Assembly: GCF_004363555.1 (NCBI RefSeq)
Contig: NZ_SNZJ01000022.1
Span: forward strand, 1 to 64,000
DNA: 64,000 nt
Reading direction: 5' to 3'
Source: Halomonas ventosae
Lineage (GTDB): Bacteria > Pseudomonadota > Gammaproteobacteria > Pseudomonadales > Halomonadaceae
Part shown: one piece after another, positions 1 to 64,000 of the stretch
How positions within the stretch are numbered: position 1 is the first letter of the stretch
How the letters are laid out: each line of letters starts with the position of its first letter
Notes under the pieces: generated by a model
The model's database searches: none
Told to the model about the DNA's origin: nothing
What the model saw: the letters and a program-made list of their open reading frames with translations, nothing else
Made by a program: the position numbers and the translations under genes

Positions 1-5
1 ATGGG

Positions 6-77
6 TGTTCATCCGGGCCTCCTGGAGAGGTTGGTTGGTTCGCATCTCCAGTCTTCCGGGTAGGCTCCGGATGAACA
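6..77. repeat. Inverted repeat at the left edge
   Basis: An 11-base arm, TGTTCATCCGG at 6-16, is repeated in perfect inverse form at 67-77. The 50-base loop holds a GGTT-rich run and a smaller GGAGA/TCTCC pairing. It lies about 110 bases before the EAL gene. It could be a folded leader or the end of something left of the window; the sequence does not decide. No gene is visible in 1-188. Confidence 0.45.
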
Positions 78-188
78 ACCTACCGAGAGATCACAGCTAG
101 TGCGTTGATGTGCGTCATGCTCCTGTCCCGGTGATCCAGGCGTTTTGCTGATACGCTGAAGCTTAGTGCCCTGGTGGGAATTTCCTGG

Positions 189-1421
189 ATGAATGATCTG
201 ACGATGCAGGCCCAGCGGCTGGCGGTGGTGCTCGAGGAGGATCCCGATGCCGCCGCCACCCTGTCGCTGCAGCTGCGCACCCTGGGCATGGAGTCCCGCT
301 ACTGCCGGCACGGCCAGCACCTGATCGGCGAGGTCATGGCGCGGCGCCCGCAGCTCGTCATCATGGCCCTGGAGTTCGGCCAGCAGGATGGCATCTCCAT
401 GCTGCGCCGGCTGGCCGAGTGCGGCTACCGTGGCCGGGTGCTGCTGCTCAGCGGGGTCGAGCGCAAGATCGTGCGTATCGCCGAGCGGCTCGGCCAGGCC
501 CTGGGGCTGCAGATGCTGGCCTCGCTCGACAAGCCGATGCGACTCATGGAGCTGCGCGAGTGCCTCGAGGCCCTGGGGACGGCCCATCCCCCGGGCGATC
601 TCCCTGCCGCCACGCCCCCCTGTCGCATCGAGGAGCTGGACCGGGCCTTCGCCCGCCAGGAGATCACCCTCCACTACCAGCCCCAGTTCGAGCTGGCCAG
701 TGGCCGGCTGAGCGGCGTCGAGGCGCTGGTGCGCTGGGCCCACCCCGAGGCGGGCCTGCTGGTGCCCGGTCGCTTCCTGCCGCTGTTGACGCCCGACCAG
801 AACCGCCACCTGACCCGCCGCGTGCTGCAGCTGGCGCTGGAGGATGCCTCGCGCTGGCGCCGGGCCGGCCTCTCCCTGTCGCTGTCGGTCAACGTCACCG
901 CCGATGACCTGATGTGCCCGGAGCTGCTCTCCCTGGTCAGCGAGGCCCGCTGCTCGGCGGGCGATGCCCCCGTGGTGCTGGAGATCACCGAGACCGCCGC
1001 CATGGAGGACGAGCTGCTCGGCAGCGAGGTCGCGGCCCGCCTGCACCTGGGGGGCCTGGAGGTCTCGGTGGATGACTTCGGGGTGGGCTTCTCGTCGCTG
1101 GCCCGTCTGCAGCTGCTGCCGATCAGCGAGCTCAAGGTCGATCGCAGCTTCGTCAGCCGACTGCTCGAGGATGCCCAGGATGCCGCCATCGTCGAGGCGG
1201 TGGCCCTGCTGGGGCGCCGGCTGGGCATCCGGGTGGTGGCCGAGGGCGTCGAGGATCTCGCCTGCCTGGGCCACCTGGAGCGCTACGGTTGCACCCATGT
1301 GCAGGGCTTCGGCCTGGCGCGGCCCATGCCCGCCGCGGAGATCCTGGCGCTGGCCGGTGCTCAATCGCCGATGCGCGCCAGCAGCGCCGCCAGCGGCGCA
1401 TCGCCGGACAGCACCCCGTAG
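189..1421 (+). CDS. Receiver-like/EAL domain protein (c-di-GMP phosphodiesterase type)
   Basis: A soluble 410-residue protein. Residues 10-125 have a CheY-like fold pattern: EED near 17, a Ser at 88 and a Lys-Pro at 115-116. The phospho-acceptor position in the beta3 segment is Ala60 (VIMALEF), so normal Asp phosphorylation is not expected. The C-terminal EAL domain keeps the catalytic set: EALVRW, EITET, VDDFGVGFSS, LKVDRSF, AEGVED and QGFGLARP. It should therefore hydrolyse c-di-GMP to pGpG. The ATG at 189 follows GGGA by nine bases; an in-frame GTG at 174 is possible. Its last 61 bases overlap the convergent aidB-like gene. Confidence 0.9.
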   Translation: MNDLTMQAQRLAVVLEEDPDAAATLSLQLRTLGMESRYCRHGQHLIGEVMARRPQLVIMALEFGQQDGISMLRRLAECGYRGRVLLLSGVERKIVRIAERLGQALGLQMLASLDKPMRLMELRECLEALGTAHPPGDLPAATPPCRIEELDRAFARQEITLHYQPQFELASGRLSGVEALVRWAHPEAGLLVPGRFLPLLTPDQNRHLTRRVLQLALEDASRWRRAGLSLSLSVNVTADDLMCPELLSLVSEARCSAGDAPVVLEITETAAMEDELLGSEVAARLHLGGLEVSVDDFGVGFSSLARLQLLPISELKVDRSFVSRLLEDAQDAAIVEAVALLGRRLGIRVVAEGVEDLACLGHLERYGCTHVQGFGLARPMPAAEILALAGAQSPMRASSAASGASPDSTP

Positions 1422-3013
1422 GCCGGTCCGGCCTCGTCACCCAGCCGCGAGCGGCAGAAGGTCTCGCCCACCTCCGAGGGAGCATGGCGCAACAGCAGGG
1501 CGGCCTGCAGGCACTGGGCCAGCCGCTGGGCGAGCCAGCGGGCGCGCGGCTCCAGCGAGGCGGGCGGGGCGGCCAGCTCGGCATCCAGGCCGGCCAGGGC
1601 GCGGTCGAGCTCGACCTGCTGGCCGCGCACCGCGGCGAACTCGGCCTGCAGCGCCGCCAGCGCTTCCGGGTGGCGGCCCAGCACCCGCAGCAAGTCCAGG
1701 CAGATCACGTTGCCCGACCCCTCCCAGATCGAGTTGACCGGCGCCTCGCGGTAGAGCCGCGCCAGCGGTGCCTCCTCCACGTAGCCGATCCCGCCGAGGC
1801 ACTCCATGGCCTCGGCCATGAAGCCCGGCGTGCGCTTGTTGTGCCAGTACTTGGCCAGGGTCGGCAGCAGTCGTGACAGGGCCCGCTCCCCGGCGTCGCC
1901 ACGCGCGGCGCCATCGAAGGCCCGGGCGGTGCGCATCACCAGCGCCAGGCCGGCCTCCACCTCCAGGGCCATGTCGGCCAGCAGCACCCGCATCAGCGGC
2001 TGCTCGGCCAGCGCCCGGCCGAAGGCATGGCGCTCCTGGACATGCCCCCAGGCCTCGACCAGGGCCTGGCGCATCATGCCCACCGGGGCGGTGGCGGCAT
2101 CCAGCCGGGTCTGCTGGACCATCTCGAGGATGGTGGCGATGCCGCGACCGGGCTCGCCCACCAGTTCGGCCCGGGCGCCGCGGTACTCGATCTCCGCCGA
2201 GGCATTAGCGCGGTTGCCGCACTTCTCCTTGAGGCGCTGCAGTTCGATGGCGTTGCGCTCGCCCTCCGCGGTGACGCGGGGCACCAGGAAGCAGGAGAGC
2301 CCCTCGTCGGTGCGGGCCAGGGTCAGGAAGGCATCGGACATGGGGGCGCTGCAGAACCACTTGTGACCGGTCAGCCGCCAGCCGTCCGCCGAGGGTTCGG
2401 CTCGCGTGGAATTGGCGCGCACGTCGCTGCCGCCCTGCTTCTCGGTCATCGCCATGCCGAAGGTCAGCCCGCTTTTCTCGCCTGCGGGCAGCAGGCGCGG
2501 GTCGTAGTCCCAGGCCAGCAGCCCCGGCGCCCAGTGCGCCTCGACGGCAGGCGTCTGGCGCAACACCGGCAGGGCGGCATGGGTCATGGTGACGGGGCAG
2601 CAGAAGCCGGGCTCGGCCTGGGTCAGCAGGTAGAGGGCGGCCACATGCGCCTGGTGGCCGCCGGCCCCCTCCTCCTGCCAGGCCACCGCATGCCAGCCAT
2701 GGTCGATGGCCAGGTGCATCAGCTCGTGGTAGGCGGGGTGGTAGGCCACCTCGTCCAGGCGGCGCCCATGACGGTCGAAGAGGCGCAGTTCGGGCGGGTG
2801 GCGGTTGGCCGTCTCCCCGAGTTCCTGGACCCGGGCGCTGCCGGCCTCGCGACCCAGCGGGGCGAGACGCCTGGCGACCCACTCCGGGGCCTCCCGGGCC
2901 AGGGCCTCCTGCAGCGGGGCATCCCCGGCGAGCAGGTCGCGGTCGCTCGGTGGCGAGGGCTGGTTGGTCACCTCGTGGGTAGCCAGCCGGGTGCGGGGGG
3001 CGGGGTCGGGCAT
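1361..3013 (-). CDS. aidB: AidB-like acyl-CoA dehydrogenase family protein
   Basis: A 550-residue flavoprotein of the acyl-CoA dehydrogenase superfamily, AidB branch. It follows E. coli AidB closely along its length: an early NQP, then NRHPPELR, CCPVTMTHAA, MAMTEKQGGSDV (FAD/substrate loop), GHKWFCSAP, NSIWEGSGNVICLDLLRV. AidB is induced in the adaptive response to alkylation and binds DNA; its enzymatic substrate is unclear. A GGAG seven bases before the ATG supports the start. The N-terminus is about a dozen residues longer than in E. coli AidB. It ends convergently inside the EAL gene. No Ada-like gene is nearby. Confidence 0.85.
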   Translation of the reverse strand: MPDPAPRTRLATHEVTNQPSPPSDRDLLAGDAPLQEALAREAPEWVARRLAPLGREAGSARVQELGETANRHPPELRLFDRHGRRLDEVAYHPAYHELMHLAIDHGWHAVAWQEEGAGGHQAHVAALYLLTQAEPGFCCPVTMTHAALPVLRQTPAVEAHWAPGLLAWDYDPRLLPAGEKSGLTFGMAMTEKQGGSDVRANSTRAEPSADGWRLTGHKWFCSAPMSDAFLTLARTDEGLSCFLVPRVTAEGERNAIELQRLKEKCGNRANASAEIEYRGARAELVGEPGRGIATILEMVQQTRLDAATAPVGMMRQALVEAWGHVQERHAFGRALAEQPLMRVLLADMALEVEAGLALVMRTARAFDGAARGDAGERALSRLLPTLAKYWHNKRTPGFMAEAMECLGGIGYVEEAPLARLYREAPVNSIWEGSGNVICLDLLRVLGRHPEALAALQAEFAAVRGQQVELDRALAGLDAELAAPPASLEPRARWLAQRLAQCLQAALLLRHAPSEVGETFCRSRLGDEAGPAYGVLSGDAPLAALLARIGD

Positions 3014-3135
3014 GATCGGGCTCCGCGATAGAGGCCTGTCATGAGCATGGTCGTCGCCCCGGGAGCGGTCAACGCACGGCGTGACGCTGCCGCCGTGACT
3101 GGGTAGGCTGAAGGCATTTCCCCCGGGAGTCCCCC

Positions 3136-3684
3136 ATGAGCGCCGATGCTTCCCTTCCCGAACCGCCGGCCGAGCCGCATATCGCCGATGAGCAGATCCA
3201 GCTGGTGGATGCCCGCAACCGCCCCTGCGGCAGCGCCCCCCGGGCCGCCATGCGCCGCTTCCGGTTCTGGCACCGGGCCACCTATGTGGTGGTGCGCAAC
3301 CGCCGCGGCGAGCTCTGCGTGCAGCGTCGCACCCTGACCAAGGAGGTCTTCCCTGGCGGGCTGGACCTCGCCGCCGGCGGGGTGGTGGGGGCCGGCGAGG
3401 CGGTCCACGTGGCGGCCCGCCGCGAGCTCGCCGAGGAGCTCGGCATCCGGGGGGCGCCGCTGCGCCACCTGGGCGGGTTCGTCCATGACGTGGGCGGCAA
3501 CCACATCTTCGGCAGCCTCTTCCTGGTCGACCACGACGGCCCGCTGACGCTGCAGGCCGAGGAGGTGGCCGATGCCTTCTGGCTGCCGCCCCACGAGGCC
3601 CTGGCCTTGGAGGGCGTCACCCCGGATACCCGCCAGGCGGTGGAGGCCCTGCTGGCCGGCGGCGAACTGGAGGCGGGGCGATGA
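3136..3684 (+). CDS. Nudix hydrolase, YfcD/Idi-like
   Basis: A 182-residue Nudix protein. The Nudix box is complete: G, five residues, E, seven residues, then RELAEELGI, around residues 85-107. The preceding segment, with VVVRNRRGELCVQRR and KEVFPGGLDLAAGG, resembles YfcD and isopentenyl-diphosphate isomerase-type Nudix proteins. The substrate is a nucleoside diphosphate derivative by family and is otherwise unknown. The stop overlaps the ATG of the MoxR gene (ATGA), so the two are translationally coupled and the gene probably opens the MoxR-DUF58-TgpA operon. The 122 bases upstream separate it from divergent aidB. Confidence 0.85.
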   Translation: MSADASLPEPPAEPHIADEQIQLVDARNRPCGSAPRAAMRRFRFWHRATYVVVRNRRGELCVQRRTLTKEVFPGGLDLAAGGVVGAGEAVHVAARRELAEELGIRGAPLRHLGGFVHDVGGNHIFGSLFLVDHDGPLTLQAEEVADAFWLPPHEALALEGVTPDTRQAVEALLAGGELEAGR

Positions 3685-4607
3685 ACCGGCCGGAGCGACT
3701 CTCTGACCTGGAGGCCGTGTTCGCCGCCCTGGAGGGGGTGGTGCTCGGCAAGTCGCGGGAGGTGCGCCTGGCGCTCTGCTGCCTGCTGGCTCGCGGCCAC
3801 CTGCTGATCGAGGATCTGCCGGGGCTTGGCAAGACCACCCTGGCCCAGGCGCTGGCACGGGTTACGGGCCTGGACATGCAGCGCCTGCAGTTCACCAGTG
3901 ACCTCTTGCCCGCCGACGTGCTGGGGGTCTCGGTGTTCGACCCGCGGGAGGCGCGCTTTTGCTTCCATCCCGGGCCGGTCTTCCACGGCCTGGTGCTGGC
4001 CGACGAGATCAACCGGGCCCCCCCCAAGACCCAGAGCGCGCTGCTCGAGGCGATGGAGGAGGGGCGGGTGACCGTGGAGGGCGAGACCCGGGCGCTGCCC
4101 GATCCCTTCTTCGTGATCGCCACCCAGAACCCCCAGGAGCAGGCGGGGACCTTCCCGCTGCCGGAGTCGCAGCTCGACCGCTTCCTGATGCGCCTCTCGC
4201 TGGGCTATCCGGATCCCCGGGCCGAGCGCGAGATCCTGCGCGGCCGGGCCGGGCGAGTGAAGCTCGAGGCGCTGATGTCGCTGCTCGACGCCGAGCGCCT
4301 GCGCGACTGGCAGGCGCGGCTGGACGGGGTCCATGTGGCCGACGCCCTGCTCGACTACGTCCAGGCCCTGGCTGCGGCCAGCCGCGAGCATCCCGAGCTC
4401 GCCTGGGGACTCTCCACCCGGGGCGTGCTGGCCCTGCTCCAGGCGGCCCGGGGCTGGGCGCTGCTCGAGGGGCGCGACCACGTGCTGCCCGAGGACGTCC
4501 AGGCGGTCTGGATCCCGGTGACGGGCCACCGGCTGAGCAGCGGCCCCCGGGAGGAGGGCGAGGCGCTGGCCCGCCACCTGCTGACCCGCGTGGCGGTGAT
4601 GGGGTGA
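3681..4607 (+). CDS. MoxR-family AAA+ ATPase
   Basis: A 308-residue cytoplasmic AAA+ chaperone-like ATPase. The Walker A motif is GLGKTT (about residue 46), the Walker B region is VLADEINRAPPKTQ (about 108-121), and sensor 1 is FVIATQNPQEQAGTFPLPE. Family members help assemble or activate partner complexes, and the usual partner is a DUF58 protein encoded next door, as here. The start overlaps the Nudix stop by four bases and the stop is followed at once by the DUF58 gene. No metal-binding VWA gene accompanies it in this window. Confidence 0.93.
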   Translation: MNRPERLSDLEAVFAALEGVVLGKSREVRLALCCLLARGHLLIEDLPGLGKTTLAQALARVTGLDMQRLQFTSDLLPADVLGVSVFDPREARFCFHPGPVFHGLVLADEINRAPPKTQSALLEAMEEGRVTVEGETRALPDPFFVIATQNPQEQAGTFPLPESQLDRFLMRLSLGYPDPRAEREILRGRAGRVKLEALMSLLDAERLRDWQARLDGVHVADALLDYVQALAAASREHPELAWGLSTRGVLALLQAARGWALLEGRDHVLPEDVQAVWIPVTGHRLSSGPREEGEALARHLLTRVAVMG

Positions 4608-4609
4608 AC

Positions 4610-5560
4610 ATGGCCACCGCGGCGACCTCCGGCCCCCGCCCTGCCGGGCGGTTGCGCCACTGGTGGCTGCGTCGCCTCGCCGCCTCGATGGATCACCCCC
4701 TGCCCCAGCGTCGACTGTTCCTGCTCCCCACCCGCTTCGGCCTGGGCTGGGCGGTGCTGGTCATGGTGCTGCTGCTGTTCGGCATCAACTACCAGAACAG
4801 CCTGGCCTACGGGCTGGCCTTCTGGCTGTTCAGCGTCGGCGTGGTGGTGCTGCTGCGTGGCTGGCTCAACCTGCTCGGCGTCACCCCGGGGCTGCGCCTG
4901 CCCCGCGAGGCCTTCGCCGGCGGCGAGGCGCGGCTGGGGGTGGTGCTGAAGGCGCGCCGCGACCGCACGGCCCTGGAGCTTCGCTGCGACGGCGTCCGGG
5001 GACGGGTGGACATCGTCGATGGCCTCGGCGAGACCGAGCTGGCCCTGCCGACGCCCCGGCGCGGGGTCCAGGCGTTGCCCTGGCTGCGCCTCGAGACCCG
5101 CTGGCCGCTGGGGCTGGTCCGGGTGGTGGCCTGGGTGCGCCACGATGCCGAGCTGCTGGTGTGGCCGCACCCGGTGGAGGAGGATGAGCCAGCCGTGCGC
5201 CACGTCGGGGCTGGCCTGGAGGCCAGCGACTTCGCGGGGCTGCGCCGCTTCCAGCCCGGCGACAGCCCGGGGCGGGTGGCCTGGAAGCAGTGGAGCCGTA
5301 CCGGCGTGCTCGCCACCAAGGCGTTCAGCGCCCCTCCGCGCCGCCAGCTGTGGCTGGACTACGCCGCCTGTCGCGGTGACCCGGAGCGGCGCCTCTCGGT
5401 GCTCTGTGCCCGGGTGCTGGCCCACCACCGTGCCGGCGACCGCTATGGCCTCAGGCTGCCGGGCTTTACCCTGCCCCAGGGCGAGGGGGAGGCCCAGCGG
5501 CGCCGGGCGCTGGACGCCCTGGCACGCTTCCCGGCGACCCGGCCGGAGGGTGGGGCATGA
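4610..5560 (+). CDS. DUF58 domain membrane protein
   Basis: About 316 residues. Two hydrophobic segments near residues 40-85 anchor the protein; the rest holds a DUF58 core with GLEASDFAGLRRFQPGDSPGRVAWKQWSR, quoted as two parts: the motif LRRFQPGD and the motif RVAWKQWSR. DUF58 proteins pair with MoxR ATPases and transglutaminase-like proteins; a role in envelope or peptide processing is inferred. The ATG at 4610 lies three bases after the MoxR stop, and a GTG at 4604 overlapping that stop is equally possible. The stop overlaps the next ATG (ATGA). The much longer open frame upstream of 4604 is only the shadow of the MoxR gene. Confidence 0.88.
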   Translation: MATAATSGPRPAGRLRHWWLRRLAASMDHPLPQRRLFLLPTRFGLGWAVLVMVLLLFGINYQNSLAYGLAFWLFSVGVVVLLRGWLNLLGVTPGLRLPREAFAGGEARLGVVLKARRDRTALELRCDGVRGRVDIVDGLGETELALPTPRRGVQALPWLRLETRWPLGLVRVVAWVRHDAELLVWPHPVEEDEPAVRHVGAGLEASDFAGLRRFQPGDSPGRVAWKQWSRTGVLATKAFSAPPRRQLWLDYAACRGDPERRLSVLCARVLAHHRAGDRYGLRLPGFTLPQGEGEAQRRRALDALARFPATRPEGGA

Positions 5561-7689
5561 GCGCCCCGCGTCCCGCCAGGCCGGCGGTCCCGGCCGTGCT
5601 GGCGGATGGCCGGGGGCTGAGCGGGGGGATGCTGCGCCAGCTGTTCATCGGCCAGTGCCTGGTGCTGGCCCTGCACCTTGCCTGGATGCCGGCCTGGCTG
5701 GTGGCACTGGCCCTGGCGGTGGCCGGCTATCGGCTCGTGCAGCTGCGTCGCGGCCTGCCGCGTGCCGGCATCCTGCTGCGGCTGGCCGCCGTGGGCGGGC
5801 TGGTGCTGGCGCTGTGGCTGCAGTTCGGCACCCTGGGCAGCATGGACGGGCTGGTCGGCCTGCTGCTCGGCGTCTACCTGCTCAAGCTGCTCGAGACCCA
5901 TGACCGGCGCGACGCCCGGGTGGTGGTGGTGATCGGCCTGGTGACCACGGCCGTGGCCTTCCTGCATGACCAGGGGATTCCCATGGCCGCGGGGGCGCTG
6001 CTGGCGGTGGCCTGGCTGCTGCAGTCGCTGGTGTGGCTCTCAGGTGCCACCGGGCTGCGCCAGGCCTGGCGGGAAACGGCCTGGCTGCTGGTGCTCTCGG
6101 CACCGCTGATGGCGCTGCTGTTCGTCGTCTTCCCGCGCCTGGGGCCGCTGTGGAGCATGCCCCAGATGGACCGGGCCGCCACCGGCCTGACCGACGAGAT
6201 CTCCCCGGGCGACATCGCCGAGCTGTCGCGCAGCGACGCGCGGGCCTTCCGGGCCCGCTTCGAGGGGCGCGAACCGGTCCCCGACGAGCGCTATTGGCGG
6301 GTCTACACCCTGTCGCACTTCGACGGCATCCGCTGGTCGCGAGCCACGCCGGACCAGCTGGCCGTCGCCCTGGAGCGCCCGGTCGATGCCTTCGTCCGCG
6401 AGGCGGCGCGCTCCCCCTGGCAGGCGGAGGAAGGCGCGCGCTTCAGCGCCGAGCTGCTGCTCGAGCCCGACAGCCGCCCCTGGCGACCCTCGCTGGGCAC
6501 GCCGCTGGAAAGCGACAGCCGCCAGCGCTTCCTGGCCGACGGTACCCTCGAAGGGCTGACCCCGCTGAGCTCTCGCAGCCTGCTGAGGCTCGCCAGCAGC
6601 GGGGCGCCGCCCCTCTACCCGGACCCCGCCGGGTCACGCTGGCACCGCCTGCTGCCCGACGGCGCCAACCCCCGTACCCGGGCCCTGGCGGGGCGGCTGT
6701 GGCGCGAGAGCGACGGCGACCCGGACGCCTATCTCGCAGCGATGATGGCGCGCTTCGGCGAGGCCCCCTATCGCTATACGCTCTCGCCGCCCCGGCTGGT
6801 CGGCGAGCACCGCGTCGATGACTTCCTGTTCGACAGCCAGGCCGGCTACTGCACCCACTACGCCTCGGCGGCCGCCGTGATGGCGCGCATGGCGGGCATC
6901 CCGGCGCGGGTGGTGGCGGGCTTCCTGGGCGGCGAGCGGCACCCGGATGGCCACTTCACGGTCAGAGACTATGATGCCCACGCCTGGGTGGAGGTGTGGC
7001 GCGACGGTGCCTGGCGGCGCCTGGACCCCACCGCGGTCATCGCCCCGGAGCGCATCGAGCAGGGCGCCCAGGCGGTCGATGATGGCGCCGAGGCCTTCCT
7101 GGCGGATGCCCGTTTCTCGCCGCTGCGCATGCGCGAGGTGGGCTGGGTGAACCAGCTGCGCCTGGAGTGGGAGCGCCTGGAGTACCGCTGGCAGCGCGGG
7201 GTGGTCGGCTACCAGCGCGAGTCGCGCCGCTCGCTGATGGCACGGCTGGCCGGCTGGTGGCATGAGACCTGGACCCGGCTGGATGCGCTGCTGCCCGGCC
7301 GCGGTGCCGTGACCACCGCGCTGGGCGTGGTGGTGGTGCTGGTCGTGGCGGCGGTCCTTGCCCTGCTGGTCCAGCGAGGCTGGCATCGGTACAGGCGCCG
7401 GCGTGACGAGCGATGGCTGGTGGGCAGCCTGCAGGCCTGGCTGGCCCGGCATGGCCTGGCGGCCCACGCCGGGGAGTCCCCCGCCGCCCACCTGCGGCGC
7501 ATCGCGCCCCGGGCCGGGCCGGCAGGGCGGGCAGTCGAGGAGTGTGCCCGGGACCTCGAGCGGCTGGCCTATGCGCCCCTCGGGGAGGCCGAGCGGCGCC
7601 AGCGTCGACGTCGGCTGGCGCAACGGGTGGCCGAGGTGCGCCGCCGGCTGCCGAGGCGGCGGCGTGGCTCCGGCGGGGCTGGCGCGTGA
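5557..7689 (+). CDS. tgpA: TgpA-type membrane transglutaminase-like protein
   Basis: A 710-residue inner-membrane protein. About six hydrophobic segments occupy residues 25-195 (DUF3488-type). A large extracytoplasmic part follows, then a transglutaminase core with the Cys-His-Asp triad: GYCTHYASAAAVMARM, RDYDAHAWVEVW and LDPTAVI. A further membrane segment lies near 585-610, with a basic cytoplasmic tail. The arrangement MoxR-DUF58-TgpA matches Pseudomonas aeruginosa, where TgpA is essential and linked to the cell envelope. The natural substrate is unknown. The gene is coupled to DUF58 by a four-base overlap. Confidence 0.9.
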   Translation: MSAPRPARPAVPAVLADGRGLSGGMLRQLFIGQCLVLALHLAWMPAWLVALALAVAGYRLVQLRRGLPRAGILLRLAAVGGLVLALWLQFGTLGSMDGLVGLLLGVYLLKLLETHDRRDARVVVVIGLVTTAVAFLHDQGIPMAAGALLAVAWLLQSLVWLSGATGLRQAWRETAWLLVLSAPLMALLFVVFPRLGPLWSMPQMDRAATGLTDEISPGDIAELSRSDARAFRARFEGREPVPDERYWRVYTLSHFDGIRWSRATPDQLAVALERPVDAFVREAARSPWQAEEGARFSAELLLEPDSRPWRPSLGTPLESDSRQRFLADGTLEGLTPLSSRSLLRLASSGAPPLYPDPAGSRWHRLLPDGANPRTRALAGRLWRESDGDPDAYLAAMMARFGEAPYRYTLSPPRLVGEHRVDDFLFDSQAGYCTHYASAAAVMARMAGIPARVVAGFLGGERHPDGHFTVRDYDAHAWVEVWRDGAWRRLDPTAVIAPERIEQGAQAVDDGAEAFLADARFSPLRMREVGWVNQLRLEWERLEYRWQRGVVGYQRESRRSLMARLAGWWHETWTRLDALLPGRGAVTTALGVVVVLVVAAVLALLVQRGWHRYRRRRDERWLVGSLQAWLARHGLAAHAGESPAAHLRRIAPRAGPAGRAVEECARDLERLAYAPLGEAERRQRRRRLAQRVAEVRRRLPRRRRGSGGAGA

Positions 7690-7734
7690 AGGGCCGGCGT
7701 GTCATCGTAGTGGGTCAGAGAGCGAGCCCGAGCC

Positions 7735-8220
7735 ATGTCCATCCATGACCACGAATGCCGCACCCAGAGCGGCGAGCCCTTCAACCTCCGCGCCCTGCGT
7801 GGCCAGGTGCTGCTGATCGTCAACGTGGCCAGCCAGTGCGGCTTCACGCCCCAGCTGCGTGACCTCGAGCGCCTCTACTGCCGCTATCGCGACCGGGGCT
7901 TCACCGTGCTGGGCTTTCCGTGCAACCAGTTCGCCCGCCAGTCGCCGGAGTCGGCGCTGGACTTCTGCCACTTCGCCGAGCACGAGTACGGGGCCTCCTT
8001 CCCGCTGATGGAGAAGGTCCGGGTCAACGGCCGCGGTGCCCATCCGCTGTTCGTCGAACTGAAGCGCCAGGCGCCGGGTGTGCTGGGGACCGGCATGATC
8101 AAGTGGAACTTCACCAAGTTCTTGGTCGGCCGGGATGGCCGGGTCATCCGTCGCTTCTCCCCCCGCGATGGCGAGGTGGCGTTGCGCGAGGCGCTGGAGA
8201 AGGCCCTGGACGAGCCCTGA
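7735..8220 (+). CDS. Glutathione/thioredoxin peroxidase (GPx family)
   Basis: A 161-residue thiol peroxidase of the GPx family, which reduces hydroperoxides. The catalytic tetrad is visible: Cys35 in [10 protein letters not shown], Gln65 in FPCNQF, and Trp124-Asn125 in KWNFTKFLV. The peroxidatic residue is Cys, not selenocysteine. No signal peptide is seen, so it is cytosolic. The protein is short and single-domain as in bacterial BtuE-type enzymes. It lies 45 bases after tgpA on the same strand and ends just before a repeat remnant. Confidence 0.93.
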
Positions 8221-8223
8221 ATG

Positions 8224-8276
8224 TCAGGGCATCTCGCCATGTTCGACCAGCACCCGCCCCATCAGCTCGTTCCAGC
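8224..8276 (-). repeat. Degenerate duplicate of the DUF7079-like gene 3' end
   Basis: These 53 bases match 8310-8362 at 49 positions, offset 86 bases. On the minus strand they encode the last codons and stop of the neighbouring gene ([16 protein letters not shown] against [16 protein letters not shown]). Weaker similarity continues into 8277-8309. No upstream coding part of this second copy exists, so it is a remnant of a tandem duplication and not a gene. Confidence 0.75.
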
Positions 8277-8309
8277 CCTATGGTCGAGTCGGGGCATCAT
8301 GGGTCGTGG

Positions 8310-8696
8310 TCAGGGCATCTCGCCGCGCTCGACCAGCACCCGTCCCATCAGCTCGTTCCAGCGATGTCGTGTCATCATGGTGGTCAGCCCCGAGAACAGC
8401 GCCCAGCTCTTGCGCCGCCAGCCGTTGAGTCGCAGGTTGTGGGCCACCAGCTGCTTCATCAGCTTGTAGTCGTCGAACGAGCGCCACTCGCCGGCCACCG
8501 ACATCTGGTGGCGCGCCAGCACCGGGGCAAGCTCCAGGCGAAAGACCCACTCCAGCTCGCGCACGGTCAGGTCGTGGCGCTGGATGACCGCGACCATGCG
8601 CGCATAGTCGGTCTCGCGGGGCTCGCGCTCCAGCCAGAGCGGGGCCAGTGCCAGCCACAGCTCGCCGCGTTCGTCGACCAGCGTCTGTGCATCCAT
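8310..8696 (-). CDS. DUF7079-like small protein
   Basis: A 128-residue, soluble, helical and acidic-to-neutral protein without signal peptide or known catalytic motif. The segments [25 protein letters not shown] and LELAPVL resemble the DUF7079 family, whose function is unknown. The ATG at 8696 was chosen because family similarity begins there; the frame stays open far beyond but only as a shadow of fabV. Its 3' end is partly duplicated downstream. It is transcribed divergently from fabV, with about 200 bases between. Confidence 0.6.
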
Positions 8697-8894
8697 CGCT
8701 ACCCTCCTGCCACACTCGTTGCCCGGGACGAGCATCCTGCACCAGCCATGCGACGGCCTCAAGGGCGGACAGCCGCCGCCGGGGCCGCTAGAATGTCGCC
8801 CACTGTCCCTTCGATCCAGCCATCCGGCGCATTCATATTCCCCCATGCGGACGGGAGCGGTTGTCCCGCCCGCCGGAAAACAACGAGGTCTGAC

Positions 8895-10118
8895 GTGATC
8901 ATCAAGCCCAAGGTACGCGGTTTCATCTGCACCACCACCCACCCCGTCGGCTGCGAGAAGAACGTGCTCGAGCAGATCGAGGCGACCCGTGCCCGCGGCC
9001 TGGACAAGGCCCGGGGTGACGAGGAACAGCGGCCTAAAAAGGTGCTGGTGATCGGTGCCTCCAGCGGTTATGGCCTGGCGGCGCGCATCACCGCCGCCTT
9101 CGGTTACGGCGCCGACACCCTGGGCGTGTTCTTCGAGAAGCCGGGCACCGAGAAGAAGTCGGGCACCGCGGGCTGGTACAACAGCGCGGCCTTCGACCGG
9201 TTCGCCAAGGCCGAGGGGCTCTACAGCAAGTCGATCAATGGCGACGCCTTCTCCCACGAGGCCCGCGAGAAGGCCATCGAGCTGATCCAGCAGGACCTGG
9301 GCCAGGTCGACCTGGTGGTCTACTCGCTGGCCTCGCCGGTGCGCAAGCTGCCCGACAGCGGCGAGCTCAAGCGCTCCAGCCTCAAGCCGATCGGCGAGAC
9401 CTATCGCGCCACCGCCATCGACACCAACAAGGATGCCATCATCGAGGCCGAGGTCGAGCCCGCCACCGAGCAGGAGATCGAGGACACCAAGGCGGTGATG
9501 GGCGGCGAGGACTGGGAGCTGTGGATCGACGCCCTGGACCGCGCCGGCGTGCTGGCGCCGGGCGCGCGCAGCGTGGCCTTCAGCTACATCGGCACCGAGA
9601 TCACCTGGCCGATCTACTGGCACGGGGCCCTGGGCAAGGCCAAGGAGGACCTGGACCGTGCCGCCGGCGAGATCGACAGGCGCCTCTCGGCCAGCGGCGG
9701 CGGCGCCAACGTCGCGGTGCTCAAGTCGGTGGTGACCCAGGCCAGCGCGGCCATCCCCGTGATGCCGCTCTACATTGCCATGGTCTACCGGGTGATGAAG
9801 GAGAAGGGCCTTCACGAGGGCACCATCGACCAGCTCAACCGCCTCTTCGGCGAGCGCCTGTACCTTGGTGAAGGGCAGGGCAGCGCCGAGACCGACGAGG
9901 CCGGCCGCCTGCGCCTGGACGACTGGGAACTGCGCGATGACGTCCAGCAGGCGTGCAAGGACCTGTGGCCGAAGGTGACCACCGAGAACCTCTTCGAGAT
10001 CACCGACTATGCGGGGTACAAGCACGACTTCCTCAAGCTGTTCGGCTTCGAGCGCGACGACGTCGACTACGACGCCGATGTGAACCCGGTGGCGGACTTC
10101 GATGTCGTGAACCTGTAG
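8895..10118 (+). CDS. fabV: Trans-2-enoyl-ACP/CoA reductase FabV
   Basis: A 407-residue NAD(P)H-dependent enoyl reductase completing each fatty-acid elongation cycle. Family hallmarks are the start [19 protein letters not shown], the cofactor loop [12 protein letters not shown], and the active-site Tyr-X8-Lys in [10 protein letters not shown]. FabV enzymes are resistant to triclosan, and in several bacteria FabV is the sole or second enoyl reductase. The start is a GTG preceded by GAGG at six bases. The last residues, [10 protein letters not shown], are also typical. It stands alone, divergent from the DUF7079-like gene. Confidence 0.95.
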
Positions 10119-10182
10119 GAGCCCACGTTTCTGGCCACTGCCAGGGGCGCGGGACGCCGGTTCCAGCCAATGGAGGTGTGCC

Positions 10183-10395
10183 ATGGATACCCGGGAGAGC
10201 AAGACGCCGGAAGAGGAGCTGCAGCATTTCAAGGAGGTCAGCCAGCCCGAGGACTTCGAGCATCCCGAGCCGGATGAGGACCAGCCCGAGGCGAAGGAGT
10301 CCCCCCACGGGCTGCACCGGGTGTTGCCCATCGTCATCGTGTTGATCGGGATCCTCGCGGCCGCCATGCTGCTGCTGAGCGGCAACGCCCAGTAG
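10183..10395 (+). CDS. Small single-span membrane protein
   Basis: A 70-residue protein of unknown function. The first 45 residues are strongly acidic and rich in Glu, Pro and Asp; residues 46-66 form one transmembrane helix (VLPIVIVLIGILAAAMLLL), so the acidic part probably faces the cytoplasm. The start is well supported by GGAGG six bases before the ATG. It follows fabV by 64 bases and may share its transcript. No conserved motif was recognised. Confidence 0.65.
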   Translation: MDTRESKTPEEELQHFKEVSQPEDFEHPEPDEDQPEAKESPHGLHRVLPIVIVLIGILAAAMLLLSGNAQ

Positions 10396-10503
10396 GCGGC
10401 AGTCGCGCGGGCCTCTCCTCTCGGCGGGGCTGTGGATCTTCCTGGCCTTGGGTAAGATGGGGGCTTTGACCAGCCCCCGGCATCCACCCAAGGCCAGATT
10501 CGC

Positions 10504-11481
10504 ATGCCCGAGCCTCTCGCATCCCTTCGTCCGGCGTCACCGACGCGGTATGTCGGTGTCGTGGTGCTGCCCGGCTTCTCGCTGCTGGCCCAGGCCTGTG
10601 CCACCGAGCCGTTGGCGGTGGCCAACCGCCTCGAGGGGCGCACCCTCTATCGCCTCACCACCTTCGCCTGCGCCGCCGGCCCGGTGGCCAGCGCCTCCCA
10701 GCAGGCGCTGATGCCCCAGGCGGGCATCAATGAGGTGGATGAGCCCCTGGACCTGCTGCTGGTGTGCGCGCCGGGCCCGCTCTCCGGCAGCGTCCCCGGG
10801 CCCCTGATCGAGTGGCTGCAGCGGCTAGCCAGGGCGGGCGTGCTGCTGGGCGGCATCGGCGGTGGCACCGAGGTGCTGGCCCGGGCCGGGGTGCTGGATG
10901 GCTACCGGGCGACGCTGCCCTGGCAGCGCTTCGATGCCTTCTCCGAGGCCTTCCCCCGCGTGCGCCTCTCCCGCCAGCTCTTCGAGATCGACCGCGACCG
11001 CCTGACCTGCGGTGGCGGCACCGCCGCCATGGACATGATGATGACCCTGGTGGGCAGCCAGCACGGCCCCCGGCTGGCCGAGCGCATCTCCGAGCACTTC
11101 GTGCTGGAACGCATCCGCATGGGCGACGAGCCCCAGCAGGTCCCGCTGCGCTCGCGCCTCGGCCATGCCCCCGAGAGCCTGGCCGAGGCGGTGGCGCTGA
11201 TGGAGGCCAATATCGAGGAGCCCCTGACCACCCACGAGCTGGCCGAACACCTGGGCATCTCCCGTCGCCAGCTCGAGCGACTGTTCAAGAAGTACCTGCA
11301 GGCGGTGCCCAGCCGCTATTACCTGGACCTGCGCCTGCAGCAGGCGCGCCGCCTGCTGCGCGAGAGCGACCGCCCCGCCGGCGAGATCGCCCTGCAGACC
11401 GGCTTCTCCTCGGCGGCGCACTTCTCCACCGCCTACCGCAATCACTTCGGCATCACGCCCCGCGAGGAGCGGCTGGCCTGA
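10504..11481 (+). CDS. GlxA/ArgR-type AraC-family regulator
   Basis: A 325-residue regulator: a DJ-1/PfpI (GATase1-like) sensor domain at about 18-195 and an AraC helix-turn-helix at about 225-322 (HELAEHLGISRRQLERLF, then IALQTGFSSAAHFSTAYRN). The nucleophile elbow of the sensor domain reads GGIGGGTEVLA with no Cys, so it binds a ligand and does not catalyse. Pseudomonas ArgR, which switches on the arginine succinyltransferase genes, has this architecture. The nearby ast operon makes that role plausible, but an exporter and a methyltransferase gene lie between. Confidence 0.8.
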   Translation: MPEPLASLRPASPTRYVGVVVLPGFSLLAQACATEPLAVANRLEGRTLYRLTTFACAAGPVASASQQALMPQAGINEVDEPLDLLLVCAPGPLSGSVPGPLIEWLQRLARAGVLLGGIGGGTEVLARAGVLDGYRATLPWQRFDAFSEAFPRVRLSRQLFEIDRDRLTCGGGTAAMDMMMTLVGSQHGPRLAERISEHFVLERIRMGDEPQQVPLRSRLGHAPESLAEAVALMEANIEEPLTTHELAEHLGISRRQLERLFKKYLQAVPSRYYLDLRLQQARRLLRESDRPAGEIALQTGFSSAAHFSTAYRNHFGITPREERLA

Positions 11482-11504
11482 CCCCCTTACGCCCTGGAGG
11501 CCCG

Positions 11505-12407
11505 ATGAGCTCGCTGCGGCCCCACCTCTTCCTGCTGCTGGTGGTGACGATCTTTTCCGGCAACATCCTGGTCGGCAAGGCGCTGGCGGACTTGCCGCCC
11601 TTCACCATCTCGCTGGGCCGGGTGGCCATCGCCCTGGTGGTCATGCTGCCGCTCGGCTGGCACCAGGCCCGGCACGGCTGGCCGGTCTTCCGGCGGCACT
11701 GGCGACCGCTGCTGGGACTGGCGCTCTCCGGGGTGGCCTTCTTCAATGCGCTGATCTATTCGGCGCTGAAATTCACCTCAGCGACCAACGTCGCCATCCT
11801 CGAGAGCCTGATCCCGGTGGCGACCCTGCTGCTCAGTGTGCTGCTGCTAGGTGAGCGCTTCCGGCCCCTGCAGTGGTTCGGCGTGGTGGTCTCCCTGGGC
11901 GGGGCGGTGGTGGTCATCACCGCCGGGGAGGGCGCCGAGCTGGTGCCCGGCGGGGTCAACCCGGGCGATCTGATCATGCTGCTGGCGGTGCTGGTCTGGG
12001 TGGGCTACTCGCTGCTGGTCAAGGAGCACATGGCGCACTTCCCGCGCTACGGGGGGCTGCTGGTGATGCTGGTGATCGCCAACCTGGCGCTGGCACCCAT
12101 CGCCCTGCTGGAGGGGGCCTGGCAGGTGGTGCCGCGGCTCTCCAGCGCCGAGCTGGCGGGGCTTGGCTATCTCGGCATCTTCCCCTCGGTGGTGGCGCTG
12201 CTGCTCTACAACAGCGCCCTGGCCGACATCGGCCCGACCCGGGCCGCGGTCTACCTCAACCTGCTGCCGGTCGTCACCATGCTGGGGGCCTGGTGGTGGC
12301 TGGGAGACCACATCCTGCCGGTGCAGGTGGTCGGCAGTCTGGTGGTGATCACCGGCGTCTGGTGCACCATCGCGCCGCCCCGGCAGCGGGTCGCCCGTCC
12401 CGACTGA
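11505..12407 (+). CDS. EamA/DMT-superfamily exporter
   Basis: A 300-residue membrane protein with about ten hydrophobic helices in two EamA repeats; the first ends near VLLLGERFRPLQWFG, a typical EamA junction. Members export amino acids or other metabolites, and the substrate here is unknown. It begins 23 bases after the AraC-type regulator and may be its target or co-transcribed partner. The ATG at 11505 follows GGAGG by six bases. The stop codon abuts the stop of the convergent methyltransferase gene without a spacer. Confidence 0.88.
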   Translation: MSSLRPHLFLLLVVTIFSGNILVGKALADLPPFTISLGRVAIALVVMLPLGWHQARHGWPVFRRHWRPLLGLALSGVAFFNALIYSALKFTSATNVAILESLIPVATLLLSVLLLGERFRPLQWFGVVVSLGGAVVVITAGEGAELVPGGVNPGDLIMLLAVLVWVGYSLLVKEHMAHFPRYGGLLVMLVIANLALAPIALLEGAWQVVPRLSSAELAGLGYLGIFPSVVALLLYNSALADIGPTRAAVYLNLLPVVTMLGAWWWLGDHILPVQVVGSLVVITGVWCTIAPPRQRVARPD

Positions 12408-13025
12408 TCAGGCGGGGCGGGCCAGCAGGGCGCGGAACAGCGAGCCCATCATCACCGGCGTGTCCTGCTCGATGAAGAAATCGGCCGCCTCCAGCAGCGG
12501 CCGGGCCTGGCGGGTGATGTCGGTGGCGATGGCCGAGGTGAGGGCGTTGAGGCCGCGGCGGGCCAGGCCGGCCGGATGGTCGTCGGCCTGGAACTTGTCC
12601 ATCACGCAGAGCTGGCCCTCCGGCTTCAGCACCCGCCGGGCCTCGGCGAGCCCCTTGGCGGGGTCGGGCATCACCGCGAGGATCAGGTGCATCACCACCA
12701 CGTCGAAGTGGTCGTCGGGGTAGTCGAGGCGCTCGGCGTCCATGACCTCGGCCTGGACGTCCCGGCCCAGCGCCTCGGCGCGCTGGGCGAGGCGCCTGAC
12801 CATGGCCGGGGAGAGGTCGGAGGCGTGCAGCTCGATGTCCCGCGGCAGCCAGGGCAGGTCGAGCCCGGTGCCGGCGCCGACCAGCAGCACCCGCATGCCG
12901 GGTTGCCAGGTCACCTGGCCCAGTGCCGTTCGACGGGCCCCGCGGAAGGCGCGCTCGGCCACCAGGTCATAGACCGGGGCATAGAGCCCGTAGCGGATCC
13001 GGTTCCAGGCCGTGGTGTTGAACAT
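12408..13025 (-). CDS. Class I SAM-dependent methyltransferase
   Basis: A 205-residue protein with a Rossmann-type methyltransferase core: motif I VLLVGAGTGLDLPWL, acidic motif ELHASDLSPAM, then DAERLDYPDDHFDVVVMHL and the LKPEG loop. It resembles phospholipid- or UbiE-like methyltransferases, but the substrate cannot be told. The N-terminus (WNRIRYGLYAPVYDLVAE) is typical for this subgroup and supports the ATG at 13025. It is convergent with the EamA gene and divergent from astC, with 189 bases of intergenic DNA. Confidence 0.85.
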   Translation of the reverse strand: MFNTTAWNRIRYGLYAPVYDLVAERAFRGARRTALGQVTWQPGMRVLLVGAGTGLDLPWLPRDIELHASDLSPAMVRRLAQRAEALGRDVQAEVMDAERLDYPDDHFDVVVMHLILAVMPDPAKGLAEARRVLKPEGQLCVMDKFQADDHPAGLARRGLNALTSAIATDITRQARPLLEAADFFIEQDTPVMMGSLFRALLARPA

Positions 13026-13187
13026 CTCGGACTCCTCGTCGGCGGGGCTCTCCAGCCTACTCCATCTTGTGGCGCGCCTGGGGCGGCACGGCGGCTCCCT
13101 TTTACACAACTCGCCGTCCCATTGCTGAAAGCCTCCCGCGCCGGCGCTCCCTATACTCGAGAGTCAGTTGACCCGAATGATAGTTGA

Positions 13188-14429
<1,242 letters not shown>

Positions 14430-14479
14430 GCCCCGGTGCCGCGATGCGTGACGACTCATCCCCTTCCGGAGACCCTGCC

Positions 14480-19444
<4,965 letters not shown>

Positions 19445-19488
19445 GTCCCGCGGCAGGTGACGGTGGCGCAGGCCAGGAGGAGGCGGAC

Positions 19489-20679
19489 ATGGACGGAGAG
19501 CCGCAGGCGATGAGGGCGTCATCGTCGCCGAGGGACACCTATCGCCAGGCGGTCGAGCAGGCCGGCTTCGCCTCGGACGAGGCCCAGTGGCGGGCGGTCG
19601 GCCATCTCGAGGCGTGCTTTCACGCCCTGCAGCAGGCGGAGGGCGACAATATGGCCGCGGCCATCCCGGGGGTCTACCTCTGGGGGCCGGTCGGGCGTGG
19701 CAAGACCTGGCTGATGGATGGCTTCCAGCGGCACCTCCGGGTGCCCTCGCGTCGCCTGCATTTCCACCACTTCATGCGCTGGGTGCACCGGCGCCAGTTC
19801 CAGTTGAGCGGCACCGACGACCCCTTGACGGCCCTGGCCAGGGAACTGGGCGACGAGATTCGGGTGCTGTGCCTCGACGAGCTGTTCGTCGGCGATATCG
19901 CCGATGCGATGATCCTTGGGCGCCTGCTGGGCGCCCTGTTCGATCATGGGGTGACGCTGGTCTGCACCTCGAACCAGGCTCCCGGCCAGCTCTATGCCGA
20001 TGGCTTCAACCGCGAGCGCTTCCTGCCCGCCATCGCGGCCATCGAGCGGCACATGGGGGTGGTCGAGCTCGACGGCGGCCAGGACCACCGGCTGCATCCC
20101 GGCCAGGCCCACCCTCGTTACTGGGTCGCCCGGCCGGGGGAGCCGAGCGTGCTGGTCGAGGTGTTCGAGCGACTGCGCCAGGGGGAGCGTGTCTCCGATG
20201 ACCCCGTGGAGCTCGGGCATCGTGCGATTCCGGTGGTGCGTCGCAGCGAGAGCGTGCTGTGGTGCCGCTATGCCGATCTCTGCGAGCAGCCCCTTGCCGC
20301 GCTGGACTTCATCGCCCTGGGGGATCGCTTCACGCACGTCCTGCTGAGCGACGTGCCCCGCCTGGGCGGCGGACACCAGTCAGGCCGCATTGCCCGGGGC
20401 ACCGAGGACGGGGTGGCACGCGTCGAGGCTGGCGAGCGAGACTTTCCCGAGCTGACCCGGCAAGACGACGGCGTGCGTCGCTTCATCGCCCTGGTCGACG
20501 AGTGCTATGACAGGCGCATTCCCCTCTACCTGGAGGCGGAGGTGGCGCTGGGCGAGCTCTATCCCCACGGTTACCTCGCCTTCCCGTTCCGGCGGGTAGT
20601 GAGTCGCCTGCAGGAGATGCAGCTGGAACGCTTCGGTCGCCAGCGTCAGGAGGAGGTAAGGCATGGCGGAGCGCGTTGA
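19489..20679 (+). CDS. zapE: Cell division protein ZapE (AFG1-type ATPase)
   Basis: A 396-residue AFG1/ZapE ATPase, cytoplasmic and FtsZ-associated in E. coli. Walker A is GPVGRGKTWLMD (about residue 58) and Walker B is VLCLDELFVGDI, followed by VTLVCTSNQAP. The family segment RRLHFHHFMRWVH is clear. I chose the ATG at 19489 because AGGAGG precedes it by 8-9 bases; an in-frame ATG at 19441 overlaps the astB stop and would add 16 residues. Its place directly behind the ast genes is unusual and probably reflects shared transcription, not function. Confidence 0.85.
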   Translation: MDGEPQAMRASSSPRDTYRQAVEQAGFASDEAQWRAVGHLEACFHALQQAEGDNMAAAIPGVYLWGPVGRGKTWLMDGFQRHLRVPSRRLHFHHFMRWVHRRQFQLSGTDDPLTALARELGDEIRVLCLDELFVGDIADAMILGRLLGALFDHGVTLVCTSNQAPGQLYADGFNRERFLPAIAAIERHMGVVELDGGQDHRLHPGQAHPRYWVARPGEPSVLVEVFERLRQGERVSDDPVELGHRAIPVVRRSESVLWCRYADLCEQPLAALDFIALGDRFTHVLLSDVPRLGGGHQSGRIARGTEDGVARVEAGERDFPELTRQDDGVRRFIALVDECYDRRIPLYLEAEVALGELYPHGYLAFPFRRVVSRLQEMQLERFGRQRQEEVRHGGAR

Positions 20680-21148
20680 GATCGTGCGACTGAGCGCTGA
20701 CTCGCCGCACCTGGAACGGGTCGCAGCCTGGCAGCATGCCGAGTGGTCGCACCTGAGTCCCGGCGAGACGCAGGCCTCACGCCTTGCTGCCCTGCGCGGG
20801 GAGTGCGGTCGGGCCGGCGTGCCCTCGGTGTTCGTGGCGATCGCGGCGGGCCGGCCGGTGGGGACCGCCAGCCTGGTGGCCCATGACCTGGACTCCCGGC
20901 CCGACCTCACGCCCTGGCTGGCCTCGGTCTATGTGCGGCCCGAATGGCGCGGGCGGGGCATCGCCTCGTCGCTGGTCCGTCGCGTGGAAACGGAAGCCTC
21001 CAGTAACGGCATCGAGCGGCTCCATCTCTTCACGCCGGACCGGCAGGCCCTCTATCGTCGCCTCGGCTGGGCGGACCACGAGACCCTTCTCCACCACGGC
21101 GAGACCGTGACCCTCATGACCCGACGGCTGATCCCGGCGACCGCCTGA
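20663..21148 (+). CDS. GNAT-family N-acetyltransferase
   Basis: A 161-residue GNAT enzyme. The acetyl-CoA loop is RPEWRGRGIASSLV (about residues 93-106), preceded by the strand LASVYV; the C-terminal DRQALYRRLGW is also typical. The acceptor is unknown. The ATG has AGGAGG upstream and lies within the last 17 bases of zapE, so the two are co-transcribed. Confidence 0.85.
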   Translation: MAERVEIVRLSADSPHLERVAAWQHAEWSHLSPGETQASRLAALRGECGRAGVPSVFVAIAAGRPVGTASLVAHDLDSRPDLTPWLASVYVRPEWRGRGIASSLVRRVETEASSNGIERLHLFTPDRQALYRRLGWADHETLLHHGETVTLMTRRLIPATA

Positions 21149-21221
21149 GCCGCGGGATCATTGCAGCGGGAAGGGGGCCGGATGCGCTATGCTGCCGGCC
21201 AGCAGACAAGGGAGAGGCGAA

Positions 21222-21968
21222 GTGACGGGCGTGGTCTACTGGCTGGACATGGCGGGGGTGATCGTCTTTGCCCTCTCGGGCGTGATACTGGCCTGCCGCT
21301 CGCGGATGGACCCCTTCGGCATGCTGGTGCTGGCGGCGGTGACCGGGATCGGTGGTGGTACCCTGCGAGACCTGGTGCTGGGCGTGCGCCCGGTGTTCTG
21401 GGTGACGGACCCGACCTACCTCTGGGTGATACTTGCCACCGTGGGCCTGTCGATCCTCGGCTTCCATTACATCCATCGCCTCTCGCGGGGCTTCCTGCCG
21501 GTGGCGGATGCCTTCGGCCTGGCACTCTTCACGGTGATCGGGGCCCACAAGGCCCTGATGCTGGAGGCACCCGGCGTGGTGGCGGTGCTGATGGGGCTGC
21601 TGACCGGGGTGGCCGGCGGCATGGTCCGCGACGTGCTGGCGCGTCGGGTTCCCATGGTGCTCCGGCAGGAGGTCTACGCCACCGCCTCGATTGCCGGTGG
21701 CGTGGTCTTCGTGGCCCTGGAGGCCATCGCCGTGCCACTGGCCGTCTCCATCGCCACGGGGCTGGTGGTCACCCTGGGGCTGCGGCTCTCGGCGATCCAT
21801 TGGCACCTCTCCCTGCCGGTGTTTGCCTGGGTGGTGATGCAGCCGCCATCGACCTCCCAAGGCTCTGAAGGCGACGGACAGAAGCAGGCAATGCCCCAAG
21901 GTCGCGCCAAGGCCAGGGTGAAGCTGATCCCGCCGGGGCGTGCCAGACGAGGGAGGAGGGCGAAATGA
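21222..21968 (+). CDS. TRIC/UPF0126 family membrane protein (YicG/YadS-like)
   Basis: About 248 residues, with roughly seven hydrophobic helices in two repeated halves. Each half has the family glycine motif: GIGGGTLRD and GVAGGMVRD. These are bacterial relatives of trimeric intracellular cation channels; some members have been linked to glycine or cation transport. The start is a GTG with GGAGAG five bases before it. The protein ends in an unusual, highly basic tail of about 40 residues, past the usual length of about 205; this could be real or a frame extension. The stop overlaps the next ATG. Confidence 0.82.
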   Translation: MTGVVYWLDMAGVIVFALSGVILACRSRMDPFGMLVLAAVTGIGGGTLRDLVLGVRPVFWVTDPTYLWVILATVGLSILGFHYIHRLSRGFLPVADAFGLALFTVIGAHKALMLEAPGVVAVLMGLLTGVAGGMVRDVLARRVPMVLRQEVYATASIAGGVVFVALEAIAVPLAVSIATGLVVTLGLRLSAIHWHLSLPVFAWVVMQPPSTSQGSEGDGQKQAMPQGRAKARVKLIPPGRARRGRRAK

Positions 21969-23131
21969 GCATGACCCTGATGGGAAGGTCCCGCACGCCT
22001 GCCGTGCTCGCGACCTGGTTGATGGCGGTTCTCCTGTCGCTTGCCGGCTGTGCTGTCCCGCAACGGGACCTCGAGCAACGGGCGCAGGAGCTGGACCAGG
22101 CGGCAGTGGCCGCGGCGATCCGTGATCGTTACGAGGCGGCACTGCCCGACCTGCCCCAGAGCAAGCAGCGCCACTACGCCCAGCGGCTCTACCGGATCAC
22201 CGGGGACGCCCGTTACCTGCCCCTCAATCGGGACTACGGTCGGCGCCTGGTGAGCCAGATTCGCGAGGAGATCGAGGCGCTGGACACGCCGGGCCATGCC
22301 GAACGACGGGCCCGGGAGCAGGTGGCGGCCTACCCGACTCGCACCGAGAAGCAACGTCGCCGCAAGCGGATGCTCGCCGAGTGGGGAGAGATCGCCTATG
22401 CCAAGAGTCTGGCCTTTGACCTGACCCAGGCGAAATACCATGGCCTGTTGAACGAGGCCGACCTTCCCGGCCATCACCGGGCATTGGACTACCTGGCAAG
22501 CGTCGACTTTCGCACCTTCCTTCTCGATCCCGACGTGATGGCGATCTATGCCGCCCAGGTGGCCAACCTGGTCTATTACCTCGAGGACCTGGGCGTCACC
22601 GACCTGCGGGAGGAGGTCATCACGGCCTTCCGACACCAGTACCCGCAGCGGCGTGACCCGGGGCTCTCCACGGCCGAGTACCGCAACAAGATCTACGGCA
22701 TGACCCACTTCGTGATTGCCGCCAGCGACTACTACCAGCAGCCGGTGTCGGCCGAGGAGTTCCGCTGGGTGCTGCACGAGTTCGCCGCCAGCCTGGATCG
22801 TATCCTCTTGGATACCAAGGAGGACATCTATACGGAGGTGGGTATCAGCTTCCTGCTGGCCGGGGAGGAGGATCATCCGGCCGTATCGCGCCTGCAGGAT
22901 GCACTGCTCGAGGCCTATGACCCCGAGGCGAGAATGGTGCCGTCAGAGCAGGGAGGCACCGACCTGGCCTATGGGGAACACCGCAACGTGCTGGCCATCA
23001 TGCTGCTGGACTGGCCGGATAGACTCTTTCCGGGGCCGATCCTTTCCCCGCTTCAGGAGCAGGAGAGCTTGGCTTTCTGCACCGATACCTCTTCCAACTG
23101 GCAAGATAGCTCCTTGCGGATATGCAGGTAG
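21965..23131 (+). CDS. DUF3541-like lipoprotein
   Basis: A 388-residue protein with a lipoprotein signal: positive start, hydrophobic LATWLMAVLLSL, then lipobox AGC at about residue 30. The mature part is helical and rich in charged residues, resembling DUF3541 proteins of marine gammaproteobacteria, whose function is unknown. The ATG overlaps the TRIC stop by four bases. The last 26 codons run antisense over the convergent acyltransferase gene and lose the GC-rich character of the rest, which suggests that the native 3' end was replaced. Confidence 0.65.
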   Translation: MSMTLMGRSRTPAVLATWLMAVLLSLAGCAVPQRDLEQRAQELDQAAVAAAIRDRYEAALPDLPQSKQRHYAQRLYRITGDARYLPLNRDYGRRLVSQIREEIEALDTPGHAERRAREQVAAYPTRTEKQRRRKRMLAEWGEIAYAKSLAFDLTQAKYHGLLNEADLPGHHRALDYLASVDFRTFLLDPDVMAIYAAQVANLVYYLEDLGVTDLREEVITAFRHQYPQRRDPGLSTAEYRNKIYGMTHFVIAASDYYQQPVSAEEFRWVLHEFAASLDRILLDTKEDIYTEVGISFLLAGEEDHPAVSRLQDALLEAYDPEARMVPSEQGGTDLAYGEHRNVLAIMLLDWPDRLFPGPILSPLQEQESLAFCTDTSSNWQDSSLRICR

Positions 23132-23865
23132 AGTGGCATCAGATCTTCATGCATCTCTTTTTCAGCTTTTGTATGGTCTATATAGTAAGCATTTCGTACG
23201 CCATGATACTCAATGTCATCGCTCACTTTGGTGAAGTGGAAGCCAGATAGTGCGAGAAGCCGAGGTAAGCGAGACTCCATCATTGCAAATACATGGCGGC
23301 GACCAGTCAGCCCAACCAGAGAATAGGTGCAAAGAAAGAGCCCGATGGCAATCAGTGGGAATGTCCTTGCTTCCTTGTTCGAAAAATCTTGTCCATCAAA
23401 TATAATGGACGTATGGCTTTCTCCAGTCTGGCGAGATCTGAATTTTCGGGAAATTGCCAGTCTGGAAACTTCGCAAACCTGATTCCTCGGCATCTTGCCA
23501 GGATCTAGCTCGGGGTGGTTAAGTTTTCCATTGCCCTGAATTTCTACCGGAAGTCTGTAAAAAGGTGATTCTGGATCACTTTTAGGGATTACCAAGCGCA
23601 TGCATCCAGCAGGAAGCCCGCTTCGCTTGTGCTCGATAAGGCAGTGAATCGAGGACTCGTCGTACGCATCTGTTTCCAGATGGTGGGACTGGTCTTCGTG
23701 CATCTTGTAATGCAGTTCCTGGAGAAAAACCTCATGTCGAAGTGAAAGGGCTTTTCTCTTCGATTCTTGAGTCATGGCCAGTACAAAACGATACTCTTCT
23801 ATGAATTGACTGAAGAGCTCCTGGTTTCGAGACCGCCTTACCTCGTTGGTTTTTAGCGATGTCAT
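23053..23865 (-). CDS. PEP-CTERM/exosortase-associated acyltransferase-like protein
   Basis: A 270-residue protein of the autoinducer-synthase/GNAT-like superfamily, closest in pattern to acyltransferases found with exosortase (PEP-CTERM) systems: RHEVFLQELHY near the N-terminus, then AGCMRLVIP, CEVSRLAIS, and a late MESRLPRLLALSGF. A homoserine-lactone synthase is less likely. Base composition is strikingly AT-rich against both neighbours, a sign of transfer. The ATG at 23865 has GGAAG eight bases upstream. No exosortase or PEP-CTERM protein is seen in the window, so its partner is missing here. Confidence 0.72.
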   Translation of the reverse strand: MTSLKTNEVRRSRNQELFSQFIEEYRFVLAMTQESKRKALSLRHEVFLQELHYKMHEDQSHHLETDAYDESSIHCLIEHKRSGLPAGCMRLVIPKSDPESPFYRLPVEIQGNGKLNHPELDPGKMPRNQVCEVSRLAISRKFRSRQTGESHTSIIFDGQDFSNKEARTFPLIAIGLFLCTYSLVGLTGRRHVFAMMESRLPRLLALSGFHFTKVSDDIEYHGVRNAYYIDHTKAEKEMHEDLMPLYLHIRKELSCQLEEVSVQKAKLSCS

Positions 23866-23948
23866 TCTTGACTTCCTTTGTACTGTGGGCTGCCAGTGAG
23901 CCTGAGTAAAGATGTAAATAAAAAGCATGAAAGGGGTTTGAGAGCTTG

Positions 23949-26774
23949 CTACAGACGCCTGAAGATTTCCTCCAGCCGTGCAGGGCGGCCCAGGTGGAAG
24001 CCTTGGCCATAGGTGATGCCATAGGATTTAAGCATCGGCAGCAGCGCTTCCTGGTCGACGAACTCGGCGATGGCCTGCTTGCCGAAGCCGGCGGCAATAT
24101 CGGCGATGGCCTGGACGATGACACGGCTCTCGGGGCTGATCGGCAGGCTGCGGATGAAGGAGCCGTCGATCTTGATGTAATCCACCGGCAGCTGACCCAG
24201 GTAGTGGAAGCTGCTGAAACCCACGCCGAAGTCGTCCAGGGCGGTGCGGCATCCGAGGTCCCGGACCGCCTGCAGCACGCCGCGTGCAGTGGAGAAGTCG
24301 GTCACGGCGGCGGTCTCGGTCACCTCCAGGATGAGATGGTGGGGGTCGGCACCGCTGGCGGCGATTTCGTCGGCCAGGTACTGCTTCAGGCCTTCATCGT
24401 GCAGGGACTGGCCGGACAGGTTGACCGCCAGGCTGATGCCTCGCTCCTGCAGTTGGCTGAGTAGCCGCAGGCTGTGACGCAGCACCCAGCGGTCGACCTG
24501 CACGATCTGACCGCTGCGCTCCGCTACCGGGATGAAGTAGGAGGGGGACACCAGGCTGCCATCGGCGTCACGCATGCGCAGCAGCACTTCGTAGTGCTTC
24601 ACGTCGCGATCCTCCAGCCGCATGATCGGCTGCACCATCAGCTCGAAGCCGTCCTCTACCAGGGCGCTGCGTACGCGCTCGACCCAGTAGACCCGCTCCT
24701 GCAGCTCGTCCTTGGCGTTCTCGGTCCTGGAGAGCAGGTGCCAGTGCTGGATGCCACTCTCCTTGGCCTTGTACATGGCCACGTCGGCGCTGGCCATCAG
24801 GTCGGCCGGCGTCGCGCCGTGGAACGGGAACAGGGCGATGCCGATGCTCGCGGAGACCCGGTGGCGCCGCCCCGCGGCCGTGAACCCCAGGCTGTCGAGC
24901 AACTGGTCGATATACTGCGCAACCTGGACCGCCTGGTCCTCGTCGGCATGTTCCAGCAGCAGAGAGAATTCGTCGCCACCCAGGCGTGCGATGACGCCAC
25001 GATGGCCCAGGTTCAGCAGCAGGGTCTCGGCCACCTCGCGCAGCAGTCGGTCACCCACATGGTGGCCGCTGAGCTCGTTGACCTCCTTGAACTGGTCCAG
25101 GTCCAGCAGCAGCACGGCGCCGCGTGACTCCCGCCACAATGCCTTCTGCAGGGCGTCCTGGAAGAAGCGCCGGTTGTAGAGCTCGGTGAGGGGGTCTCGC
25201 TCGGCCAGCCAGGTCAGGCGGGCCTCCGCGGCCTTGCGCTCGGTGATGTCGAGCCCCACCGATATCCGCGACATGCTCCCGTCAGTGCTCGAGGGCAGCG
25301 GGGCATGGTACCAGGCGATGGTATGGATGCGCTGATCCGGGGTCTGCAGGGTCCGCTCCTCCTGCTGCGGCGTGTCGAAGGCACCGACCAGGGAAGGGCT
25401 GCCCGCCTCGAACACGTCCACGAAGTGGCGGCCCAGCAGGGATGGCTCGTCAAGGTCCAGCATCGCGCGAGTGTAGTCGTTGACGAGGCTGATCCGTCCC
25501 CTGCTGTCCTGGGCGATGATGAAGACCCGGGCGGTATCCAGCAGGCTGTTCACGAAGTCCCTTTCCTGGGCCAGCTCCTCGACGCGCTCCGCCAGCTGGT
25601 TGCCGCGTTCCTGAACCTCCTGCTCCAGCATCTCGAGCTGTCTCGAGAGCTCAAGGGTAGTGCCTTCCAGCACGTCGATCTCGTCCGGCAGGCGGTGGCG
25701 GACGGCCGGGATCGCGGCCCGCACATCGTCGAACCCCCCGCTGGCCAGGGTCGGCAGAAGGCCGGCGATCCGGCGCAGGCGTGCCATGGGGCGCAGCAGG
25801 ATCAACAGAAGCACCAGTTCCGCGGCGATCCAGCCCACCAGGCCAACCCCCAGAAGGATGCGAGTGTCCTCGTTGATGGCCCTGATCTGGCTCGAGATGT
25901 CGGAGACCAGCAGGAAGTAGCCGGTGCTGCGCCGGTCCGCATCCTCGTCCATGCGGACCGCGCTGAGTTCGTGGTACTGGCCCCGATCCTGAAGTTGCAG
26001 GGGAGATTGCAGCAATGCGCTGATCGGTCCGAGTTCGGCTGCCCGTTGCAGGACGGGCAGGCTCTCTTCCTGGCGCGTCAGGGCCAGCAGATAGCCATTC
26101 CAGGGGGCGAGATGGCGTTCCTCGGGAAGGTTGCGGCTCTCCAGGGGGCCGGTCACCAGCAGGGCTACCTCGGCGTTGGAGACCTCCCGTGCCTGTCGGG
26201 TCACATCGGCCAGCGAGCGGGAGAGCACGACCAGGCCGACGCTCTCGCCATCCACCAGCACCGGAACGGCGGCATACTGCTGGCAGTCCGCCGCACAGCG
26301 CAGCGCCGTGATGGGCATCTCGGTCTCCATGATCCGTTGCACCCAGGCCTGGATCGGCAAGCTACCCTCCGATTGGCCGGCACCCCAACGGCCCAGGGTC
26401 TGCCCATGAGCGTCCACCACCAGTATCTCGTCGATGCCGGCCTCGAGCTGCAGGGTCGGCCATTGCGACGCCAGAGCCTCCTCGACGTCGACCGCATTGC
26501 CCGCCTCGAGGGGAGGGCCCAGGCGTGGCGAGGCCGCAGCCAGGCCCGCCAGCTGGCGAAGGTTTTCCGCCGAGCGCTGCAGGGCCAGGCGGATCTCCCG
26601 CTGCTGGCGCTCATGGTGCTGGTTGCGGCTCTCCTGGAACTGGCGGGTGAGGTTGTCGTGGCCAAGCCAGGTGAACAGCGCCACCAGCCCGATCAGCAGC
26701 AGGCTGCTCAGGGCGATGACACGCCATGTCAGGCTGAGTCGGTGACGGGTCCGGTAAGACGCGTGGAGAGTCAT
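23949..26774 (-). CDS. CHASE-type sensor with PAS, GGDEF and EAL domains
   Basis: A 941-residue inner-membrane c-di-GMP protein. TM1 lies at about 17-38, a periplasmic CHASE4-like sensor at about 40-300, and TM2 at about 308-328. Then come a HAMP-like linker with coiled coil, PAS at about 415-515, GGDEF at about 525-690 and EAL at about 700-941. The cyclase motif GGDEF is intact (ARLGGDEFSLLL). The EAL side keeps YEVLLR, NLSGQSL, EVTETA, LDDFGVGFSS, YIKIDGSF and QGFHLGRP; the usual AEGVE reads AEFVD. Both activities are possible. It is the last gene of a three-gene operon behind a porin and a small PstS-like protein. Confidence 0.9.
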   Translation of the reverse strand: MTLHASYRTRHRLSLTWRVIALSSLLLIGLVALFTWLGHDNLTRQFQESRNQHHERQQREIRLALQRSAENLRQLAGLAAASPRLGPPLEAGNAVDVEEALASQWPTLQLEAGIDEILVVDAHGQTLGRWGAGQSEGSLPIQAWVQRIMETEMPITALRCAADCQQYAAVPVLVDGESVGLVVLSRSLADVTRQAREVSNAEVALLVTGPLESRNLPEERHLAPWNGYLLALTRQEESLPVLQRAAELGPISALLQSPLQLQDRGQYHELSAVRMDEDADRRSTGYFLLVSDISSQIRAINEDTRILLGVGLVGWIAAELVLLLILLRPMARLRRIAGLLPTLASGGFDDVRAAIPAVRHRLPDEIDVLEGTTLELSRQLEMLEQEVQERGNQLAERVEELAQERDFVNSLLDTARVFIIAQDSRGRISLVNDYTRAMLDLDEPSLLGRHFVDVFEAGSPSLVGAFDTPQQEERTLQTPDQRIHTIAWYHAPLPSSTDGSMSRISVGLDITERKAAEARLTWLAERDPLTELYNRRFFQDALQKALWRESRGAVLLLDLDQFKEVNELSGHHVGDRLLREVAETLLLNLGHRGVIARLGGDEFSLLLEHADEDQAVQVAQYIDQLLDSLGFTAAGRRHRVSASIGIALFPFHGATPADLMASADVAMYKAKESGIQHWHLLSRTENAKDELQERVYWVERVRSALVEDGFELMVQPIMRLEDRDVKHYEVLLRMRDADGSLVSPSYFIPVAERSGQIVQVDRWVLRHSLRLLSQLQERGISLAVNLSGQSLHDEGLKQYLADEIAASGADPHHLILEVTETAAVTDFSTARGVLQAVRDLGCRTALDDFGVGFSSFHYLGQLPVDYIKIDGSFIRSLPISPESRVIVQAIADIAAGFGKQAIAEFVDQEALLPMLKSYGITYGQGFHLGRPARLEEIFRRL

Positions 26775-26807
26775 CTCGGCGGGTTCCTGGCCAGGAGCAT
26801 TGAGACG

Positions 26808-28031
26808 TCAGAAGCGCAACGAGAGCTGGAACAGCAGCATGTTCCAGCGACGGCTGGTCTCCGATGGGTCCGGGTTGTCCTGGGTAGGCAGCCAGCCTGT
26901 ACCATCGACGTGGTGATACTCGCCGGCCAGCATCACGCGCGGGTGGGGGGTCCACTGAAGCCCTAGGGTGATATCGTCGGCAAACTGTGTGTGGGCAGGA
27001 ATCGAACCACCAGTGCTTGCTTCAAACTCCTTGCCTGAGCGGTCACTTCGGTCATTTACCAGGCTGTCGTAGCGAACCAGCCATTGCCAGTCATTGTTGA
27101 AGCGACGGGTGTACTGAACGTACCAGCTTTCTCCGTTCCTCTCAGAGTCGGCAAAGGCGTTGAAGCCCTCTAGTTCCAGCTTCCTGATGGCGTATTCGGC
27201 AGTCAGGCTCCAGAGCTCCTGATTGTACTGAAGGGAGATAATCCAGGGTTCGAAATGAAACTTGCCATCTCCTGGAACACCGGGAGGAGAGTCATACTCC
27301 GCATTGGCACTGGCAGCGCTGAGCGCCATGACGACTCGGCCACCATCATGCTCATAGCGTATCTGCCCAATAGCAGATGAATCGGGTTCAAGAGAGCCTG
27401 GAAACCTATCAAGCCCCAGGGTTCGGTCTACGTCATCCTCAATGCGTACTTGCCCAAAGCCTGCCTGCAGCCTGAGAGCTCCTGTTTCGAGCCTTTCCTC
27501 GTGGTAAAGGCTGACACCATCACCTGCTAGGCCCAACGACCGGGTACGATCGAAGTAGATGGACTGGGGCAGCAGGATGCTGGGGCGGGTAAAGGCCACG
27601 TCGCGGGTCTGGTTGTAGAAACCGAAGGGGTTCTTGAAGCGGCCCAGCTGGATGCCGAAGGTGCGTTGCTGGTCGGAGAGCATCTGGTAATCGATGAGTC
27701 CATAGTCCAGCTTCGGGGTAGCATCACTGCCGTCTCCGCCTGCCCGTCGGCTCAGTACCTGGGCGGCCAGCAACACGTCCTCGTGGGGCCGCAGCGAGGC
27801 ATTGGCACCAATCTCGGTGAACTTGAAGCTGCCCTCGTCCTCGCTGCTGGGGCCAAAGAAGTTGTTGTCGTCGGTGATGATCAGCGCCTGGCTCAGGAAG
27901 CCATGCACCTGGAGGGTATCCAGCACGCCCTCGTCGCTGTGTACCTGGCCGGACAGGCCCAGGGCCAGGGCGGCGGCCATGGCGATGATGGAGCGGGAAT
28001 CACTCCATCGAAATGACTTGGACACGATCAT
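26808..28031 (-). CDS. Outer-membrane porin-like protein
   Basis: A 407-residue protein with a signal peptide (hydrophobic AAALALGLSG near residue 20) and a beta-barrel pattern: alternating hydrophobic strands and a C-terminal LLFQLSLRF ending in Phe, typical for outer-membrane insertion. It resembles OprO/P- or DcaP-like single-barrel proteins; the substrate is unknown. The ATG at 28031 overlaps the upstream gene by 32 bases. The central part, about 27000-27530, is less GC-rich and uses different codons than both ends, suggesting a recombined segment. Confidence 0.72.
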   Translation of the reverse strand: MIVSKSFRWSDSRSIIAMAAALALGLSGQVHSDEGVLDTLQVHGFLSQALIITDDNNFFGPSSEDEGSFKFTEIGANASLRPHEDVLLAAQVLSRRAGGDGSDATPKLDYGLIDYQMLSDQQRTFGIQLGRFKNPFGFYNQTRDVAFTRPSILLPQSIYFDRTRSLGLAGDGVSLYHEERLETGALRLQAGFGQVRIEDDVDRTLGLDRFPGSLEPDSSAIGQIRYEHDGGRVVMALSAASANAEYDSPPGVPGDGKFHFEPWIISLQYNQELWSLTAEYAIRKLELEGFNAFADSERNGESWYVQYTRRFNNDWQWLVRYDSLVNDRSDRSGKEFEASTGGSIPAHTQFADDITLGLQWTPHPRVMLAGEYHHVDGTGWLPTQDNPDPSETSRRWNMLLFQLSLRF

Positions 28032-28446
28032 CCAGGTACTCCCTTTCAAGATATCCCAGGGCGCCGGGCGTGGTGGCGATGCGCTCGCGCATCTCCGCCT
28101 GGTCGCGAACGCGGTCGGGCGCCTGGCCGGTACCCGAGAACACCATGCGGTCCCAGGCCAGCTGCAGCTGGTGCGGATAGACGGCCAGCTGCTCCTTGGC
28201 AAAACGCGCATGCACGGGGTGGTTGTTGTCGAGCACGAAGACCCGCACGGCCTGCCCATCGGGCCAGGTGCGCTGCCTCATGGCGAAGATGGCGCGGGTG
28301 GTGTCGCGCTTGAGCTGGCGGGTATTCACATCGGGGTGAGCCACCAGCAGGATCGGTGCTTCTTGAGCGACGGCCGTCGTGCTGGCCAGCGGCAGGCCGG
28401 CCACCAGCATCACGATGGCCAGGGCCAGCAGGCTCAGGCGCAGCAT
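28000..28446 (-). CDS. Small periplasmic PstS-like substrate-binding protein
   Basis: A 148-residue exported protein: signal peptide over the first 28 residues (LALAIVMLVAGLPLAS, cleavage near VAQEA), then one lobe of a phosphate-binding-like fold with HPDVNTRQLKRDTTRAIF, RVFVLDNNHP and TTPGALGYLERE. This is about half the size of PstS and lacks a partner ABC permease here. Together with the porin and the GGDEF-EAL sensor it may form a ligand-sensing unit, by inference. It is the first gene of the operon; its stop lies inside the porin gene. Confidence 0.68.
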   Translation of the reverse strand: MLRLSLLALAIVMLVAGLPLASTTAVAQEAPILLVAHPDVNTRQLKRDTTRAIFAMRQRTWPDGQAVRVFVLDNNHPVHARFAKEQLAVYPHQLQLAWDRMVFSGTGQAPDRVRDQAEMRERIATTPGALGYLEREYLDDRVQVISME

Positions 28447-28785
28447 GAAGTGCGCCTCCCTGGCTGGCTGGCAACGGCAAAGCCGCCCGCTGCCAGGGAG
28501 CGGATCAGGACGAGTGATGGCATCGGGGGTCGGGTTCCCGTTGACTGATGAACGCCAGGTTCATGCACCATGCAGGCGCAACTTGCCCGTTAAGTGTGTA
28601 TGAGTCCATGACGCCTTCTCCCTGCAGCCCCTTGGGGCATTATCTTTTTTATGCCCGATGCGCATCAGCTGTTTCCCACGACAGGCATCAGGAAGACCAT
28701 CATGCCGTTCCGACACGGGTCATTCTTATACGCTACATCACTTTAAGGAAATTTACAGGCCGGCGTATCAACGCGGTAAGGGATT
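28447..28785. other. Intergenic region upstream of the PstS-like operon
   Basis: About 340 bases, less GC-rich than the flanks, between the start of the PstS-like gene and the nhaD terminator. It should hold the promoter of the minus-strand operon. A TTTTTT run near 28648 is flanked by GGGGCAT and ATGCCC, an imperfect inverted pair. No gene or certain promoter box was recognised. Confidence 0.4.
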
Positions 28786-28808
28786 CCCGGCGGCGGATGG
28801 CCGCCGGG
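28786..28808 (-). terminator. Hairpin terminator candidate behind nhaD
   Basis: A perfect nine-base stem (CCCGGCGGC paired with GCCGCCGGG) around the loop GGATG, seven bases beyond the nhaD stop. On the minus strand it is followed by GAATCCCTT, a weak T-tract, so termination efficiency is uncertain. Confidence 0.6.
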
Positions 28809-28815
28809 GCAGGGG

Positions 28816-30312
28816 TCAGTTGAAGATGTGGAAGCTCTCGGCATTGAGCCACAGGTGGGCCATCACGCTGGCGATGTAGCCCAGAGCGATCACCGGGGTC
28901 CAGCGCAGGTGTCCGATGAAGGTGTAGTTGCCGCGGGCCTGGCCCATCAGGGCGACGCCGGCCGCCGAGCCGATCGACAGCAGGCTGCCGCCCACGCCGG
29001 CCGTGAGGGTGATCAGCAGCCAGTGGCCATGGGACATGTCCGGCTCCATGGTCAGCACCGCGAACATCACCGGGATGTTGTCGACCACTGCCGAGATCAC
29101 CCCCAGGGTGATGTTGGCGCCGGTGGCGTTCCATCCGGTGTAGAGGGCCTCGGAGAGCATGGCCAGATAGCCCATGAAGCCGAGGCCACCCACGCACATC
29201 ACCACGCCGTAGAAGAACAGCAGGGTGTCCCACTCGGCCCGTGCCACGCGGTTGAAGACGTCGAAGGGCACCACGCTGCCCAGACTCTCGAGCTTCTTCC
29301 AGTCGCCGCGCTGGCTGTAGCGGGTGCGCTTGCGCTCCAGGGAGCGCGGCAGGGTGCGACGCAGGAAGTAGCCGAAGAATTGCAGATAGCCCAGGCCCGT
29401 CATCATGCCCAGCACCGGCGGCAGGTGCAGCAATGTGTGGCAGGCCACGGCGGTGGCTACGGTGAGCAGGAAGAGGGCGATGATGCGCCGCGCGCCGCGC
29501 TTGAGCCAGACGTCCTCCTCCATGCTGGCCGGCTTGCGGTTCTTGATGAAGAAGCTCATCACCACGGCCGGGATCAGGAAGTTGATCAGCGACGGGATCA
29601 ACAGCTCGAAGAACTCCTGGAACTCGATCAGACCGGCCTGCCAGACCATCAGGGTGGTGATGTCGCCGAAGGGGCTGAAGGCGCCGCCGGCATTGGCCGC
29701 CACCACGATGTTGACGCAGCAGAGGTTGATGAAGCGCTTGTCGCCCTCGGCGACCTTGGTCACCACCGCACACATCAGCAGGGCGGTGGTCAGGTTGTCG
29801 GCGATCGGCGAGATCATGAAGGCCAGTACGCCGGTGATCCAGAACAGCGAGCGGTAGCTGAAGCCCTTGCGGACCATCCAGGAGCGCAGCGCGTCGAACA
29901 CCCGGCGCTCGTCCATGGCGTTGATGTAGGTCATCGCCACCAGCAGGAACAGCATCAGCTCGGTGAACTCGAGCAGGGTCACGCGGAAGGCGTGCTCCGA
30001 CTCGGTGGGCATGCCCGCCTTGACATAGACCCAGCCGATCAGCGCCCAGATGATGCCGGCCGCGACCAGCACCGGCTTGGACTTGCGCATGTGGATCTTC
30101 TCTTCGGCCATGACCAGGGCGTAGGCCAGCACGAAGACGGCGACGGCGAGCATGCCCACGAAGGAGCCGGTCAGGTCGAGTTCGCCGGTGGCGGCGAGCA
30201 CGGGCCCGCTGGCCAGCAGCGAGAGCATGGTGAGCACGAGCATGCCCGGCCAACGGGCGATTTGCCGTGGCCTGGGGGATATACGACAGGTTGTCAGCAT
30301 GGCTGCGATCAT
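28816..30312 (-). CDS. nhaD: Na+/H+ antiporter NhaD
   Basis: A 498-residue membrane protein of the NhaD branch of the ion transporter superfamily, with about 12-13 hydrophobic helices. It exports Na+ (and Li+) for protons and matters for salt and alkali tolerance in halophiles and Vibrio. Conserved stretches include FMISPIADNLTTALLMC, NAGGAFSPFGDITTLM and VVDNIPVMFAVLTM, with their polar residues in the membrane. The N-terminus may contain a signal-like helix. The true start may be 30312, 30300 or 30246; no ribosome site decides. It is divergent from the DUF3581 gene. Confidence 0.93.
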   Translation of the reverse strand: MIAAMLTTCRISPRPRQIARWPGMLVLTMLSLLASGPVLAATGELDLTGSFVGMLAVAVFVLAYALVMAEEKIHMRKSKPVLVAAGIIWALIGWVYVKAGMPTESEHAFRVTLLEFTELMLFLLVAMTYINAMDERRVFDALRSWMVRKGFSYRSLFWITGVLAFMISPIADNLTTALLMCAVVTKVAEGDKRFINLCCVNIVVAANAGGAFSPFGDITTLMVWQAGLIEFQEFFELLIPSLINFLIPAVVMSFFIKNRKPASMEEDVWLKRGARRIIALFLLTVATAVACHTLLHLPPVLGMMTGLGYLQFFGYFLRRTLPRSLERKRTRYSQRGDWKKLESLGSVVPFDVFNRVARAEWDTLLFFYGVVMCVGGLGFMGYLAMLSEALYTGWNATGANITLGVISAVVDNIPVMFAVLTMEPDMSHGHWLLITLTAGVGGSLLSIGSAAGVALMGQARGNYTFIGHLRWTPVIALGYIASVMAHLWLNAESFHIFN

Positions 30313-30594
30313 CCTGAGGCAGGAGGTGGGGGAAGGGTTAGAAAGCGGCAGAATCTTATCACAGCGTGTTGCGATGCAGTATGCCTCTTATTTATTACCT
30401 CCGATTCTTTGGTAGGGGGGATGATCGGTCGGCGTTCCGGCAGGAACGATCAAGGCTGGTCGGGGCCATCAGCCAGGCCATGTATCGGCCTCGGGAGGCG
30501 TCGGCCTGCGTTGTCGCGGGGTTTTGTGGCATCATCTGCCTTCCCGGCAACCGCCGGCAGGGTCCAGACCGCCAACGACGCAGGCATACAGTGC

Positions 30595-31308
30595 ATGTTT
30601 CTCGATGATTTCCATACGCTTACGGATGGGCGTATCCGCATTTCCGCACAGCAGGCCAGCCAGTTCGCCAAGCGCATTGCCGGCGACTACAACCCCATCC
30701 ATAACCCGGATGCACGCCGCTTCTGTGTGCCCGGTGACCTGCTCTTTGCCCTGGTGCTGGCTCGCTTCGGCCTCTCCCAGCGCATGTCCTTCCGCTTCCT
30801 GAGCATGGTCGGGGACGGCACGCCGTTGTGTTTCAGCGAGCAGGAAGATGGCCGGATCCGCGTCTGCGACGAGAACGGCAAGTGCTACCTGGAAGTCGAG
30901 CGCAGCGGCGAGGCGACCCGCGACGAGTCGGTGGTCGAGGCCTTCACCCGCAGCTACGTGGCCTTCTCGGGCAAGAACTTCCCCCACTACCTCAAGCCGC
31001 TGATGGAGGACAAGGGGGTGATGTTCAACCCGCGGCGTCCGCTGGTGATCTACGACAGCATGGGCTTCTGCCTGGACCGCCTGGATGCGCCCGCGCCGGG
31101 GCTGGAGTTCGTGGACTCCTCGCTGGAGGTGGCCGGCAAGCGCGGCGATGCACTGCTCGAGTTCCGTATCCTGGCCGGCGGCGAGGCGATCGGCACCGGC
31201 TCCAAGAAGCTGGTGGTCAGCGGGCTCTGCGACTACGACGCCGAGGCCATGGACGAGGTGGTCGCCGAGTTCTATCGCCTCAAGGCCGCTCACGAGGCCG
31301 AGGCCTGA
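30595..31308 (+). CDS. DUF3581 family protein
   Basis: A 237-residue cytosolic protein of unknown function, conserved in Vibrio, Pseudomonas and related genera. The sequence IAGDYNPIHNPDARRFCVPGD, here cited as its core DYNPIHNPD, resembles the hotdog-fold dehydratase motif of MaoC-like proteins, so binding of an acyl thioester is conceivable. The ATG at 30595 starts the conserved part; the open frame upstream is the shadow of antisense nhaD. It ends 33 bases before the convergent universal stress gene. Confidence 0.78.
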   Translation: MFLDDFHTLTDGRIRISAQQASQFAKRIAGDYNPIHNPDARRFCVPGDLLFALVLARFGLSQRMSFRFLSMVGDGTPLCFSEQEDGRIRVCDENGKCYLEVERSGEATRDESVVEAFTRSYVAFSGKNFPHYLKPLMEDKGVMFNPRRPLVIYDSMGFCLDRLDAPAPGLEFVDSSLEVAGKRGDALLEFRILAGGEAIGTGSKKLVVSGLCDYDAEAMDEVVAEFYRLKAAHEAEA

Positions 31309-31341
31309 GGCGCCACCGCCGATGTGCGTCCAGCCCGAGGC

Positions 31342-32238
31342 TCAGGCCACCACGGTGACGGGGCAGGGCGCCAGGTCGATGACCCGGTGACTGACGCTGC
31401 CCAGCAGGGACGACTGCCACTTGCCCAGGCCACGGCGGCCCATGATGACCATCGGCGCCGCCTCGGCGTGGTGTCGGGCCCGGGCGACGATGGCCTCGGG
31501 GACGCGCTTCCCTTCGCTCACCACCATCTCGATGCCGCGCGGTACCTCGCCCAGCGCTTCCCTCGCCCGCCGAAAGGCCTCCTTGGACGGTCCGTCTTCC
31601 GTGCTCCCGGCGGCCGACGCGTGGCCATCCGGCCGGCAGAAGACCAGTTCCACCGGCACATCGGCCCGGCGGGCCAGTTCACCTGCCAGGGCGGTCGCCT
31701 TCAGGCAGTGGGCGGAGCCATCCACCGGCACCAGCACCTGCCCCAGGCGCGCCGCGTCGGACAGGCCAGCCGTGGCATGCACGATGGTGACCGGGCAGCG
31801 GGCTCGGTGAACCACCTCATTGCTGATGCTGCCCTGCATGAACTTGCCGACATCACTCAGCTGGCGCGCGCCCAGCACCAGCAGGCATCCGTCATGCCGA
31901 GCCGCATGCTCGAGAATGGCGCGGTCGGGGTGGCGGATGAAGCTGGAACCCTCGAGCAGCACTTCGGCGGGTGCCTGCGCCAGGCCCGGGTCTAGCGCCT
32001 GCCGCGCCCGGGCAAAGGCCTCGGCGGCCTTGGCCTGGCGTCGTGCCCTGTCATGGTCGGCCTCTGCCTGGCGGTTGGCGGGGATGTCGCTGAGCTCGGC
32101 CGGGTTGAGCGGCATCACGTGCAGCAGCTGCAGCGGTGTCTCCAGCAGCCTGGCCAGCAGGCTGGCGTGGCGCACCGCTGCCTGCGCCGAGGGTGACCCA
32201 TCCACGGGCACGATCACCAGCGAGATTTGCTCGTCCAT
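31342..32238 (-). CDS. Tandem universal stress protein (UspA family)
   Basis: 298 residues with two Usp domains, about 1-147 and 152-298. The second carries the ATP-binding signature G-X2-G-X9-GS in GRRGLGKWQSSLLGS, and each ends in a CPVTIV/CPVTVV strand. The first domain has a changed loop (GARQLSDVGKFMQGS) that lacks the second glycine, so it may bind nucleotide poorly. Such tandem proteins act in general stress and survival. It is a single gene, convergent with DUF3581. Confidence 0.9.
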   Translation of the reverse strand: MDEQISLVIVPVDGSPSAQAAVRHASLLARLLETPLQLLHVMPLNPAELSDIPANRQAEADHDRARRQAKAAEAFARARQALDPGLAQAPAEVLLEGSSFIRHPDRAILEHAARHDGCLLVLGARQLSDVGKFMQGSISNEVVHRARCPVTIVHATAGLSDAARLGQVLVPVDGSAHCLKATALAGELARRADVPVELVFCRPDGHASAAGSTEDGPSKEAFRRAREALGEVPRGIEMVVSEGKRVPEAIVARARHHAEAAPMVIMGRRGLGKWQSSLLGSVSHRVIDLAPCPVTVVA

Positions 32239-32350
32239 CGATATCTCCTCCCCGTTTCCTCAACCCCGGACATGCTGGCACTGTAATCGACTGCCGGTGT
32301 CGAGGGGTAGGCCAATGGCGACATCCCGTGGCATGCCGCTGCCTGGCGGC

Positions 32351-33367
32351 TCAGGCCACCCGCAGCCGCTTGCCCAGCAGCAGGCCGCTCCACTCCGCGC
32401 GATTGGCCAGCCGGTTGAGCAGGATCGAACCGCTCATGCCCACCACGGCGAGGGCGATCACGTAGAGCCACAGCGGGATGGGAACCTGCCAGCCGACGAA
32501 GTCCACCACCGAGAAGAACAGCGGGTGGGCCAGGTAGATGCCGAAGGAGTACTCGTTGACCTTCTTCACCAGGGGGGTGGCCTTCATGCCCACCAGCCAG
32601 CTCATGGCCCACAGCAGCGAAAAGATGAACAGCGGCACCACCCAGGTCTCCTTGGAGGAGTACGCCAGCTCGCCGAACAGCGTGAAGGCAACGATGCCGG
32701 CCAGCAGGGCGACCAGCCATAAGGGGTGCGAGAAGCGTCGGAACCAGGGCTGCTGGTGGAGGTTCGGGTAGTGCTTGACGGTCAGCAGGGCCAGGAAGAA
32801 CAGGTAGATCCAACCCAGTGGCGCGATCCAGTGCAGGTAGCCGGGTGGTTCGATTGCCTGCCAGCGGAAGAAGCCCCACCAGCCGATGCTGATGAGGGAT
32901 CCGACCACCAGCCAGGGGCCGGAGGGCAGCCAGCGCTGCAGGCCGAACCGGTTGTAGAGCCAGAACAGGACGTAGAACTGCATGGCGACGATCAGGAAGT
33001 AGCCATGCCAGCCGGCGAACACCAGGTATTCGGTCATGTGGTAGCCGAAGCTGACTCGCTCTTCACTGGCCAGCATGCGCAGGTACTCCGCCAGCGAGTA
33101 GATCAGGCCATAGACGAAGTAGGGCACCATCACGTACTTGAAGCGGTTGGCGAGGAAGTTGTGCGGCACCTCGTTGCCGTAGCGGGCCGAGAACAGGAAG
33201 ATCGAGATGAAGATGAAGATCGGCGTGCCCAGCACGGTGGGGATCAGCGCCAGATCAAGGAAGACGTGTTCGAGGTAGTTCTCCTCGATGCGCTCGATCA
33301 GGTGAAAGACGAAGACCGCCAGGCAGCCGTAGAAGCGTAGCCAGTAGATTTCCTCGATACGTTTCAT
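32351..33367 (-). CDS. Acyltransferase family 3 membrane protein
   Basis: A 338-residue integral membrane protein with about ten helices. The N-terminal RIEEIYWLRFYGCLAVFVFHL and the late VNEYSFGIYLAHPLFF are typical of the acyltransferase_3 superfamily (OafA/IcaC-type), which O-acylates surface polysaccharides or lipids. The catalytic Arg/His pair is visible as LRFYG and FHL. The acceptor is unknown, and no polysaccharide cluster surrounds it. The ATG at 33367 starts the family similarity. It is divergent from the esterase gene. Confidence 0.82.
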   Translation of the reverse strand: MKRIEEIYWLRFYGCLAVFVFHLIERIEENYLEHVFLDLALIPTVLGTPIFIFISIFLFSARYGNEVPHNFLANRFKYVMVPYFVYGLIYSLAEYLRMLASEERVSFGYHMTEYLVFAGWHGYFLIVAMQFYVLFWLYNRFGLQRWLPSGPWLVVGSLISIGWWGFFRWQAIEPPGYLHWIAPLGWIYLFFLALLTVKHYPNLHQQPWFRRFSHPLWLVALLAGIVAFTLFGELAYSSKETWVVPLFIFSLLWAMSWLVGMKATPLVKKVNEYSFGIYLAHPLFFSVVDFVGWQVPIPLWLYVIALAVVGMSGSILLNRLANRAEWSGLLLGKRLRVA

Positions 33368-33498
33368 GGTCTTCCCTTGACCCGTCATGGACCGTGGAGG
33401 AACGCGTGGCGTCGATCTGGTGTCCGACCGCGGGTAACGCCCCGAATTCCCTGCATGAATGAATTCCCTCTCATTCTCTCGCACCTGGAGGCTCGCGC

Positions 33499-34422
33499 AT
33501 GATCCGCCAGATCGGAGTGACGATCCTGTTCCTGCTGGGCCTGCTGTCGGCTTCCGCGGCCTCGGCCGGCGGCCAGGTCAGCGAGCAACGCTTCCACTCC
33601 CAGCACCTCGGGCGTGACTACCCCTATACCCTCTACCTGCCCGAGGGCTACGCGGTCAGCCACCAGGCCTACCCGGTGGTCTACCTGCTGCACGGCTCCT
33701 TCGGCAGCGAGCGCGACTGGGTGCAGAGGGGGCGGCTGCGCCGCACCGCCGACCGGCTGATAAGGCTGGGGGTCATCCCCCCGGCCATCATCGTGATGCC
33801 CGGCAACCAGAGCTGGTGGATCGACGGCCACAACGAGCCGGCGCGCTCGGCCTTCCTGCAGGAGCTTGTTCCGCATATCGAGGAGAACTGGCACGTGGTG
33901 CCCGAGCGCGAGTGGCGCGGCGTGGCCGGCCTCTCGGCGGGGGGCTTCGGCGCGGTGAACTTCGCCCTGTCCTATCCCGGCCTCTTCGGTGCCGCCGCCG
34001 CCTTCAGCCCCGCCAGCTACCATCCGCTGCCCCCGGACAACTCCTCCGCCTGGCGCCATCCCGCCTTCATCAGGGACGGCGAGTTCGACACCGCCCTATG
34101 GGAGCGCACCAACTACACGGCCCACCTTGACGGCTACCTCTCCCAGGAGCTCGTCGTGCCCCTCTACCTGACCGCCGGCGATCGCGACCGGCTGAATGCC
34201 GTTCACCATGCCCGGCTGCTCAAGAGTGCACTGGTGCCGCACCAGCTCGGCCAGGTGCACCTGGACGTGCTGCCCGGCGGCCACACCTGGCGGGTTTGGC
34301 GCGCCAGCCTGCCGCGGGGACTCGACTTCATGTTCCGCCACCTCCAGGGGCCGGTGCCGATCGAGACAGAGGATGCCCGGGTCGAGGACCCCGAACCGAC
34401 CTCGCCGGCGGTTTCCGGCTGA
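33499..34422 (+). CDS. Exported esterase (esterase D/PF00756 type)
   Basis: A 307-residue alpha/beta hydrolase with a signal peptide (VTILFLLGLLSASAASAGG, cleavage near residue 24). YLLHGSFGSERDW supplies the oxyanion region, GLSAGGFGAVNFA the nucleophile elbow with catalytic Ser, and PGGHTWRVWR the catalytic His. Likely periplasmic or secreted; the ester substrate is not known. The start is backed by GGAGG eight bases upstream. The last 30 residues are Pro/Glu-rich. The adjacent divergent membrane acyltransferase may be functionally opposite, by speculation. Confidence 0.85.
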   Translation: MIRQIGVTILFLLGLLSASAASAGGQVSEQRFHSQHLGRDYPYTLYLPEGYAVSHQAYPVVYLLHGSFGSERDWVQRGRLRRTADRLIRLGVIPPAIIVMPGNQSWWIDGHNEPARSAFLQELVPHIEENWHVVPEREWRGVAGLSAGGFGAVNFALSYPGLFGAAAAFSPASYHPLPPDNSSAWRHPAFIRDGEFDTALWERTNYTAHLDGYLSQELVVPLYLTAGDRDRLNAVHHARLLKSALVPHQLGQVHLDVLPGGHTWRVWRASLPRGLDFMFRHLQGPVPIETEDARVEDPEPTSPAVSG

Positions 34423-34531
34423 AGCGCACCAGTTGCGTACCGGCAAGCGCCATCGCCCCGACCGCTGCTGGGCAAGGGCGCCAGCCGTGCCGTAAGGTTC
34501 AGTAACTGTCTCGCCGAAGGATGACGACCCG

Positions 34532-35500
34532 ATGATGCGTACGCTGCTGCTGGAGGCCGATGGCCGTGTGACGAGGGGCGGGGAGGAGCTGATCGCGCGC
34601 TGGCGCGACGAGGCCTCAAGCCGCATCTGGATCGACCTGCAGGGCGAGGGACAGGCGCGCGAGCGGGAGCTGCTCGAGGCCTTCGACTGCCATCCCCTGG
34701 CCATCGACGACGCCCACCGCGAGCGCCACCCGCCCAAGATCGAGGAGTTCGAGACCCATACCCTGGTCCTCTATCGCGGCATCTCCTCCTTCGACGCCGA
34801 GCTCAACTTCGTGCCCCAGCAGATCGCCTTCTTCCTCGGCGAGCGCTTCCTGATCAGCCTGCACCCCGGCCTGGCGCTGAGCATCGACCGCCTGCTGGCC
34901 CACGAGGGCGAGACGCTGCTGCGTCGCTCCCCCGAGCACGTGGCGCTGCGGGTCATGTACGTCTCCGCCGGCTACTACCTGGACAGCCTGCTCGAGTTCG
35001 AGAATGCCCTCAGCGACCTGGAGGACGAGCTGATGGAGGACGGCAGCGATGCCCTGATGCGCCGGGTCATCGCCTACCGCTCGCGGCTGGTGAAGATGCG
35101 TCGAGTGTTCCGCTACCACGTCGGCATCACCCAGGAGCTCACCGCCTATGACTACGAGCACCTGCCCCGCGACAACGAGGACACCCTGCATGCCATCAAC
35201 GACGTCCACGAGCGATTCGAGCGCCTGCACAGCCTGACCCAGATGTACTACGACATCTGTGGCGACCTTATCGATGGCTACATCTCGCTCTCCTCGCACC
35301 AGCTCAATATCACCATGCGAGTGCTCACGGTGATCACCGCGATCTTCGTGCCGCTCACCTTCATCGCCGGCATCTACGGCATGAACTTCGCGCACATGCC
35401 GGAACTCGCCTATCGCTGGGGCTACTTCGTGGTGCTGGGGGTGATGCTCGCCATCGGCCTCGGCCTGCTGTGGCTGTTCCGGCGCAGAAGGTGGCTGTGA
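34532..35500 (+). CDS. corA: CorA-family metal ion transporter
   Basis: A 322-residue CorA-type channel. A long cytoplasmic alpha/beta domain and stalk helix precede two C-terminal membrane helices. The selectivity signature is IYGMNFAHMPEL, with GMN directly after TM1. Mg2+ or Co2+ uptake is expected; ZntB-like proton/zinc transport is an alternative for this size. AAGGA ten bases before the ATG pair at 34532 supports the start. Confidence 0.9.
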   Translation: MMRTLLLEADGRVTRGGEELIARWRDEASSRIWIDLQGEGQARERELLEAFDCHPLAIDDAHRERHPPKIEEFETHTLVLYRGISSFDAELNFVPQQIAFFLGERFLISLHPGLALSIDRLLAHEGETLLRRSPEHVALRVMYVSAGYYLDSLLEFENALSDLEDELMEDGSDALMRRVIAYRSRLVKMRRVFRYHVGITQELTAYDYEHLPRDNEDTLHAINDVHERFERLHSLTQMYYDICGDLIDGYISLSSHQLNITMRVLTVITAIFVPLTFIAGIYGMNFAHMPELAYRWGYFVVLGVMLAIGLGLLWLFRRRRWL

Positions 35501-35595
35501 GACCAGTCGACGTCGCGGCACGTTGACGCGGCGCACTTGGCCCGGGGGAAGCCAGCCTCTAGTCTCGAGGGTCTTTCCCCTTTCCTGGCACCGAC

Positions 35596-36828
35596 ATGCA
35601 CCCACAACGCGCCCGACTGCACAACGAGCTCCACGCCCGGCCCTCGATCTACTTCGAGGAGCCGGCGCACCTCCACCACTACGCCTTCCTGGACGGCGAC
35701 GGCATCGCCGCGGACATCCTCGGCCGGGTCGCCGAGGTGGTCGGCAGGACCCCCGACATCGAGGCGGCCCAGGAGATCCTCGACCTCGGCGACCAGACCC
35801 TGAAGTGGGAGCGCCACACCGAGTTCTTCACCCTGACCCTGCTGGTGCCGAAACCCGCGCAGGGCGAGGCCTGGCCGTCGCCCCCGCCGCTGCTGGCGGA
35901 GATCGCTGCCGAACACAGCCGGGCGCTGATCAGTGCCAGCCTGATCCTGGTGGAAGCCGAAACCGCCTGGGGCGGCGACGCCGAGGCCTACGGCTTTCGC
36001 GACCCCGCCGGTTCCAGCGTGGGCGATGGCGACGCCACCGTGTGGAGCGACTTCCGGCTCACGGCGGCCGGCGTCAATCGCCTGCTGCTGGTCAACCGCG
36101 GCCTCAACGCCTTTCGCCTGGGTCGCATGACCCGGCGGCTGCTGGAGATCGAGACCTACCGCATGATGGCCTCGCTGGCGCTGCCGGTGGCCAAGGAGAT
36201 GAGCCTCGAGCTGCGCGACCACGAGCTCGAGCTCGGCGAGCTCTCGGAGCGCAATACCGAGGACGAGGAGGAGAGCTCCCGGCCCCTGCTGGCGGCCATC
36301 TCCGCGCTCTCGGCCCGGCTCGAGCGCTCCGGTGCCCGCTCGCGCCAGCGCTTCAGCGCCACCGAGGCCTATGCGCGGATCGTCTTCAACCGCATCGAGG
36401 AGCTGCGCGAGGAGCGCCTCGGCGACCGCCCCCGGCTGGGAACCTTCATCCTGCGCCGCTTCCGGCCGACGGTGCACTACTGCGCCGCGATCAACCAGCG
36501 CCAGGAGAGCCTGGCGGAGAGCGTGGCGCGGCTCAACGACCTGCTCAGGACCCGCGCCCAGGTGGAGATCGAGGAGCAGAACTCCGAGATCCTGCAGAGC
36601 CTCAACGAGCGCACCAGCAGCCAGCTGAAGATCCAGAAGGCCGTCGAGGGGCTGTCGATCATCGTCATCAGCTACTACCTCTTCAGCCTGTTCAAGCTGG
36701 GGCTGCAGAGCCTCGGCGCCCTGGGCGTGGCGATCGAGCCCAGCGTCGCCGCCGCCGTGCTGGGGCCGCTGGGGCTGGGCATCATCGGCCTGCTTGCCTG
36801 GCGGATCCAGCGCGTCAAGAATCACTGA
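35596..36828 (+). CDS. DUF3422 family membrane-anchored protein
   Basis: A 410-residue protein starting with the diagnostic RLHNELHARPSIYFEEP and ending in two membrane helices (about 352-402). The long middle part is cytoplasmic and largely helical, with a coiled-coil-like stretch before the anchor (QVEIEEQNSEILQSLNER). Bacterial DUF3422 proteins are uncharacterised; the two-helix C-terminal anchor recalls CorA topology, and the gene follows corA by 95 bases on the same strand. Confidence 0.85.
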   Translation: MHPQRARLHNELHARPSIYFEEPAHLHHYAFLDGDGIAADILGRVAEVVGRTPDIEAAQEILDLGDQTLKWERHTEFFTLTLLVPKPAQGEAWPSPPPLLAEIAAEHSRALISASLILVEAETAWGGDAEAYGFRDPAGSSVGDGDATVWSDFRLTAAGVNRLLLVNRGLNAFRLGRMTRRLLEIETYRMMASLALPVAKEMSLELRDHELELGELSERNTEDEEESSRPLLAAISALSARLERSGARSRQRFSATEAYARIVFNRIEELREERLGDRPRLGTFILRRFRPTVHYCAAINQRQESLAESVARLNDLLRTRAQVEIEEQNSEILQSLNERTSSQLKIQKAVEGLSIIVISYYLFSLFKLGLQSLGALGVAIEPSVAAAVLGPLGLGIIGLLAWRIQRVKNH

Positions 36829-36931
36829 GGACAGGGTCGCTCGATTCCAGCAGGGGCAGGAGGTTGGCACTATGCTGTGGACAGGCCCTTCAAGGCCTGT
36901 CCGTTCACCTTGACCCCTGCGGGAGGTGACC

Positions 36932-37516
36932 ATGCGACTACGCGATGCGGTGCGGGCCGATGCCCGGGACCTGGCCTACCTGATCAACCTGGCGGGGGAA
37001 GGGCTGCCCGAGTACCTCTGGGGGCTGATGGCCGAGGGCGGCGAATCCCCGCTGGAGGTCGGCATGCAACGCGCCGCCAGGCAGGAGGGCGGCTTCAGCT
37101 ACCGCCACGCCAGGGTGTGCATCGACCGGGGTCGGCTGGTGGGGATGATCCTCGCCTATCGGCTGCCGGATGCCAGCGATCCCGAGGAACTGAAGGAGTG
37201 TCCCGCCGTGGTCGAGCCGCTGTTGCGCCTCGAGGCCAGGGTCCCGGGCAGCTGGTACATCAACGCCATCGCTACCCTGCCGGCGGCACGCCGCAAGGGC
37301 ATCGGCCGCCTGATGATGGCCCAGGTGGAGGCCTCGGCGATCGCCGCCGGCTGCGACGAGATCAGCCTGATCGTGGCCTCGGAGAATGGCGTTGCCCGCG
37401 CGTTCTACCGCCGGCTGGGCTATCGCGAGGTGGCGTCCCTGCCGGTGGTTCCCTGGCCCGGCGGCCTGGGTGGGGGCGACTGGCTGTTGATGACCCGGCG
37501 GCTGGAGGGAGGCTAG
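36932..37516 (+). CDS. GNAT-family N-acetyltransferase
   Basis: A 194-residue GNAT protein. The acetyl-CoA motif is LPAARRKGIGRLMMAQVE (about residues 113-130), followed by SLIVASENGVARAFYRRLGY. The N-terminal part (DARDLAYLINLAGEGLPEYLW) matches a subfamily common in gammaproteobacteria; its substrate is unknown. GGGAGG lies five bases before the ATG; an in-frame GTG at 36926 is the only alternative. The end faces the convergent MFS gene 24 bases away. Confidence 0.88.
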   Translation: MRLRDAVRADARDLAYLINLAGEGLPEYLWGLMAEGGESPLEVGMQRAARQEGGFSYRHARVCIDRGRLVGMILAYRLPDASDPEELKECPAVVEPLLRLEARVPGSWYINAIATLPAARRKGIGRLMMAQVEASAIAAGCDEISLIVASENGVARAFYRRLGYREVASLPVVPWPGGLGGGDWLLMTRRLEGG

Positions 37517-37540
37517 GAGCCTGCCGGACTCGACGCGGCG

Positions 37541-38698
37541 CTACCCGCCCGAGGTGCGCGCCACCCTGGCCCGCAGGGCGAACAGCGCCATGGCCAGCAG
37601 GCCCACCAGCGCCATCAGCAGCAGCGGGAAGCTGCGCGTCCCGAGCCCTTCCAGCAGCGGGCCGGCCAGCGAGGGCACCGCCATGGCACCGCTGCCGGCG
37701 GCCAGGAAGATCATCCCGGTGGTGCGCCCGCTCATCGCCATCAGCTGGTTGCTCAGCCCGAACAGAGTAGGAAAGATCGCCGAGGCGGCCAGCCCGAAGA
37801 GCAGCGATACGGCCCCCAGCGGCAGCCAGTCCAGCTGCAGCCCCAGGGCGCTGGCGAGCCCCAGGGTCAGGCACGCGCGCAGCACCCACCAGGGCGAGAA
37901 GCGGCGCAGCAGCGGGATCGCCAGCAGGCGTCCCACCGAGAGCGCCAGCCAGAACAGGGTGGCCAGCATGGCGGCCTCCTCGCCGGGCATGCCGCGCAGG
38001 GTGGCGTAGGCGGTGACCCAGCCGGCGAAGGTGATCTCCATGCCCACGTAGAGGCCGAACATGAACAGGAACAGCCCCAGCCGCCAGGCATCGGCGGGCG
38101 GCACGGGAGTGTCGTCCTCGCGGGCGACCGGTGCCCGGGGGCTCTCCAGGCGGGCCAGCGGCCAGAGCAGCAGCAGCGCATAGAGCGCCACCGCCCAGAA
38201 GGCCCAGGCGAAGTGGCCGGTCAGCGCCAGCACCGCCACCAGCACCAGCGGCACCAGGGTGTTGCCCAGGCCGAAGCAGAAGTGCAGGGCGCTGATCCAG
38301 GGCGGCGAGTCCTTGCCGTGGGCCCAAAGCAGCAGGGTATTGGAACCGGCGTTGGCCGAGACCTCGGCCAGGCCCAGCAGGAAGACGACCCCGGTCAGCA
38401 TCGCCAGCCCCTGGCTGAAGGGCACCAGCACGAGCCCCGCGGCCATCAGCAGCAGCATGGCGGCCACTACCCGGTGGCCCGGGAAGCGGTCCACCAGCCG
38501 CCCCGAGAGCAGCGAGCCGAGCATGTTGCCCAGTGCCCGGGCAGTGAACAGCACCGAGATCTGGCCCATGCTCGAACCGGTCATCGCCGCCAGGTGCGGC
38601 AGCGCCGGCCCGAGCAGGCCGCCGCTCATGCCGATGGCCAGCATGACCAGGAAGTAGCGGTGGGTGACCCGGCGGGCGTGGGGCGTCGAGGCCGGCAT
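37541..38698 (-). CDS. MFS transporter
   Basis: A 385-residue major facilitator with 12 predicted helices. The first-half signature appears as SGRLVDRFPGHRV between helices 2 and 3. The combination of SANAGSNTLLLWAHG and LHFCFGLGNTLVPL resembles the FucP-like sugar branch (FHS), so a sugar or polyol may be the substrate; this is a weak inference. AGGAGG precedes the ATG. The gene stands alone, convergent with the GNAT gene. Confidence 0.87.
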   Translation of the reverse strand: MPASTPHARRVTHRYFLVMLAIGMSGGLLGPALPHLAAMTGSSMGQISVLFTARALGNMLGSLLSGRLVDRFPGHRVVAAMLLLMAAGLVLVPFSQGLAMLTGVVFLLGLAEVSANAGSNTLLLWAHGKDSPPWISALHFCFGLGNTLVPLVLVAVLALTGHFAWAFWAVALYALLLLWPLARLESPRAPVAREDDTPVPPADAWRLGLFLFMFGLYVGMEITFAGWVTAYATLRGMPGEEAAMLATLFWLALSVGRLLAIPLLRRFSPWWVLRACLTLGLASALGLQLDWLPLGAVSLLFGLAASAIFPTLFGLSNQLMAMSGRTTGMIFLAAGSGAMAVPSLAGPLLEGLGTRSFPLLLMALVGLLAMALFALRARVARTSGG

Positions 38699-38828
38699 GT
38701 CCCCTCCTTGGCAGGCGGCAAAGGGCGCGATTGTGCCATCTTTCCCGCCCCGGTGACTCCTCCCTGCCTGCGCCCCGGCATCGACCGTCGGCCTGCGCCA
38801 TCTGCAGCCGGCCGCGCCTCGCTGCCGA

Positions 38829-39023
38829 TCAGGCCTGGGTCGGCTCGGCCTTGCCCTCGTGCGCCAGCCGCTGCCAGATCGCCTCCCGCTCGCTCTCGTC
38901 CATGCGCGCCCAGCGGCCGATCTCGTCCAGGGTGCGCCCGCACCCCTCGCAGTACGTGCCTTCCGGCGTGAGGCGGCAGCGCTTCACGCAGGGGGAGGGG
39001 CGAGGTACGGGAGCATCACTCAT
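38829..39023 (-). CDS. DUF1289 small cysteine protein
   Basis: A 64-residue protein with the DUF1289 core SPCVKRCRLTPEGTYCEGCG: four cysteines in a CxxxC...CxxC arrangement that should bind one metal ion, followed by TLDEIGRWARM. Its function is unknown and it often occurs as a short accessory gene. It overlaps the end of the voltage-sensor-like gene by eight bases and is the last gene of a three-gene minus-strand operon. Confidence 0.88.
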   Translation of the reverse strand: MSDAPVPRPSPCVKRCRLTPEGTYCEGCGRTLDEIGRWARMDESEREAIWQRLAHEGKAEPTQA

Positions 39024-40005
39024 AGCGTTCCCGCCACTGCTGGACGGCGACCTGTTCCTTGAGCATCTCGAGCATGTCGATCAGCACCTGTTCGGTCACC
39101 TGGTCGGTGTGCTTGTCGACCTGCAGCCAGGCATCGAAGCCGCTCTCCGTCATGTGCTCCATCAGGTGGCCGAACTCCGGCGAGCGCATGCCCCTCACGG
39201 CCTCGTCGAGCAGCCGGCAGGCCAGGTCGCGCAGCGTCTCGTCCAGCCCCCTGGCCACCTGGCTGCCCATGGGCAGGCGCTTCAGGCGGCGAATCTCCGG
39301 ACTCTCGGCCAGGGTGCGGCCCACCAGGGCGCCGACGTATCGCATCAGCTCGTCGCGGTTCGCGACATAGGCGGTGTCGGCCATCTCCTCCAGGCGCCGG
39401 GACACCTCGGCGATCAGCTGGTGCTTGCGCGGCAGGATCACGTCGCCGACGACGCGTCGGGAGAGCGAGTCGCTGGCGCGCACCTGCTGCTGCACATTGT
39501 CGAGCAGGCGGATGGCGATGCGGTCGGAGAGCTCCTCCAGCAGGATGTCGTAGTACTTGGCATAGACCCCATACAGGCGCCAGCGGCGGATATCGATCAT
39601 GCCCACCCGCTGCAGGCGATGCAGCAGCGAGATGACGCGCAGCACCCTCAGCAGGCGGAAGCCGCCCAGGGGAATACAGCCCAGCACGTCGTACCAGTGC
39701 ACGAAGGGATAGAAGAACCAGCGATGATAGCGCCGCTCGGCGATGGCCACGGCCCAGCCCAGCAGCACATCGAGCAGGAAGAGGCTGACGAAGGCCAGGT
39801 CGATGGCGATGAAGTTGGCGTGGATGTGCCGGTCGTAGGCGGCGTGCCAGCCCGGGGCCACGGCCTCGAAGGCCGCGTTGAGTGGCGGCAGCAGGTAGAG
39901 GGAGTCGAACAGCAACAGCGCCAGGTTGGCCACCACCAGGGCCAGGATCAGCAGGTCCCAGGCGATGTGCAGGCGCTCCAGGGCCAGGCCGACGGGCCGT
40001 TTCAC
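39016..40005 (-). CDS. Voltage-sensor-like membrane protein without pore domain
   Basis: 329 residues. Four hydrophobic helices span about 14-150. The fourth carries arginines at every third place (FRLLRVLRVISLLHRLQRV), as in the S4 of voltage-gated channels. No pore helix or selectivity filter follows; instead a helical cytoplasmic domain of about 180 residues comes next. It is annotated as ion transporter-like by homology pattern, but conduction is doubtful. The start is a GTG overlapping the DUF3820 stop, so translation is coupled. Confidence 0.75.
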   Translation of the reverse strand: MKRPVGLALERLHIAWDLLILALVVANLALLLFDSLYLLPPLNAAFEAVAPGWHAAYDRHIHANFIAIDLAFVSLFLLDVLLGWAVAIAERRYHRWFFYPFVHWYDVLGCIPLGGFRLLRVLRVISLLHRLQRVGMIDIRRWRLYGVYAKYYDILLEELSDRIAIRLLDNVQQQVRASDSLSRRVVGDVILPRKHQLIAEVSRRLEEMADTAYVANRDELMRYVGALVGRTLAESPEIRRLKRLPMGSQVARGLDETLRDLACRLLDEAVRGMRSPEFGHLMEHMTESGFDAWLQVDKHTDQVTEQVLIDMLEMLKEQVAVQQWRERYE

Positions 40006-40229
40006 CCTCGGCTCCCGGCGGTGGTGCGCAGCGGGTCGAGCAGTTCGCTCAGGCCGTTGTGGTCGATCTCGTGCATCAGGTGCAGCAGCCGGCCGATCTG
40101 GCCCTCGGGAAAGCCCTCCCGGGCGAACCAGTTGAGGTAGGGGCCGGGCAGGTCGGCGATCAGGCAGCCCGCGTGCTTGCCGAAGGGCATGCGCAGGGTG
40201 ACCAGTTTCTCAAGGTCTTCGGGATTCAC
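40002..40229 (-). CDS. DUF3820 family small protein
   Basis: A 75-residue protein with the DUF3820 core MPFGKHAGCLIADLPGPYLNW and a closing EGQIGRLLHLMHEI. The family is conserved in gammaproteobacteria and has no known function; its fold resembles a small putative quorum or nuclease-associated module. The start is a GTG at 40229 with GGAG eight bases upstream. It leads the operon with the voltage-sensor-like and DUF1289 genes and is divergent from the phosphoesterase gene. Confidence 0.8.
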   Translation of the reverse strand: MNPEDLEKLVTLRMPFGKHAGCLIADLPGPYLNWFAREGFPEGQIGRLLHLMHEIDHNGLSELLDPLRTTAGSRG

Positions 40230-40265
40230 TATGCTGGCTCCATGACGGACAGAGGCGACCTTACC

Positions 40266-40748
40266 ATGCCGGATGTGACGCTCGAAGGGCCCATCGGGGT
40301 GATCGCCGATACCCACGGGCTGCTGCGCCCCGAGGCGCTGACGATGCTCCAGGGCTGCGGGCTGATCCTGCATCTCGGCGACGTGGGCAGCAAGGACGAG
40401 GACGCCGCCCTCCTCGAGCGCCTCGCCGCGCTGGCGCCACTGCACACCGTGCGGGGCAACATCGACACCGCGTCCTGGGCCGAGGAGCTGCCGCACACCC
40501 TGGACCTGCGGGTCAACCGCTGGCGGCTGCACCTGGTGCACGACATCGCCGACCTCGACGCGACCATCGACTGCGACGCCGTGCTCCATGGCCACTCCCA
40601 CAAGCCGCGCAACGAATGGCGGGGCGAGCGGCTGCTGTTCAACCCGGGCGCCGCCGGCAAGCGTCGCTTCCGGCTGCCCATCACCCTGGGCAAGCTGTGG
40701 GCGGACGCGCGCGGCCTGCGCGGGGCGATCCTGCACCTGCCGCTGTGA
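40266..40748 (+). CDS. YfcE/MJ0936-type metallophosphoesterase
   Basis: A 160-residue calcineurin-like phosphodiesterase with all metal motifs: IADTHG, LHLGDVG, VRGNIDT (GNxD), LVHD and LHGHSHKP. Members hydrolyse phosphodiesters with Mn2+; the natural substrate is unknown. I chose the ATG at 40266, which has AGAGG ten bases upstream; an ATG at 40242 would add eight residues. Cytosolic, single gene. Confidence 0.88.
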   Translation: MPDVTLEGPIGVIADTHGLLRPEALTMLQGCGLILHLGDVGSKDEDAALLERLAALAPLHTVRGNIDTASWAEELPHTLDLRVNRWRLHLVHDIADLDATIDCDAVLHGHSHKPRNEWRGERLLFNPGAAGKRRFRLPITLGKLWADARGLRGAILHLPL

Positions 40749-40826
40749 CGCGCCACGCCTTGATCCGGCGACACCCCGCCCGCATGCAGCAGGGGTGAAC
40801 CTTCCGACCCAACCCGAGGAGAGCCC

Positions 40827-41459
40827 ATGACGACCCTGGTGATCGGTGCCAACGGCCAGATCGGCCGCCAGTTCTGCGCGTTGGCGCAGGCCGCCGGCGA
40901 GCCCATCAAGGCGATGATCCGCGATGCGGCCCAGCAGCCCTGGTTCGAGGAGCGCGGTATCGAGACGGTGATCGCCGACCTGGAGGGCGACTTCCGCGCC
41001 GCCTTCGACGGCTGCGACCAGGTCGTCTTCACCGCCGGCTCGGGCCCGCATACCGGCCCCGACAAGACCCTTCTGATCGACCTCTACGGGGCCATCCGTG
41101 CCGTGGATATCGCCCGCGAGCGGGGCATCGGGCGCTTCCTGATGGTCAGCGCCATGCGTGCCGAGAACCCCCAGGAGGCGCCGGAGAAGCTGCGTCCCTA
41201 CATGGCCGCCAAGTTCGCCGCCGATGCCCACCTGCGCCTGGCCGGGGTGCCCCACGTGATCCTCAAGCCGGGCCGGCTCACCGACGAGCCCGCCAACGAG
41301 CGCGTGGCCACCTCGCTGGCCGAGACCGGCGGCGAGAACCGGGTCTCGCGGGGCAACGTCGCCCATGCCCTGTTGCACCTGCTCAAGGCCCGGGAGCTGG
41401 TCGACCGCGAGTTCGTGCTGCTCGACGGCGAGCGTGAGATCGGCGAGGCGCTGGCATAG
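40827..41459 (+). CDS. Atypical SDR, NAD(P)H-binding protein
   Basis: A 210-residue extended/atypical short-chain dehydrogenase of the NAD(P)H-binding (YwnB/NmrA-like) group. The nucleotide loop is VIGANGQIGRQF at the start; IADLEGDF and FTAGSG mark the next strands. The Ser of MVSAMRAENP and the YMAAKFAAD segment (Tyr and Lys) stand where the SDR active site lies. Substrate unknown. AGGAG precedes the ATG by nine bases. Confidence 0.87.
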   Translation: MTTLVIGANGQIGRQFCALAQAAGEPIKAMIRDAAQQPWFEERGIETVIADLEGDFRAAFDGCDQVVFTAGSGPHTGPDKTLLIDLYGAIRAVDIARERGIGRFLMVSAMRAENPQEAPEKLRPYMAAKFAADAHLRLAGVPHVILKPGRLTDEPANERVATSLAETGGENRVSRGNVAHALLHLLKARELVDREFVLLDGEREIGEALA

Positions 41460-41493
41460 CGCGGGCAGCGGCCGGCTGACCCGCCCCGTCCCC

Positions 41494-42261
41494 TTACTCC
41501 AGGCGTTGCTCCAGGTCTGCCAGGTAGGCCCGGATGCGCGCCGCGTTGGTGCCCACGTCGCTGGCGCCGAGCCGCGAGGCGGAGCGCATGTCGACCCGCA
41601 CGCCCTCCGGCGTCTCGGTCAGGCGGATCACCACGTCGTCCTTGAAACCGAACCAGGTGGTGGTGGCGGTGGCCTCGAGTCGGGCGTCGCCCACCGTGGC
41701 GATCTCCCAGCCGGCATCGCGCACCTCGGCCTCGACGGCGGCCAGCACCGCGTCGAGGGGCGCGTCGAGCACCAGCGGCTGGATCTCCGGGTAGGCCTCG
41801 CGCTGCTGGCGGGCTGTCGCCTCGCCGGGGTAGTCCACGGCGTTGGGGGCGGCTTCCCTGGCCGCGACCAGGGCCTCGAAGGCGGGCGGGTCCTGCAGGT
41901 CGGTGGTGATGTCGTGGATGGGCGGCACCGCCCTGGCCTGCTGCAGCTGCATCCAGGGCACCGCGACCAGCACCAGGCCGGCCAGTATCACCAACCCACC
42001 GAGCAGCGCCGGCAGGGCGCGGCGGGTGAAGGCGGCGATGATCAGCCCCACCAGGCCCAGCCCGGCGGCGCCGAGGGCAACGAAGGCGCCGTAGCGCAGC
42101 ATGCTGAAGGCATCACCCAGCGCGAGCAGCCCGGTTCGATAGGCCGGCCCCGCGAGGGCCATGGAGAGGGCTGCCAGGATGGCCAGGATGCCCCCCGCCA
42201 GTGCCACCTTGAAGGCCACGCCCGTGCCTCGATGTTCCGATGTCCTGGAGTCAGGTGTCAT
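41494..42261 (-). CDS. DUF1499 membrane protein
   Basis: A 255-residue protein. Three hydrophobic helices span about 17-105, and a DUF1499 domain follows (PPIHDITTDLQDPPAF, then TTWFGFKDDVVIRL and VDMRSASRLGASDVGTN). DUF1499 proteins are widespread and uncharacterised. The ATG at 42261 was preferred because the nine codons upstream are unlike family starts. It is convergent with the SDR gene. Confidence 0.83.
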   Translation of the reverse strand: MTPDSRTSEHRGTGVAFKVALAGGILAILAALSMALAGPAYRTGLLALGDAFSMLRYGAFVALGAAGLGLVGLIIAAFTRRALPALLGGLVILAGLVLVAVPWMQLQQARAVPPIHDITTDLQDPPAFEALVAAREAAPNAVDYPGEATARQQREAYPEIQPLVLDAPLDAVLAAVEAEVRDAGWEIATVGDARLEATATTTWFGFKDDVVIRLTETPEGVRVDMRSASRLGASDVGTNAARIRAYLADLEQRLE

Positions 42262-42354
42262 GCCGCTTCCTTGTGTCGGTCGGCCCATATCGAAGGGTAG
42301 CCCCTCCGTCGGGGAGAAGCGCCCGTCATGACCCGGGGCATGGGCAGAAGGGGG

Positions 42355-42972
42355 TCAATCCAGCACGATCAGGTGATTGGGCAGTTCGTTGCGTTCGTGG
42401 GTGGCCGGCACCTGCTCCCTGAGGTGTTCGCCGCAGGCCTCGATGCACTCCAGGAAACCCCGCAGGGTCTCGCCGGCCTTCACCTGGCGGGTGAAGGCCG
42501 CCACGATGGAGTGCCAGGTCTCGTCGCCGATGCGTGCCGAGATGCCCCGGTCGACCAGGATCTCCACATAGCGCTCGGCCTCGGAGACGAAGATCAGCAT
42601 CCCCGTTCCCCCCTCGGTGTGGTGCAGCTCCTGTTCCAGGAACTGCCGCCGGGCGAGGTTGGCCGCCCGCCAGTGGCGAACCGAGCGCGGGATCAGTCGG
42701 GTGGTGACGGCGGGAAGGCGGAATACCAGTCCCAGCACGATGAAGGTCGCCCACTGCACCAGCGTCAGCTCCCAGGCCGTCAACCAACCGGGAAAGTAGT
42801 TGACCGCACCGGGCACCACCAGCGCCAGCAGGCCCGCCCACAGCAGCGGGATATAGGCATAGTTGTCCGCTTTCGGCGCCAGCACGGTGACCAGCTCGGC
42901 ATCGGTCTCGCGCTCGACCCGATGAATCGCCTCGGCTACCTGGCGTTGCTCGTCTTCACTCAATAAGGCCAT
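42355..42972 (-). CDS. TPM domain protein (second copy)
   Basis: A 205-residue membrane protein. The N-terminal helix and SEDEQRQVAEAIHRVERETDA (core: EAIHRVERET) begin a split TPM domain, two membrane helices lie at about 42-88, and the domain resumes with GGTGMLIFVSEAERYVEILVD, cited here by its core FVSEAERYVEI. TPM domains are associated with photosystem repair in plants and have unclear roles in bacteria. It is the third gene of a lemA-TPM-TPM operon, 69 bases after the Gly-rich copy. Confidence 0.8.
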   Translation of the reverse strand: MALLSEDEQRQVAEAIHRVERETDAELVTVLAPKADNYAYIPLLWAGLLALVVPGAVNYFPGWLTAWELTLVQWATFIVLGLVFRLPAVTTRLIPRSVRHWRAANLARRQFLEQELHHTEGGTGMLIFVSEAERYVEILVDRGISARIGDETWHSIVAAFTRQVKAGETLRGFLECIEACGEHLREQVPATHERNELPNHLIVLD

Positions 42973-43041
42973 GGGGGTCGTGATCTCCGAATCCTGATAT
43001 TCATGTCGGTGTCGCCACCGGCTGTAGGCTGTAGATTAGGG

Positions 43042-43806
43042 TTACCAGCCGCCGGACGCGCCGCCGCCACCGAAGCCGCCGCCGCCACCGCCGAAACCAC
43101 CCCCGCCGCCGAAGCCGCCTCCGCCGCCCCCGCGAGACCCGCCGCCAAGCGCACCGCCCAGCAGCATGCCGGCCAGCAGGCCGCCGCGACCACCGCGTAC
43201 CAGGGTCATGACGATCACGAACATCACGAAGAAGAGAATCGATGCCGGTCCCCTGGGGCCCTGCTCCCCGGCCGGGGCGCCGGAGGTGGCGCTGGTGTCC
43301 ATAGGCTCGCCGCCCAGCACCCGGATCATCGCCTCCACGCCCTCGGTGATGCCGCGGGCGTAGTCTCCCTCGCGGAACGCCGGGGTCAGGGTCTGGTTGA
43401 TGATCACCGAGGACTGGGCGTCGGTCAGTCGGCCCTCGAGGCCGTAGCCGACCTCGATGCGCACCTTGCGCTCATTCGGCGCGACGATCAGCAGGGCGCC
43501 GTTGTCCTCCTCTGCCTGGCCGATGCCCCAATGGCGCCCCAGCTGATAGCCATACTCCTCGATGGTGACGCCCTGCAGGTCCGGCAGGGTCGCCACCACC
43601 AGTTGCTCGGTGGTGGCCTCCTCATGGGCCGCGAGCCGCTCGCTCAGGCGGGATTCGGTGGCCGGGTCCAGCAGCTCGGCCTGGTCCACCACACGACCGG
43701 TCAGTTCGGGAAAGTCGAGTTCCTGGCCTTCACTTTCCTGGGCATGAAGGCCGAGGGCCGTCGACAGCAGCAATGCCAGTAGCGGAATGCGCAGAAGATC
43801 GCTCAT
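43042..43806 (-). CDS. YgcG-type TPM domain protein with Gly-rich tail
   Basis: A 254-residue protein: signal peptide (LLALLLSTALGLHA), an extracytoplasmic TPM domain at about 28-170 (GRVVDQAELLDPATESRL, VEVGYGLEGRLTD-like EVGYGLEG), a membrane helix near 188-205, and a tail of about 45 residues made almost only of Gly with Phe, Ser and Arg. The tail creates GCC/CCG-type low-complexity DNA at 43045-43150. The ATG overlaps the lemA stop (ATGA). Function unknown; LemA-TPM pairs are common. Confidence 0.88.
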   Translation of the reverse strand: MSDLLRIPLLALLLSTALGLHAQESEGQELDFPELTGRVVDQAELLDPATESRLSERLAAHEEATTEQLVVATLPDLQGVTIEEYGYQLGRHWGIGQAEEDNGALLIVAPNERKVRIEVGYGLEGRLTDAQSSVIINQTLTPAFREGDYARGITEGVEAMIRVLGGEPMDTSATSGAPAGEQGPRGPASILFFVMFVIVMTLVRGGRGGLLAGMLLGGALGGGSRGGGGGGFGGGGGFGGGGGGFGGGGASGGW

Positions 43807-44423
43807 TCAAACTCCACCTGGGGGGCCTGGTCCGCGTTCTCGGTCGTGGCTTCGAAGGTCTCGCGAAGCGGCATGTCGCTGTAGAGGATGCTGTGCCACA
43901 GGCGACCGGGGAAGGTGCGGATCTCGGTGTTGTAGCGCTCGACCGCGGTGATGAAGTCGCGCCGTGCCACGGCGATGCGGTTCTCGGTGCCCTCCAGCTG
44001 CGATTGCAGGGCCAGGAAGTTCTGGTTCGACTTCAGCTCGGGGTAGCGCTCGGAGACCGCCATCAGGCGGCTCAGTGCCCCGGTGAGCTGCTGCTGGGCC
44101 TGCTCGAACTGGCGCATCTTTTCCGGGTCGTCCAGCGACTCGGCGTCGATCTGGATGGACGTGGCCTTGGCCCGCGCCTCCACCACGGCGGTCAGGGTCT
44201 CCCGCTCCTGCCGGGCAAACCCCTTGACCGTCTCGACCAGGTTGGGCACCAGGTCCGCGCGCCGCTGGTACTGGTTCTCCACCTGCGCCCAGGCCGACTT
44301 CACCTGCTCGTCATAGGTGGGGATGTTGTTGATGCCGCAACCCGTCAACAGCATCGCCATGATCAATACAAGGGAAAATCGCCAGATACGAGGGTCGGTA
44401 AGCGCGGTGTGTCTCGTCAGCAT
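43803..44423 (-). CDS. lemA: LemA family lipoprotein
   Basis: About 206 residues. A lipobox (LLTGC) follows a hydrophobic run near residues 15-30, then the LemA core: VKSAWAQVENQYQRRADLVPN, cited by its core ENQYQRRADLVPNL, and VSERYPELKSNQNFL, VARRDFITAVERYN, TFPGRL. The protein is a helical bundle facing the periplasm. LemA commonly accompanies TPM proteins and is of unclear function. The start is uncertain: ATG 44423 has AGGGA eleven bases upstream; ATG 44435 has no ribosome site. Confidence 0.88.
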   Translation of the reverse strand: MLTRHTALTDPRIWRFSLVLIMAMLLTGCGINNIPTYDEQVKSAWAQVENQYQRRADLVPNLVETVKGFARQERETLTAVVEARAKATSIQIDAESLDDPEKMRQFEQAQQQLTGALSRLMAVSERYPELKSNQNFLALQSQLEGTENRIAVARRDFITAVERYNTEIRTFPGRLWHSILYSDMPLRETFEATTENADQAPQVEFE

Positions 44424-44556
44424 GGAGTCGGTCATCCCTGTGATTGCGATTCGATGCTCCCCAAGGTACAGCTCAGGTTGAGGCGAAGGAAGCGATGCAT
44501 GGAGACACTCTGTTCGGTAGCGAACAAGGAGTTGTCCCCGTTGATTCTGGCTTTCG

Positions 44557-45708
44557 TCAATCCGCCTGCGACGAGCTGACATCGTGCTCGGCGGCATCTT
44601 CGGCACCTTCCTCGACCATCTCCTGGGCCTTCTGCTGCTGCTCCTCTTCCTCCTCAGAGGCCCCCGGCGTCGCGTGGTCCTTGTTCGCGACGGCCAGGGT
44701 CGCGGTGACGGCGAAATGGTCGGAGCCGGCGACCCTTACCCGGTCGAGGCCGATCAGGTGGAAACCGTCCGAGACGAACAGGTGGTCGATCGGGTATCGC
44801 AAGAATGGTCGCTCCGCGGGGTAGGAGCTCAGCAGCCGTCGGCCACGGCGAGGGTCCTTCAGATCGCTCAGGTCGGCGAACAGCCGGGTGGTGTCGGACC
44901 ATGCGACGTCATTGAAGTCGCCGGTGACGATCCAGCGATTGTCCGAGTCCTCTTGAACGTGGCGGGCAACGAGCATCAGCTCGGCATCGCGGACCCGGCT
45001 GTCCCGGCGCTCGCTCGTCTCGTCGTTGTGGCTGATCTGGTCCCGCAGCCCTGGCGGGACGGGGTGGGTGCCGATGTAGCGCACCGGCCCGATGTCCGGC
45101 ACATCCAGGGTCGCGAAGATCGATGGCCGACGATCAGAGATCAGGTGCTTGATCTCCTGCTCCAGCAGCGGGAACCGCGACCAGAGCATGATTCCCAGCC
45201 CCTCGCCACGAACCTCCCCGACCCGATGCGCATAATGCTCATCCAGCGGCGCCACCGCCTCGGCCCAGGCGCGATCGACCTCGATCAGCAGCAGGAGGTC
45301 GGGGTCCTCACGCTGCACCATTGCCACCAACTCGTCGTAGCGGTCGTTGGTGTAGGTGACATTCGCCGTCAGGACTTTCAGGGCCGTCCGGTCCCCGCCG
45401 GGTTGAGTCTCGGCGGTGGGGACCTCGGTCGGCCAGACAGGCGTGAACGGCAGGATATGCGACAGCTGCCATGACCCCGTCGCGAGGATCACTGTCAACC
45501 ATACGGCGTGCTCAGTGCGTGGCTGATTCCACCAGGCGTGAACTGCCAGCAGTGCCAGTGGCACTATGATTGCCACACTCAACTGAAGCCGCGGGAACTC
45601 CCACAACTGTATCCACCACTGACCGCTGGGAATCATCGGCAGCAAGCTGACTGCCAGCATCAGCAGTGCCAGCACTCGGATAGACCAGAGAAGCAGCGTT
45701 GCAGCCAT
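44557..45708 (-). CDS. Membrane-anchored endonuclease/exonuclease/phosphatase family protein
   Basis: A 383-residue protein. Three hydrophobic helices occupy residues 1-85; the EEP domain follows at about 110-350. Metal and catalytic motifs are TANVTY, LIEVDRAW, YIGTHPVP, IVTGDFNDVAWS and AGSDHFAVTA. Such proteins cleave phosphodiesters of nucleic acids or lipids; the extracytoplasmic domain suggests a secreted-side nuclease or lipase. The tail of about 35 residues is very acidic and Glu/Gln-rich. Confidence 0.87.
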   Translation of the reverse strand: MAATLLLWSIRVLALLMLAVSLLPMIPSGQWWIQLWEFPRLQLSVAIIVPLALLAVHAWWNQPRTEHAVWLTVILATGSWQLSHILPFTPVWPTEVPTAETQPGGDRTALKVLTANVTYTNDRYDELVAMVQREDPDLLLLIEVDRAWAEAVAPLDEHYAHRVGEVRGEGLGIMLWSRFPLLEQEIKHLISDRRPSIFATLDVPDIGPVRYIGTHPVPPGLRDQISHNDETSERRDSRVRDAELMLVARHVQEDSDNRWIVTGDFNDVAWSDTTRLFADLSDLKDPRRGRRLLSSYPAERPFLRYPIDHLFVSDGFHLIGLDRVRVAGSDHFAVTATLAVANKDHATPGASEEEEEQQQKAQEMVEEGAEDAAEHDVSSSQAD

Positions 45709-46037
45709 GGCACCTCATTCATCAGGCGACACCGGCGACCGAAGCAGTCCCGGTCGTACCTGCTTCAACCCCTTCAAGTATCCTTCTGCCTTGGGGAGCC
45801 CGTCTGTGGGGCCCCTGCTCGCCTTCACGCGGGTACTTGCCGTCCCGGTGACCATCGTGCCCCGGCATGCCAAGGCAAATGCGTAGTAACTATAAACCAT
45901 CCTGTGTCGGGCGACAGGCGACGGTCTCAATGGCCCCTGGACGATGCAAAGCCTCACCGGGTGATGGAGAATGTGTTGTTACCTGATGTTCGCCGCGCGC
46001 CTTGGCGACGCTGTCCGACACCATGCGACGAGGTCCC
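45709..46037. other. Intergenic region between EEP gene and nfsA
   Basis: About 330 bases between two divergent genes, so it should hold both promoters. The sequence is less GC-rich around 45880-45900. No hairpin, conserved box or small gene with a ribosome site was recognised. Confidence 0.4.
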
Positions 46038-46769
46038 ATGAACCCCACCATCGAACTGCTCAAGTCCCACCGCTCCATCCGCAAGTTCACCGACCAGCCG
46101 GTCTCCCGCGAGCTGCTGGAGACGCTGATCGAGGCCGGCCAGGCCGCGGCCACCTCCAGCCACGTCCAGGCCTACTCGGTGATCCACGTGACGAATCCGG
46201 CGAACCGCGAGGCGATCGCCGAGCTGGCCGGCGGCCAGTCCTACGTGGCCACCTGCGGCGCCTTCCTGCTGTTCTGCGCCGACATGAAGCGTCCCACCGA
46301 GGCCGCCGAGCGCACCGGCGCCCGGGTGGTGCGCGGCATGACCGAGCAGCTGCTGGTAGCCAGCGTGGATACTGCCCTGATGGCCCAGAACGTGGCCATC
46401 GCCGCGGAATCGGAAGGACTGGGCATCTGCTACATCGGTGGCATCCGCAACAACCCCCAGCAGATCAGCGACCTGGTGGGCATCCCCGATCATGTCTTCC
46501 CGGTGTTCGGCATGTGCCTCGGCTACCCGGCCCACGACCCGGACGTGAAGCCGCGCCTGCCGGTGGAGGCGATCCTCAAGGAGGACACCTACACCGATGA
46601 CCGCGAGCAGGTGGCGGCCTACGACGACGCCATGCACGCCTACTACCAGTCGCGTAAGGGCGGCCCCAAGGACAGCACCTGGTCCCAGAACCTGACCCCG
46701 CTGTTCGATACCAAGCTGCGTCCCCACATGCGCGAGTTCCTGGTCAAGCGCGGCTTCGAGATGAAGTAA
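46038..46769 (+). CDS. nfsA: NfsA-type FMN nitroreductase
   Basis: A 243-residue flavoprotein of the oxygen-insensitive NADPH nitroreductase group (E. coli NfsA, 240 residues). The start TIELLKSHRSIRKFTDQPV, then AAATSSHVQAYSVI and YIGGIRNNPQQISDLVG bind FMN; the closing segment TPLFDTKLRPHMREFL is family-typical. It reduces quinones, nitroaromatics and flavins. The ATG at 46038 has GAGG four bases upstream; an upstream ATG at 46002 is less likely. Confidence 0.9.
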   Translation: MNPTIELLKSHRSIRKFTDQPVSRELLETLIEAGQAAATSSHVQAYSVIHVTNPANREAIAELAGGQSYVATCGAFLLFCADMKRPTEAAERTGARVVRGMTEQLLVASVDTALMAQNVAIAAESEGLGICYIGGIRNNPQQISDLVGIPDHVFPVFGMCLGYPAHDPDVKPRLPVEAILKEDTYTDDREQVAAYDDAMHAYYQSRKGGPKDSTWSQNLTPLFDTKLRPHMREFLVKRGFEMK

Positions 46770-46998
46770 AACGCGCCTCATACGTCATGGCGGCTGGCAT
46801 GCCGGGCCCGGCCTCGAAGGCGCACAGGGCATTGAGCGGCAGGAAGGGGGGCGTGTCATCCGAGGCCTAGTTAGTTCAGCTAATGAGTGACGCAAGAGAT
46901 CATGGCTTGTTTGAGTGTGACGCCGGCGGCTACGCTTGGCAGCCCATCGCCTCCTGGTCCCGCATATTGGGAGGCCAGCGACCCGAGAGAACCGGCCC

Positions 46999-47805
46999 AT
47001 GAGATACCGTCCCATCCTGCCAGCCCTGATCCTGTTGACCCTCTTGCCACTGCCGGCATTCGCCGGCGACTGGCAGCCACGCCCCGACTGGGCCGACATC
47101 TTCGCCGAGCAGAGGGCCGTCAACGGCACCCTGGTGATCGTCGACGAGCGGGAGGGCCGCGAGGGCCACTGGGTGGTGAACCCCGAGCGCGCCGGCGAGC
47201 GGCTCTCTCCGGCTTCCACCTTCAAGGTGCCCCATGCGCTCTTCGCCCTGGATGCCGGCCTGGTGGAGGATGAGTTCGAGGTGTTCCACTGGGACGGAGT
47301 GGAGCGCGATGTGCCGGCCTGGAACCAGGACCAGACCCTGCGCTCTGCCCTGCGCTTCTCCACCGTCTGGGTCTTCCAGCGCCTCGCCGACGAGCTCGGT
47401 GCCTCGCTCGAGCGGGAGTACCTGAGCGAGACAGGCTACGGCAACGCCGACGTCGGCGGCGATGTTGAGACCTTCTGGCTCGACGGCAGCCTGCGGGTAT
47501 CGGCCTTCGAGCAGGTCGACTTCCTCGAGCGGCTCTACGACATGGCCTTGCCCTTCGCCGAGGCCGACCAGCGGCTGGTCAAGGACATCCTGATCAATGA
47601 GGCCGGACGCGACTGGATCCTGCGCGCCAAGAGCGGCTGGGACGGCCGGGTCGGCTGGTGGGTCGGCTGGGTCGAATTGCCCGCCGGTCCGGTGTTCTTC
47701 GCCCTGAACCTCGACACCCCCGAGCGGCTGGCCGACCTGCCCAAGCGCGAGGCCATCACCCGGGCGGTACTGAGCCGACTGGAGGCGCTGCCGATGGGCG
47801 AGTAA
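46999..47805 (+). CDS. Class D (OXA-type) beta-lactamase
   Basis: A 268-residue exported serine beta-lactamase. Signal peptide over residues 1-22 (LILLTLLPLPAFAG). All class D motifs are present: S73-TFK with the lysine that is carboxylated in this class, S121-TV, Y147-GN, and K211-SG, followed by a Trp-rich stretch. It should hydrolyse penicillins; the spectrum cannot be read from sequence. GC content and codon use match the neighbours and no integron or IS is near, so it looks resident. Upstream, TTGTTT at 46907 and TACGCT at 46931 are 18 bases apart, a weak promoter candidate. Confidence 0.92.
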   Translation: MRYRPILPALILLTLLPLPAFAGDWQPRPDWADIFAEQRAVNGTLVIVDEREGREGHWVVNPERAGERLSPASTFKVPHALFALDAGLVEDEFEVFHWDGVERDVPAWNQDQTLRSALRFSTVWVFQRLADELGASLEREYLSETGYGNADVGGDVETFWLDGSLRVSAFEQVDFLERLYDMALPFAEADQRLVKDILINEAGRDWILRAKSGWDGRVGWWVGWVELPAGPVFFALNLDTPERLADLPKREAITRAVLSRLEALPMGE

Positions 47806-47935
47806 GCGGCGCGAACAACGATGCCAGGTACAGAGGCGAGAGGCGGACCCTCCTGGTCCCGCGCCGTAGCCCTCGGCGGCGAGTGGGCCATGCTTCTCAC
47901 CGGGCCGAGGGCTCCTTTCGGCCCCGGCGGCGCGG

Positions 47936-48259
47936 GAGGTCTCCCCGGCCAGCTCGGAGAAGGTCAGGCAGCGAGGCCCGGTTCCCGCGACCGACTTCGC
48001 CTGCGCCGTCACCGCCTCTGGCGCGCCCCAGGAGGTCGCCTGGCTGCTGCACTACCTGTTCGAGATGGTGCTCGACGGTCGCAATGCCTTCGTGGCTGAC
48101 GGCGTGCAGCGGGCGCTGGGCCGCGAGCCCACCGGCGTGACGGCCTTCGCAGGCCGCGGGCGAGGAGGCGACCGCATGACCCTGCTGCCCAGTGTCGCCG
48201 TCGTCCTGGCGATGCCGGGTGCCGTGCTGATCGGCGGTGGCCTTCAGCCGTGGATGTAG
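47936..48259 (+). pseudogene. C-terminal remnant of an NmrA-like NAD(P)H-binding oxidoreductase
   Basis: Read from about 47936, the frame gives VPATDFACAVTASGAPQEVA, followed by WLLHYLFEMVLDGRNAFVAD and GVQRALGREPTG. These match the end of SDR-family NmrA-like proteins. Nothing of the N-terminal nucleotide-binding half exists upstream, where the OXA gene ends at 47805, and the family ending DFADYAR is lost after ALGREP. The frame closes at 48259 inside the ygjV 3' end. A decayed gene is the best reading. Confidence 0.65.
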
Positions 48260-48771
48260 CGCAGGCGGGCATCGCGGCGCAGGCGCAGCATGGTGATCAC
48301 GTTGGTCAGGAAGATCAGGCTCTCGGCGATGGTGCCGCCGATCGAGCCAGCCAGCAGGTTGCTGATCACCCAGCACAGCGCCGCCACCGCCAGGGCGGCG
48401 CGCATGGCGATCCCGCTCAGCATGAACATGCCCCAGGTGCCCAGCAGCCCCGCCGCCAGGGCAGGGATGTCCCGCGGGCCGCTCCAGGTCAGCGCTGCCA
48501 CCGCCAGGGTGGCGACCAGCATCACCAGCATGAGCAGGCGGTGGCGCGGGAAGCGGCGCACCAGGGCGATGCGCAGCACGATCAGCGCCGAGATCCCGGC
48601 CGCCACCCAGCTCTCGAACAGCGCGAACTGGGCGGCGAAGGCGACGTTGGCGAACAGCAGCAGCACGAACAGCCTGTCGTCCCGCTTGCTGGCGAATGCC
48701 ACGAGGCACAGCGCCAGGGCCACCAGGCTGACGCCCTGGCCCAGCAGCCATCTCAGGCCGATCTCGTCCAT
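48244..48771 (-). CDS. YgjV-family inner membrane protein
   Basis: A 175-residue protein with five or six hydrophobic helices (GQGVSLVALALCLVAFASK at the start, SALIVLRIALVRRF, then AVAALCWVISNLLAGSIGG). It resembles E. coli YgjV, an inner-membrane protein of unknown function. The ending MLRLRRDARLRYIHG faces the cytoplasm. The gene stands between the pseudogene and the DapA-like gene. Confidence 0.75.
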   Translation of the reverse strand: MDEIGLRWLLGQGVSLVALALCLVAFASKRDDRLFVLLLFANVAFAAQFALFESWVAAGISALIVLRIALVRRFPRHRLLMLVMLVATLAVAALTWSGPRDIPALAAGLLGTWGMFMLSGIAMRAALAVAALCWVISNLLAGSIGGTIAESLIFLTNVITMLRLRRDARLRYIHG

Positions 48772-48872
48772 GGAATATCCGCTGTCGGGGTGGAGAAGGA
48801 GGAAAACCGCGCCATGCTAGCATGCCGGCCCGCCGCACATCTGTGGTAGCCGATGGCATCACGCCGGGGCGC

Positions 48873-49766
48873 TCAGGCGAGTTCCAGCTCCTGCAGCAAA
48901 GCGGCCAGTGCCTGCCGGTCCTGGCCCTCCAGCGTCGTCAGGGGCAGCGGCAGGCTGGGCGGTTCGGTGAGCCCCAACAGCTCCGCCGCGGTGGCCACCA
49001 CGCGCAGGCTTCCTCCATGCCGGCGGAACAGGGCCCATAGCGGCTCGAGACGCTGGCTCAGCCGCAGGGCCTCGTCCCCCTTGCCGGCCCGGGCCGCGTG
49101 GGTAATGGCCAGGGCGGTCTCGGGGAAGAGGCCGCCGATCACCGAATACCAGGCCTCGCAGCCGGCATTCAGCCCGGTGGCGGCCATGGCATCGCCGCTG
49201 ACGCCGATCGTCACCTCCGGCGGGATCAGGCCGCGCAGCCGCGCGACACGCTCCCGGGCGGCCTCCGGCTCGGCGGGCACGCCGGGTATCTTGATGGAGG
49301 CTACCCTGGGCAGCGCCGCGATGCGCCCATGCAGCGCGTCGCTGAAGGTGAAGTGCGTCGTGCCGGGGTTGTCGTAGACGCAGAGCGGCAACGAAAGTCG
49401 AGCGGTCACGGCCTCATAGAACCCGAAGACCTCCTCCTCGGACAGCGGCTGGTACGACATCGGCGCCAGCAGCACCGCGCTGGCGCCCGCGGCCTCGGCG
49501 TCCTCGGCCAGGGCCAGGACGTCCCGGGTGCGCAGCGCGCTGATGCCCACGATTACCGGCACGTCGCCGGCGTGCTCCACGGCCAGCCGGGCTATGCGGG
49601 CGCGCTCGGCGCGGGTGAGGTAGGCATAGTTCCCCGTCGAGCCGAGAGCCCCGATGGATTCCACGCCCGCAGCGGCAAGCCTCTCGACCAATCGGACGAA
49701 GGCCGCCTCGTCGATGGCGTTCTCGTTCATGGGCGTCAACGGAAAGGCACTCAGGCCGGTGAACAT
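48873..49766 (-). CDS. DapA-superfamily aldolase/lyase
   Basis: A 297-residue (beta/alpha)8 protein of the dihydrodipicolinate synthase/N-acetylneuraminate lyase family. The Schiff-base Lys is in VASIKIPGVP and the Tyr in LCVYDNPGTT; the substrate loop reads GSTGNYAYL where DapA has GTTGE. This changed loop argues against true DapA and for another pyruvate- or keto-acid-dependent aldolase. The start ATG 49766 matches the family start GLSAFPLTPMNE. It stands alone. Confidence 0.85.
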   Translation of the reverse strand: MFTGLSAFPLTPMNENAIDEAAFVRLVERLAAAGVESIGALGSTGNYAYLTRAERARIARLAVEHAGDVPVIVGISALRTRDVLALAEDAEAAGASAVLLAPMSYQPLSEEEVFGFYEAVTARLSLPLCVYDNPGTTHFTFSDALHGRIAALPRVASIKIPGVPAEPEAARERVARLRGLIPPEVTIGVSGDAMAATGLNAGCEAWYSVIGGLFPETALAITHAARAGKGDEALRLSQRLEPLWALFRRHGGSLRVVATAAELLGLTEPPSLPLPLTTLEGQDRQALAALLQELELA

Positions 49767-49890
49767 GGCGGTCTCCTCGCTCCATAGGCTGGCGGCGGAC
49801 TTGCTCGGGAGTATGCCACGGCGGAGACTCGGCACCACGCATCCGGGCTGCGCACCGGAGTCTTTCCGCTAACCCGTGGAGGTCGACCGA

Positions 49891-50241
49891 ATGGAGAGAC
49901 AAGCCGATCCCGACCTGGCCTCGCGCCTGCGCGAGTTGCTGAGGAGCCTGCCCGACGAGCGGCTGCCGATCACCTACCAGCAGGCCGCCGAGGCGCTGGG
50001 CCTCCCGCCGCCGCGTACCATCCAGCGTGTCGCCCTGGCGCTGGAGGCGCTGATGCGCGAGGACGTCGCCGCCGGCCGGCCGATGATCGCCGCCCTGGTG
50101 GTCAGCCGCCGCGGCGACCTGCCCCGGCAGGGCTTCTTCGAGCTGGCGGTATCGCTCGACCGCTTTCCCGCCGACCCGGCACACCATGCGGCGGCCTATC
50201 GTCAGGAGCTCCGGCAGGTGCTGGCGGAGCGATCAGAATGA
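49891..50241 (+). CDS. Hypothetical protein
   Basis: A 116-residue soluble protein that I do not recognise. The middle, ITYQQAAEALGLPPPRTIQRV, looks like a small helix-turn-helix-like pair, and SRRGDLPRQGFFELAVSL follows; a DNA-linked role is possible but unproven. GGAGG lies eight bases before the ATG at 49891; GTG 49876 is an alternative. GC-rich codon use agrees with a resident gene. Confidence 0.62.
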   Translation: MERQADPDLASRLRELLRSLPDERLPITYQQAAEALGLPPPRTIQRVALALEALMREDVAAGRPMIAALVVSRRGDLPRQGFFELAVSLDRFPADPAHHAAAYRQELRQVLAERSE

Positions 50242-50606
50242 AGCGAAGAGAGTGAGGTGAGCTCACAGGGTGCTCTGGTCGGCGGCCCCGCGCCGCGACC
50301 ACGCGTTGGCGCGACTTGCCGGCTTGGTCGCGGAAAGACTCGACGAGCTTCACCTAGCGACGCGGGCCGGATTTGGTGACGTTGACGAACATGTCACCAC
50401 AGTAGTCCGCCCATTCTATAGACGGCAACTAGCCAAGAGAAAAACGTGTCACTCCAAAGAAATCGGCCGGAATAGGCTAACTAACTGAATTCTCGGACCA
50501 CAGGTGTCGAAATCAGGCCAAAATCGGGTTGGAAGTGTCGAACTCGGGCTCAGCATCTTCCTTTCTGCGTCAATCCGGTGAATAAGGCGTAATTAAGGCG
50601 TAATAA
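50242..50606. other. Non-coding stretch with repeat units
   Basis: About 365 bases without a supported gene; composition falls from GC-rich to mixed at about 50380. It contains the direct repeat 50505-50519/50536-50550 (TGTCGAAATCAGGCC and TGTCGAACTCGGGCT, 12 of 15 identical, 31 bases apart). Such repeated TGTCGA-type units resemble the multiple terminal repeats of some IS21-like elements. It may be the relic of an insertion next to the accessory region. Confidence 0.4.
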
Positions 50607-50626
50607 GGGCAGCCCGTAGGCTGCCC
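50607..50626 (-). terminator. Rho-independent terminator of the BCCT gene
   Basis: A perfect eight-base stem, GGGCAGCC and GGCTGCCC, around the loop CGTA. On the minus strand it lies 28 bases beyond the BCCT stop and is followed by TTATTACG, a partial T-tract. Confidence 0.8.
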
Positions 50627-50654
50627 TGTTCGGTCATGCATAGAGTGAAGCGCC

Positions 50655-52334
50655 TCAGCCTTTGGGACCTCGAGGCTCGCTTATCAGTCCATTGACCATG
50701 CCATAGCACGCCACCAGCAAGACGAAGGTGAAGGGCAGGGCGGTAACGATCACTGCCGCCGCCAGCGCTTTCAGGCCGCCACCCAGCAGCAGGGCGATGG
50801 CGATGGCACCCTGGATGAGGGCCCAGAAGATCCGCTGCGGTTTGGGCGCATCGACCTTGCCGCCGGCCGTGATGGAGTCGATCACCAGCGAGCCGGAGTC
50901 GGAGGACGTGATGAAGAACACGACCACCAGCACGATGCCGATCAAGGAGGTGATCTGGGACAGCGGCAGTCGGCTGAACACCACGAACATCTGCAGTTCG
51001 AGGGCCGAGTCCATGGCGCCCTGGAAGTTGTCGGTGATCACTTGATCGACGGCTGTGCCACCTAAGGTACTCACCCACAGCACCGTGATAGTCGACGGCA
51101 CCAGCAGCACGGCGATCAGGAATTCACGTACGGTGCGACCTCGGCTGACCCGGGCGATGAACATGCTGACAAACGGTGCCCAGGAGACCCACCAGGCCCA
51201 GTAGAAGGTGGTCCAGCCCTGGCTGAAATTGGCATCCTCACGGCCGAAGGGCATGGAGAGCGCAGGCAGGTTGACCAGGTAGGCGACCAGGTTCTCGAAG
51301 AAGCCGGTGACGATCAGCAGGGTCGGGCCCACGGCCATCACGAAGACCACCAGCAGGAAGGCCAACACCATATTGAGCTGGGAGAGTCGCTGCACGCCCT
51401 TATCGACGCCGAGGACGACCGACACCAACGCGATCAGGGAGATGCTGATGATCAGCACCACCATGGTGACGTTAGTGTTGGGGATGCCGAACAGGTAATT
51501 CAAGCCTGCGGCGGCCTGAGTGGCGCCGAGGCCGAGTGACGTGGCCAGGCCGAACAGCGTGGCGAACACCGCCAGGATATCGATGGCGTGGCCTGGCCAG
51601 CCCCAGATGCGCTCCCCAAGGACCGGGTAGAAAACCGAGCGCATGGTCAGCGGCAGGCCCTTGTTGTAGGCGAACAGGGCCAGGGCCAGGGCCACCACGG
51701 CATAGGTCCCCCAGGCATGCAGGCCCCAGTGGAAGATGGTGGTGGATATGCTTAGCGAGGCGGCGGCGGCCGGGTCACCCGCGGCGGCGCCCAGTGGTGC
51801 CCAGTCGGTGCGCACCCCGTTTTCCACGGTGATACCCCCCATGGCGCTGCCGTAGTGGGTCAGTGGCTCGGAGAGCCCATAGAACATCAGGCCGATGCCC
51901 ATGCCCGCGGCGAACAGCATGGAAAACCAGCCGATAAAACTGAATTCCGGCTGGGCATTGGCACCGCCTATCCTGACCCTAGCCATGGGCGTGAAGATCA
52001 GCACGAACGCGAGCACCAGGAAGATGTTGGCCGCCAGCAGGAAGAACGAGGACAGGTTAACGGTCAGGAAGTTGAAGGCGGTATTGAAGACTGGTTCCAC
52101 CTGGTCTTGCAGGGCCAGCGTGATGATCACGAAGAACAGGACCGTCAGTGAGGAGATGGTGAAGACCTTGCCGTGCAGGTCCACTGAGATCCCGAACTTG
52201 GAGGCCGCGAAGTTGTCCTGTCCGATCACGTGATCGGTTTCGATGAGGTTTGCCGGCCCATCCGGTGCCGGGATGCCCCGGGGGCCGGCGTGTTTCGGTT
52301 GCGGGGCGCTCGCTTCGTTGGGATTTATATACAC
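50655..52334 (-). CDS. BCCT-family quaternary ammonium/DMSP transporter
   Basis: A 559-residue carrier with 12 helices and a cytoplasmic N-terminal tail of about 55 residues. The BCCT signatures are AAGMGIGLMFYGLSEP, GLHAWGTYAVVALALA and FYWAWWVSWAPFVSMFIAR. The GMGIG motif is that of Na+-coupled betaine carriers. Substrates are glycine betaine, choline, carnitine or DMSP. The start is a GTG with GGGA eight bases upstream. Position beside the folate and DmdA-like genes suggests uptake of the methylated compound they break down. It is the last gene on this strand. Confidence 0.93.
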   Translation of the reverse strand: MYINPNEASAPQPKHAGPRGIPAPDGPANLIETDHVIGQDNFAASKFGISVDLHGKVFTISSLTVLFFVIITLALQDQVEPVFNTAFNFLTVNLSSFFLLAANIFLVLAFVLIFTPMARVRIGGANAQPEFSFIGWFSMLFAAGMGIGLMFYGLSEPLTHYGSAMGGITVENGVRTDWAPLGAAAGDPAAAASLSISTTIFHWGLHAWGTYAVVALALALFAYNKGLPLTMRSVFYPVLGERIWGWPGHAIDILAVFATLFGLATSLGLGATQAAAGLNYLFGIPNTNVTMVVLIISISLIALVSVVLGVDKGVQRLSQLNMVLAFLLVVFVMAVGPTLLIVTGFFENLVAYLVNLPALSMPFGREDANFSQGWTTFYWAWWVSWAPFVSMFIARVSRGRTVREFLIAVLLVPSTITVLWVSTLGGTAVDQVITDNFQGAMDSALELQMFVVFSRLPLSQITSLIGIVLVVVFFITSSDSGSLVIDSITAGGKVDAPKPQRIFWALIQGAIAIALLLGGGLKALAAAVIVTALPFTFVLLVACYGMVNGLISEPRGPKG

Positions 52335-52382
52335 TTTTTATTTCCCTTTCAGTTTGTCGGTAGTTGAGGGTGCGTGCAGTAG

Positions 52383-52580
52383 TTAGCACCGAGGCCTGAC
52401 CAGAAAGGTCGAGGCCTGGGTGTGGGTCGCCACCTTATGCCCGTGAGAAGGCATCACGAGATTCGCGTGAGTAGGTGGATGGGTTGGCATGGCGACTGGA
52501 TCGGCGCCCACGTCCCCGATCGTCTTGATCAGCGTGTTATCGTGGCCCGGGACAAGGGTGGGCTCGTCGTTGTAGTTCAT
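52383..52580 (-). CDS. Small unknown protein between folD and the BCCT gene
   Basis: A possible 65-residue protein rich in His, Thr and Pro (HPPTHANLVMPSHGHKVATH), with no signal peptide or membrane helix. It has one of the best ribosome sites of the region, GAGGAG five to seven bases before the ATG. It lies in the operon gap between folD and the transporter gene. The many His residues could bind metal. No family was recognised, so it could still be a chance frame. Confidence 0.45.
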   Translation of the reverse strand: MNYNDEPTLVPGHDNTLIKTIGDVGADPVAMPTHPPTHANLVMPSHGHKVATHTQASTFLVRPRC

Positions 52581-52661
52581 GCGTGCTCCTCAGGTTGTTA
52601 TTATTGCGTCGCCTGGGGCGACGCGGGACATTCTGGGTGCGAGTGGCGGAAGATCTAACGA

Positions 52662-53525
52662 TCAGGCCAACTGATACCTTGCTGCTCGTGTCGTATTCAA
52701 CAGCAGGCAGGCGATCGTCATCGGACCCACGCCACCGGGTACCGGCGTGATTGCGCCAGCGACCTGGGCAACCGATTCGAAATCCACGTCACCCACGAGC
52801 TTTCGCTTGCCATCGACATCAATGGCGTTGATGCCGACATCGATGACCGTTGCACCCGGCTTGATCCAGTCAGCGTTGATGAACTCCGCCCGGCCGACCG
52901 CCGCTACCACGATATCGGCATTGCGGCACAGCGTTTCGATGTTCCTCGTTCGTGAATGGGCAATGGTGACCGTACAGTTTGCCTGCAGGAGCAGTGCAGC
53001 CATCGGCTTTCCCACGATATTGGAGCGCCCCACCACCACGACATTCTTGCCACTAAGGTCCGGGTGGACCTGGCGCAGCATGATCATGCAGCCTTGTGGC
53101 GTGCACGGCACAAGTGATGGACGCCCGGAAGCGAGTGCCCCGACGTTCAGTGGGTGAAAGCCATCAACATCCTTGGCCGGATGGATGGACGCTATCACCA
53201 CATCCTCGTCGAGATGTGACGGTAGTGGCAGTTGCACCAGAATGCCGTGCACCTCAGGATCATTGTTCAGTTGATCGATCAGCTCATTCAGGGTGTTCTG
53301 GGAGGTTTCGGCATCGAGCCGGTGCTCGATAGAACCCATTCCCGCCTCTGTCGCCCGCTTCACCTTGTTTCTCACATACACCTGGCTAGCGGGATCCTCC
53401 CCCACAAGCACGACAGCCAGTGTCGGCACCATGTCATGTTCGCCCTTGAGTAGCGCGACTTCTGAGGCGACTTCCAGCAAGACCTGATCCGAGAGCTGTT
53501 TTCCGTCTATTAAATGAGTCATCAT
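52662..53525 (-). CDS. folD: Methylenetetrahydrofolate dehydrogenase/cyclohydrolase FolD
   Basis: A 287-residue bifunctional enzyme: 5,10-methylene-THF to methenyl-THF (NADP+) and on to 10-formyl-THF. Motifs are [14 protein letters not shown] with catalytic Tyr and Lys, [29 protein letters not shown] and [12 protein letters not shown]. Codon use and GC are lower than in most of the window, so this is probably an extra, acquired copy. It follows purU by 11 bases, and the two make a carbon-oxidation pair. Confidence 0.95.
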
Positions 53526-53536
53526 GCCCCCTGCTT

Positions 53537-54412
53537 CTATTTGAAAATGACGGTCTTGTTGCCCGAAAGGAACACACGGCTCTCGGTATGCAGCTTGACG
53601 GCGCTTGCCAGTGCCTTCGTTTCGGTATCGCGGCCAAGCGCAACGAGTTCTTCCGGGTAGTAGGCATGATTGACGGGGAGCACGGACTGCTCGATGATCG
53701 GACCTTCATCCAGGTCTGCGGTCACGTAGTGCGCCGTGGCACCGATCAGCTTGACGCCACGCTCGAATGCCTGGTGATAGGGCTTGGCACCCTTGAAGCC
53801 GGGCAGGAAGGAGTGGTGGATATTGATGGCCCGTCCATGCAGCTGCTTGCATAGGCTATCGGACAGGACCTGCATGTAACGCGCCAGTACCACCAGCTCG
53901 GTTCCTGTCGCGTTGATGATATTGAGTAGCTCGGCTTCCTGTTCCAGTTTGTTTTCTGCCGTCACTGGCAGGTGAACAAAGCGAAAGCCTTCACGCTCGA
54001 CCAGCGGTTGAAGATCCAGGTGGTTGGATACGACCGCGGTGATATCGATGTTCAATTCGCCCTTGTGATAACGGTAAAGAAGGTCGACCAGGCAGTGGTC
54101 AAACTTGGATACCATGATCATGACCTTGGTCGGGTGGCTGACCTCATGCATCGCCCAGGCTATGCCATGCTTGTCTGCCAGGGCATTGAATCCAGTGCGG
54201 ATGTCCTCGAAGGTGTAGCGGGAGTCCGGGGTGATGTTGAATAGCGTCCGTAAGAAGAACTGACCGCTGATCTTGTCATCGAATTGGGATAGTTCTGCGA
54301 TATAGCCGCCGCGCTCTGTGATATAGGATGCGATTCCGGCAACGATTCCAGGCGCAGTCCTGCAGCTGACAGTGAGGATGTATTGGTTGGAGTAGTCCGT
54401 GACGTGTCTCAT
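53537..54412 (-). CDS. purU: Formyltetrahydrofolate deformylase PurU
   Basis: A 291-residue enzyme that splits 10-formyl-THF to formate and THF. The N-terminal ACT domain (about 8-85; [16 protein letters not shown]) precedes a formyltransferase fold with the catalytic Asn-His in [17 protein letters not shown] and the Asp in [21 protein letters not shown] lies eight bases before the ATG. In this operon it would release carbon coming from methyl-THF as formate and recycle THF. Confidence 0.95.
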
Positions 54413-54555
54413 GGCAGAAAACCTTTATATATTGATGTTTGTTGGTTGATTCGCTGACAGCAACTTGATGTCTTTGAAGTTCTTTATTCAGGCATCAGGA
54501 TGGATTGCCTGTCGGGTTGTTCATTGTTGCGATCAAGGGTCATGTCATTAAAAGC

Positions 54556-55032
54556 TCACTTCAAAGCCTTGTTAGGGTCTTCTGCCAGGTTCGACGCGTT
54601 ACGTGCGATACGCAGCCAGGACGAGCTTCCCTTCTGACGATGATCAACTGGCAGTTGCACCACCTGGATCTTGTCACCACCTTTCATCTTCTGACTTCCA
54701 TCCCAGGCTTCGACCCAGACACATCGCATCTCCGGATTGACCTCACAGTTGCCGTTGGCGCGTACCCCGCCACAAGGACCGTTGCGCAAGGACTTAGGGC
54801 AGTTCATGGGGCAGGACATTCCGGTAGAGCTGAGGATGCACTGACCACACATCTTGCAGTCGAACAGTAATCCCTTGCTGATCTTTTCCAGCTTGCTCAC
54901 CGGCTTTTCTGCGCGTTGGTAGCCTACCGAGTTCCAGAGCGGCTGCAACTTGACGACTACCGGTTCGAATATCCGGTATACGCGCTCGAAGAATCTTGCG
55001 TGCCGCACGGCCCAAAGGCGAATGGGATACAT
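54556..55032 (-). CDS. MetV-like protein (MTHFR C-terminal domain)
   Basis: A 158-residue cysteine-rich protein of the MTHFR_C type (PF12225-like). A basic helix (RHARFFERVYRIFEPVVVKL) precedes CKMCGQC, CPMNC, NGPCGG and two later Cys: a pattern for an Fe-S cluster and possibly zinc. In acetogens the related MetV is partner of MetF, the methylenetetrahydrofolate reductase. No metF catalytic gene is adjacent here. Strong AGGAG six bases before the ATG. A close paralog begins at 63838. Confidence 0.82.
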   Translation of the reverse strand: MYPIRLWAVRHARFFERVYRIFEPVVVKLQPLWNSVGYQRAEKPVSKLEKISKGLLFDCKMCGQCILSSTGMSCPMNCPKSLRNGPCGGVRANGNCEVNPEMRCVWVEAWDGSQKMKGGDKIQVVQLPVDHRQKGSSSWLRIARNASNLAEDPNKALK

Positions 55033-55235
55033 GTGTCTCTCCTTTCACGGCAACGCCACTGTGGAACTGATCATGGATCCCTGGATCCGTGAGACGCCTG
55101 CTTGATCCTTTATAACCAACAAGAAGCTTCTCGCCTTGCCAGGTAAATACTTTCCTGGCGAAGAGGTTGGTATTACAAGGTTTCATGGCACTCACGGATG
55201 CAGGGGGTTTTCAAGTCAACCGCTAGACCGGCTTT

Positions 55236-56405
55236 TCAAGCGGATGTGGCGATCTTCTTCTTGGGGTCGAAGAAGGGCTTTTCGACCACAACAGCCTTCA
55301 CGGGGCCGGAGGCGGTTGGAATTTCCAGTTTAGTGCCGGGTGCTGCATGTTCAGCGGCTACCATGGCCAGCGCAATGTTCTGCTCAAGGCGCGGGGAGTA
55401 GACCGCAGAGGTCACCTTTCCGACGGTCTCGCCATCCTTGCTGAGTGGCCAGTACCTGGTGTTGGGTCTCTTGAGGGGCGCCATATCGATACGCAGCCCG
55501 ACCTGCTTGCGACTCACGCCATTCTTACGGATGCGCTGCAACGCGGCCTTGCCGATAAACTCTGCCTCCATGTCCGGGTTCACCAGACGGTCCATCCCGA
55601 GTTCGTAGGGATTGGTGTTGCTGTCCGCGTCAGCGTGATAGGAGAGCATCCCACCTTCGATGCGGCGAATCGTGGAGGTATGACCAGGCTTCAACCCGAA
55701 GGGCGCACCTGCGGCCATGATCTTTTCCCAGAGTTCGTCACCTCGCGTACCGTCACGCAGGTAAAGTTCATAGCCCAGCTCGCTCGACCAGCCCGTGCGC
55801 GAGACAATCAGCGGGATGCCATCAAGCTCGATCTCGCGCAACCAGTAGTAGCGCAGGTCCATGATGCTCTCGCCGAAGAGACTCTTCATCACCTCTCCCG
55901 AGTTCGGGCCCTGGAGTTGCAGCGGCGAAACGTCGGGTTCGCGGATGCTGACATCGAGCCCGGCATGAATCGCAACACCTTGCGCCCACAGGAGGATGTC
56001 GCTGTCAGCCAGAGAGATCCAGAAGTGATTCTCTGCGAGCCGTAGCAGGATCGGGTCGTTAAGGATGCCACCGTCCGCATTGGTGATGAGGATATACTTG
56101 CACTGACCAACGGCCATTTCCGAGAGATCACGCGGGGTCAGGCTCTGCACGAATTTCGCCGCATCCGGACCGGTGATTTCCACCTGCCGCTCGCTGGCAA
56201 CGTCACAAAGGATGGCCTCATTCACGAGGTTCCAGAAATTCTGTTCCGGATCCCCGAAGTCACGCGGGATATACATGTGGTTGTATACTGAAAAACCCTT
56301 TGCCCCCCAGCGGACTGTTGCGTCAAAGTAGGGAGACTTCCGGATCTGTGTTCCGAACCCGAAGTCATCGGCTTTTTCTATGTTGGCTGACGTAAGATTT
56401 GTCAT
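55236..56405 (-). CDS. GcvT/DmdA-family THF-dependent demethylase
   Basis: A 389-residue folate-binding protein, close in pattern to DMSP demethylase DmdA: DVASERQVEITGPDAAKFVQ, FWISLADSDILLW, SPLQLQGPNSGEV, RIEGGMLSYHADAD, and SNTNPYELGMDRLV. DmdA moves a methyl group from DMSP to THF, giving methylmercaptopropionate. The related aryl O-demethylases LigM/DesA are longer (about 470). GcvT itself is less likely because the glycine cleavage partners are absent. GC is lower than in the housekeeping part. AGGAAAGG precedes the ATG at 56405 by eight bases. It opens the demethylase-MetV-purU-folD operon; the substrate is unproven. Confidence 0.78.
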   Translation of the reverse strand: MTNLTSANIEKADDFGFGTQIRKSPYFDATVRWGAKGFSVYNHMYIPRDFGDPEQNFWNLVNEAILCDVASERQVEITGPDAAKFVQSLTPRDLSEMAVGQCKYILITNADGGILNDPILLRLAENHFWISLADSDILLWAQGVAIHAGLDVSIREPDVSPLQLQGPNSGEVMKSLFGESIMDLRYYWLREIELDGIPLIVSRTGWSSELGYELYLRDGTRGDELWEKIMAAGAPFGLKPGHTSTIRRIEGGMLSYHADADSNTNPYELGMDRLVNPDMEAEFIGKAALQRIRKNGVSRKQVGLRIDMAPLKRPNTRYWPLSKDGETVGKVTSAVYSPRLEQNIALAMVAAEHAAPGTKLEIPTASGPVKAVVVEKPFFDPKKKIATSA

Positions 56406-56931
56406 TGTAGTTACCTTTCCTGATATAAAGTTCAAGGGGCAGCGCGAACTGGCTGATTTGGCACAGCTCAATATAGGCTCACATGGCGGTGTGAAGCGGC
56501 CTAAAATCACTGTGAATTGGATCCGAACAGACCAGTTTTTTACGTAGCGCAGTCCATTTGGTCCGGCTTGCCCGTGCAGGGCCTTGTCGTCGCTGGGCGT
56601 GGGCTTTACCCCTGCCCCTGCTGGTGATCCGTCGTTGGCTCATGGCGAAGTCAACGCAGGGGGGAGTCTGATACCGTTGGGGTTGGGGCAACTGGCAGTA
56701 GGGCCCTGCTTCACCTCTGTGGTAGGGCCGAGGTGGAACGACGCTGACGCTCCCGCCTCTACCGGCTGCGCCGGGGGGAGGCGGTTATTCCATGAATCGA
56801 GGATGTGGGGGATGCATGGTGATCAAGGGAAAGCGTGATATCGAGCATCAACGCGGGGCCATCCCGCGCCAAGGTGAGCGTCTGGCACCGGCTTGGGCCG
56901 GAATCGTCGTTGCCTGTCGCGTGGAGGCACC
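56406..56931. other. Divergent control region between the DmdA-like and MFS genes
   Basis: About 525 bases with promoters expected for both sides. The direct repeat GTAGGGCC occurs twice near 56700-56730, the second followed by an inverted CACCT/AGGTG pair. Possible short frames, such as 56584-56838, lack ribosome sites and family likeness. I see no riboswitch-like structure I can name. Confidence 0.35.
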
Positions 56932-58212
56932 ATGAAGACGCTATCGAGCACAGGGTTTGCGATCTTTGGCGCAGCGCTAGTCGCGATCAGTTACGGGCTC
57001 GCGCGCTTCGCTTTCGGGCTTTTCGTGCCCCCTATCCGGGACGAACTGGGACTCACGCCGTACGTGATCGGCATCATCGGCGCGCTGCCGCTAATCAGTT
57101 TCCTGTTGGCCACGGCGATCGCCCCGTTAATCACCGCTTATCTCGGGGCCCGCAACACGGCGATGCTCTCCGGGACGTTCGGCGTCGGTGGCCTGGCGCT
57201 GATCAGCCAGGCCAGCGACGCGCTGATGCTGGGCATGGGGGTGTTCGCATGCGGCATCTGCACGGGCCTGATGATGCCGGCGCTCACGGCCGCCATGCAG
57301 GCGATGGTTAAGCGCTCGATGCACGGGCGCGTCAGCTCGGTCATGAACGCGGGGACCAGCATCGGCGTGATCGTGGCCGTACCGACGGTGCTGTTCCTGG
57401 CCGGCGCCTGGCGGCTGGCGTACCTCTCCTTCGCCATCCTGGCAGGCATCGGCGTCGTTGCCGCCTGGCTCTTCCTGCCCTCGGTGTCGCGGATCACGCC
57501 GGGGAACGCCGCGCCACCGCCACCGCTCAGCGAACTGCCCTGGTCACGCCTTGTCAGGCTCTCGCTGTTTGCCTTCCTGATGGGCTTCATCTCCTCCGCG
57601 TACTGGATCTTCGCGCCTGACCTGGTGGTCACCCTCGGCGGCCTGCCGCCCGGCGCCACCGGATGGCTCTGGCTCTCGGTGGGCATCGCCGGCCTCGGCG
57701 GGGCAGTGGTGGCCGACCTGGCCGATCGCAACAACCCACCCATCACGCAGGCCCTGATGCTGATGATGCTGGCCGCGAGCCTGGCGCTGCTTGCCGCCAG
57801 CCCCAGTCAGTCATGGCTGGCGGCCTTCTCTGCACTGGTCTTCGGCCTGGCCTACATGAGCCTGACGGGGCTCTACCTCATGACCGGTATCCGCCTGTTG
57901 CCGGGCCGGCTGTCGGTGGGGCCGGTACTGCCCTTCATGGCGGTATCGCTGGGTCAGGCGTCCGGCTCGCCTGTCGTTGGTGGGCTGGTGGATATCTTCG
58001 GCTACGCCGATGCCTTTGCCATGTTCGCCGCGCTCGGCATCCTGGTGGCGATCCTGTCGCCCTTCTACCCGGGCCACATCGCCCAGGCCGAGGAGGACGA
58101 GGAAGAGGACTCAGGCCTCCAGGCGGCCTACGATCACCAGCTCCAGAACGATGAGGGCGAGCCGCTGGAGCCCGCCGAGGAGGAAGCTGAGAAGCCCGCC
58201 GTCAACCCATGA
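56932..58212 (+). CDS. MFS transporter (YbfB/CynX-like)
   Basis: A 426-residue major facilitator with 12 helices (starts with FAIFGAALVAISYGLARFAFG), then a very acidic tail of about 40 residues rich in Glu. The loop between helices 2 and 3 is short (APLITAYLGARN). Members transport organic anions or drugs; the substrate is unknown. GGAGG lies four bases before the ATG. It is divergent from the DmdA-like gene and convergent with the Lrp gene, so it may export or import a pathway intermediate. Confidence 0.85.
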   Translation: MKTLSSTGFAIFGAALVAISYGLARFAFGLFVPPIRDELGLTPYVIGIIGALPLISFLLATAIAPLITAYLGARNTAMLSGTFGVGGLALISQASDALMLGMGVFACGICTGLMMPALTAAMQAMVKRSMHGRVSSVMNAGTSIGVIVAVPTVLFLAGAWRLAYLSFAILAGIGVVAAWLFLPSVSRITPGNAAPPPPLSELPWSRLVRLSLFAFLMGFISSAYWIFAPDLVVTLGGLPPGATGWLWLSVGIAGLGGAVVADLADRNNPPITQALMLMMLAASLALLAASPSQSWLAAFSALVFGLAYMSLTGLYLMTGIRLLPGRLSVGPVLPFMAVSLGQASGSPVVGGLVDIFGYADAFAMFAALGILVAILSPFYPGHIAQAEEDEEEDSGLQAAYDHQLQNDEGEPLEPAEEEAEKPAVNP

Positions 58213-58272
58213 CGGCGGTCCTGGGATTGGGCCGGTGCCCAGGCACGAATGAGCCGGTGACCGCTACCCGGC

Positions 58273-58764
58273 TCAGTTTCCAGATTCGGCCATCAAGCAG
58301 GCAAGTTTGGGGTGAGCCGATTTGATGTCTCGGGTGGCGATGTAGGTCATGTAGCGTTCGATCCCCAACTCCTCTGAAAGAAGCTTATCCATTACCTGCT
58401 GAAAGGCGGAAAGGCTGGGGGCGACGACTTTCAAGACGTAGTCCATGCCGCCACCCGTCGCTATGCATTCGACGATCTCGTCCACCTGGCGGATATAGGC
58501 CTCGAAGCGCTCGAAAGCCGATTTTTGATGCCCCTTCAGTGAAACGGTCACGATGACTTTCGAGACATCCACGATCTTTTCCAGCGAGATGTCCGCATGA
58601 TACCCACGTATCAGGCCAGCTTCCTTCAATCGGTTGAAACGAATCCAGCACGGCGTCGGGGAAAGATTGACCAGCTCTGACAGTCTGGCCTTGCTGAGCT
58701 GCCCGTGCTGCTGCACGGCGGACAGGATGCGCATGTCGGCAGCATCAAGAGTCACTTTCCTCAT
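58273..58764 (-). CDS. Lrp/AsnC-family regulator
   Basis: A 163-residue regulator. The N-terminal HTH is at about 8-55 (LDAADMRILSAVQQHG, SKARLSELVNLSPTPCWIRF), and the RAM ligand domain at about 70-145. Lrp-type regulators respond to amino acids or related small acids and act on nearby catabolic genes, so it may control the accessory cluster. The ATG at 58764 has GAGG ten bases upstream; a GTG at 58770 is an alternative. It faces the MFS gene. Confidence 0.92.
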   Translation of the reverse strand: MRKVTLDAADMRILSAVQQHGQLSKARLSELVNLSPTPCWIRFNRLKEAGLIRGYHADISLEKIVDVSKVIVTVSLKGHQKSAFERFEAYIRQVDEIVECIATGGGMDYVLKVVAPSLSAFQQVMDKLLSEELGIERYMTYIATRDIKSAHPKLACLMAESGN

Positions 58765-58930
58765 GTGCACTCAGCCTCTGTTTGATTGCCGCAGGCGGGG
58801 CCGTCGTCGTTGCATATGGATCTGGCCTGAGTTCACAGTCTAGATCGTATCGATGACATTGACCCCGTTACGGTAGACACATGGACTGATCGAGATGCTG
58901 CGTATTCCACGCCACCATGAAGGAGTCGGG

Positions 58931-60355
58931 TCAATGGCTCATGCTTTCGGCGACGTAGCGCCTGCACTTGTCCCGAGCGTTGATCAAGACGTCGCGCAAC
59001 AGCTCTTCGGCGCTGGGATGGTAGACCGGCATCGCCAGGACCTGCTCTGCCGTCATGCCGTGCGTGATGGCCAGGGCTAGCAGGTGCGCCAGGTGTTCCG
59101 CCTTGTACCCAAGCAGCTCGGCGCCCAGTATCACACCGGTTTTCGCGTCCAGGTAGACCTGGATGCGCCCTTCGACCTTGTTCCAGACCACATGGCGAGG
59201 ACTGGTAAACGGCAGGTCGCCAATGACGATCTCCTGACCCTCGAGTTGTCGGAAGCTCTGGCCGATCGTGGCGATCTGCGGATCGGTGAAGGCCACCATC
59301 AGCGGCGGTCTACGCTGTGCAGGCACCGGGTTCGGGTAGTTCAAGGCATTATCGGCGGCAATACGCCCTTCATCGAAGGCCTCGTGCCACAGCGGCAGGT
59401 GGTCGGTCACATCGCCGGCGATAAAGATAGGAAGGTCCGAGCAGCGCATCGTCTGCGGGTCGAATGTCACCGCGCCCGCCTCGCTGACTTCCACGCCCGT
59501 ATGCTCCATACCCAACCGGTCCACGTTGGGGATCCTCCCCGTGGCCACCAGTACCCTGTCGAACACCCTGGTGACCCGCTCTCCGTTTGGTTGCTCAAAC
59601 TCGATCCAGGCGCCTTCGGCGTCTTCCCGGGTGCTCACCACCTGGCCGACGGGGTAGATATCCAGCTCGGTGCTGAAGAGGTCGAGCGCTTGCTGCTGCA
59701 GGTCCGGATGAGTGAGGGCGTTGATCCTTCCGGAGCGGCCGTAGATGGTCGTCTCGACGCCCAGCCGATGGAGTGCCTGCCCCAGTTCCAGGGCAATCAC
59801 GCCCGTACCGATCACGGCGATCGAGCGGGGCAGGTCCTCCAGCTCGAAGACCGTGTCGCTGGTGAGCACGCGAGCCATGACGGGCTCGAACACCTCGCTG
59901 ACCGCCGGCCTGGAGCCACAGGCGAGGATGAACTTCTTCGCAGTGACCTCGACCGAGTCACCCACCCTGAGGCGGCCCGGCCCGATAAACCGGGCGCGCC
60001 CCTCAAGCTTGTAATGGGCCGGAATCTTGTCGACGTAGCGGAGGTTGTTGGCGACGAAGCGATTATCTCGCTCCCGGCGCAACCGTTCGAAGACCTTGCG
60101 GCCATCCACGCGACCCGTCGCCGTCACCCCGAAAAACTCGCTGGAGTTCAAGTGGTGCGCGTAATCGGCAGCGGTGATCATCAGCTTGCTGGGCATGCAG
60201 CCGACTCGTGCACAGGTGGTGCCGTAGGGGCCGTCCTGGATCATCACCAGGCTGTCGGTCTTGCGGCTGATCCTCGAGTAGGCGCCCAGCCCGGCGGTGC
60301 CGGCGCCGATGATGGCGTATTCAACATTCATGGTCTTCATGGCAGGTTCGCTCAT
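58931..60355 (-). CDS. Dihydrolipoyl dehydrogenase-like FAD disulfide reductase
   Basis: A 474-residue pyridine-nucleotide disulfide oxidoreductase. FAD motif AIIGAGTAGLGA, redox pair in TTCARVGCMPSK, NAD(P) motif AVIGTGVIALELG, and C-terminal dimer domain with the His-Glu active pair in MPVYHPSAEE. The family includes Lpd and glutathione-type reductases; as no E2/E3 partners are adjacent, the substrate is open. The ATG at 60355 has GAGG six bases upstream; the long alternatives start with TTG. It is divergent from osmC across a region with palindromes. Confidence 0.88.
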   Translation of the reverse strand: MSEPAMKTMNVEYAIIGAGTAGLGAYSRISRKTDSLVMIQDGPYGTTCARVGCMPSKLMITAADYAHHLNSSEFFGVTATGRVDGRKVFERLRRERDNRFVANNLRYVDKIPAHYKLEGRARFIGPGRLRVGDSVEVTAKKFILACGSRPAVSEVFEPVMARVLTSDTVFELEDLPRSIAVIGTGVIALELGQALHRLGVETTIYGRSGRINALTHPDLQQQALDLFSTELDIYPVGQVVSTREDAEGAWIEFEQPNGERVTRVFDRVLVATGRIPNVDRLGMEHTGVEVSEAGAVTFDPQTMRCSDLPIFIAGDVTDHLPLWHEAFDEGRIAADNALNYPNPVPAQRRPPLMVAFTDPQIATIGQSFRQLEGQEIVIGDLPFTSPRHVVWNKVEGRIQVYLDAKTGVILGAELLGYKAEHLAHLLALAITHGMTAEQVLAMPVYHPSAEELLRDVLINARDKCRRYVAESMSH

Positions 60356-60522
60356 CTGGCGCCTCATCGTAGCGGGTGTCTTGTTGTTCAAGGCGTGACG
60401 TGGTGGTTTAGGGGGGCGAGATCGACTTCAGCCCTGGCTGAATGAGCCCCGGCTGAATGATCCATGACAGGGGCAGGCTATCCGCGGCCTTTCGGGCGGT
60501 AAAGCGAGAGATTCTCAGTGTT

Positions 60523-60543
60523 TGGGTTATTTTTGCTAACCCA
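60523..60543. promoter_or_regulatory. Palindrome TGGGTTA-N7-TAACCCA
   Basis: A perfect seven-base inverted repeat around TTTTTGC in the 374-base divergent region between the Lpd-like gene and osmC. The shape suits a dimeric regulator such as LysR or Lrp. It could also be a weak terminator by its T-run, but no gene ends here. Nothing else is recognised in 60356-60729 apart from the next two entries. Confidence 0.5.
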
Positions 60544-60631
60544 TGGGTGACGGAGCGTCGGGCCGAGGCCGCCCTTGGTGGGGGATGGTGTTATGCCTGG
60601 ATCCTTCCTCCGGAGGCTGCCAGGCCTCACG

Positions 60632-60644
60632 TTAGCCAGGCTAA
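60632..60644. promoter_or_regulatory. Palindrome TTAGCC-A-GGCTAA upstream of osmC
   Basis: A perfect odd palindrome 86 bases before the osmC start. A related element, TTAGTTCAGCTAAT, lies at 46871-46884 upstream of the class D beta-lactamase gene. It is a candidate operator; the regulator is unknown. Confidence 0.4.
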
Positions 60645-60695
60645 TCCAACTGCTTAGGAATCGTCGCTTTCCGGGCGTTTCCTGGATCGCATAGG

Positions 60696-60715
60696 ATTCG
60701 CAGAGATTCGCAGAG
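60696..60715. repeat. Tandem 10-base repeat at the osmC ribosome site
   Basis: ATTCGCAGAG occurs twice head to tail, directly followed by AAGGA, the ribosome-binding site of osmC. Copy-number changes would alter leader length. Confidence 0.55.
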
Positions 60716-60729
60716 AAGGAAGCCTATCC

Positions 60730-61179
60730 ATGTCAGTCCACCAGTCCGCCATCCGTTGGCAGCGCAGCCCTCACGAAGCCGATGCCAACACCTATTCGCG
60801 CAACCACCAGGTTTCGCTGAATGGTGGCCAGCAGGTCAATGTTTCCGCGTCGGCTGAATTCAAGGGCGATTCAAGCTGCGCCGACCCGGAACAGATGCTG
60901 GTCAGCGCGGTGTCCAGCTGTCATATGCTGTTCTTTCTGGCGATCGCCGAGTTCCAGGGGTATCAGGTCGAATCCTATCACGACGATCCCGTCGGCCATC
61001 TGGAGCGCAACGACAAGAAAGGGATGGAGGTGACGCGTATTGTGCTGTCACCGCGCATCGCCTTCGGCGGCGATAACATACCGAATCAGGACGCGATATC
61101 CAGGATCCACGCCGGCGCCCATCGTAACTGTTTCATCCGTAATTCGATCACCGCCGAGGTGTCGATCAACCATAGCTAG
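60730..61179 (+). CDS. OsmC-family thiol peroxidase-like protein
   Basis: A 149-residue OsmC/Ohr-like protein. The two reactive cysteines appear in GDSSCADPEQML and AVSSCHMLFFLAIAE. OsmC proteins reduce organic hydroperoxides and respond to osmotic stress. The arrangement upstream of the crotonase and ligase genes suggests it may protect against or act on thiols or thioesters of the pathway, by inference. Start supported by AAGGA. It has a moderate GC content compared with the left part of the window. Confidence 0.88.
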   Translation: MSVHQSAIRWQRSPHEADANTYSRNHQVSLNGGQQVNVSASAEFKGDSSCADPEQMLVSAVSSCHMLFFLAIAEFQGYQVESYHDDPVGHLERNDKKGMEVTRIVLSPRIAFGGDNIPNQDAISRIHAGAHRNCFIRNSITAEVSINHS

Positions 61180-61205
61180 TCAGCCATTCCTGGCGGGAGT
61201 CAAAT

Positions 61206-62006
61206 ATGCATAACAGCCAAACTTCGGAAAGTATCCTGCTCAGAGAGGATAGGGACGGGGCTGTCACCCTCACGTTGAATCGGCCGGACAAGTTCAACAC
61301 CCTTTCCGAGGCGATGCTGGCCGAGTTGCAGCGGGAGCTGGACGCGATTGCCGCCGACCCTGCCGTTCGCTGTGTGGTGATCGGTGCCAGGGGACGGGGC
61401 TTTTGCGCCGGTCACGACCTGCGGGAGATGCGTGCCAATCCTGATCACTCCTATTATCAGGCGCTGTTCCGTCGCTGCAGCCGAGTGATGCAGAGTATCG
61501 TCGCGCTGCCGGTGCCGGTCATCGCCAACGTTCAGGGCATGGCCACGGCAGCGGGGTGCCAGCTGGTGGCCAGCTGTGACCTGGCCATCGCCGCCCGATC
61601 GGCCAGCTTCGCGGTATCGGGCATCAACGTTGGCCTGTTCTGCTCGACCCCCGCCGTGGCGCTGTCACGCAACATCCCCCCCAAGCGGGCGTTCGACATG
61701 CTGGTATCAGGCCACTTCATCGATGCGGAGACGGCACTGGAGTGGGGGCTGTTGAGTGGCGTCGCCGACGATGCCGATCTGGACGCGGCCGTTGACGACA
61801 AGGTGGCACAGATCCTGGGCAAGAGCCCTGCGGCGGTGCGTTTCGGAAAGTCCATGTTCCACCACCAGCGTCAGATGGCCCTGGAGGATGCCTACGACTT
61901 TGCCGGTGATGTGATGGCCGAGAACATGCTGAGCCCTGACGCCGGCGAGGGGATCGATGCCTTTCTCGCCAAGCGTAAACCCGTCTGGGAGCAGCCAGGC
62001 CGCTAG
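61206..62006 (+). CDS. ECHDC3-like enoyl-CoA hydratase/isomerase family protein
   Basis: A 266-residue crotonase. The CoA and oxyanion regions are clear (GRGFCAGHDLREM, NVQGMATAAGCQLVAS), but the two catalytic glutamates of hydratases are not where expected: the first reads Gln in AAGCQLVAS and the second region reads GINVGLFCSTP. This pattern is that of ECHDC3-type proteins, ending with AFLAKRKPVW. Its reaction is therefore uncertain. GGGAG precedes the ATG by seven bases; it lies 26 bases after osmC. Confidence 0.85.
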   Translation: MHNSQTSESILLREDRDGAVTLTLNRPDKFNTLSEAMLAELQRELDAIAADPAVRCVVIGARGRGFCAGHDLREMRANPDHSYYQALFRRCSRVMQSIVALPVPVIANVQGMATAAGCQLVASCDLAIAARSASFAVSGINVGLFCSTPAVALSRNIPPKRAFDMLVSGHFIDAETALEWGLLSGVADDADLDAAVDDKVAQILGKSPAAVRFGKSMFHHQRQMALEDAYDFAGDVMAENMLSPDAGEGIDAFLAKRKPVWEQPGR

Positions 62007-62118
62007 CGCCGCTGCATGACAGAAAACCCTGATGCCGATCAGGCCGCGGATTCGAGAGTGGCATGGCCGGTGAAACGCCGAGTCTTGAACCCTCCCTTAC
62101 AATAACAGGGGTTACACC

Positions 62119-63759
62119 ATGAGTGATGTCTGCCAGTTCAATGATGCTCTCGAGAAAACGGCGGCAAATCATGTACCGCTTTCACCCTTGAGCTTCATCA
62201 AGCGGGCGGCTGCCGTTTATCCTGACAGGACGGCGCTGATCTACAACGAGACACGTTACAGCTGGCAGCAGACCTACGACCGCTGTTGTCGACTGGCCTC
62301 CCTGTTGAAACAGTTCGGCATCGACAGGGGCGATACGGTGGCCGTCATGTTGCCGAATGTCCCGGCCATGTACGAGGCCCACTTCGGGGTTCCCATGGTG
62401 GGCGCGGTGTTGAATGCGATCAACATTCGCCTGGACCCGGAGGCGGTGGCCTTCATCCTCGAACATAGCCGCTCGCGCCTGCTGCTGGTGGACCCCGAGT
62501 ACGTGGACGTGGTCGAGAAGGCCCTGGCCCGCCTGGAAGGGCCGGCGCCCAGGGTGATCAACGTCTCCGACCCGAGCCAGGGCGAAGAGCGCCTGATCGG
62601 CGACCTGGAGTACGAGGCGCTGCTGGCTGAGCAGCCGGCGCGGGAGGACTGGCAGCTGCCGGTCGACGAGTGGGATGCGATCGCGCTGGGGTACACCTCC
62701 GGCACCACTGGCAACCCCAAGGGGGTCGTCACCCACCATCGGGGCGCCTATCTGAATGCGGTCAGCAACGTGCTCTCCTGGACCTTGCCGTCCCGCGTGG
62801 TCTACCTCTGGACCCTGCCGATGTTTCACTGCAACGGCTGGTGCTTCCCGTGGACGCTGGCGGCGATCGGCGGGACCAGCGTCTGCCTTCGCCGGGTCGA
62901 CCCGCAGGAGATCCTGCGCCTGATCAGGCAGCATCGCGTCAGCCACTACTGCGGTGCGCCCATCGTCCACTCGATGATCGCCGATGCTGCCGGTGCCGAG
63001 CAGGCAGCGATCGACCACAAGGTGTCGGGGCTGATCGCCGGTGCGGCGCCGCCGGCGTCGGTGCTGGAGCGCATGGAGAAGCTCGGTGTCGAGCTCACCC
63101 ACGTCTACGGGCTCACCGAGACCTATGGCCCCGCCTCGGTGTGCACCAAGCAGGATGGCTGGGACCAGCGCCCCCTGGAGGAGCGGGTTCGGCTCAATGG
63201 ACGCCAGGGGGTCACCTATCCCCTGCAGGAGGGCATCGCGGTACTCGACCCGGCCACGCTGGAGCCCGTTCCCGCCGACGGCGAGACGGTGGGCGAGATC
63301 ATGTTCCGGGGCAATATCGTCATGAAGGGGTATCTGCGTAACGAGGCCGCGACCAGCGAAGCCTTTGCCGGCGGCTGGTTTCACTCCGGTGACCTGGGTG
63401 TGGTGGAATCGGATGGCTACATCAAGATTCGCGACCGACTGAAGGACGTGATCATCTCGGGCGGGGAAAACATCTCCTCGATGGAGGTGGAGGAGATCCT
63501 CCAGCGGCATGAAGAGGTCGAACTCGCGGCGGTCGTGGCGATGGCGGATGCCAAGTGGGGCGAAGTCCCCGCGGCCTTCGTCCAGTTGCGCCCGGGCAGC
63601 GAGCTGAGCGAAGACGCGCTGATCAGCTTCTGCAGGGAGAACATCAGCCGCTTCAAGGCGCCCAAGAAGGTGATCTTTGGCCCCTTGCCGACCACCCCCA
63701 CGGGGAAGATCCAGAAGTTCCAGTTGCGCAAGCAGCTCGAGACCGGCCCGTCAGCCTGA
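62119..63759 (+). CDS. Acyl-CoA ligase (AMP-forming), DmdB-like candidate
   Basis: A 546-residue ANL-superfamily ligase: P-loop YTSGTTGNPKGVV, A5 HVYGLTETYGP, A7 HSGDLGVVESDGYIKIRDR, and the A10 lysine in PTGKIQKFQL. It turns an acid, ATP and CoA to an acyl-CoA. Short- or medium-chain fatty acids fit the family; methylmercaptopropionate ligase DmdB belongs to the same clade of about 540-residue enzymes. Its location behind the crotonase and within the DmdA-like cluster makes this worth testing. It starts 112 bases after the crotonase gene. Confidence 0.88.
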   Translation: MSDVCQFNDALEKTAANHVPLSPLSFIKRAAAVYPDRTALIYNETRYSWQQTYDRCCRLASLLKQFGIDRGDTVAVMLPNVPAMYEAHFGVPMVGAVLNAINIRLDPEAVAFILEHSRSRLLLVDPEYVDVVEKALARLEGPAPRVINVSDPSQGEERLIGDLEYEALLAEQPAREDWQLPVDEWDAIALGYTSGTTGNPKGVVTHHRGAYLNAVSNVLSWTLPSRVVYLWTLPMFHCNGWCFPWTLAAIGGTSVCLRRVDPQEILRLIRQHRVSHYCGAPIVHSMIADAAGAEQAAIDHKVSGLIAGAAPPASVLERMEKLGVELTHVYGLTETYGPASVCTKQDGWDQRPLEERVRLNGRQGVTYPLQEGIAVLDPATLEPVPADGETVGEIMFRGNIVMKGYLRNEAATSEAFAGGWFHSGDLGVVESDGYIKIRDRLKDVIISGGENISSMEVEEILQRHEEVELAAVVAMADAKWGEVPAAFVQLRPGSELSEDALISFCRENISRFKAPKKVIFGPLPTTPTGKIQKFQLRKQLETGPSA

Positions 63760-63837
63760 ACTGGGCGAGGATGAGGCGTTGACGCAGCATCGCTGGCGGA
63801 GTGGGGGCAGTGCCTCCGGCGAAAGAAGGAACATATC

Positions 63838-64000
63838 ATGTACAGGGTGCGTCGCTGGGTGGTTCGCCATGCCAGAGTCTTCGAGATGATCTACCGGCGT
63901 TTCGAGCCGGTGCTGGTCAAGCTCGCCCCCGTGTGGCGGCGACTGGGTCACGAGCGTGTCGAGGCGCCGGTGAGGAGGGTGGAAAAGGCCGCCAAGGGGG
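63838..64000 (+). CDS. MetV-like protein, 5' part (cut by window edge)
   Basis: The first 54 codons of a paralog of the protein encoded at 54556-55032. Both share RHAR-F, Y-R-FEPV-VKL-P-W and the pattern E-PV-E-K. The Cys-rich part would lie beyond the edge. AAGGA lies eight bases before the ATG. Codon use is more GC-rich than in the first copy, so the two are not a recent duplication. A MetF partner may follow outside the window. Confidence 0.8.
   Translation, partial: MYRVRRWVVRHARVFEMIYRRFEPVLVKLAPVWRRLGHERVEAPVRRVEKAAKG

What the first reader, a model, noticed from the sequence alone, without database searches (positions are those of the whole stretch)
50655..64000. Putative methyl-to-formate catabolic island around a DmdA-like demethylase
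Seen: BCCT carrier, small His-rich protein, folD, purU, MetV-like and GcvT/DmdA-like genes in one direction; OsmC, ECHDC3-like crotonase, acyl-CoA ligase and a second MetV-like gene in the other; Lrp regulator between. Known: DmdA moves a methyl from DMSP to THF; MetF/MetV, FolD and PurU can carry methyl-THF to formate. Inferred: uptake, demethylation and carbon oxidation of a methylated osmolyte, with the remaining acid activated by the ligase. The absence of dmdC and of a classic dmdD would make this an unusual pathway.
Basis: partly seen in the sequence, partly recalled or inferred. Interest (0 to 1): 0.8.

Follow-up and report, generated by a model that had tools for sequence, protein, structure and literature searches.

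The report
Mobile sulfonium-type methyl-stripping gene cluster
A salt-loving bacterium carries a portable set of genes that probably strips a methyl group from a DMSP-like sulfur compound, burns it to formate and frees methanethiol by a route different from the textbook one; neither the compound nor the route has been tested in the laboratory.

Summary
The genes are there. The 389-residue protein is a DmdA-superfamily, THF-type methyltransferase, not GcvT or LigM, but it lies outside the DmdA clade and below the curated DmdA score (375.9 against 410 bits). I call it DmdAL. True DmdA coexists with it in 7 of 9 alphaproteobacterial genomes and 0 of 5 halomonads.

DmdAL sits in a conserved operon, Lrp-DmdAL-OsmC-crotonase-acyl-CoA ligase; the last three all occur in 51 of 80 loci. 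The five genes also lie on Phaeobacter and Loktanella plasmids.

The substrate clue comes from relatives: an SBP56 (methanethiol-oxidase family) gene lies within 5 kb of 7 of 31 DmdAL genes, against 2 of 118 other superfamily genes, both true DmdA. In two loci it follows the ligase.

Best reading: demethylation of a dimethylsulfonium-type zwitterion, methyl oxidation to formate, and methanethiol release without a DmdC in the operon. The substrate is unproven. The "His-rich protein" is a recombination scar.

The parts
50655..52334 (-). BCCT carrier with Gly motif GMGIG and FYWAWW box; closest solved relative is a trimethylamine transporter, then other BCCT chains (choline, BetP), DddT far behind
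   Evidence: Pfam BCCT 561.6 bits; PDB search 8zw8 414.8, 8ybq 336.3, choline carrier 307.4, BetP 304.5, DddT 170.9 bits; motifs printed
52383..52580 (-). 65-aa 'His-rich' ORF: scar joining the start of another BCCT-type gene to the end of a universal-stress-type gene (type read by eye)
   Evidence: matches to BCCT starts and to the 138-aa ORF of L050; L026 and L050 ORFs and alignment; no Pfam or NCBIfam match
52662..53525 (-). FolD, methylene-THF dehydrogenase/cyclohydrolase
53537..54412 (-). PurU, formyl-THF deformylase
   Evidence: TIGR00655 313.8 against cut-off 285.95
54556..55032 (-). MetV-like protein 1 (PF12225)
   Evidence: 70% identical to MetV2 over 145 aa
55236..56405 (-). DmdAL, DmdA-superfamily THF methyltransferase (predicted demethylase)
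56932..58212 (+). MFS transporter, role unclear; in 2 of 80 loci at the threshold used
58273..58770 (-). Lrp-family regulator, conserved partner of DmdAL
   Evidence: in 66 of 80 loci
58931..60391 (-). dihydrolipoyl-dehydrogenase-like flavoprotein; in 9 of 16 halomonad-type loci (15 labelled halomonad, one Aquisalimonas) and 0 of the 64 others at the threshold used
60730..61179 (+). OsmC-family protein with two conserved Cys (SSCHM, CFI)
   Evidence: Pfam OsmC; conservation; 59 of 80 loci
61206..62006 (+). ECHDC3-type crotonase: Gly at the place of one catalytic Glu, acidic residue kept at the other (positions recalled)
   Evidence: NF006008 416.5 bits; residues; closest solved 3myb and human ECHDC3
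62119..63759 (+). acyl-CoA ligase of the PRK08162 family, not DmdB by the curated model
   Evidence: NF006020 902.2 against 677; DmdB model NF005426 304.4 against 822
63838..64000 (+). MetV-like protein 2, cut by the window end; MetF follows on the contig

Best explanation
The island encodes uptake and demethylation of a small dimethylsulfonium-type zwitterion (DMSP or a relative such as DMSA, gonyol or DMSOP). BCCT imports it. DmdAL moves one methyl group to THF. MetV/MetF, FolD and PurU oxidise methyl-THF to formate, and a formate dehydrogenase elsewhere in the genome finishes the oxidation. The remaining S-methyl acid is made into a CoA thioester by the ligase. The ECHDC3-type crotonase, which keeps one acidic residue but has Gly at the other catalytic place, releases the S-methyl group as methanethiol by elimination, so no DmdC step is needed in the operon. 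Methanethiol and sulfide are then handled by SBP56-type methanethiol oxidase, rhodanese, persulfide dioxygenase or sulfide oxidation genes, which lie near DmdAL in some relatives. OsmC (with the flavoprotein in halomonads) handles peroxide or thiol by-products. Lrp controls the operon. Shown here: gene content, clade, conserved operon, association with sulfur genes, mobility. Inferred from families: THF methyl transfer and methyl oxidation. Inferred only: substrate, elimination step, OsmC role, Lrp control.
For: Enzyme type: best solved relative by sequence is P. ubique DmdA, 265.4 bits; best structural match of the model (pLDDT 84.7) is DmdA, TM 0.90/0.95, rmsd 1.7 A. Asn116 is shared by 29 of 29 DmdAL, 8 of 8 DmdA and 8 of 8 paralogue rows, where 11 of 13 GcvT/Tdm rows have Asp. 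Methyl oxidation: FolD, PurU, MetV and MetF; formate dehydrogenase genes beside MetV in L020-L023 and an 87% identical copy in this genome. Operon: OsmC+crotonase+ligase in 51 of 80 loci, Lrp in 66 of 80; same five genes on plasmids. Sulfur: SBP56 within 5 kb of 7 of 31 DmdAL genes against 2 of 118 other superfamily genes, Fisher p 0.0002, and those 2 are true DmdA, which is known to lead to methanethiol; 23 of 30 DmdAL genomes hold SBP56 against 45 of the other 168, p 3e-7; SBP56 directly after the ligase in L185 and L187; rhodanese, CoA-binding, Fer2 and SBP56 near DmdAL in L148, L183, L184, L186, L087. One of the two catalytic Glu positions of the crotonase is Gly in 56 of 56 rows, the other Glu or Asp in 56 of 56.
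Against: 24 of 31 DmdAL genes in the tested family have no SBP56 within 10 kb, and the window matched none. 2 of 8 halomonad genomes examined hold SBP56, one of them this one, as 138-aa open frames at contig ends. The two SBP56 proteins tested are below NCBI's methanethiol-oxidase cut-off of 650 bits (154.7 and 115.1). Relatedness was not removed from the Fisher tests. The crotonase residue pattern is a family trait shared with M. smegmatis 3myb and human ECHDC3, not special to this operon. 19 of 80 loci show none of OsmC, crotonase or ligase (some are short contigs), and L188, one of the 7 SBP56-linked loci, matched Lrp and DmdAL but none of those three. No acuI match in the fetched DmdAL loci; it matched beside true DmdA only. 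A 59% identical plasmid homologue (Lichenihabitans) sits with MetF, PurU, FolD, an aminotransferase and amino-acid ABC transporter genes and no annotated sulfur-oxidation gene. L063, L048 and L071 carry a dimethylglycine-dehydrogenase-like gene (27-29% to my query) on the same stretch, 2.7-8.2 kb from Lrp. Two PF12806 genes exist elsewhere in the genome.
Confidence: 0.48

Rival explanations
1. Ordinary DMSP demethylation by a diverged DmdA isoform: DMSP to MMPA here, then MMPA-CoA, dehydrogenation by a DmdC-type enzyme encoded elsewhere and hydration by another crotonase. The ligase and crotonase of the operon are generic helpers.
For: Closest characterised family is DmdA. Two PF12806 genes (the DmdC domain, recalled) in the genome. 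SBP56 also lies beside true DmdA in L189 and L190.
Against: Separate clade, below the DmdA cut-off, many fixed differences from DmdA; coexists with true DmdA in 7 of 9 alphaproteobacterial genomes; ligase below the DmdB cut-off. A DmdA-like protein of SAR92 strain H455 did not restore methanethiol (PMC10746254, passages read), so likeness alone is not proof.
Confidence: 0.2
2. Demethylation of an N-methyl zwitterion such as glycine betaine or an N-methyl amino acid, with methyl-THF oxidation; sulfur genes are neighbours by accident or only in some lineages.
For: BCCT is closest to a trimethylamine carrier, with choline and betaine carriers next; Lrp-type regulator; the 59% homologue sits with amino-acid transport and aminotransferase genes; a dimethylglycine-dehydrogenase-like gene lies on the same stretch in L063, L048 and L071; the GcvT fold serves N-methyl substrates too.
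Against: Sulfur-gene association; acid-CoA ligase and crotonase have no place in betaine demethylation to dimethylglycine (recalled pathway).
Confidence: 0.2
3. Second demethylation: DmdAL takes MMPA (from DMSP) to 3-mercaptopropionate; the crotonase then eliminates H2S from its CoA ester. Fits coexistence with true DmdA. The double demethylation is recalled from older physiology; I know no gene for it.
For: Coexistence with DmdA; sulfide-type genes near some loci; no dehydrogenase needed.
Against: 0 of 5 halomonad genomes with DmdAL have a match over the DmdA cut-off; SBP56 points to methanethiol rather than H2S; BCCT carries onium zwitterions (recalled).
Confidence: 0.07
4. Glycine-cleavage T protein or aryl O-demethylase.
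For: Shared fold; GcvT model 186.6 bits.
Against: GcvT cut-off 300, LigM 55.7 against 580, DesA 76.5 against 800; the GcvT-like and Tdm rows form their own side of the tree (no LigM or DesA row was in it); Asn instead of Asp at the GcvT position.
Confidence: 0.02

Closest known systems
DmdA, DMSP demethylase (PDB 3tfh; NF009133)
   Same: Fold (TM 0.90/0.95), two Pfam domains, Asn at the GcvT Asp position, site Glu and Tyr, neighbouring SBP56 genes in some loci
   Different: Own clade, 34-42% identity, 375.9 bits against cut-off 410, no acuI match nearby, Lrp-OsmC-crotonase-ligase operon instead
DMSP demethylation pathway DmdABCD/AcuH, e.g. the SAR92 dmdA-acuH-dmdB-dmdC cluster (PMC10746254, passages)
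   Same: Demethylase plus crotonase plus acid-CoA ligase
   Different: No DmdC in the operon, ligase not DmdB by model, crotonase ECHDC3-type with Gly at one catalytic position, OsmC added
Chloromethane (cmu) pathway of Methylobacterium extorquens CM4 (PMC3621897, passages)
   Same: Methyl-THF oxidation with dedicated MetF2, FolD and PurU on mobile DNA
   Different: Corrinoid CmuA/CmuB methyltransferases instead of a DmdA-like enzyme; substrate is a gas
LigM/DesA aryl O-demethylases and TMAO demethylase Tdm
   Same: GcvT-type THF-dependent demethylation
   Different: Far below their curated cut-offs; Tdm falls outside the DmdA+DmdAL clade

Membership tests
DmdA (DMSP demethylase) | NCBIfam equivalog score of at least 410 bits | tested here: not met
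   375.9 bits; DmdAL copies in 14 genomes 361-382 bits, true DmdA in 7 of them 578-702
DmdA (DMSP demethylase) | falls in the clade of proven DmdA (P. ubique) | tested here: not met
   DmdA 8 rows 100/100, DmdAL 29 rows 95/82, separate
DmdA (DMSP demethylase) | DmdA fold | tested here: met
   model against 3tfh TM 0.90/0.95, rmsd 1.7 A
DmdA (DMSP demethylase) | site residues Glu204, Tyr206 and the Trp called key for DMSP (PMC7487153, passages; mapped here to window Glu213, Tyr215, Trp206) | tested here: inconclusive
   all three kept in 29 of 29 DmdAL rows, but the Trp is Tyr in 6 of the 8 DmdA rows and the Glu is in all 13 GcvT/Tdm rows too
DmdA (DMSP demethylase) | THF-dependent DMSP demethylation | not testable with these tools
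   needs enzyme assay
DmdA superfamily (DmdA + DmdAL + halomonad paralogue) | common clade apart from GcvT and Tdm | tested here: met
   45 rows 100/100
GcvT | curated score and Asp at the position of Asn116 | tested here: not met
   186.6 against 300 and 155 against 235.85; Asn116, Asp in 11 of 13 GcvT/Tdm rows
LigM/DesA | curated score | tested here: not met
   55.7 against 580, 76.5 against 800
DmdB (MMPA-CoA ligase) | NF005426 score of at least 822 bits | tested here: not met
   304.4; solved DmdB (6ihk, identity recalled) ranks fourth
DmdD/AcuH-type hydratase | two catalytic Glu (PMC5395565, passages; positions recalled) | tested here: not met
   Gly at one position in 56 of 56 rows
Methanethiol oxidase MtoX (neighbour in relatives) | NF052453 score of at least 650 bits | tested here: not met
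   154.7 and 115.1 for the two proteins tested; Pfam SBP56 cut-off met

The most novel reading that the evidence does not exclude
A mobile, DmdC-free methanethiol-releasing pathway for a sulfonium or sulfoxonium zwitterion other than DMSP (DMSOP, DMSA or gonyol), with its own demethylase family, ligase and thiol-eliminating crotonase. With DMSOP the elimination product would be a methyl sulfenic acid, which would give OsmC and the flavoprotein a reducing job.
Probability: 0.25. Interest if true: 0.85.

Novelty: new variant of a known kind. Interest (0 to 1): 0.62.

Why it matters
Methanethiol from sulfonium osmolytes feeds marine sulfur budgets, and surveys count dmdA as its marker. A separate demethylase family that travels on plasmids and coexists with DmdA could be scored wrongly, either as dmdA or as gcvT (plasmid records call it 'glycine cleavage T C-terminal barrel'). 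Open questions it touches: methanethiol release from DMSA, which DmdA is said not to take (PMC7221440, passages); whether DMSOP is demethylated (named as a priority in PMC10686828, passages); and gammaproteobacteria that demethylate or cleave DMSP without known genes (PMC9327192, passages).

Tried and rejected
GcvT and aryl O-demethylase identities: rejected by score, tree (GcvT and Tdm only) and residues.

His-rich protein as a pathway part: rejected as a scar.

DMSA as the proven substrate: R. pomeroyi releases methanethiol from DMSA (PMC7221440, passages), so I asked whether it has DmdAL. Genome G368, taken as R. pomeroyi because it holds a 100% match to a 235-aa stretch of PDB 3l3s (its source organism is recalled) and is 4.6 Mb, has no DmdAL: best hits 42% and 40%. 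So that phenotype is not explained by DmdAL; DMSA is neither supported nor excluded.

Acryloyl-CoA link through acuI: no acuI match in the DmdAL loci.

A shared non-operon neighbour in the first 80 loci: clusters of ORFs gave mostly unrelated transporters; the useful leads were SBP56 and the sulfide-type genes. A gene-picking rule based on codon GC was used to read neighbours; it misses or extends some genes, and part of the output was cut and not seen, so presence counts rest on tblastn instead.

The Trp criterion of PMC7487153: not diagnostic, since 6 of 8 true DmdA rows have Tyr.

Literature: eight searches of an open-licence library. In the listings and in the passages that I opened I saw no account of this operon; I read no paper whole. 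One paper held dimethylsulfoniopropionate, DmdA and OsmC together, and its passages describe a different SAR11 locus. Subscription papers and preprints were not searched.


Full report
WHAT IS THERE. The window is bases 1-64000 of contig C22 (73,604 bases) of a 4.02-Mb genome. Its closest named matches are halomonads: Billgrantia montanilacus, Halomonas rhizosphaerae and H. gemina, each 96% in the 389-residue protein. One search lists the ORFs and name them. Minus strand: BCCT, FolD, PurU, MetV-like, a two-domain GCV_T/GCV_T_C protein of 389 residues, Lrp and a dihydrolipoyl-dehydrogenase-like flavoprotein. Plus strand: an MFS carrier, OsmC, an ECHDC3-type crotonase, a PRK08162-family acyl-CoA ligase and a second MetV-like gene. 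The second MetV crosses the window end and is followed by a MetF (Pfam MTHFR 106.4 bits; its best NCBI model, PRK08645, is below cut-off) and a LysR gene. A formate dehydrogenase 87% identical to the one next to MetV/MetF in Halomonas denitrificans (L022) lies elsewhere in the genome. That FDH gene also lies in L020, L021 and L023, next to a MetV gene.

A CORRECTION. The small His-rich ORF is not a gene of the pathway. Its first codons resemble the starts of other BCCT genes in related loci, and the rest matches the end of a 138-aa ORF that precedes BCCT in Sedimentimonas (L050) and Ruegeria marina (L038). I read that ORF as a universal-stress-type protein by eye; no family search was run on it. 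In Halomonas gemina (L026) a longer form of the scar is visible: a BCCT start, then the stress-type remnant, then the new BCCT. The likely history is that a resident BCCT gene, about 50% identical and still beside FolD in L016, L017, L018, L020, L022 and L027, was replaced by a stress-gene-plus-BCCT pair of the type seen in L038 and L050 (61-62% identical). This is inference.

WHAT THE 389-RESIDUE PROTEIN IS. By sequence the best solved relative is P. ubique DmdA (265.4 bits) ahead of GcvT (156 bits). An AlphaFold model (mean pLDDT 84.7) matches DmdA best: TM 0.90/0.95, rmsd 1.7 A; GcvT follows closely (TM 0.86/0.92), so the fold alone does not decide. A tree of 58 rows places 29 DmdAL rows (95/82), 8 DmdA rows (100/100) and 8 rows of a halomonad paralogue (100/98) together at 100/100, apart from the GcvT-like rows and Tdm. 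The join of DmdAL with DmdA rather than the paralogue is weak (83/49), and long branches meet in this tree. DmdAL keeps the DmdA-type Asn where 11 of 13 GcvT/Tdm rows have Asp, and the Tyr of the site. It is below the DmdA equivalog cut-off (375.9 against 410; GcvT 186.6 against 300; LigM 55.7 against 580). In 14 genomes with DmdAL, 7 also hold a DmdA over the cut-off; all 7 are among the 9 alphaproteobacteria, and none of the 5 halomonads has one. So it works like a DmdA-type methyltransferase but is not a member of the DmdA clade.

THE OPERON. One search returned the 80 best of 552 related loci (78-96% identical). With tblastn, counts over these 80 loci, anywhere in the fetched stretch and at fixed identity thresholds, are: Lrp 66, OsmC 59, crotonase 58, ligase 54, all of the last three 51, FolD and PurU 18, MetV 19, MetF 12, BCCT of this type 4. 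Several loci are short contigs, so these are lower bounds. In alphaproteobacteria the usual order is Lrp-DmdAL-OsmC-crotonase-ligase; in halomonads the OsmC-crotonase-ligase set often faces the other way. In a second sample (30 loci with 1.5-kb flanks) Lrp is beside 20 of 30 and OsmC beside 13 of 30; 10 of 30 show no Lrp, and 9 of 30 none of the partners. The same five genes lie on plasmids of P. inhibens P51, P30 and P88 and of Loktanella salsilacus, near integrases, insertion sequences or transfer genes and in different surroundings. The conserved block therefore looks like a portable unit. One search found 12 plasmid records in all, 6 of them with 79-82% identity; I opened five of the 12.

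THE SULFUR LINK. In the first 80 loci SBP56 (Pfam PF05694, the methanethiol-oxidase family) lies in L022, L076 and L087. A NifU-like, SQR-like, DUF1641-like set (names by eye, except Pyr_redox_2 by Pfam) lies between the flavoprotein and Lrp in L018 and L025. To test this I searched one family of 198 genomes with a diverged DmdAL and with PF05694. Of 31 DmdAL-type hits (identity to the query 59% or more), 7 have SBP56 within 5 kb, and 7 within 10 kb. Of the 118 other superfamily hits 2 do. Both are true DmdA: L190 by tblastn, beside acuI, and L189, 62-83% identical to the seven true DmdA rows of my set taken from genomes. Fisher p is 0.0002. Even placement of genes would give about 0.1 DmdAL cases. 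23 of 30 DmdAL genomes hold SBP56 against 45 of 168 others, p 3e-7. These tests ignore relatedness. I read eight loci, six of them with DmdAL. In L185 and L187 SBP56 and its permease follow the ligase in one run, Lrp-DmdAL-OsmC-crotonase-ligase-SBP56. In L183, L184, L186, L148 and L087 a rhodanese, a CoA-binding protein and a Fer2 protein accompany SBP56. In L188 SBP56 and Lrp flank DmdAL, but OsmC, crotonase and ligase gave no match there. The window genome holds SBP56 only as two 138-residue open frames at contig ends, and 6 of 8 halomonad genomes examined have none. The two SBP56 proteins tested fall below NCBI's methanethiol-oxidase cut-off, so 'methanethiol oxidase' is a family-level guess.

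HOW IT MAY WORK. Import by BCCT; methyl transfer to THF by DmdAL; oxidation of methyl-THF by MetV/MetF, FolD and PurU to formate, as in the chloromethane pathway (PMC3621897, passages), then CO2. The BCCT is nearest a trimethylamine transporter, with choline and BetP-type carriers next and DddT far behind, and has the Gly motif of carboxylate-betaine carriers (meaning recalled). The ligase is not DmdB by the curated model. The crotonase has Gly at one catalytic position in 56 of 56 rows and Glu or Asp at the other in 56 of 56 (which Glu does what is recalled). An enzyme with only the base could remove a thiolate from a beta-thio acyl-CoA without a hydration step, which would explain why the operon has no dehydrogenase. 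But this residue pattern is shared with the wider ECHDC3 family, so it permits the idea and does not prove it. PMC9769926 (passages) states that MtoX makes H2O2, which offers OsmC a role. All of this paragraph after gene naming is inference.

WHAT DOES NOT FIT. 24 of 31 DmdAL genes tested, and the window, have no SBP56 nearby. A 59% homologue on a Lichenihabitans plasmid is with amino-acid transport genes. Three loci carry a dimethylglycine-dehydrogenase-like gene on the same stretch. The one strain that I know from the papers opened to turn DMSA into methanethiol appears to lack DmdAL. PF12806 genes exist in this genome. DMSP as substrate is therefore open, and so is the elimination step.

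VERDICT. The new points are the separate clade, the mobile operon, the sulfur-gene association, the MetF outside the window, and the scar. I rate it a new variant of a known kind.

Noticed in passing
G000:C8:141063-142193 (L011:11063-12193): A DmdA-like paralogue 52% identical to DmdAL, beside an 855-aa FAD-GcvT fusion and a formate-THF ligase-like gene (by eye); a third DmdA-superfamily group seen in other halomonads.
   Followed up: partly
window 46936-47805 (+): A 289-aa ORF that looks like a class D (OXA-type) beta-lactamase by its STFK, YGN and KSG motifs (recalled); not searched.
   Followed up: no
G000:C4:256433-256834 and G000:C9:3-404 (L149 end, L150 start): Two similar-scoring C-terminal pieces of an SBP56 gene at contig ends, suggesting a repeat that broke the assembly.
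   Followed up: partly
G368:C1:1753260-1754342: In the genome taken as Ruegeria pomeroyi, a further DmdA-like gene (42% to DmdAL, 345.8 bits) besides the presumed DmdA; a candidate for other demethylations.
   Followed up: no
L208 (Lichenihabitans psoromatis plasmid): A 59% identical DmdAL relative with MetF, PurU, FolD, aminotransferase and amino-acid ABC transporter genes: possibly a related pathway for an N-methyl compound.
   Followed up: partly
window 54556-55032 and 63838-64000: Two MetV-like genes 70% identical flank the block, one without its own MetF; in other halomonads a MetV-MetF pair lies between DmdAL and PurU (L019, L024, L025, L030, L032).
   Followed up: partly
L152:10523-13135: Beside a second DmdAL-OsmC copy in Sulfitobacter sediminilitoris, a gamma-glutamyltransferase-like gene (by eye) and a persulfide-dioxygenase-like gene.
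   Followed up: no
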